Source of the DNA: a virus
Strand: one strand, 5' to 3'
Virus record (IMG/VR): IMGVR_UViG_3300009079_000114
Coordinates: 1 to 25,608 of that record
Length of the DNA stretch: 25,608 nucleotides
In this document: positions 1 to 25,608 of the stretch, piece by piece
Position numbering within the stretch: position 1 is the first letter of the stretch
How the letters are laid out: the number at the start of each line of letters is the position of its first letter
Notes under the pieces: model-generated
Told to the model about the DNA's origin: nothing
The model's database searches: none
Seen by the model: only the letters and a program-made list of their open reading frames with translations
Made by a program: the position numbers and the translations under genes

Positions 1-542
1 TGTTTGCTTTGGACTTCTATACTCTAGAAGCTAACGCAATGGTATTCGTTGGTGGTGTTATTCAGGATCCATCGGTTCACTACACTGTCGATGCTGTAAA
101 TCAGCAGATTACCTTTATGGCGGCTATCCCAGTTGGAACACAAGCGGTTATAATCGCTCAGTCTACTAACTCGGTTGGTGTACTAGATCCTAAGTCTGTT
201 GGTCTTGAGACTCTTGCTGATAACATCAAGGTCTTTGAGCAAGGTAATGACATCGTTGCTGGAACTTCCGCAACTGTCGTATCTGCGTTCAACAAGTCAT
301 CATATCGTTCTGCTAAGTACATTGTTACAGTAGAGAGTGGTGGTGAGTTCGAGACTCGCGAGTGTTTGGTCGTACATGACGGCGTAGATGCTTCGATTGT
401 AGAGTACGGTATTGTCTTCACTGGATCATCTGTTTTAGGTGACACAGACGTACAAGTCAACGGTGCAAGTATTGAACTAACATACACTGCCGTATCGGCA
501 GGTGCTGTTGTTTCAGTATCAGCAACATATGTTGACGCCTAA
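1..542 (+). CDS. Virion structural / fibre-type protein, 5' end missing
   Basis: The reading frame is open across the left edge (codons TTT GCT at 3-8), so the TTG at 9 is probably internal and the true start lies outside the window. The visible part is about 180 residues. Near its start is a segment reading VFVGGVIQDP followed by YTVD and ITFMAAIPVGT, the pattern of short beta-domains that repeat in phage tail fibres and baseplate appendages ('...NGVLQDPGVDYTV... ITFTEAPPAG'). The C-terminal part (CLVVHDGVDASIVEYGIV, then a beta-rich tail) resembles a terminal domain I recall from marine myovirus structural proteins. No enzymatic motif is seen. It lies upstream of another fibre-like gene and gp13, where T4-like phages keep baseplate, fibre and whisker genes. 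The exact role is not identifiable. It is followed by a GC-rich hairpin at 562-584. Confidence 0.7.
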   Translation, partial: FALDFYTLEANAMVFVGGVIQDPSVHYTVDAVNQQITFMAAIPVGTQAVIIAQSTNSVGVLDPKSVGLETLADNIKVFEQGNDIVAGTSATVVSAFNKSSYRSAKYIVTVESGGEFETRECLVVHDGVDASIVEYGIVFTGSSVLGDTDVQVNGASIELTYTAVSAGAVVSVSATYVDA

Positions 543-561
543 TAACAACTTTACTATAGTC

Positions 562-584
562 GGGGGAGAGATCAGCTCTCCCCC
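562..584 (+). terminator. Perfect 9-bp GC-rich hairpin without a T tract
   Basis: GGGGGAGAG (562-570), a 5-nt loop, and CTCTCCCCC (576-584) form a perfect 9-bp stem 20 nt after the stop codon of the upstream structural gene. No run of T follows (TCAATCAAAATTCT), unlike the two UUCG terminators elsewhere in the window. It may be a weak terminator, an mRNA 3'-end stabiliser or a processing site. The structure is seen directly; its function is inferred. Confidence 0.55.
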
Positions 585-612
585 TCAATCAAAATTCTAA
601 AAGGTAAACAAA

Positions 613-2586
613 ATGTCTACAAATAAGAAATTTAGAATACAGAACGGAGCCGATATCCACGGTGGTGGACTTTCCATCGACGACGTTATTGTTATTGGTG
701 CTGACGGCAAAGTTGTCGCAGGTGCCATCCAAGATGCGGTAGCAAGTTTAACTGCTGCTGACATCGCAGACCTACAGTCACAAGTTACCGCGATTCTAGG
801 TACATCTCCAGAAACTCTGGATACACTACAAGAAATCGTAACTGCATTTGAGAATGCAGATACAAACCTAGTAGCAAGTGTTGCGTCTAACTCATCCGAC
901 ATTGCTACAATCAACACTACTCTAACGAACGGCGTTGCAACACCAACTGACATTGCTACATTAACTGCGTCAGTCACCGCTGAACAAACTCGTGCTACTG
1001 CAGCTGAAGCAGCAAACGCTGCGGCAATTGCTGCTGCAAACTCACGTACTTCTGGTATCAGCACATCTTCAGGTGCAGCCGATATTCAGATGACTGCTGA
1101 ACTTGACATGGATAGTAACAACATCAAGAACGCTAATGATGTTTATGCTGCTCGTGGATTCATTGACACAATTGAATCGAATGACCTAAAAGTTCAAACA
1201 GGAACTGTCGATTTCGAAGGTTCTATAGTAAACTTTGGTTCGTCACAGATCATTGGTAGTGGTTTCGGTACTGCTACTAAGGCAGAGGTCGATGCACACT
1301 TAAACATTCCTACTGCTAATGCTGGCGAATTCGTCAAGTGGACTGGTACAGACTACGAGTGGACTGATCTAGTAAGTGGCCGTTTGGCGACAGATCAACT
1401 TCAGATTGCATCTGGTGGTTCAATAACTGCTACTGGTCCTGGCGGAACATTTGACTTCCAAGACGGCATTGTCATGCTAAGTGGTTCGGATGTTAGAGTT
1501 GATACTCCGACAGACGTTGGACAAGCTGCTAACAAAGGGTATGTTGATGCTGAAACAACTCTAGTTGCTGGTGACGGTATCTCAGTTGATAACCTAACGC
1601 ACACAGTTTCTCTAGACGGTTCTGCAATCTCGCAAAACTTAGTACCGTCAGACGACAACCTGTATACACTAGGTTCTCCAGACAAGGTATGGAAAGATGT
1701 CTACATCGGTCCAGGATCTCTATACATCGGTGGTCAGAAGGTTATCGAAGATAACGCTGGTACGATTACTGTAAACGCAGATCCAGATCAGAACCTAACA
1801 GTTCAAACAACTGGTACTGGTGGATTGAATGTACAGTCAACTGGTTCAGGTGGTATCTCGATTGATGCTGCTTCTGAAGCAGTCCAAGTCAAGTCAGACA
1901 TGGTCGTATCTGTAGGTAAGACTATCACAACAGTTGGCGGTGCTGCAACTAAGTTCGGTGGTGACATCGACATGCAGACTAACACTGTAAGTGGTCTAGG
2001 TGCTCCATCTATGGACGCAGATGCCGCTACTAAACTGTATGTAGACGATCGTATCGCAGAAGGTACTGTCTCAGGTAGTAAGACTTTCTCTGACAACGTT
2101 ATTGTTTCTGGTAACCTAACGGTTTCAGGTACAACTACTACAGTTAACAGTGAAACTATCTCACTAGCAGACAACATCATTGACTTGAACTCTAACCTAA
2201 CTTCAGGTGCTCCAAGTGAAGATGCTGGTATTCGCATTATGCGCGGAGACTCATCTGCTGTTCAACTTCGTTGGAACGAGACTTCAGATCATTGGGAGAC
2301 TTACAACGGTTCTGCATGGACTAAGATTGCACTAAGCACATCTGATCTGGCAGAAGGTTCTAACCAGTACTTTACAGAAGAACGTGCTAAGTCATGTTTG
2401 ACTGGTGGTCTATGTATCACTTACTCATCTGTAACTGGTGAGATCAAGGTTGACGAATCAGAAGCTGAGTCTTCACTACGTGTTGCTGAGTCTGTTTCTT
2501 CAGATGACGCTGATAAACTAGATGGTCAGGAAGGTACTTATTACCGTATCAACGTTTATAACGTTGCTGGTACTCTAGTCAACTAA
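613..2586 (+). CDS. Long fibre-like virion protein at the wac/fibritin position
   Basis: This 657-residue protein starts at an ATG with AAAGG ten nucleotides upstream. It is rich in Ala, Thr, Ser, Asp and Gly and lacks enzyme motifs. Residues 40-150 look like a trimeric coiled-coil stalk with regularly spaced hydrophobics (AEQTRATAAEAANAAAIAA). The rest is beta-rich and carries fibre modules: two peptides of the type AANKGYVD/AATKLYVDD, a DNLYTLGSPDKVWKDVYIG motif, and SGNLTVSGTTTTVN followed by LADNIIDLNSN. These motifs are common in marine myovirus fibres and structural proteins. It sits directly upstream of gp13, the place of wac (fibritin) in T4, so a neck whisker, short tail fibre or baseplate appendage are all possible. 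It is bounded by a hairpin upstream and a UUCG terminator downstream, so it ends a transcription unit. The fibre class is clear; the specific role is not. Confidence 0.75.
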   Translation: MSTNKKFRIQNGADIHGGGLSIDDVIVIGADGKVVAGAIQDAVASLTAADIADLQSQVTAILGTSPETLDTLQEIVTAFENADTNLVASVASNSSDIATINTTLTNGVATPTDIATLTASVTAEQTRATAAEAANAAAIAAANSRTSGISTSSGAADIQMTAELDMDSNNIKNANDVYAARGFIDTIESNDLKVQTGTVDFEGSIVNFGSSQIIGSGFGTATKAEVDAHLNIPTANAGEFVKWTGTDYEWTDLVSGRLATDQLQIASGGSITATGPGGTFDFQDGIVMLSGSDVRVDTPTDVGQAANKGYVDAETTLVAGDGISVDNLTHTVSLDGSAISQNLVPSDDNLYTLGSPDKVWKDVYIGPGSLYIGGQKVIEDNAGTITVNADPDQNLTVQTTGTGGLNVQSTGSGGISIDAASEAVQVKSDMVVSVGKTITTVGGAATKFGGDIDMQTNTVSGLGAPSMDADAATKLYVDDRIAEGTVSGSKTFSDNVIVSGNLTVSGTTTTVNSETISLADNIIDLNSNLTSGAPSEDAGIRIMRGDSSAVQLRWNETSDHWETYNGSAWTKIALSTSDLAEGSNQYFTEERAKSCLTGGLCITYSSVTGEIKVDESEAESSLRVAESVSSDDADKLDGQEGTYYRINVYNVAGTLVN

Positions 2587-2598
2587 TCTTAGATTAGT
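2582..2598 (+). other. Small hairpin spanning the fibre gene stop codon
   Basis: ACTAATC (2582-2588), loop TTA, GATTAGT (2592-2598) form a perfect 7-bp stem that contains the TAA stop codon at 2584-2586. It lies 7 nt before the UUCG terminator stem at 2606. A similar small hairpin precedes the post-gp23 terminator at the same distance. Confidence 0.5.
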
Positions 2599-2605
2599 GA
2601 ATAAG

Positions 2606-2631
2606 AAAGGGGACTTCGGTCCCCTTTTTTT
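2606..2631 (+). terminator. Rho-independent terminator, UUCG tetraloop
   Basis: AAAGGGGAC (2606-2614), TTCG loop, GTCCCCTTT (2619-2627) form a 9-bp stem overlapping a tract of seven T (2625-2631). The C(UUCG)G tetraloop is unusually stable and typical of phage intrinsic terminators. It ends the fibre transcription unit just before the tandem late promoters of the gp13 unit. Confidence 0.93.
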
Positions 2632-2638
2632 ATATTTG

Positions 2639-2646
2639 TATAAATA
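2639..2646 (+). promoter_or_regulatory. T4-type late promoter, first of a tandem pair
   Basis: The octamer TATAAATA, preceded by G, matches the T4 late promoter -10 element recognised by RNA polymerase carrying gp55 and activated by the gp45 clamp with gp33. It follows the terminator by 7 nt and precedes the gp13 ATG by 37 nt. No -35 element is expected. The window encodes its own gp55 and gp45. Confidence 0.85.
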
Positions 2647-2650
2647 GACG

Positions 2651-2658
2651 TATAAATA
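2651..2658 (+). promoter_or_regulatory. T4-type late promoter, second of a tandem pair
   Basis: This is a second exact TATAAATA, again preceded by G, 12 bp downstream of the first and in direct repeat with it. It lies 25 nt before the gp13 ATG and should drive gp13-gp17 late expression. The doubling occurs only here among the late promoters of the window. Confidence 0.85.
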
Positions 2659-2683
2659 GAAATAATCTTTATTGGACACTAAC

Positions 2684-3454
2684 ATGTATTCTACTGACCG
2701 AGATGAATTGATAGATTATTGCTTGAGGGCGTTAGGTCACCCTGTCGTTGAAATAAACATTGACGAAGAGCAATTAGACGATCGTATAGATGAAGCGTTA
2801 CAGTGGTTTCGTGAACATCATCCAGACGGATCTCGCCGTTACTATCTCAAACATAAACTAACCGCACAAGATATTGAAAACAAGTATATTGACTTTGCTG
2901 ATGATTTAGACTTGTCTGCAGTTGTGAGAATGTTACCTATGTCTTGGACTGCAACTCAGTCGGGTTGGTTTAGTGACGCATGGCAACTAGTCAAGTTTAC
3001 TGTCACCGACTTTACAAGTGGTGGTGGTTATATGGCAGACCTTGCGCACTACGAATCTATGCAACAACATCTGTCATTACTTGATATGAAACTAGTGGGC
3101 ACACCACAGATTACATTCGACAGACAATACAACCGTGTCAATCTACACATCTCAAAACACAACATGAAAGAAAACGATTATGTCGTTTTTGAGGTTTATG
3201 GTATTCGAAATCCAGACGACTCAGTAAATGAATATAACTCGCTCTGGAATCACAAGTTTGTGAAAGAATACTCAACTGCACTTATCAAAAGGCAGTGGGG
3301 ACTCAATCTTATTAAGTTTGACGGTATGGTACTGCCAGGCGGCACCACAGTCAACGCACGACAAATATATGAAGATGCGTTACAAGACATTGAACGTATT
3401 ATGACTAAATTTAGAGAAGAAGAGGACGAAGGTCCAATTTTCTTCATGGGGTAA
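2684..3454 (+). CDS. gp13: Neck protein gp13 (head completion)
   Basis: T4 gp13 and gp14 form the neck collar that closes the portal after packaging and receives the tail. This protein is 257 residues from the ATG at 2684. The N-terminal signature (RDELIDYCLRALGHPVVEIN, then a DDRIDEALQWFREHH segment) is characteristic of the gp13 family in marine T4-like phages. An in-frame TTG at 2672 would add four residues; I chose the ATG because it gives the usual family N-terminus and leaves room for a leader after the late promoter. The next gene, gp14, starts 3 nt after the stop. Identification rests on recalled family sequence plus the order gp13-gp14-gp15-gp16-gp17. Confidence 0.92.
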   Translation: MYSTDRDELIDYCLRALGHPVVEINIDEEQLDDRIDEALQWFREHHPDGSRRYYLKHKLTAQDIENKYIDFADDLDLSAVVRMLPMSWTATQSGWFSDAWQLVKFTVTDFTSGGGYMADLAHYESMQQHLSLLDMKLVGTPQITFDRQYNRVNLHISKHNMKENDYVVFEVYGIRNPDDSVNEYNSLWNHKFVKEYSTALIKRQWGLNLIKFDGMVLPGGTTVNARQIYEDALQDIERIMTKFREEEDEGPIFFMG

Positions 3455-3457
3455 GTT

Positions 3458-4342
3458 ATGGCTACTAACCCATATTTTTCACAGAAGTATCGCCCAGAAC
3501 AAGACCTGTATGAAGATCTGATCATTGAGTCAATCAAGATGTATGGTCAGGACATTTACTATCTGCCTCGCGAGATTGTAGAGTCAGAAGATATCTTTCT
3601 TGACAGCATCCAGTCTCAGTTCTCTGACGCCTACAAAGTAGAGGTGTACATCGAGAACACAGAAGGTTTCGAAGGCGAGGGGGATCTTTTCACTAAGTTC
3701 GGTATCGAATTACGAGATCAGGCAACGTTTGTTATCGCACGTCGTAGATGGAAACACTTGATCGGCGACAGACTTGATGCTGCGCAGTTTCGTCCACGTG
3801 AAGGCGACGTTATATACTTGCCGTTATCCGAATCATTATTCCAAGTTATGAAAGTAGAGACCGAGTCTCCTTTCTATCAGCTATCTCAACTACCTCTGTT
3901 TCGTATGCAATGCGAGTTGTTCGAGTTTTCAGACGAAGACTTCGATACTGGTATCCCTGGAATTGACAACGTTGAAGTTGAGGGTGCGTTCCAATACGAA
4001 CTCAAGATGCCAGACGAAGGCATGGGTCGTGAAATCCACTACCTTGTCGGAGAAAATGTTTATCAAGAGTTTGATGACTTCCGACTTGAGGGAGAAGTCA
4101 CTTCTTGGAATCACGACACACGTATTCTCAAGATTGCACACACAGGCGGTACAGATGGTAAGTATCACGAGTGGGCGACAAACACACCTGTTATTGGCGA
4201 GAACGCATCATTGACACCTATCTCTGAAGAAGAGGGAATCAACGAGATCGATCGTCTGTCACAGAAACCAATATTTGATGATTTCGCAAATGACTTTGTG
4301 GACTTCAGTGAGTCAAATCCGTTTGGAGATCTAATACCATGA
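3458..4342 (+). CDS. gp14: Neck protein gp14
   Basis: This 294-residue partner of gp13 in the neck collar is similar in length to T4 gp14 (256 aa). The start (NPYFSQKYRPEQDLYEDLI, then IKMYGQDIYYLPR) is the conserved N-terminal region of the gp14 family, which in marine phages runs 'E..LIIE.IKIYG.DVYYLPR'. A central region (FGIELRDQATFVIARRRW) is also family-typical. It ends with an ATGA overlap with gp15 (4339-4342), so the two are probably translationally coupled. Confidence 0.93.
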   Translation: MATNPYFSQKYRPEQDLYEDLIIESIKMYGQDIYYLPREIVESEDIFLDSIQSQFSDAYKVEVYIENTEGFEGEGDLFTKFGIELRDQATFVIARRRWKHLIGDRLDAAQFRPREGDVIYLPLSESLFQVMKVETESPFYQLSQLPLFRMQCELFEFSDEDFDTGIPGIDNVEVEGAFQYELKMPDEGMGREIHYLVGENVYQEFDDFRLEGEVTSWNHDTRILKIAHTGGTDGKYHEWATNTPVIGENASLTPISEEEGINEIDRLSQKPIFDDFANDFVDFSESNPFGDLIP

Positions 4343-6429
4343 TGGGCGGACACTTCTATCACAAACGAGTACGAACGTGCGTTGCGCTGTTTGGTTCTAT
4401 GTTTGATAACATCAATATACTAAGAACTGCGTCAAACGGCAAAGTATTGTCTCAAGTAAAGGTGCCGCTGTCATATGCACCCGCCAGATCGTTCATAGAG
4501 CGTCTAGAGGAGATGTCAAGCGGAGAAGAGACAGAACGTAGGGTCGCACTCAAACTCCCTAGGATGTCGTTTGAGATCGTCTCAATCGTATATGATCCAT
4601 CTCGACAACTCCCTAAGATCAATAGTTATGTTACTTCTAATAATAACTCTCAATTTCGTAGATATGTCGGCGTACCTTACACGATTAGTTTTGAACTTCA
4701 CATTTATGCGAAGTCACAAGACGACGCGCTACAAGTCGTAGAACAAGTCGTACCATACTTTGCGCCTCAATATACGTTGACAGTCAAACCATTTACAGAC
4801 GAACCTGATATCAAAGAGGACGTTCCTGTATCACTTGTTGGCGTCAATTTATCAGACGATTTTGAAGGTGCGATCGAACAGAGACGAACTATTATATACA
4901 CTCTATCGTTTGATATGAAGATGAACTTCTACGGTCCTACAGAGTCTGGTCCAGTTATTCGCGAAGTTAATACCAACCTGAATGTCATCGATGGCGATGT
5001 TGATCTATTAGGGTCTTTAATAACTACAACCCCAGACCCTATTGACGTGAGTCCGGATGATGATTACGGTTTCGAAACTACAATAACAGTCTTTGAACCC
5101 GAACCGCCACCAGAACCTGAACCAGAACCTGAACCAGAACCTGAGCCGGAACCTGAACCAGAACCTGAGCCGGAACCTGAGCCAGAACCAGAACCGACAT
5201 ACGATTATATCATCACTGGCGTAACAGACGATCCGACATCTATTGATTGGAGAACGCATTACGCACCGCCAGGATATGTTTGGACTCCAGACGTAGGTTT
5301 CACTACAGATGAACCATTGATGCACACTGACTGGATGTTCTTCGATGAGAATTCTCAGACATCTACTTTGGGTAGTGCGAATATCACCAATTTAGATATG
5401 TCCGAAGTCGTAACCGCAAGAGAGATGCTCAGAGGGTCAGACTTTGCATCTAACACGAGTGATATTACTGGGTGGGATGTTTCTAAAAATAGAGACTTCA
5501 CATCTATGTTCCGTGAAGCAGTATTCAATCAGGACATTAGTGGATGGACTATTTGTGCAGATAAAACTACACCTATCACTGACGTAGTTGCATCTTACTG
5601 GACGGACTCTGGTGTCACAATCAATCAAAACAGTTACTCAGACTTTGATTACGTGCATGATTGGGACGTTTACGCTCCGACAGGTGGTTACCCACTGAGC
5701 AGTGCTGGTGTCCACGGTGTAATTTTACAGACAATGTTTTATGCCAATGACTTCTTCAACCAACCTATTGGTAGTTGGGACACCTCAGCTGTATTCAGAT
5801 TTGATGGAACCTTCACCGAATCTTCATTCGATCAAGATCTAAGCGGATGGGACACTTCTCACGGAAGAACAATGGCAGATATGTTTGATGCATCTGATTT
5901 TACGGGTCAAGGTGTCGGTAGTTGGGATGTGTCTAATGTGATTAGTTTTTACGACACATTCAAAAATACTTATTTCAATGCCACAGTAACAAATTCAGAT
6001 ATTTCTAGTTGGAACACAGGAAGTGCTGTCAATATGTCAGGAATGTTTTCTGTTGCTGGTTCTGTATGGACTGGTGTTCCAGCTCCTTTCGGTGCAGATA
6101 TCGGTGGATGGGATGTTTCTAATGTCAAAGACATGTCAGAGATGTTTGAAGAGAATGAAGACTTTGACATCAACATCGGTGCGTGGGACGTATCTAACGT
6201 GGACACTATGAACGAAATGTTCCAAGACTGTCCTTCGTTCAGTAATGACGGAAGCGCAGACATCGCCAACTGGGACACATCTAGTGTAACAGATATGGGG
6301 GAGATGTTCGAGAACGCAACATCATTCAACCAAGATTTGAGTGGATGGGACGTGTCTAGTGTGACTTCATATGATCAGTTTGATAACGGTGCGTCGAGTT
6401 GGACGTTACCGAAACCCAACTTTATTTAA
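4339..6429 (+). CDS. gp15: Tail sheath stabiliser/terminator gp15 fused to DUF285 (BspA-like) repeats
   Basis: T4 gp15 is a 272-aa ring protein that caps the tail tube and sheath and joins the tail to the neck. Residues 1 to about 252 match that family: an FYHKRVRTCVALFG start, a VPLSYAPARSF segment, RMSFEIVSIVYDPSRQLPK, and FFAP-like PYFAPQYTLTVKP. Residues 253-286 are a pure Glu-Pro linker (5095-5196). Residues 290-690 hold about ten repeats built around GWDVS/SWDTS followed by a [DN]M..MF-type motif and FN.DLSGWDVS, the hallmark of DUF285, BspA-like surface repeats. The reading frame is continuous, so this is a true fusion. By inference the repeat region is displayed at the head-tail junction as an adhesin-like decoration. 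ATG codons at 4339 and 4342 are both possible starts. The fusion is directly visible; the role of the extension is not known. Confidence 0.93.
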   Translation: MMGGHFYHKRVRTCVALFGSMFDNINILRTASNGKVLSQVKVPLSYAPARSFIERLEEMSSGEETERRVALKLPRMSFEIVSIVYDPSRQLPKINSYVTSNNNSQFRRYVGVPYTISFELHIYAKSQDDALQVVEQVVPYFAPQYTLTVKPFTDEPDIKEDVPVSLVGVNLSDDFEGAIEQRRTIIYTLSFDMKMNFYGPTESGPVIREVNTNLNVIDGDVDLLGSLITTTPDPIDVSPDDDYGFETTITVFEPEPPPEPEPEPEPEPEPEPEPEPEPEPEPEPEPTYDYIITGVTDDPTSIDWRTHYAPPGYVWTPDVGFTTDEPLMHTDWMFFDENSQTSTLGSANITNLDMSEVVTAREMLRGSDFASNTSDITGWDVSKNRDFTSMFREAVFNQDISGWTICADKTTPITDVVASYWTDSGVTINQNSYSDFDYVHDWDVYAPTGGYPLSSAGVHGVILQTMFYANDFFNQPIGSWDTSAVFRFDGTFTESSFDQDLSGWDTSHGRTMADMFDASDFTGQGVGSWDVSNVISFYDTFKNTYFNATVTNSDISSWNTGSAVNMSGMFSVAGSVWTGVPAPFGADIGGWDVSNVKDMSEMFEENEDFDINIGAWDVSNVDTMNEMFQDCPSFSNDGSADIANWDTSSVTDMGEMFENATSFNQDLSGWDVSSVTSYDQFDNGASSWTLPKPNFI
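5095..5196 (+). repeat. Glu-Pro linker repeat (34 codons) inside gp15
   Basis: The gp15 gene here consists of alternating GAA/GAG and CCA/CCT/CCG/CCC codons. The protein reads EPEPPP followed by fourteen EP dipeptides. At the DNA level it is an imperfect 6-nt and 12-nt tandem array that varies only at third codon positions. Such (EP)n tracts are rigid, extended spacers, consistent with holding the C-terminal repeat domain away from the tail. Confidence 0.95.
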
Positions 6430-6445
6430 GACATAGATATACATT

Positions 6446-6829
6446 ATGAGAGATAATCGTAAGCCGCCTGGTCTTTTAAACGATGACCAGAAGAAAAACT
6501 TCGTGCACGAGCAGGACTATGAGTACTCTCGTGACACTTACTATGACCTAATTGAGAAAGGTCGTGAGTCACTAGAACTCATGATTGAAGTCGCACGGGA
6601 GAGTGAACACCCTCGTGCGTTTGAGGTTCTATCTGGTATGATTAAAGGTATTGCCGATGTCAACGATAAGTTGATGGATCTCAACAAGAAACAAAAAGAA
6701 CTTACGAAAGAAGACAAACCTGCCGAAGCAAAAACTACTAATAATAATCTATTTGTCGGGTCTACTACAGAATTGCAGCGTATGCTGTTGGGTGATGAGA
6801 AAGTTATAGACCAAGACGAAGATGAGTAG
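6446..6829 (+). CDS. gp16: Terminase small subunit gp16
   Basis: The small terminase recognises phage DNA and regulates the gp17 motor. This protein is 127 residues (T4 gp16 is 164). The core reads YDLIEKGRESLELMIEVARE followed by SEHPRAFEVLSGMIKGIADVNDKLMDL, a conserved two-helix hairpin typical of T4-like gp16, which assembles by coiled-coil packing. The C-terminus is charged and ends in DQDEDE. It lies 16 nt after gp15 and overlaps gp17 by 8 nt, so it is translationally coupled to the large subunit. Confidence 0.9.
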   Translation: MRDNRKPPGLLNDDQKKNFVHEQDYEYSRDTYYDLIEKGRESLELMIEVARESEHPRAFEVLSGMIKGIADVNDKLMDLNKKQKELTKEDKPAEAKTTNNNLFVGSTTELQRMLLGDEKVIDQDEDE

Positions 6830-8438
6830 TTATACAAAAGAATCTTACCTCGGAAATCCTAATGTAAAAAGAGATGGTGTCGCAGAAGAATGGGACGCCA
6901 AGAAACTACGTGAGTATAAGAAATGCATGAAAGACCCATCGTATTTCTGCAAGAAGTATGTCAAGGTCATTCACCTAGATAAAGGTCTCGTGCCGTTCAA
7001 ACTCTATCCGTATCAAGAAAAGATGTTCGAACATTTCAACGACAACCGATTCAACATTGTGTTGGCGTGTCGTCAATCTGGTAAGTCTATCAGTTCGGTT
7101 GGTTACTTGTTGTGGTACGCACTCTTTCACCCAGAGAAGACTATCGCGATCCTTGCAAACAAAGGTATGACCGCACGTGAGATGTTGGCGCGTGTCACAC
7201 TTATGTTAGAGAATTTGCCGTTCTTTCTTCAACCAGGATGTAAGGCACTCAACAAGGGTTCTATAGAACTGTCCAACAACTCTCGCATCATCGCTGCGGC
7301 AACGTCTGGTTCTTCTATTCGTGGTATGTCCGTCAACCTACTATTCCTAGATGAGTTTGCGTTTGTTGAAAACGCGGCAGAGTTCTATACATCTACATAC
7401 CCAGTAATCTCATCTGGTAAAGAAACAAAAGTTATCATAACAAGTACTGCTAATGGTATCGGTAATACCTATCACAAGATATGGGAAGGTGCCGTGCAGG
7501 GCGTGAATGAATATAAACCATTCCGTGTAGATTGGTGGGATGTGCCTGGACGTGATGAGAAGTGGAAAGAACAGACGATTGCTAATACGTCTACTCTACA
7601 GTTTGACCAAGAGTTTGGTAATACGTTTTTCGGAACGGGTAATACGCTGATCGAAGGTCAGGTATTATTAGATTTGAGGTCGCGCGAACCCGTGTCATAT
7701 CACGAGGGCGGAAGTCTGCTGATATATGAAGAACCTGTAGAAGATCACATGTATATCATGACTGTGGATGTTAGTAAGGGTAGAGGACAGGACTACTCGA
7801 CATTTACGGTAATCGACGTTTCACAAAGACCATTCAAACAAGTTTGTGTATATCGAAACAATACTATTTCTCCAATACTCTACCCAAACATTATTTATAA
7901 ATATGGAACTCTTTATAACGAAGCATATGTGATTATCGAAAATAATGATGCAGGTATACTTGTATGTCAAGGTCTGTATCAAGATCTAGAGTATGAAAAT
8001 ATACACCTAGAGTCTGCGATCAAATCAGACGCTATCGGTGTCACGATGAATAGAAAGACAAAACGAATTGGGTGCTCAGGCATCAAAGATATTTTAGAAA
8101 CAAACAAACTAGATATTGTTGATGAAAACACTATCTTAGAGATCTCAACGTTTGTTTCTAAAGGCACATCATACGAGGCGTCTGACGGTAACCATGATGA
8201 CTTGATGATGAACCTTGTGATGTTCGGGTACTACTTGAGCACACAGTCGTTCGGTGATCTGTATGATGTAGATCTGAAGTCTATGTTGTTTGAACAACGA
8301 ATGAAAGAAATAGAAGACGATATACTACCATTTGGTATAATAGATGACGGTCGAGATTTCGTTCCGGAAGCGGAGGTGATGCATCCTGGATTTGGATGGC
8401 AGTTGCCAGATCGCACTTTAGAGGACGATTTGTGGTGA
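6822..8438 (+). CDS. gp17: Terminase large subunit gp17 (packaging ATPase-nuclease)
   Basis: This is the DNA packaging motor of 538 residues (T4 610). The ATPase domain shows the Walker A variant CRQSGKS at 83-89, Walker B VNLLFLDEFA at 171-180 with the D-E pair at 177-178, and the coupling motif ITSTAN at 206-211. The RNase H-like nuclease domain has its acidic centre at D316 (MTVDVSKG), an acidic residue in IIENND near 373, and the late SDGNHDDLMM segment near 456-465. The start at 6822 overlaps the end of gp16 in another frame. All catalytic motifs are intact. A TATAAATA-like string inside the gene (7896) is probably chance. Confidence 0.97.
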   Translation: MSSYTKESYLGNPNVKRDGVAEEWDAKKLREYKKCMKDPSYFCKKYVKVIHLDKGLVPFKLYPYQEKMFEHFNDNRFNIVLACRQSGKSISSVGYLLWYALFHPEKTIAILANKGMTAREMLARVTLMLENLPFFLQPGCKALNKGSIELSNNSRIIAAATSGSSIRGMSVNLLFLDEFAFVENAAEFYTSTYPVISSGKETKVIITSTANGIGNTYHKIWEGAVQGVNEYKPFRVDWWDVPGRDEKWKEQTIANTSTLQFDQEFGNTFFGTGNTLIEGQVLLDLRSREPVSYHEGGSLLIYEEPVEDHMYIMTVDVSKGRGQDYSTFTVIDVSQRPFKQVCVYRNNTISPILYPNIIYKYGTLYNEAYVIIENNDAGILVCQGLYQDLEYENIHLESAIKSDAIGVTMNRKTKRIGCSGIKDILETNKLDIVDENTILEISTFVSKGTSYEASDGNHDDLMMNLVMFGYYLSTQSFGDLYDVDLKSMLFEQRMKEIEDDILPFGIIDDGRDFVPEAEVMHPGFGWQLPDRTLEDDLW

Positions 8439-8450
8439 AAATCTATATAG

Positions 8451-8458
8451 TATAAATA
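8451..8458 (+). promoter_or_regulatory. T4-type late promoter for the tail sheath unit
   Basis: TATAAATA, preceded by G, begins 12 nt after the gp17 stop codon and 72 nt before the gp18 ATG, leaving a leader of roughly 60 nt. The ribosome binding site AAAGGAAA lies at about 8510-8517. It would drive gp18-gp19 at high level for the abundant tail subunits. Confidence 0.85.
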
Positions 8459-8522
8459 GTTACATTGATAGAATTATCTCGTATTATGACTACTTATTAT
8501 ACCTTAACAAAAGGAAACTATT

Positions 8523-10091
8523 ATGGCTCTCAAATTTTCAGAGTCGCCAGCAGTACGTGTTCGTGAGATTGACCTAACTGGAGTTGTTCCATCGGTCACA
8601 TCTACTACAGGTGCTTTTGTCGGTGACTTCAACTGGGGCCCTGTAAACACGCCTGTTCTTGTCGGTACAGAATCAGAACTAGCGTCCACTTTCGGGTCTC
8701 CTCTCGCGGGAAATGCAGGCGCAGGCGATTTCTTGTCTGTCGCGTATTTCTTAAAATATTCTTCAAGCGCATTCGTTGTACGTGCTGCTAAATCAGGTTC
8801 TGTATCTGCAAGTTCAACACCATTCACTGCAAAATATCCAGGCGTATTAGGCAACTCTATAGTCGTTGTTGTTTGTGATGAATCAACTTGGTCAGAAGAT
8901 CCAGAAAATCCACTCCTAGATTCGGATGGAAGTCCAGTCCTAGATTCGGATGGAAGTCCAGTTTTGGGCCCTTGGATTTATCAAAGTCTATTTTCATCAA
9001 AACCAGAAGGCGACGAACTGCATGTTGTAGTACTTGTAGATGGTTCTGTTGTCGATACTTTCGAATACGCTTCAACCAGTTCAACTGCCAAACGAGGTGA
9101 TGGATCTACTAACTACGTAGTTGATATCATAAACGCAAGTTCTTTATGGGTTACCTTGTCAGGAACGCTTGATGCAGGAACTTTTACTTTTTCCGGTGGT
9201 GACGATGGAGATTCTGCAGATTATGTTTCTGCATATGGAGTTTTTGGTGACAAAGACACCATCCAAATCGATTTCTTGGTTCCGCCTGCAGGTGGCCAAG
9301 GTGATTCTATCGCAATTCAACAGGAATTGGTTAGTATCGCAGAAACACGTAAAGATTGTATCGCAGTTGTTTCGCCATCATCTACTGGTACTCTAACTGT
9401 AGATCAAATGTTGACACACGTATCGACTTTAAATCAAAACTCGTCCTACTTAGTTGTCGATGGAAATTGGTTAAAGGTTTACGACAAGTTCAATGACAAG
9501 TACGAGAACATTCCAGCGGCATCATCAACTGCAGGCATCATGGCATCAACAGACGCAGTATCTGCACCTTGGTTCTCACCAGCTGGTTCACGTCGAGGTC
9601 AATACTTGGGTGTCACTGACATTCTAGTCAACCCATCTAAGACAGATCGTGATCGTCTATACAAAGCGGGCATTAACCCAATCGTCAGTTTCCCTGGCCA
9701 GGGTGTCATGCTTTATGGTGACAAAACTCACCTATCACGACCATCTGCGTTTGATCGCATCAACGTGCGTCGTTTGTTCCTAGTTCTAGAACGTGCGATT
9801 GCAGAAGCTGCACAAAACGTTATGTTTGAGTTCAATGATGAGTTTACTCGTGCAGAGTTTGTCAATATCGTAGAACCATTCCTACGTGAAATTCAGGGTC
9901 GTCGCGGTATCACTGACTTCCGTCTTGTTTGTGACACAACAAACAATACTTCAGAAGTTATTGACCGTAACGAATTTATTGCATCTTGCTTCATCAAACC
10001 AGCACGATCTATCAACTACGTAACTCTAAACTTCGTAGCGATTCGATCAGGTGTTGACTTTGAAGAAGTCGTCGGAACATCGGGAGTATAA
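8523..10091 (+). CDS. gp18: Tail sheath protein gp18
   Basis: This is the contractile tail sheath subunit, 522 residues (T4 659). The N-terminal part (FSESPAVRVREIDLT, then TSTTGAFVGDFNWGPVNTPVLV) is the conserved sheath N-terminal domain. The C-terminal half (AGINPIVSFPGQGVMLYGDKT, FDRINVRRLFLVLERAI, FEFNDEFTRAEF) is the strongly conserved sheath core, including the C-terminal domain that interlocks subunits. A variable surface insertion around residues 120-150 contains a duplicated DSDGSPVL peptide. It has its own late promoter at 8451 and an AAGGAA ribosome binding site. gp19 follows after 2 nt. Confidence 0.97.
   Translation: MALKFSESPAVRVREIDLTGVVPSVTSTTGAFVGDFNWGPVNTPVLVGTESELASTFGSPLAGNAGAGDFLSVAYFLKYSSSAFVVRAAKSGSVSASSTPFTAKYPGVLGNSIVVVVCDESTWSEDPENPLLDSDGSPVLDSDGSPVLGPWIYQSLFSSKPEGDELHVVVLVDGSVVDTFEYASTSSTAKRGDGSTNYVVDIINASSLWVTLSGTLDAGTFTFSGGDDGDSADYVSAYGVFGDKDTIQIDFLVPPAGGQGDSIAIQQELVSIAETRKDCIAVVSPSSTGTLTVDQMLTHVSTLNQNSSYLVVDGNWLKVYDKFNDKYENIPAASSTAGIMASTDAVSAPWFSPAGSRRGQYLGVTDILVNPSKTDRDRLYKAGINPIVSFPGQGVMLYGDKTHLSRPSAFDRINVRRLFLVLERAIAEAAQNVMFEFNDEFTRAEFVNIVEPFLREIQGRRGITDFRLVCDTTNNTSEVIDRNEFIASCFIKPARSINYVTLNFVAIRSGVDFEEVVGTSGV
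8915..8962 (+). repeat. Perfect 24-bp tandem duplication inside gp18
   Basis: Two identical 24-nt copies (8915-8938 and 8939-8962) lie head to tail and in frame, each encoding the octapeptide LDSDGSPV. They fall in the variable, probably surface-exposed insertion of the sheath protein. Perfect identity suggests a recent duplication. Confidence 0.95.
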
Positions 10092-10093
10092 TC

Positions 10094-10618
10094 ATGTCAC
10101 TAAGAGTAGATGATTTCAAAGCAAAAATCCGTGGTGGTGGCGCTCGCCCTAACTTGTTCCGTGCAACAGTCAACTTCCCAGCATACGCTGGTGGTGATGC
10201 CGAACTAACTTCATTCATGTGTAAAGGCGCACAGTTGCCTGCATCTGTAATGAACGTTATCGAAGTCCCTTTCCGTGGCCGTCAGTTGAAGATCGCAGGC
10301 GATCGTACTTTCGAACCATGGACCGTAACAGTCATTAATGACGTGGGTTTCGAAGTTCGTAATGCAATGGAACGTTGGATGAACGGTATCAACTCGCACA
10401 GTGCGAACGTAGGCATCGTTAACCCAGTTGCATATCAAGCAGACTTAATTGTTGATCAGCTAGATAAAGATGGTGATGTAGTTAAGACATACAACTTCCG
10501 TGGTTGTTTTCCGACTAACATCTCTGCAATTGACCTAAGTTATGATACTAACGACGCTATCGAAGAGTTTACAGTAGAATTCCAAGTTCAATATTGGGAG
10601 TCAAATACCACGAGTTAA
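10094..10618 (+). CDS. gp19: Tail tube protein gp19
   Basis: This inner tail tube subunit has 174 residues (T4 163). Family features are the RPNLFRATVNFP start, a LTSFMCKGAQLPASVMNVIEVPFRGRQLKIAGDRTF-type core (the conserved 'P.R.....GDRTF..W' region), the central NAMERWMNGINSHSAN, and the C-terminal VEFQVQYWE. It starts 2 nt after gp18 and is followed by a terminator-like hairpin, so gp18-gp19 form one late unit. Confidence 0.96.
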   Translation: MSLRVDDFKAKIRGGGARPNLFRATVNFPAYAGGDAELTSFMCKGAQLPASVMNVIEVPFRGRQLKIAGDRTFEPWTVTVINDVGFEVRNAMERWMNGINSHSANVGIVNPVAYQADLIVDQLDKDGDVVKTYNFRGCFPTNISAIDLSYDTNDAIEEFTVEFQVQYWESNTTS

Positions 10619-10637
10619 TGGTATACTAAGTAATGTG

Positions 10638-10667
10638 ATGGGGTGGGTAAAACCACCCCCATTTTTG
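10638..10667 (+). terminator. Bulged GC-rich hairpin with T5 after gp19
   Basis: ATGGGGTGG (10638-10646) pairs with CCACCCCCAT (about 10653-10661, one bulged C) around a GTAAAA loop, followed by TTTTTGTTTT. It ends the tail sheath-tube unit and precedes the portal gene. The single bulge and interrupted T tract suggest partial termination, which would fit the lack of a separate late promoter before gp20. Confidence 0.75.
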
Positions 10668-10681
10668 TTTTAGAGGATTAT

Positions 10682-12196
10682 ATGGCAGAACCAAACAACA
10701 GTATTCTATCGGCATTCGGTTTTGAACTGAAACGAGTATCAAGTCAACAAGAAGAAAACCCAAAAGCACCTTCTATTGTACCTCGCGTAGATGAGGATGG
10801 TGCGGGGTATGTGACTGCCTCAGGTTCTTACTTTGGTCAGTATGTCGACATGGAAGGCACTGCGGCCAAAGACACTTCAGAACTCATCCGAAAATATCGC
10901 GGCATGGCAGAACACCCAGAATGTGACGCTGCTATCGAAGATATTATCAATGAGTCTGTCGTCTCAGGGGAACTAGAATCTTCGGTTTCTCTAAACCTAG
11001 ACAAAGTTGAAACCAGCGACAAAATTAAAAAAATATTGACCGAAGAGTTTGATGACATTCTTGGAATGTTAAACTTTGAAGAACACGGTCATGATATTTT
11101 TAGGTCTTGGTATGTAGATGGTAGAATGTATCATCATTTGGTTGTCAATGAATCTAATCTAAAGTCGGGTATCTTAGAGATTCGTCCTGTTGACGCAACT
11201 AAGATTCGCAAAGTCAAAGAAGTTACACACAAAAAAGATCCCAAAACTGGCGCAAAACTTGTAGATAAGGTGAATGAGTTTTATCTGTATCAAGATAAAG
11301 CTGGGACAAGTAATGGTATTAAATTGACACCGGAATCTATTTCGTATGTCACTTCGGGTCTTTTAGACCCTAGCAAGAAGAGAGTCCTTTCTTACTTGCA
11401 AAAAGCAATCAAACCAATGAATCAATTACGTATGATGGAAGACTCTTTGGTCATCTATCGTATGGCACGTGCACCTGAACGCCGCATCTTCTATATTGAT
11501 GTCGGTAACTTACCAAAAGGTAAATCAGAGCAACATATCAAAGACATCATGGCGCGTTATCGCAACAAGGTTGTCTATGATGCAAACACTGGCGAAATAA
11601 AAGACGATCGTAAGCATATGTCTATGCTAGAAGACTTCTGGTTGCCACGTCGCGAAGGCGGTCGAGGAACAGAGATAAGTACTCTACCAGGTGGTGAAAA
11701 CCTTGGTCAGATCGATGACATCATTTATTTTCAAAAGAAGTTATATCGTTCACTGAACGTACCAATCAACAGGCTAGAGCAAGAAGCGCAGTTCTCCCTA
11801 GGTCGTTCAACCGAGATCACACGAGACGAAGTGAAGTTCCAAAAGTTTATCGATCGTCTTCGTCAGAAGTTTGCAAATCTATTCCTTGGCATTCTAAAGA
11901 AGCAATGTCTACTGAAAGGCATCTGCACTGAGCAAGACTGGGAATCTTGGAAGAACGAGATACAGGTTGATTATAATCGCGACAACCACTTCTCAGAACT
12001 GAAAGACGCAGAACTATTACGTGAACGTCTGCAGACAATGGATCAGATTACACAGTATGTGGGTGAATATTTCTCTCGTACATGGATTATGAAAAATGTA
12101 ATGATGTTCGATGAGAAAGACATCGAAGAGATGATTAAACAAATCAACGTCGAGACAGAAGCGTCTGGCGGTGGTGACAATGACAATGAACAGTGA
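10682..12196 (+). CDS. gp20: Portal vertex protein gp20
   Basis: This dodecameric portal protein has 504 residues (T4 524). Conserved features include LIRKYRGMAEHPECDAAIEDIINE, FRSWYVDGRMYHH, IRPVDATKIRKVKE, RAPERRIFYIDVGNLPKGK, and the PGGENLGQIDDI...KKLYRSLNVP region followed by LGRSTEITRDEVKFQKFI. I chose the ATG at 10682, which has AGAGGA 5 nt upstream; an in-frame GTG at 10643 lies within the terminator hairpin and is rejected. The stop overlaps the region where the gp67-like gene begins. Confidence 0.97.
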   Translation: MAEPNNSILSAFGFELKRVSSQQEENPKAPSIVPRVDEDGAGYVTASGSYFGQYVDMEGTAAKDTSELIRKYRGMAEHPECDAAIEDIINESVVSGELESSVSLNLDKVETSDKIKKILTEEFDDILGMLNFEEHGHDIFRSWYVDGRMYHHLVVNESNLKSGILEIRPVDATKIRKVKEVTHKKDPKTGAKLVDKVNEFYLYQDKAGTSNGIKLTPESISYVTSGLLDPSKKRVLSYLQKAIKPMNQLRMMEDSLVIYRMARAPERRIFYIDVGNLPKGKSEQHIKDIMARYRNKVVYDANTGEIKDDRKHMSMLEDFWLPRREGGRGTEISTLPGGENLGQIDDIIYFQKKLYRSLNVPINRLEQEAQFSLGRSTEITRDEVKFQKFIDRLRQKFANLFLGILKKQCLLKGICTEQDWESWKNEIQVDYNRDNHFSELKDAELLRERLQTMDQITQYVGEYFSRTWIMKNVMMFDEKDIEEMIKQINVETEASGGGDNDNEQ

Positions 12197-12204
12197 GAAA
12201 AATT

Positions 12205-12525
12205 ATGAGTGAATCAGAAAATCTAGAACTAGAAACAGAATTTGAAGCAGAGTCTAATCCTGCACTTGATCTTATCAATGCGTTACAACGAGGGGACTTT
12301 ACTGGGGCAGATCAATTGTTTCAAGACGCAATAGGTGTTAAAGTACAAGACACGCTTGATGCAGAGAAGGTCGCAGTCGCAGCTCAAATCTTCAACGGCG
12401 AAGAACCATATAATGCTGATGATCATGAAGAAGACGGCGAAGATGACTCAGAGATTACCTCTGAACTAGAAGAAATCGAAGACGTAAATCTTGATGAGAT
12501 AGACGACTTTGTTGAAGTAGATTAA
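12205..12525 (+). CDS. gp67: Prohead core protein, gp67-like
   Basis: This is a small acidic protein of 106 residues between portal and gp68, the fixed place of the prohead core protein gp67 in T4-like genomes. The segment PALDLINALQRGDFTGADQLFQDAIGVKVQDTLDAEKV resembles the gp67 helical core ('..LI.AI...D...A...F...M..K..D.L...K'). The C-terminal third is almost entirely Asp and Glu, as expected for an internal scaffold component. A GTG at 12193 would add four residues and overlap the portal stop; the ATG is preferred, with a weak GTGAG ribosome binding site. The function is assigned mainly by synteny. Confidence 0.75.
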   Translation: MSESENLELETEFEAESNPALDLINALQRGDFTGADQLFQDAIGVKVQDTLDAEKVAVAAQIFNGEEPYNADDHEEDGEDDSEITSELEEIEDVNLDEIDDFVEVD

Positions 12526-12563
12526 TAAAAATATAATAAAAAGTTCATTAAATTTTTTTTTTG

Positions 12564-12571
12564 TATAAATA
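12564..12571 (+). promoter_or_regulatory. T4-type late promoter for the gp68-gp23 unit
   Basis: TATAAATA, preceded by G and by a run of T (12553-12562), lies 18 nt upstream of the gp68 ATG. It would start the transcript carrying gp68, gp21, gp22 and gp23, giving strong expression of capsid and scaffold. The leader is very short and includes the ribosome binding site AGAGGG. Confidence 0.85.
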
Positions 12572-12588
12572 CTACAAAAGAGGGTGTT

Positions 12589-12789
12589 ATGAAAAGTTTT
12601 CGACAATTAAGAGAATCATCTAAACCAGTCTTCAAAAAGAAGATGGGTGGATATCCTGTTGTCATCACAAAGACCTCAAAAGGGTTCGAGTTGACGATAG
12701 ACGGTGACAAAGTCGATACTTTCAAATCACAAAAAGAAGCGGAGTCAACCGCGAAACAAGTCCTCAAAGACTTAGGAAAAATAAAATGA
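12589..12789 (+). CDS. gp68: Prohead core protein, gp68-like
   Basis: This 66-residue basic protein resembles the gp68 family in marine T4-like phages: an N-terminal helix (MKSFRQLRES), then FKKKMGGYPVVITKT, IDGDKVDTFKSQKEAES and an amphipathic C-terminal helix. A match to the gp21 protease site (L-x-E before A/G/S) occurs at LRE9/S10, consistent with processing during head maturation. It overlaps gp21 by ATGA, as expected for co-expressed scaffold and protease. Confidence 0.82.
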   Translation: MKSFRQLRESSKPVFKKKMGGYPVVITKTSKGFELTIDGDKVDTFKSQKEAESTAKQVLKDLGKIK

Positions 12790-13445
12790 AACTGATTAGC
12801 GAATACGTAGAAAACGATATTCAGTGTATCGTAGAAGCCAAGGAAGGTGGTGGCAAAAACTTCGTCATTGAAGGTGTATTTGCGCAAGCAGACAAAAAGA
12901 ATCGTAACGGACGTGTTTACCCTAAACCAATTATGGAGAAGGCAGTAAACACATACGTGAAAGACCAAGTTAGCAAGAAGCGTGCTGTAGGGGAACTCAA
13001 TCACCCTGAAGGACCAACCGTTAACTTGGATAAAGTTTCTCACCTCATCACAGACCTTAAATTGGAAGGTAATGATGTGGTAGGAAGGGCACAAATATTG
13101 GATACCCCAATGGGCAAGATTGTAAAAGGTCTCTTAGAAGGTGGTGTTCAACTAGGCGTGTCAACTCGTGGAATGGGAAGTCTTGAGAACAAAAATGGCG
13201 TCATGTACGTCAAAGAAGACTTTATTCTTAATACGGTAGATATCGTACAAGATCCAAGCGCACCAGAAGCATTTGTTAATGGGATTATGGAAGGTGTGGA
13301 CTGGATCTGGAATAATGGAATCTTACAACCTCAAGTCATTGAAGATATAGAGACTGAAATTAAGCAAGCACCAATTGCACATCAACCTGAAGTGCAGATG
13401 CGTGAATTCAAGAATTTCCTCTCGTTAATCAAATCTAAACTATAA
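12786..13445 (+). CDS. gp21: Prohead maturation protease gp21
   Basis: This serine protease is packed in the prohead core and cleaves scaffold and capsid proteins. It has 219 residues (T4 212). Conserved features are NRNGRVYPKPIMEKAV near the N-terminus, the catalytic His in VGELNHPEGP, the catalytic Ser in LGVSTRGMGS, and NTVDIVQDPSAPEAFV, all typical of the gp21 family (MEROPS S80, herpesvirus-assemblin-like fold). A likely self-cleavage site IVE17/A18 lies near the N-terminus. It is coupled to gp68 by ATGA and followed by gp22 with an AAGGAG ribosome binding site. Confidence 0.96.
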   Translation: MKLISEYVENDIQCIVEAKEGGGKNFVIEGVFAQADKKNRNGRVYPKPIMEKAVNTYVKDQVSKKRAVGELNHPEGPTVNLDKVSHLITDLKLEGNDVVGRAQILDTPMGKIVKGLLEGGVQLGVSTRGMGSLENKNGVMYVKEDFILNTVDIVQDPSAPEAFVNGIMEGVDWIWNNGILQPQVIEDIETEIKQAPIAHQPEVQMREFKNFLSLIKSKL

Positions 13446-13455
13446 AGGAGTCACT

Positions 13456-14511
13456 ATGACTGATTTAAATCAAGTAGAAAGTGAAATCCGCGATACCGAG
13501 ATTGAAACTAACGAAATCGTGGAGGAAACTCTCGAAGAAGCACAAGCTCCTGTAGCAAAAGGAAAGCCAGACGCAAATGCAACCTCTGAACCAGAGTCAA
13601 TTGCAACTGTAGATAAGGCGGCTAACGCAACTTCAAAGGTTGCCCCGCCAAAGCCAAAGACAAAAGCTGGCATGGTAAACGCAATCTATAAAGCTTCTTC
13701 AAAAATGAAGAAGGCCGATCTAATGGCAGCATACGATAAAGTATGTTCGGAAGGTGTTGACCTAGAAGACGTTGCAGTACTAGACACAAGCGCAGAACTA
13801 TCTGCAATTGTTGATGGTGAAGCGACTCTTTCTGAAGAGTTCAAGGAGAAGACTGCAATCATTTTTGAGACTGCGGTCAAAACTAAGTTATCTGAAGAAG
13901 TTACTCGTTTAGAGGAACAGTACGCAGAAGAGCTTGCTGAAGAAGTCGAAACAATCAAGACCGATCTAGTCGGTAAGGTTGATTCATACCTAAACTACGT
14001 GGTTGAAACTTGGATGGAAGAAAACAAGGTGGCAATCGAAACTGGTCTACGTACCGAAATCGCTGAAGGTTTCATGAACGGTATGCGTGATCTATTCGTT
14101 GAGTCATATGTTGAAGTTCCAGAAACCAAGGTAGACCTAGTTGATGAACTAGCAGAGCAAGTATCTGAGTTAGAAGAAAAACTAAACTCAACTACTGGTG
14201 ATGCAATTTCACTTGCTGAGGAACTAGAGACTTACAAGCGTAATACTATTATCGCAGAAGCATCTCGCGGCCTAGCAGACACTCAAGCAGAGAAGTTAGC
14301 TGAACTTCTAAACAGCGTTGATTTTGAGAACGAAGAAACATTCGTTACTAAAGTAAACACTGTCAAGGAATCATACTTCTCAAAAGAAATCCCAGAGCAA
14401 CTTGAAGAATCAGTATCCACACTAACAGAAGATACTGAACAAGAAGAAGTAGAAGTTTCGTCATCGATGGAAGTTTACTTGAATGCTCTTCGTAAAACCT
14501 CTAAGAAATAA
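13456..14511 (+). CDS. gp22: Major prohead scaffold protein gp22
   Basis: This scaffolding core protein of 351 residues (T4 269) assembles with the capsid and is degraded by gp21. It is strongly acidic, nearly free of Cys, and predicted mostly helical with long Glu/Leu-rich coiled-coil stretches from about residue 120 onward. It lies between gp21 and gp23, as in T4. Several matches to the protease consensus [L/I]-x-E before A/G/S are visible: LEE28/A29, IAE204/G205, IAE268/A269 and LEE318/S319. The N-terminal 60 residues, rich in Pro, Ala and Lys, look flexible. A good ribosome binding site (AAAGGAG) precedes the ATG. Confidence 0.93.
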   Translation: MTDLNQVESEIRDTEIETNEIVEETLEEAQAPVAKGKPDANATSEPESIATVDKAANATSKVAPPKPKTKAGMVNAIYKASSKMKKADLMAAYDKVCSEGVDLEDVAVLDTSAELSAIVDGEATLSEEFKEKTAIIFETAVKTKLSEEVTRLEEQYAEELAEEVETIKTDLVGKVDSYLNYVVETWMEENKVAIETGLRTEIAEGFMNGMRDLFVESYVEVPETKVDLVDELAEQVSELEEKLNSTTGDAISLAEELETYKRNTIIAEASRGLADTQAEKLAELLNSVDFENEETFVTKVNTVKESYFSKEIPEQLEESVSTLTEDTEQEEVEVSSSMEVYLNALRKTSKK

Positions 14512-14522
14512 GGAATTAGAAA

Positions 14523-15857
14523 ATGAACAATTCATACGATCAATTGATCGAGAAGTGGTCACCAGTTCTAAATGAAGAATCTGCTGGCGCAATTACCGAT
14601 CACCACAAAAAGGCAGTAACTGCTGCTATCCTAGAAAACCAAGAACGCGCAATGATCGAAGAGCGATCTGCTTCTGCTGGTTTCCTAAATGAAGCTGCAC
14701 CAACTAACGCAACTCACGGCGGTGCTTCCCCACTAGCTAACTGGGATCCAGTATTGATCTCACTAGTACGTCGCGCAATGCCAAACCTAATGGCATATGA
14801 CCTATGTGGCGTCCAGCCAATGGCAGGACCAACTGGCCTAATCTTCGCGATGAAGTCACGTTACAACGGCATGGAAGGCCAAGAAACATTCTTTGACGAA
14901 GTTGAAACTCGTTTCTCAGGTCTAGGTGGAACTCTAGATCAACCAGCAGACGGTTCAGGTATGTCCGGATTTGACGGAACAGCTCTTTCACGTGAACTAG
15001 ATCTTGCTGGTCGTCCAATGTCAACACAAGAAGCTGAGACTCTAGGTCGTGGTGGATTAGGTGATCAATCTTTCCAAGAGATGGGTTTCTCGATCGACAA
15101 GGCGACTGTTACTGCTAAGTCACGCGCATTGAAGGCAGAGTACTCACTAGAACTAGCACAAGACTTGAAAGCAATCCACGGTCTTGACGCTGAGACAGAA
15201 CTAGCAAACATTCTGTCTACAGAGATTCTTGCTGAAATCAACCGCGAAATCATTCGTACAATCAACTCTCAAGCAAAGCTAGGGTGTGTTGATACAACTA
15301 CTGGCGGTATCTTCGATCTATCATCAGACGCTGATGGTCGTTGGTCTGCAGAGAAGTTCAAGGGTCTTGTTGTACAACTAGATCGTGAAGCAAACGTAAT
15401 CGCGAAAGAAACTCGTCGCGGTAAGGGTAACATCGTAGTATGTTCTTCTGACGTTGCGACAGCACTTGCAGCTTCTGGCATGCTAGATTACACTCCAGCA
15501 ATGAACACTTCATTGTCAATCGACGACACTGGTAACACGTTCGCAGGTACTCTAAACGGTCGCCTACGTGTATTCATCGATCCATATGCAACTACCAACT
15601 ACGTAACAGTAGGTTATAAGGGTACTAACCCATATGACGCAGGTATGTTCTACTGCCCATACGTACCACTACAGATGGTCAAGGCAGTTGGCGAGAATGA
15701 CTTCCAGCCACGTATCGGGTTCAAGACTCGTTATGGCATGGTCGCAAACCCATTCGTAACTGACAACCCAACTAGCGATATCGACACTACTAAGGGTCTA
15801 AACCAGTACTACCGTATCTTCCGTGTAGACAATATCTTAGATCAACCTGGTGCATAA
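14523..15857 (+). CDS. gp23: Major capsid protein gp23
   Basis: This 444-residue hexamer-forming capsid subunit is of the short marine type (T4 521). The N-terminal delta-like region (residues 1-57) ends at FLNE57/A58, an exact L-x-E/A site for the gp21 protease. The mature region begins near NATHGGASPLANWDPVLISL and contains RRAMPNLMAYDLCGVQPM, GPTGLIFAMKSRY, the FDGTALSRELDL insertion region, a KAEYSLELAQDLKAIHGLDAE core and the conserved C-terminal stretch GLNQYYRIFRVDNI. Its codons are strongly biased (many CTA and ACT codons), fitting high expression. It ends the gp68-gp23 unit, followed by a UUCG terminator. Confidence 0.98.
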   Translation: MNNSYDQLIEKWSPVLNEESAGAITDHHKKAVTAAILENQERAMIEERSASAGFLNEAAPTNATHGGASPLANWDPVLISLVRRAMPNLMAYDLCGVQPMAGPTGLIFAMKSRYNGMEGQETFFDEVETRFSGLGGTLDQPADGSGMSGFDGTALSRELDLAGRPMSTQEAETLGRGGLGDQSFQEMGFSIDKATVTAKSRALKAEYSLELAQDLKAIHGLDAETELANILSTEILAEINREIIRTINSQAKLGCVDTTTGGIFDLSSDADGRWSAEKFKGLVVQLDREANVIAKETRRGKGNIVVCSSDVATALAASGMLDYTPAMNTSLSIDDTGNTFAGTLNGRLRVFIDPYATTNYVTVGYKGTNPYDAGMFYCPYVPLQMVKAVGENDFQPRIGFKTRYGMVANPFVTDNPTSDIDTTKGLNQYYRIFRVDNILDQPGA

Positions 15858-15875
15858 TAAAATCTAATAAAAAGA

Positions 15876-15921
15876 ACTAGTCTACTAGTCATTTTGGGGA
15901 GTCTTCGGACTCCCTTTTTTT
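15876..15921 (+). terminator. Rho-independent terminator after gp23, UUCG loop, with small preceding hairpin
   Basis: GGGAGTC (15897-15903), TTCG, GACTCCC (15908-15914) and seven T (15915-15921) form a classic terminator. A small hairpin ACTAG/CTAGT with TCTA loop (15876-15889) precedes it by 7 nt. The late promoter for the next unit starts 6 nt after the T tract. Confidence 0.93.
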
Positions 15922-15926
15922 ATGCG

Positions 15927-15934
15927 TATAAATA
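15927..15934 (+). promoter_or_regulatory. T4-type late promoter downstream of gp23
   Basis: TATAAATA, preceded by G, begins 6 nt after the terminator T tract and 29 nt before the ATG of the gp19-like gene. It should drive the three genes at 15956-17868 as a late unit, supporting a virion-related role for them. Confidence 0.85.
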
Positions 15935-15955
15935 AAGTCACTAAGAGGATATATT

Positions 15956-16420
15956 ATGGACTTAACACCTAACAAAAACTTTTTACAACCTACGGGGTTC
16001 TGTGTTATCATAGAACGTGCGTTTGGCAATCTAAAGTTTTTTGCGCATACAGTATCACATCCTGGCGCAACAGGAACTGCAGCAGAGATGGCAGTGCCTC
16101 GTGTTCAAAGATTGCCTTTGCCACCAGACACTATCAACTATGGCGAACTAACTATTAGTCTCATTCTAGATGAAGACCTTGAGTGTTATAAGGAAGTTTT
16201 AAATTGGCTGGAAGGTATTACTTACGGCACAAAAGAAACTGCACATCATGACATTCAGGTAATCATTCTCACAAGTCACAACAATTCTAATGTGACTATC
16301 AAATACAAAAACTGTATTCCTACGCAAGTAGGTAATATCGAACTAACGTCTATTGCAGGCGATGTCACATATCTTAACTTTGACGCTACATTCAGATTTA
16401 CTGAATACGAACTAATCTAA
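15956..16420 (+). CDS. gp19-fold virion protein (tail tube/baseplate-like)
   Basis: This 154-residue protein starts at an ATG with AGAGGA upstream. Its layout resembles the gp19-like family in marine myoviruses: LTPNKNFLQPTGFCVII, then a P-rich segment VPRVQRLPLPPDTINYGELTISLILDEDLECYKEVLNWL ending in a C-terminal ATFRFTEYEL strand. That family adopts the tail-tube fold and includes baseplate-tube adaptor proteins such as gp48 and gp54. The protein is distinct from the gp19 at 10094. It could be a tube initiator, a baseplate hub protein or a tail completion protein in place of gp3, which follows gp23 in related cyanophages. It sits first in the late unit after gp23. Confidence 0.7.
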   Translation: MDLTPNKNFLQPTGFCVIIERAFGNLKFFAHTVSHPGATGTAAEMAVPRVQRLPLPPDTINYGELTISLILDEDLECYKEVLNWLEGITYGTKETAHHDIQVIILTSHNNSNVTIKYKNCIPTQVGNIELTSIAGDVTYLNFDATFRFTEYELI

Positions 16421-16430
16421 GGATCATATT

Positions 16431-17216
16431 ATGGCACAATATAGTACAAGCAGAGAAAGACACTTAAAGAAACGTTACGACATTCACGAAGTCGTAATGA
16501 TTGCTGATAAAGACGGTAACATTCTAAACACATCTGGCCCGGCAAGTAACATCCCAATCGCGGCCGGTGATGTGTCTGGTTACGCACACATTAACAAATT
16601 TGGTGCGACTAACGGGGATGTGACCGAAGGGACTGTTTGGGACGGTAATGACGACGATGTCGCATACCCATACCCAGACGCTGGTTTAGTTTCAGTTTCA
16701 TCCGCAACCGAAGTCGGAGAAGACGTAATAGTAGACGGTCTAGATGCAGACTACAATCTACAGAGTGAGACGATTGCGATTGGCGCTACGGGTACACTCA
16801 TATTCTCTCGTGTGTTCCGTGTTAAAATGTCCACCATTACAAACCAAAGCGACATCACCATCAATCAAGGTGGAGATCTTGCTGCGAAAATTCTCGCTGG
16901 TCTAGGTCAGACTTTGATGGCAACATACACAGTACCTGCCGGTAAGACTGGTTACATATTAGGCATTCATTTGGGTTCAGATAAAGCATCGACTAACTCA
17001 CGTATGACCTATCGTTTGTTTTGTCGTGAAATTTTAAATGGTGGCGTGTTTCGAATCAAAGCAAACCTAAACGCCGCAGGTGGACAAAGTCTAGATATCT
17101 CGTATCCAGTTCCGTTAATTGTCCCAGAAAAACATGACATTAAGATTGATGTTGTGGCAGGGCAACATACGCAGGTATCGGCAACATTTGATATTATTCT
17201 GGTAGACAACGTATAA
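16431..17216 (+). CDS. Putative virion structural protein of unknown role
   Basis: This 261-residue protein has a beta-rich, low-complexity composition. The middle part contains VWDGNDDDVAYPYPDAGLVSV, then VDGLDADYNLQSETIAIG and a TGTLIFSRVFRVKM strand, a pattern I associate with a structural protein family widespread in marine podo- and myoviruses ('IWDGGG.Y.YP..A..V.VTS', 'GLDADYN..SETV.L'). The C-terminal half (TYTVPAGKTGYILGIHLG, IVPEKHDIKIDVVAG) is a beta-sandwich pattern like the receptor or decoration domains of virion proteins. No enzyme motif or membrane segment is seen. It has a clear AAGGA ribosome binding site and follows the gp19-like gene by 10 nt. A head decoration or tail appendage role is plausible but unproven. 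Confidence 0.65.
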   Translation: MAQYSTSRERHLKKRYDIHEVVMIADKDGNILNTSGPASNIPIAAGDVSGYAHINKFGATNGDVTEGTVWDGNDDDVAYPYPDAGLVSVSSATEVGEDVIVDGLDADYNLQSETIAIGATGTLIFSRVFRVKMSTITNQSDITINQGGDLAAKILAGLGQTLMATYTVPAGKTGYILGIHLGSDKASTNSRMTYRLFCREILNGGVFRIKANLNAAGGQSLDISYPVPLIVPEKHDIKIDVVAGQHTQVSATFDIILVDNV

Positions 17217-17217
17217 C

Positions 17218-17868
17218 ATGAGTCTTACTAGTTATGAGATTAGGAATCGAAAGATTCTTGATCTACTCGAAGAATTCAGATATACATATCGCGAACTTTA
17301 CCAACCAGAAGAGACAAATCGACTTCTTGGTGGTGAAGAGAATGTAGGTATGGCAGACTACTATACAGGCGATGAAGAATTAGATCGCATAGTATCAATG
17401 GGTGAAGATCATGAGGGTTTTCCTAGAGGCGCATCATGTTACGCCATTAAACCCGAACATTACCAGTCAACCTATCCCGAAGAATATGCAAAGACTTGGT
17501 CTCATTTAGACAACAAAATGAAGACGGAACTTGGTCTACAAATAAGTGTTTTGTCTTCACTTTACCCTCCAAATGGATATATTGGTTGGCATAATAATGC
17601 AAATGCGGCAGCGCACAATCTAATCTTTAGTTGGTCCGAGAAAGGTGACGGGTGGTTTAAGTATGTTGATCCAAAAACAAATAAAATTGTCACCGTTGAA
17701 GACAAACAAGGATGGCAACTAAAGGCAGGATACTTCGGCGCATATGGTTCTGGTGATGTTGTATATCACGCTGCACGAACTAACTGTTATCGTATGACAC
17801 TGAGTTACGTCTTAGGACATAACGAAGATTATTGGCAAGATTGTATTGACTACATCACTGAAAAATGA
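17218..17868 (+). CDS. 2OG-Fe(II) oxygenase-like (double-stranded beta-helix) protein
   Basis: This 216-residue protein starts 1 nt after the previous stop. The C-terminal half has the layout of a phage 2-oxoglutarate/Fe(II) oxygenase: a YPPNGYIGWHNNANAAAHNL strand with a candidate metal His125, a GDGWFKYVDP turn, a GWQLKAGYFGA strand, then VVYHAARTNCYRMTLSYVL giving His184 and Arg192 eight residues later, as in the usual H-(x)n-R/K co-substrate pocket. The proximal motif is H-x-N (H125, N127) rather than the canonical H-x-D/E, so metal binding may be altered. The N-terminal half (1-70) is helical and unrecognised. The substrate is unknown; related marine phages carry similar proteins. The uvsY promoter overlaps its 3' end. 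Confidence 0.65.
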   Translation: MSLTSYEIRNRKILDLLEEFRYTYRELYQPEETNRLLGGEENVGMADYYTGDEELDRIVSMGEDHEGFPRGASCYAIKPEHYQSTYPEEYAKTWSHLDNKMKTELGLQISVLSSLYPPNGYIGWHNNANAAAHNLIFSWSEKGDGWFKYVDPKTNKIVTVEDKQGWQLKAGYFGAYGSGDVVYHAARTNCYRMTLSYVLGHNEDYWQDCIDYITEK

Positions 17869-17874
17869 TATAAT
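17846..17874 (+). promoter_or_regulatory. Sigma-70 promoter for uvsY-uvsW
   Basis: TTGACT (17846-17851), 17-bp spacer, TATAAT (17869-17874). The -35 matches consensus at five of six positions and the -10 is perfect. It overlaps the stop codon (17866-17868) of the oxygenase-like gene and lies 34 nt upstream of uvsY. It is probably read early or in mid infection by host polymerase. Confidence 0.8.
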
Positions 17875-17907
17875 GTACGATTGATAATCGGACCGTAGGA
17901 CTACATA

Positions 17908-18357
17908 ATGACATTTAATTTAGAAGGCATTCACAAAGAATGGCGGGAAGACTCTGCTATTCCTGTACACCAACTCGATGAAACTTCACGACAAACTCCG
18001 CTACTACACTCTAAGTATCGTGAGTATTTAGACGTAACGAAACAGTCGTTGCGCCGAGCGGAGAACTCACAAAAGATTTTACTCAAACAGAAATGGTTAT
18101 ACTACAACGGTAAAATGGATCAGAAAGAGATTATGGAGAAGGGATGGGAACCTGATCCGTTCAACGGTCTCAAGATTCTCAAAGGTGAGATGGACTACTA
18201 CTATGAGTCAGATCCAGAAATTCAGAAATCTGAAGACAGAATAGTCGCACTTAAGACTCAGATAAATACCCTTGAAGACATATTAAATGTGCTCCGTTGG
18301 AGACATTCAACCATAAAGAACATGATTGATTACAGAAAGTTTGAGTCCGGTGGATAA
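17908..18357 (+). CDS. uvsY: Recombination mediator UvsY
   Basis: UvsY loads the UvsX recombinase onto gp32-coated single-stranded DNA. This 149-residue protein (T4 137) matches in layout: an N-terminal helix (LEGIHKEWREDSAIPVHQL), a LLHSKYREYLDVTKQSLRRAE segment like T4 'LYSKWLNKHSSIKKEMLRIEA', KQKWLYYNGKM like T4 'KARLDYYSGRG', and a C-terminal helical region (DILNVLRWRHSTIKNMIDYRKFESG) like T4 'LDFCSGALDAIKSRGFAIKHIQDMRAFEAG'. Its 3' end overlaps uvsW, as expected for the uvsY-uvsW pair. It has a sigma-70 promoter just upstream. Confidence 0.93.
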   Translation: MTFNLEGIHKEWREDSAIPVHQLDETSRQTPLLHSKYREYLDVTKQSLRRAENSQKILLKQKWLYYNGKMDQKEIMEKGWEPDPFNGLKILKGEMDYYYESDPEIQKSEDRIVALKTQINTLEDILNVLRWRHSTIKNMIDYRKFESGG

Positions 18358-19870
18358 TAAGATACGCATACGCATGAAGGATCACTCCCACTTTATGGTG
18401 GAAGCACATCCTGCCCAAGAGAATGAACTGAGAGAATACTTCTCGTTTTTCGTTCCTGGGTATAAATTCATGCCTGCATACAAAAGAAAAGTATGGGACG
18501 GTAAAGTAAAACTTTACAACACCGTAAGTAAGCAAATGAATGTAGGTCTCTATACACACCTACGTCGTTTCTGTGCAGACAGATTTTATCAGTTAGAAAT
18601 TCTAGAACATGAAGTGTATGGTATTCCTTCATTCAAAGATGACATTGACCATCTTGCTTTGGTCGAGTTTCTCTCTCTACTTGATGCTCCTTATAAGCCA
18701 CGAGACTATCAGTACAAAGCAATTGCTCATGGGGTGGAGAACCTCAGATGTATACTTCTTAGTCCCACTGGTAGCGGCAAGTCATTTATTATCTATAATC
18801 TACTCAGGTACTGCTACGAAGTAACTGAAGGCAAAATACTTATTATTGTACCGACCACTTCTCTAGTCGAACAGATGTATAAAGACTTTGAAGACTATGG
18901 TTATAATGTTGATGAGTTCTGTCATCGCATCTACTCGGGCAAAGAAAAAGTCACAGACAAGCGTGTCATTATCTCTACATGGCAATCTATTTACAAATTC
19001 GGTAAAGAATGGTTTGAACAGTTTGATACCGTGTTTGGTGATGAAGTGCATCTGTTCAAGGCAAAGTCTCTCACTACCATGATGGATAAGTGTGTCAACG
19101 CCAAGTATCGATTTGGTCTGACTGGTACTCTCGATGGTACCGAAACAAACAAGCTTGTCTTAGAAGGACTGTTTGGTCCAACGCTCACTGTTACTCGAAC
19201 AGTAGAACTGCAGAAATCAAAAGAACTTGCTGATTTAGATATCTCTGTATTATTGCTCAGATATCATAGTGATATATGTAATATGATGAAAGACAAAAAA
19301 TATCAAGACGAACTTGATTTTATTGTCACCTATGAACCTCGTAATAAATTTATCAGTAAACTTGCTTTAGATCAAACGGGTAATACTCTAGTTATGTTTC
19401 AGTTTGTAGAGAAACATGGTAAGGTGTTACATGAGATGATCAAGGGTATGTCAGGCGAAAATAGAAAAGTTTTCTATGTGTCTGGTGAAGTAGATGCCCA
19501 CGATCGAGAACAAATACGAGGTATAGTAGAAAAAGAAAATGATGCAATTATTGTTGCCTCTCTTGGCACTTTTAGCACTGGTATCAACATCCGCAATTTG
19601 CATAATATTGTATTTGCGACTCCATCCAAATCTCAAGTCAAAGTTCTCCAATCGGTTGGTCGTGGTCTTCGTCAGTCTGATGATGGTCGGACTACTCGAC
19701 TTTTTGATATTGCTGATGATCTTCACGTCAACTCTTATAAGAACTTTACACTGAAACATAGTGGCGAAAGGATTAAGATATATACTAAAGAAGGGTTTAA
19801 ATATAAGATTTATCCCATAAACTTAAAACCAATAAGGGTAGAAAATGACGAATCTGAGTTCTTCAATTAA
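18350..19870 (+). CDS. uvsW: DNA/RNA helicase UvsW
   Basis: This SF2 helicase unwinds R-loops and branched DNA and drives replication-fork regression and the switch to recombination-dependent replication. From the GTG at 18350 it is 506 residues (T4 503). Motifs are Walker A SPTGSGKS near 139-146, a DEVH box near 231-234 (motif II), LTGTLDG (motif III), SLGTFSTGINI and QSVGRGLRQS (motifs V-VI). The N-terminus VDNKIRIRMKDHSHFMVEA lines up with T4 'MDIKVHFHDFSHVRID', which favours the GTG; an ATG at 18326 would add eight residues inside uvsY. The 3' end overlaps the next gene by 26 nt. Confidence 0.95.
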   Translation: MDNKIRIRMKDHSHFMVEAHPAQENELREYFSFFVPGYKFMPAYKRKVWDGKVKLYNTVSKQMNVGLYTHLRRFCADRFYQLEILEHEVYGIPSFKDDIDHLALVEFLSLLDAPYKPRDYQYKAIAHGVENLRCILLSPTGSGKSFIIYNLLRYCYEVTEGKILIIVPTTSLVEQMYKDFEDYGYNVDEFCHRIYSGKEKVTDKRVIISTWQSIYKFGKEWFEQFDTVFGDEVHLFKAKSLTTMMDKCVNAKYRFGLTGTLDGTETNKLVLEGLFGPTLTVTRTVELQKSKELADLDISVLLLRYHSDICNMMKDKKYQDELDFIVTYEPRNKFISKLALDQTGNTLVMFQFVEKHGKVLHEMIKGMSGENRKVFYVSGEVDAHDREQIRGIVEKENDAIIVASLGTFSTGINIRNLHNIVFATPSKSQVKVLQSVGRGLRQSDDGRTTRLFDIADDLHVNSYKNFTLKHSGERIKIYTKEGFKYKIYPINLKPIRVENDESEFFN

Positions 19871-20255
19871 GCATTTAAAGTTAATAACAGGCGAAGAATT
19901 GATTTGTAACCTTTTAGAAGAATCTGCAGATCACTTAGTCGTAAATAATGCATTGAGTTTAATGGAAAAAACTCTTGACGATGGCACTAAGTTTTATGCG
20001 TTTAAAACATATATGGTCTACCAAGACACACCACAAAATGTGATTATGGTTTTTACTGATAAAATTGTTTCTCTTGCTTTGCCAACTAAAGACATGATCA
20101 ATCAGTATGGTAGTGCAATTAGAGAAATGGAAACGTTTACGAACAAATCTGAGTTAGAGGAAAGTATACAAGAAGAACTTTCATTAGAAGAATATCTTCA
20201 TGATATGGAGAACGAGGAGTTTGATTCTGATACATCTGGTATGTCTGTTCACTAG
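19845..20255 (+). CDS. Small Sm/Hfq-like fold protein with acidic tail, unknown function
   Basis: This 136-residue protein starts with a good AAGGG ribosome binding site and overlaps the end of uvsW. Residues 8-70 (IKHLKLITGEELICNLLEE, DHLVVNNALSLMEK, MVFTDKIVSLALPT) have the beta-barrel pattern of the Sm-like proteins found in this gene neighbourhood in T4-like marine phages ('.LVSGEEIIA.V......I.NP..L'). The C-terminal 45 residues are acidic with an LEEYLHDMENEEF stretch. An RNA-binding or transcription-accessory role is possible. The late co-activator gp33 is an alternative, since gp33 is not otherwise seen here and also has an acidic clamp-binding tail, but the sequence does not match gp33 clearly. 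Confidence 0.65.
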   Translation: MTNLSSSIKHLKLITGEELICNLLEESADHLVVNNALSLMEKTLDDGTKFYAFKTYMVYQDTPQNVIMVFTDKIVSLALPTKDMINQYGSAIREMETFTNKSELEESIQEELSLEEYLHDMENEEFDSDTSGMSVH

Positions 20256-20331
20256 GTATACTATTCTCCCCTTTTGTTAAAAGAGATTATACACTATAAA
20301 ATGAGATCTGTCAAGAGCAAGTGATAAATTA

Positions 20332-20757
20332 ATGGTAATTGGATTTACATGTTCGTCATTCGACCTTCTTCATGCGGGTCATGTCGCTATGTTACGAGAT
20401 GCGAAAGCACATTGTGACTATCTCATATGTGGATTGCAAGTAGACCCCTCATTAGACCGATCTTTTAAAAATCCCCCAGTACAATCAATTGTCGAGCGAT
20501 ACACTCAGTTGAATGCTGTGGGTTATGTTGATGAAATCATTCCTTATGTAACTGAACAAGACTTAGAAGATATTCTTGCCATGTACCAAATAGACTTGCG
20601 TATCATGGGTGAAGAGTATCGAGATTTAGATTTTACAGGAAAGGATATTTGCCGTAAACGTGGCATACAGTTATACTTCAATGAAAGGTCTCACAGGTTC
20701 TCATCAAGTGACCTAAGAAATCGAGTGGTTGACAGTAACCAATTGACAAACAAGTAA
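20332..20757 (+). CDS. Cytidylyltransferase-like nucleotidyltransferase
   Basis: This 141-residue protein belongs to the TagD/glycerol-3-phosphate cytidylyltransferase-like group of the HIGH superfamily. The N-terminus reads GFTCSSFDLLHAGHVAMLRDAK with the catalytic HAGH at 14-17 (canonical HxGH), and the C-terminal RSHRFSSSDLR at about 119-129 corresponds to the 'IS[ST]T.[IL]R' nucleotide-binding motif. A central QVDPS and ERYTQL pattern also fits. Such enzymes transfer CMP or AMP to phospho-sugars or polyols. The substrate cannot be told here. The ribosome binding site is weak, and a sigma-70 promoter for gp55 begins within its last codons. Similar genes occur in T4-like cyanophages, often near recombination genes. 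Confidence 0.85.
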   Translation: MVIGFTCSSFDLLHAGHVAMLRDAKAHCDYLICGLQVDPSLDRSFKNPPVQSIVERYTQLNAVGYVDEIIPYVTEQDLEDILAMYQIDLRIMGEEYRDLDFTGKDICRKRGIQLYFNERSHRFSSSDLRNRVVDSNQLTNK

Positions 20758-20771
20758 TATTTTGATATAAT
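20743..20771 (+). promoter_or_regulatory. Consensus sigma-70 promoter for gp55
   Basis: TTGACA (20743-20748), 17-bp spacer, TATAAT (20766-20771): both hexamers are perfect. The -35 lies in the last codons of the nucleotidyltransferase gene and the -10 is 29 nt before the gp55 ATG. A host-read promoter fits a sigma factor needed before late transcription begins. Confidence 0.9.
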
Positions 20772-20799
20772 ACCTACTAAATTAAACGAGTTATATATT

Positions 20800-21390
20800 A
20801 TGAAACCAAAAGAAAAACCGCATTACGTCAATAATAGAGAGTTCTCTGAAGCGGTGGTAGAATACTGCACAGAAGCGCAAAAGTCTAAATCGGAAGGTAA
20901 TCCACATCCCATGGTGACCAATTATATTGCTTCTTGTTTTCTAAAGATTGCAGAAGGTTTATCGCATAAAGCAAACTTTGTTCGTTATACCTATCGTGAA
21001 GAGATGGTCATGGACGCAGTGGAGAACTGTCTCAAAGCAATTGAGAATTATAATATAGAAGCTGCGACTCGGTCAGGTAAACCAAATGCATTCGCATATT
21101 TCACACAGATTTCGTGGTACGCATTCTTGCGTCGTATTCAAAAAGAAAAGAAACAACAAGACATCAAGATGAAATTTATTTCTGAAGCGGATGTAAGTGA
21201 ATTCTTAGATGATGATGGTAGAGGCGAATCTTTTCATAATCAGACATCACCTTTTGTTGACACTCTACGTATGCGTATTGATGTTGTGAAGAATGCTGAT
21301 GATGATTTCAAACAGTATGCCAAAGAAGAAAAGAAAAGAAAAAGACGTGCCGTAAATGTTGACTCAGACCTATCAGATTATTTAGAATAG
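20800..21390 (+). CDS. gp55: Late transcription sigma factor gp55
   Basis: gp55 directs host RNA polymerase to TATAAATA late promoters and binds the gp45 sliding clamp. This protein has 196 residues (T4 185). The diverged sigma-like core is visible in EEMVMDAVENCLKAIENYN, then KPNAFAYFTQISWYAFLRRIQKEKKQQ, a pattern I recall from the conserved gp55 helical core ('A..NF......P..YF.....NAFLR.I.KEK.Q'). The protein ends in DLSDYLE, a hydrophobic-acidic terminus like the clamp-binding tails of T4 gp55 and gp33. It is preceded by a perfect sigma-70 promoter, and five late promoters that it could serve are in this window. Confidence 0.93.
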   Translation: MKPKEKPHYVNNREFSEAVVEYCTEAQKSKSEGNPHPMVTNYIASCFLKIAEGLSHKANFVRYTYREEMVMDAVENCLKAIENYNIEAATRSGKPNAFAYFTQISWYAFLRRIQKEKKQQDIKMKFISEADVSEFLDDDGRGESFHNQTSPFVDTLRMRIDVVKNADDDFKQYAKEEKKRKRRAVNVDSDLSDYLE

Positions 21391-21391
21391 C

Positions 21392-21420
21392 TTGACAAAA
21401 CGATATAATAATAGTATAAT
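21392..21420 (+). promoter_or_regulatory. Consensus sigma-70 promoter for gp47-gp46
   Basis: TTGACA (21392-21397), 17-bp spacer, TATAAT (21415-21420), starting 2 nt after the gp55 stop codon. A second TATAAT at 21404 lies within the spacer and is too close to the -35 to use it. The gp47 ATG is 31 nt downstream of the -10. Confidence 0.9.
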
Positions 21421-21450
21421 AGTCGTCATATAAATTGAGTTGAGTCATTT

Positions 21451-22509
21451 ATGCAAATCGCAATATTAAATGATACCCACTGTGGGTGTCGTAATTCGTC
21501 TGATATCTTTATGCAGTATCAAGAACGCTTCTATGGTGAGGTGTTCTTTCCGTATCTTCGTGAAAATGGCATCACTCAGATTCTACATCTGGGTGACTAC
21601 TATGACAACCGTAAGACTATCAACCTCAAAGCGTTAAACCACAATCGCCAGATATTCTTGGATAAACTCCGTGAGTATAATATTCACATGGATATCATTC
21701 CAGGTAACCACGACGTTTACTTCAAGAACACTATCGAGTTGAACTCACTGAAAGAGTTGATGGGTCACTATATCAATGAGGTAGACATTCTCATGGACCC
21801 TATTGTTCGTGACTATGATGGTGTTAAATTTGGTCTAGTGCCATGGATATGTCCTGAGAATGAATCCGAAGTAATGACGTTCTTGGATAAATGTGGTGTA
21901 GATGTTCTTGCAGGACATTTTGAGCTTGAAGGATTTGAGATGGACAAGGGTATTGTCTGTAAAGGTGGTATGGACGCCAAACCTCTACAGAGATTTGAGA
22001 CAGTATTGTCTGGTCATTTTCACACAAAATCTACTCAAGGTAATATTCACTATCTTGGTGCGCAGATGGAGTTCTTCTGGAACGACGCACACGATCCTAA
22101 GTATTTTCACATCTATGATACAGAAACGCGCGAGTTGACACCAGTTCAAAATTCTGTTACAATATTCCACAAGATTTATTACGATGAAAATGAGATAAAC
22201 CATTTCGAAGATCTGACTTATCTTGATAACAAGTTCATCAAATTGATTGTGGTGAACCGTTCTGACATCAAAAAGTTTGAGCGGTATGTTGAACGTATTC
22301 AACGACAGAAGATCTACGAACTGAAGATCGCAGAAGACTTCAAAGAGTTTCGTGGTGAGAATGTTGATGATGCGCAGGTAAGTGTTGAAGATACGCAGAC
22401 TTTGATTTACAACTATATCCAAGAAGTTGAGACTGACTTAGACAAAGATCGTATCAAAGGTCTAGTTTCTGAACTTATGATTGAAGCACAGAGTGTAGAG
22501 ATTGCATGA
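21451..22509 (+). CDS. gp47: Recombination nuclease subunit gp47 (SbcD/Mre11-like)
   Basis: This phosphoesterase subunit of the gp46-gp47 complex resects DNA ends for recombination-dependent replication. It has 352 residues (T4 339). All metal-binding motifs are present: D8-T-H10 in LNDTHCG, HLGDYYDNR (G48-D49, D52), PGNHD at 84-88, a GHFE segment near 155 and the final SGHFHT near 187-192. The C-terminal region after about 250 is the usual helical capping and gp46-binding part. It overlaps gp46 by ATGA (22506-22509). Confidence 0.96.
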   Translation: MQIAILNDTHCGCRNSSDIFMQYQERFYGEVFFPYLRENGITQILHLGDYYDNRKTINLKALNHNRQIFLDKLREYNIHMDIIPGNHDVYFKNTIELNSLKELMGHYINEVDILMDPIVRDYDGVKFGLVPWICPENESEVMTFLDKCGVDVLAGHFELEGFEMDKGIVCKGGMDAKPLQRFETVLSGHFHTKSTQGNIHYLGAQMEFFWNDAHDPKYFHIYDTETRELTPVQNSVTIFHKIYYDENEINHFEDLTYLDNKFIKLIVVNRSDIKKFERYVERIQRQKIYELKIAEDFKEFRGENVDDAQVSVEDTQTLIYNYIQEVETDLDKDRIKGLVSELMIEAQSVEIA

Positions 22510-24230
22510 TTAAATTTGAAAGACTTCGTTGGAAGAACTTCCTTTCGACGGGTAACTATTTTAATGAAATTAATTTCTTAGAGACGCCCACTAACTTGGT
22601 TGTTGGTGAAAACGGTGCTGGTAAGTCTACCATGCTTGATGCGCTGTCGTTTTCTATTTTTGGTAAACCGCATAGAAATATTAATAAACCTCAATTAGTT
22701 AATACCATCAACAATAAAGATTGTCTCTGTGAGGTATACTTTACTGTCAATGGTGTTAGTTATAAAATCGTGCGTGGTTTGAAACCTGCAAAGTTTGAGA
22801 TCTGGAAAGATGGTAGTATGATCAACCAGAGTTCACACGCAAGAGAATATCAAGAGATTCTTGAGAAGAACGTCCTACAGATGTCTCACAAGAGTTTCCA
22901 CCAAATTGTTGTTCTCGGTTCGTCGTCCTTTATCCCGTTCATGCAACTCAACTCAACCTCTCGGCGTGACGTGATCGAAGACCTTCTTGATATTAACATA
23001 TTTTCCAAAATGAATGTGATACTCAAGGAGAAAATCTCTCTCCTCAAAGGCGAGCTAGAGAACAACAACCATTCTACTGAGATGGTTAAGACTCGTATAT
23101 CTTCTCAAAAGAAGTATATTCGTGATCTGAATGCCATCAATACTGCGCACCGTAAAGAGAAAGAAGAAGAGATCAAATCTCTCAACGACGACATTGCAAC
23201 CTTCAATGAAGTCAATGTGGAACTCTCTGAAGATGTCAATAATGCGTTGCCTGCAGTACAAACTGAGTTGGGTAAGATCCGCGCAAACAAACAGAAGTTA
23301 GAAAAATACCGCACTCAGTTTGACACTCAAGTAAAATCTGTCGTCAAAGAAGCAAAGTTCTTTGATGATAATGAGGTGTGTCCTACATGTGACCAAGACA
23401 TCGGTGATGATCTGCGCAATAATAAAAAGTCTGCTGCGAATGATCGCGCACGTGAACTTCAGAAACTTATGGTGAAGGCAGACGAGCAGTTACAAGAGTA
23501 TAACGAAACACTTGAAAAGTTAGAGTCTGAGATGTCTGATCTTATGCATAAGCAGAACCTCATGAATAACAACATGCAGATGGTCTCTAGACTGACTCAG
23601 AACATTCAGAAGATTCAATCAGATCTACTAGAGATGTCCGAGAACACTGGCGACATGGCGCAAGCGAACGAAGAACTGAATGCTTTGGATGAAGAACTGC
23701 ACGGACTGAATGATAAGAAATATTCTTTCAATGAGTTGTCGTCATACAACCGTGTTGCGTCTGAGTTACTGAAAGACTCTGGTATAAAGACGAAGATAAT
23801 CAAGCAATATATACCTGTGATCAATGAGTTGACCAACAAGTACTTGCAGACGTTAGACTTCTTTGTCCACTTTGAGTTAGATGAAAGTTTCAAAGAAACA
23901 ATCCGATCACGGTATCGGGATACGTTCTCCTACGATTCATTCTCTGAGGGTGAGAAGCAACGTATTGACCTATCGTTATTATTTACTTGGCGTCATATTG
24001 CCAAGATGAAGAATTCGGTATCGACCAATCTGTTGATACTAGATGAGACGTTCGACTCTTCGTTGGACGGTGAAGGTGTTGATAACCTTATGAAGATTAT
24101 CGACACATTGAAAGAGGACACTAATGTGTTTGTGATTTCTCACAAGACTGAACTTGAAGACGCACACTTTGAACGTAAGTTGGCGTTTGTCAAAGATAAA
24201 AATTTCAGTCGTATGCGAGAAATCACTTGA
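22506..24230 (+). CDS. gp46: Recombination ATPase subunit gp46 (SbcC/Rad50-like)
   Basis: This SMC-like ATPase partner of gp47 has 574 residues (T4 560). Walker A GENGAGKST is at 34-42, the Q-loop region near 133 (FHQIVVLG), and two coiled coils (about 170-285 and 305-400) flank the zinc hook CPTC at 292-295. The ABC signature FSEGEKQR is near 479-486 and Walker B NLLILDETFDSSLD near 508-521, followed by a switch His in ISHK. Translation is coupled to gp47. The gp45 promoter overlaps its stop codon. Confidence 0.97.
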   Translation: MIKFERLRWKNFLSTGNYFNEINFLETPTNLVVGENGAGKSTMLDALSFSIFGKPHRNINKPQLVNTINNKDCLCEVYFTVNGVSYKIVRGLKPAKFEIWKDGSMINQSSHAREYQEILEKNVLQMSHKSFHQIVVLGSSSFIPFMQLNSTSRRDVIEDLLDINIFSKMNVILKEKISLLKGELENNNHSTEMVKTRISSQKKYIRDLNAINTAHRKEKEEEIKSLNDDIATFNEVNVELSEDVNNALPAVQTELGKIRANKQKLEKYRTQFDTQVKSVVKEAKFFDDNEVCPTCDQDIGDDLRNNKKSAANDRARELQKLMVKADEQLQEYNETLEKLESEMSDLMHKQNLMNNNMQMVSRLTQNIQKIQSDLLEMSENTGDMAQANEELNALDEELHGLNDKKYSFNELSSYNRVASELLKDSGIKTKIIKQYIPVINELTNKYLQTLDFFVHFELDESFKETIRSRYRDTFSYDSFSEGEKQRIDLSLLFTWRHIAKMKNSVSTNLLILDETFDSSLDGEGVDNLMKIIDTLKEDTNVFVISHKTELEDAHFERKLAFVKDKNFSRMREIT

Positions 24231-24255
24231 CAGACGTGATGAAATATTATATAAT
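24227..24255 (+). promoter_or_regulatory. Consensus sigma-70 promoter for gp45
   Basis: TTGACA (24227-24232), 17-bp spacer, TATAAT (24250-24255). The -35 includes the gp46 stop codon TGA at 24228-24230. The gp45 ATG is 30 nt downstream of the -10, with a good GAGGAA ribosome binding site. Confidence 0.9.
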
Positions 24256-24284
24256 GTGTAACATATCAACTGAGGAATCAATCA

Positions 24285-24965
24285 ATGGAACTATCTAGTC
24301 GCACGGTCGAGATCTTGCGTAACTTCTCGACTATCAACCCAAACATTGTAGTCAATGGCGGTAACATCCTGAAGACTATGTCAATCGCAAAGAATATCGT
24401 ATCTCGTGCAGAAGTTGATGAGAACTTCCCTAGCACATTCGGGATCTATGATCTGTCAGAGTTTTTGTCGGTCTTATCTCTCGTAGACAATCCTTCAATT
24501 GACTTTGATGAGAGTTATTGTACCGTATCAGATGGTAGTGGTCTATCGTCGGTCAAGTATTTTTACTCTGACCCTGAGATGTTAGCTGCTCCTAAGAAAG
24601 ACATCATCATGCCTGAGTGCGAAGTCAAGTTTGTGTTGACTAACGAGACGTTGTCGAAAGTCAAGAGAGCATCTGCCGCTCTAGGTTACGACACTATCTC
24701 TATTCGTCCTTCTGGTAATGGTAGTATAGAAATTCGAGTGATTGATGTTGATAACTCTACATCTAACTCATTCTCAGTTTTAGTCGAGGGTAACTTCCCT
24801 GCGGATACAGACTTCAACTTCATCATGGGTGTTGCTAACATGAAACTTCTTGGTGAAGATTATGATGTCTCGGTCTCAACAAAGTTGATCTCTCATTTCC
24901 GATCACTTACTTCAGATACGCAATACTTTATTGCGCTAGAGAAATCTTCATCATACGGAGCATAA
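24285..24965 (+). CDS. gp45: Sliding clamp gp45
   Basis: This is the trimeric processivity clamp for DNA polymerase gp43 and mobile activator of late transcription through gp55 and gp33. It has 226 residues (T4 228). Family features are LSSRTVEILRNFSTINPNIVV at the start, the FGIYDLSEFLSVLSLVDNPSI strand-helix pair and the C-terminal LISHF...TQYFIALE closing strands. It starts with GAGGAA upstream and has its own sigma-70 promoter. The clamp loader genes gp44 and gp62, which often follow, are not within the window. Confidence 0.95.
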   Translation: MELSSRTVEILRNFSTINPNIVVNGGNILKTMSIAKNIVSRAEVDENFPSTFGIYDLSEFLSVLSLVDNPSIDFDESYCTVSDGSGLSSVKYFYSDPEMLAAPKKDIIMPECEVKFVLTNETLSKVKRASAALGYDTISIRPSGNGSIEIRVIDVDNSTSNSFSVLVEGNFPADTDFNFIMGVANMKLLGEDYDVSVSTKLISHFRSLTSDTQYFIALEKSSSYGA

Positions 24966-24966
24966 A

Positions 24967-25197
24967 ATGTCAGACGAAATTATGTCACAAGAACAAGCAT
25001 CACTAAACGATCTCGCAAACCGTGTAGCACGGTCGTGTGTTGCAGTAGTAGATACTGTCGTCACACGTGGTGGTTTCAAGGGTGAGGAACTCACCACTAT
25101 TGGTCAACTTCGTGATCAAGCAATCCAAGTCGTAGCGCTTTATGAGCAAGTCGCTAAGGCACATGCCGAATCTGCTTCTGAGTCTGACTCAGAGTAA
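24967..25197 (+). CDS. Small helical acidic protein, unknown function
   Basis: This 76-residue protein starts 1 nt after the gp45 stop and is probably co-transcribed with it; the end of gp45 carries GGAGC upstream of the ATG. The sequence is predicted mostly alpha-helical (ASLNDLANRVARSCVAVVDTV, TTIGQLRDQAIQVVALYEQ) and ends in a Ser/Glu/Asp-rich tail (SASESDSE). I do not recognise the family. Tight linkage to the clamp gene suggests a replication or transcription accessory role, but this is only context. The stem of the regulatory hairpin begins 6 nt after its stop. Confidence 0.7.
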   Translation: MSDEIMSQEQASLNDLANRVARSCVAVVDTVVTRGGFKGEELTTIGQLRDQAIQVVALYEQVAKAHAESASESDSE

Positions 25198-25203
25198 CCC
25201 TTT

Positions 25204-25282
25204 TGACTCCTTGAGTATTTGCGCTCAAGAATACAGTTTTATTTGATTTATATTATTTTATATTCAAGGAGTCATTTTTTTT
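25204..25282 (+). promoter_or_regulatory. Long-range hairpin with T8 that sequesters the downstream RBS (putative attenuator)
   Basis: Positions 25204-25218 pair with 25260-25274 over 15 bp (one G-T pair), with core TGACTCCTTGA against TCAAGGAGTCA. A 41-nt AT-rich loop separates them, and eight T (25275-25282) follow, ending at the next ATG. The 3' arm contains AAGGAG (25266-25271), the ribosome binding site of the 82-aa membrane protein gene. A competing small hairpin, CTTGAG (25210-25215) with CTCAAG (25224-25229), uses the same 5' arm and would free the ribosome binding site. The layout can act as a terminator, a translational lock, or both. Confidence 0.7.
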
Positions 25283-25521
25283 ATGAAGTTCTATGACCCT
25301 CTAATCGCAAAAGAAACGTCTATTCACGTTGCATTAGGGACCGTCATTAACTACCCGTTAAATGTTCTTTACACATGGTTGGCAGTCGTAAAGTGGGGAA
25401 TAACAGACCCAATAGTTTTGTCTACTATTTTAACGGTAGGAATTTCATTTGTAGCATTCACACGCATATACATAGTAAGAACTCTTACAGAAAAAAGTAA
25501 GAAAAAACTGAAACAGAACAT

Positions 25522-25531
<10 letters not shown>
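25283..25531 (+). CDS. Small two-helix membrane protein, unknown function
   Basis: This 82-residue protein has two probable transmembrane helices, about residues 16-36 (ALGTVINYPLNVLYTWLAVV) and 44-63 (IVLSTILTVGISFVAFTRIY), then a basic tail (EKSKKKLKQ). The pattern 'E....VA.GT.INYPLN' and 'R.Y.VR' is reminiscent of small phage membrane proteins such as DUF7220, but I am not certain. The ATG directly follows a T8 tract, with the ribosome binding site AAGGAG buried in a hairpin arm, so expression is probably conditional. The last 10 nt and the TAG stop lie within the tRNA-Thr gene. Confidence 0.7.
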
Positions 25532-25597
<66 letters not shown>

Positions 25598-25608
25598 CTT
25601 TTGGATAA

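Follow-up and report, generated by a model that had tools for sequence, protein, structure and literature searches.

A T4-type tail terminator protein joined to an exchangeable DUF285-type repeat domain, possibly a neck-borne adhesin

Introduction

In phage T4, the tail terminator gp15 is a hexamer that caps the tail (PMC3004832) and touches gp14, on the neck, through residues 203-245 (PMC12270204). The whiskers of T4 (fibritin, gpwac) are likewise an accessory feature of the neck, although they are built as a trimeric fibre that is encoded by a gene of its own and attached through gp13, rather than as a domain of gp15. Optional binding domains on phage structural proteins are already known, in the form of Ig-like domains (PMC3185693), the carbohydrate-binding modules (CBMs) of the 936 lactococcal phages (PMC6669499) and the adhesins of gut phages (PMC13370021). 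The 936 phages offer the comparison of an optional binding module carried on a neck protein and present in only some relatives, but the carrier there is the neck passage protein of a siphophage with a BppA-type module, and neither a tail terminator nor a leucine-rich repeat is involved. The Ig-like domains of structural proteins and gut-phage adhesins are similarly modular, optional and displayed on the virion; they differ from the DUF285 domain described below in their fold and in their carrier proteins. In cyanophage A-1(L), a CBM carried by the neck fibre failed to bind the phage's own host (PMC10966104), which means that host recognition need not be the role of a binding domain on the neck.

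In the literature searched, the coverage of which was incomplete, no report was found of a tail terminator as the carrier of such a domain, of DUF285 on a tail terminator, or of a cassette of this kind moving between genomes. What purpose accessory domains on the neck serve is a question shared by whiskers, neck fibres and Ig-like domains.

Results

The fusion gene and its neighbours

The window, by which is meant the whole stretch of DNA analysed (25,608 nucleotides of an IMG/VR virus record), contains T4 neck and packaging genes of the expected kinds and in the expected order, gp13-gp14-gp15-gp16-gp17. The gp15 place is taken by a much longer gene, the ATG of which overlaps the 3' end of gp14, and which is followed by gp16 and then gp17. 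The features referred to in the text are as follows.

613-2586: gene for a 657-aa fibre- or decoration-like protein, directly preceding gp13 in the position of T4 wac (matches head decoration phrog_2647 weakly)
3458-4342, plus strand: gp14, head closure protein and expected contact partner of gp15 (Pfam PF11649, PHROG 460)
4339-6429, plus strand: gp15-DUF285 fusion gene, an open frame of 696 aa, also present in 13 further full-length contigs
4339-5073, plus strand: gp15 core (tail terminator, or tail sheath stabiliser), residues 1-245 (PF16724, PHROG 227, T4 gp15 in the PDB)
5074-5229, plus strand: linker, residues 246-297, read from the sequence; 27-52 residues across fused relatives and in frame throughout
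5095-5196, plus strand: Glu-Pro rod of 34 residues, residues 253-286, read from the sequence
5230-6426, plus strand: DUF285/BspA-type leucine-rich-repeat domain, the exchanged cassette, residues 298-696 (PF03382, identity island, domain model)
6415-6445, plus strand: 3' end of the cassette and spacer before gp16, persisting as a scar in phages that have lost the domain
6446-6829, plus strand: gp16, terminase small subunit, the next gene downstream (PHROG 445, E 4.8e-41)

The frame at 4339-6429 comprises 696 codons from an ATG start and has no internal stop (ORF analysis). Residues 5-241 match the Pfam family T4-gp15_tss (PF16724, E 6.8e-63, profile positions 1-232 of 245), the core also matches PHROG 227 (tail sheath stabilizer), and residues 2-241 align with residues 1-246 of T4 gp15 in a phmmer comparison with structures 4huh and 3j2m (E about 3e-24). 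Unlike T4 gp15, which ends at 272 aa, the window protein continues for about 450 further residues. Four stretches of DUF285 begin at about residue 298 (PF03382, E 1.9e-73, 244 bits against a cut-off of 25) and show the WDVS...MF...FNQDIS pattern of DUF285/BspA surface proteins; in contrast to those stand-alone proteins, the domain is here borne on a phage neck protein by way of the Glu-Pro rod. An earlier note, made from the sequence by itself, had named gp15, the Glu-Pro rod with its 34 residues, and some 400 residues of DUF285 repeats, all of which these matches bear out; its gp15 of about 252 residues is indeed full length, but homology stops at about residue 245, the free C-terminus of unfused relatives lying at 252-261 aa.

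Pfam returned for the fusion protein only gp15, DUF285 and a PARP match below the cut-off. No CBM was found in that search, and membership in the 936-type neck CBMs was accordingly rejected, the likeness being one of assumed role only. On the minus strand, a 102-aa frame rich in W, F and R (5017-5325) is the complement of the Glu-Pro rod and is taken as a chance frame.

Occurrence of the fusion

The earlier note had described an uninterrupted fusion to a core neck protein and had suggested a search for gp15 homologues with C-terminal extensions. A scan with the whole protein recovered the complete fusion in 13 further IMG/VR contigs (L001-L013) and a partial one, cut by the contig end, in L014-L019. 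L001, L002 and L018 are near copies of the window, perhaps from one population, and the remaining fused contigs are clearly different phages. Their linkers vary in length and sequence, from EPEPEP rods to 'FSPDGPRYIPEPPTVYSYSIEG' and 'FEPQPPEPPIVYTYSITG', with little EP repeat in L003 and L004, and are in frame in all. When gp15 patterns alone were used for scanning, 11 of the 80 best relatives were fused (10 complete, one ending in the EP rod), while the unfused gp15s among these 80 end at 252-268 aa. The fusion is absent from 2,210 annotated phage records with a recognisable gp15, in no single place of which was 80% of the fused protein covered, although such collections may omit the window's own record or near copies of it.

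The closest sequenced phage, C48C1 (OQ984149, Kyanoviridae, host not stated), can be aligned to 64% of the window at about 80% DNA identity. Its gp15 is 74% identical and its gene 91 encodes a DUF285 domain of this type with WTLPKPNF at its end, but in C48C1 gp15 ends at 258 aa and the DUF285 gene lies about 57 kb away behind a different N-terminal tag. A literature search on C48C1 found nothing. A search of C48C1 and two long fused contigs for photosystem reaction-centre genes was negative, so that a cyanobacterial host is not indicated, although such an absence carries little weight. The carriers of the fusion are T4-like bacterial viruses that are uncultured and probably marine. Fibritin_C was not found in C48C1 or the two long fused contigs, and the control genomes gave no match either. 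The product of 613-2586 resembles a 'structural protein' of C48C1.

Extensions of neck proteins exist elsewhere: gp15 of Campylobacter phage IBB_35 (L266:1507-2877) has 456 aa, with no match to DUF285 or any other Pfam family in its extension, and gp14 of Synechococcus phage ACG-2014f (L267:1-1465) has about 490 aa, with a long extension that likewise matches no Pfam family.

Exchange of the repeat domain between diverged phages

The window was compared pairwise at the DNA level with five contigs (L003, L004, L009, L010 and L011). Identity is mostly 55-80% in gp13, gp14 and gp15 (at most 92%, in gp14 of L011), climbs past the linker to values mostly of 95-100% over 5240-6430 (minimum 85%, in one 120-base block of L011), and is lower again beyond the stop codon, where gp16 and gp17 show about 70-95%. 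Synonymous sites are saturated in gp15, whereas dS in the domain is 0.09-0.15 from the window, so that the domain has a far more recent common ancestor than the gp15 to which it is attached. Pairwise dN/dS in the domain is mostly 0.12-0.26, which places it under purifying selection, and reaches 0.41 in one close pair. The simplest explanation of this identity island is recombination whose breakpoints lie in the linker and directly after the stop codon, and the repeat domain, judged from these alignments, is a recombining cassette, exchanged as one block among related viruses.

Repeated gain and loss

In a tree of the gp15 core, the fused proteins are split into four separate groups with unfused proteins around each of them. 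The well-supported branches force at least four changes; this is a quick tree with SH-aLRT support, from which gain and loss are not separable by themselves. Two kinds of scar are informative in this respect. In one contig represented by L027 and L182, and also in L211, the gene reads EPEPPPEPEPEP-NFI-stop, joining the rod to the final three residues of the domain. In L184, L185 and L188, the stop lies within the rod (FEPES-stop) and the 3' end of the cassette, CCCAACTTTATTTAAGACATAGATATACATT, is kept as non-coding remains. The scar is absent from the unfused relatives inspected outside the scarred groups. Since the two joins differ, at least two losses must have occurred, each of which left a complete gp15. 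Related viruses gain and lose the domain as one block, and loss leaves gp15 undamaged.

Free-standing relatives of the domain

A separate DUF285 gene directly follows gp15, 80-230 bases on, in L114, L115, L116, L118 and L119. The gp15 of this lineage is about 57% identical and ends at 234-236 aa, and the separate domain starts with YSITGVxxDPTS behind a short N-terminal piece, METKIHFKK... or MSKICIKK.... Where the contig continues (L114, L115 and L118), the next gene begins MAGVKITDL, and in L114 the gene after the separate DUF285 gene gives a tail-spike match. Of the free-standing relatives found, the L114 domain comes closest, with 56-61% identity, compared with 47-52% for gene 91 of C48C1. 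That gp15 and DUF285 are adjacent genes in one lineage and a single chain in the other favours a shared place of action, and fusion of neighbouring genes would be a natural origin of the gp15-DUF285 protein. A scan with the free-standing L114 protein added few relatives and found no intermediate between the separate and fused states. The number of repeats in genes of the L118 type varies greatly: L118 itself (2902-6372, directly after gp15) encodes 1157 aa with 12 DUF285 stretches, compared with 383-877 aa in relatives.

Predicted fold and variable loops

The earlier note had also proposed that the repeat domain be modelled separately. Modelled alone, with window and contig sequences as the only input, the domain forms a curved repeat solenoid of fair confidence (pLDDT 80.6, pTM 0.81), which aligns with leucine-rich-repeat chains (Z up to 16.4 and rmsd 3.6 over 290 residues, although high scores come readily to repeat proteins) and also with predicted BspA-like viral proteins. 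A Foldseek comparison of the model with the PDB gave weak matches only, and a PDB sequence search with the domain nothing useful. The predicted fold is that of a leucine-rich-repeat solenoid. A full-length AF2 model was discarded for its low confidence in the gp15 part.

Among the cassette alleles, 43 of 399 positions vary. As many as 38 of these lie before residue 575, and 16 fall within 46 residues of the loops that come after a repeat's MF (or ML/TF); the Fisher p of 2e-6 is descriptive only, the loops having been chosen after the alignment was viewed. Loop differences between alleles include residues 366-368, 393-395, 468-472 and 493-496. The differences between alleles cluster at one loop position of the early repeats, as would be expected if the solenoid bound through its first half and kept its second half constant, and the likely ligand site is the face formed by these variable loops.

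Discussion

Taken together, the window is read, with a confidence somewhat better than even, as encoding an exchangeable, adhesin-like leucine-rich-repeat arm, present in six copies per virion at the head-tail joint. The N-terminal third is an ordinary T4-type gp15, which would form the hexameric ring that closes the tail as in T4, and the hexamer of T4 is the basis for the number of copies. Because the end of T4 gp15 (residues 203-245) meets gp14, the domain should project from the head-tail joint, and because the linker starts at the match to T4 residue about 246, it should leave the ring at the surface of the neck, an exit point that depends on the alignment to T4. The gp15 C-terminus runs on through a proline-rich, stiff and variable spacer into the DUF285/BspA solenoid, and the Glu-Pro spacer may hold the domain off by up to about 10 nm (estimated as 34 residues of about 3 Å each). 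Domain family, exchangeability, loop variation and gene neighbours together suggest that the domain serves as an accessory binding module. Adhesion is its most likely function, with glycans or proteins as ligands, whether on the host surface, extracellular or associated with particles. The genomes compared show its cassette exchanged by homologous recombination, lost without damage to gp15, and encoded separately beside it. The earlier note had claimed a function in host contact; contact with the environment or the host is supported indirectly, by a domain that is modular, exchanged, dispensable, locally variable and, where free-standing, encoded beside a tail-spike-like gene, whereas direct contact with the host surface would be a more tentative part of that claim.

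The same location would suit a structural organiser, a domain that holds the long tail fibres or neck fibres of its own virion in a parked or stabilised state, in the manner of T4 whiskers (fibritin), since its place on the neck would coincide with the contact site of T4 fibritin, and the separate-gene form adjoins tail-spike-like genes. This role is rather unlikely, as close relatives with the same neck genes lack the domain or have lost it cleanly, and cassettes cross between strongly diverged neck genes, which is awkward for a part that fits its own fibres. In addition, the wac position is taken by another fibre- or decoration-like gene (613-2586), so that the suggestion in the earlier note of a replacement for whiskers is not upheld.

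A domain that is made with gp15 yet forms no part of the virion, being cleaved away at the linker or having an intracellular role (with a host protein as its target, for instance), is unlikely. A late structural protein in six copies is an odd carrier for an intracellular factor, and the free-standing relatives adjoin late neck and tail-spike-like genes; against this must be set a linker that is long, flexible in length and dispensable, and the frequent binding of proteins by leucine-rich repeats. The domain carries no export signal, and its removal by proteolysis in the linker could nevertheless occur.

Also unlikely is a nearly neutral passenger, in which a neighbouring gene became joined through loss of the gp15 stop codon and was tolerated. 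The clean losses and the neighbouring separate gene of the sister lineage would suit such an origin, but the dN/dS of the domain, frames that are open in every complete fused copy examined, and four fused lineages with spread between diverged phages speak against it. A chimeric assembly, or a frame error within the EP repeats, conceivable for a metagenomic contig with a segment that could break assemblies (the contig L018/L178 ends inside it), is rejected as a negligible prospect because the same in-frame fusion exists in 13 other contigs with several linker sequences, including those of L003 and L004.

Should the adhesin-like arm be real, a core assembly protein thought only to cap the tail also holds an exchangeable surface-binding domain, and the fused, separate-gene, never-fused and scarred-loss alleles of close relatives constitute a clean natural experiment on accessory domains of the neck. 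As a broader and tentative proposal, the tail terminator may be a reusable mounting ring, with T4-like phages sharing a pool of neck-mounted leucine-rich-repeat adhesin alleles that move from one diverged genome to another by recombination in the linker and behind the stop codon and that would serve adsorption or niche attachment independently of the tail fibres.

Domains of the same type also occur behind another N-terminal tag, MANQILAG...AGVDADxP, in C48C1, L117, L122 and L123. The long fused contigs (137 and 160 kb) contain similar tags without DUF285, one of them with an FG-GAP propeller, and their only DUF285 domain is the one borne on gp15. This tag and its variants precede varied domains, among them DUF285, an FG-GAP propeller and matches to virion structural or baseplate proteins (examples are L261:384-2967, L260:3522-3992, L122:1417-6110 and L117:1900-4206), and it may provide exchangeable surface domains with a shared anchor. 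Adjoining the tag genes, L261:3364-4611 encodes a protein with repeated ESVELDEA motifs, which might be prohead-protease sites.
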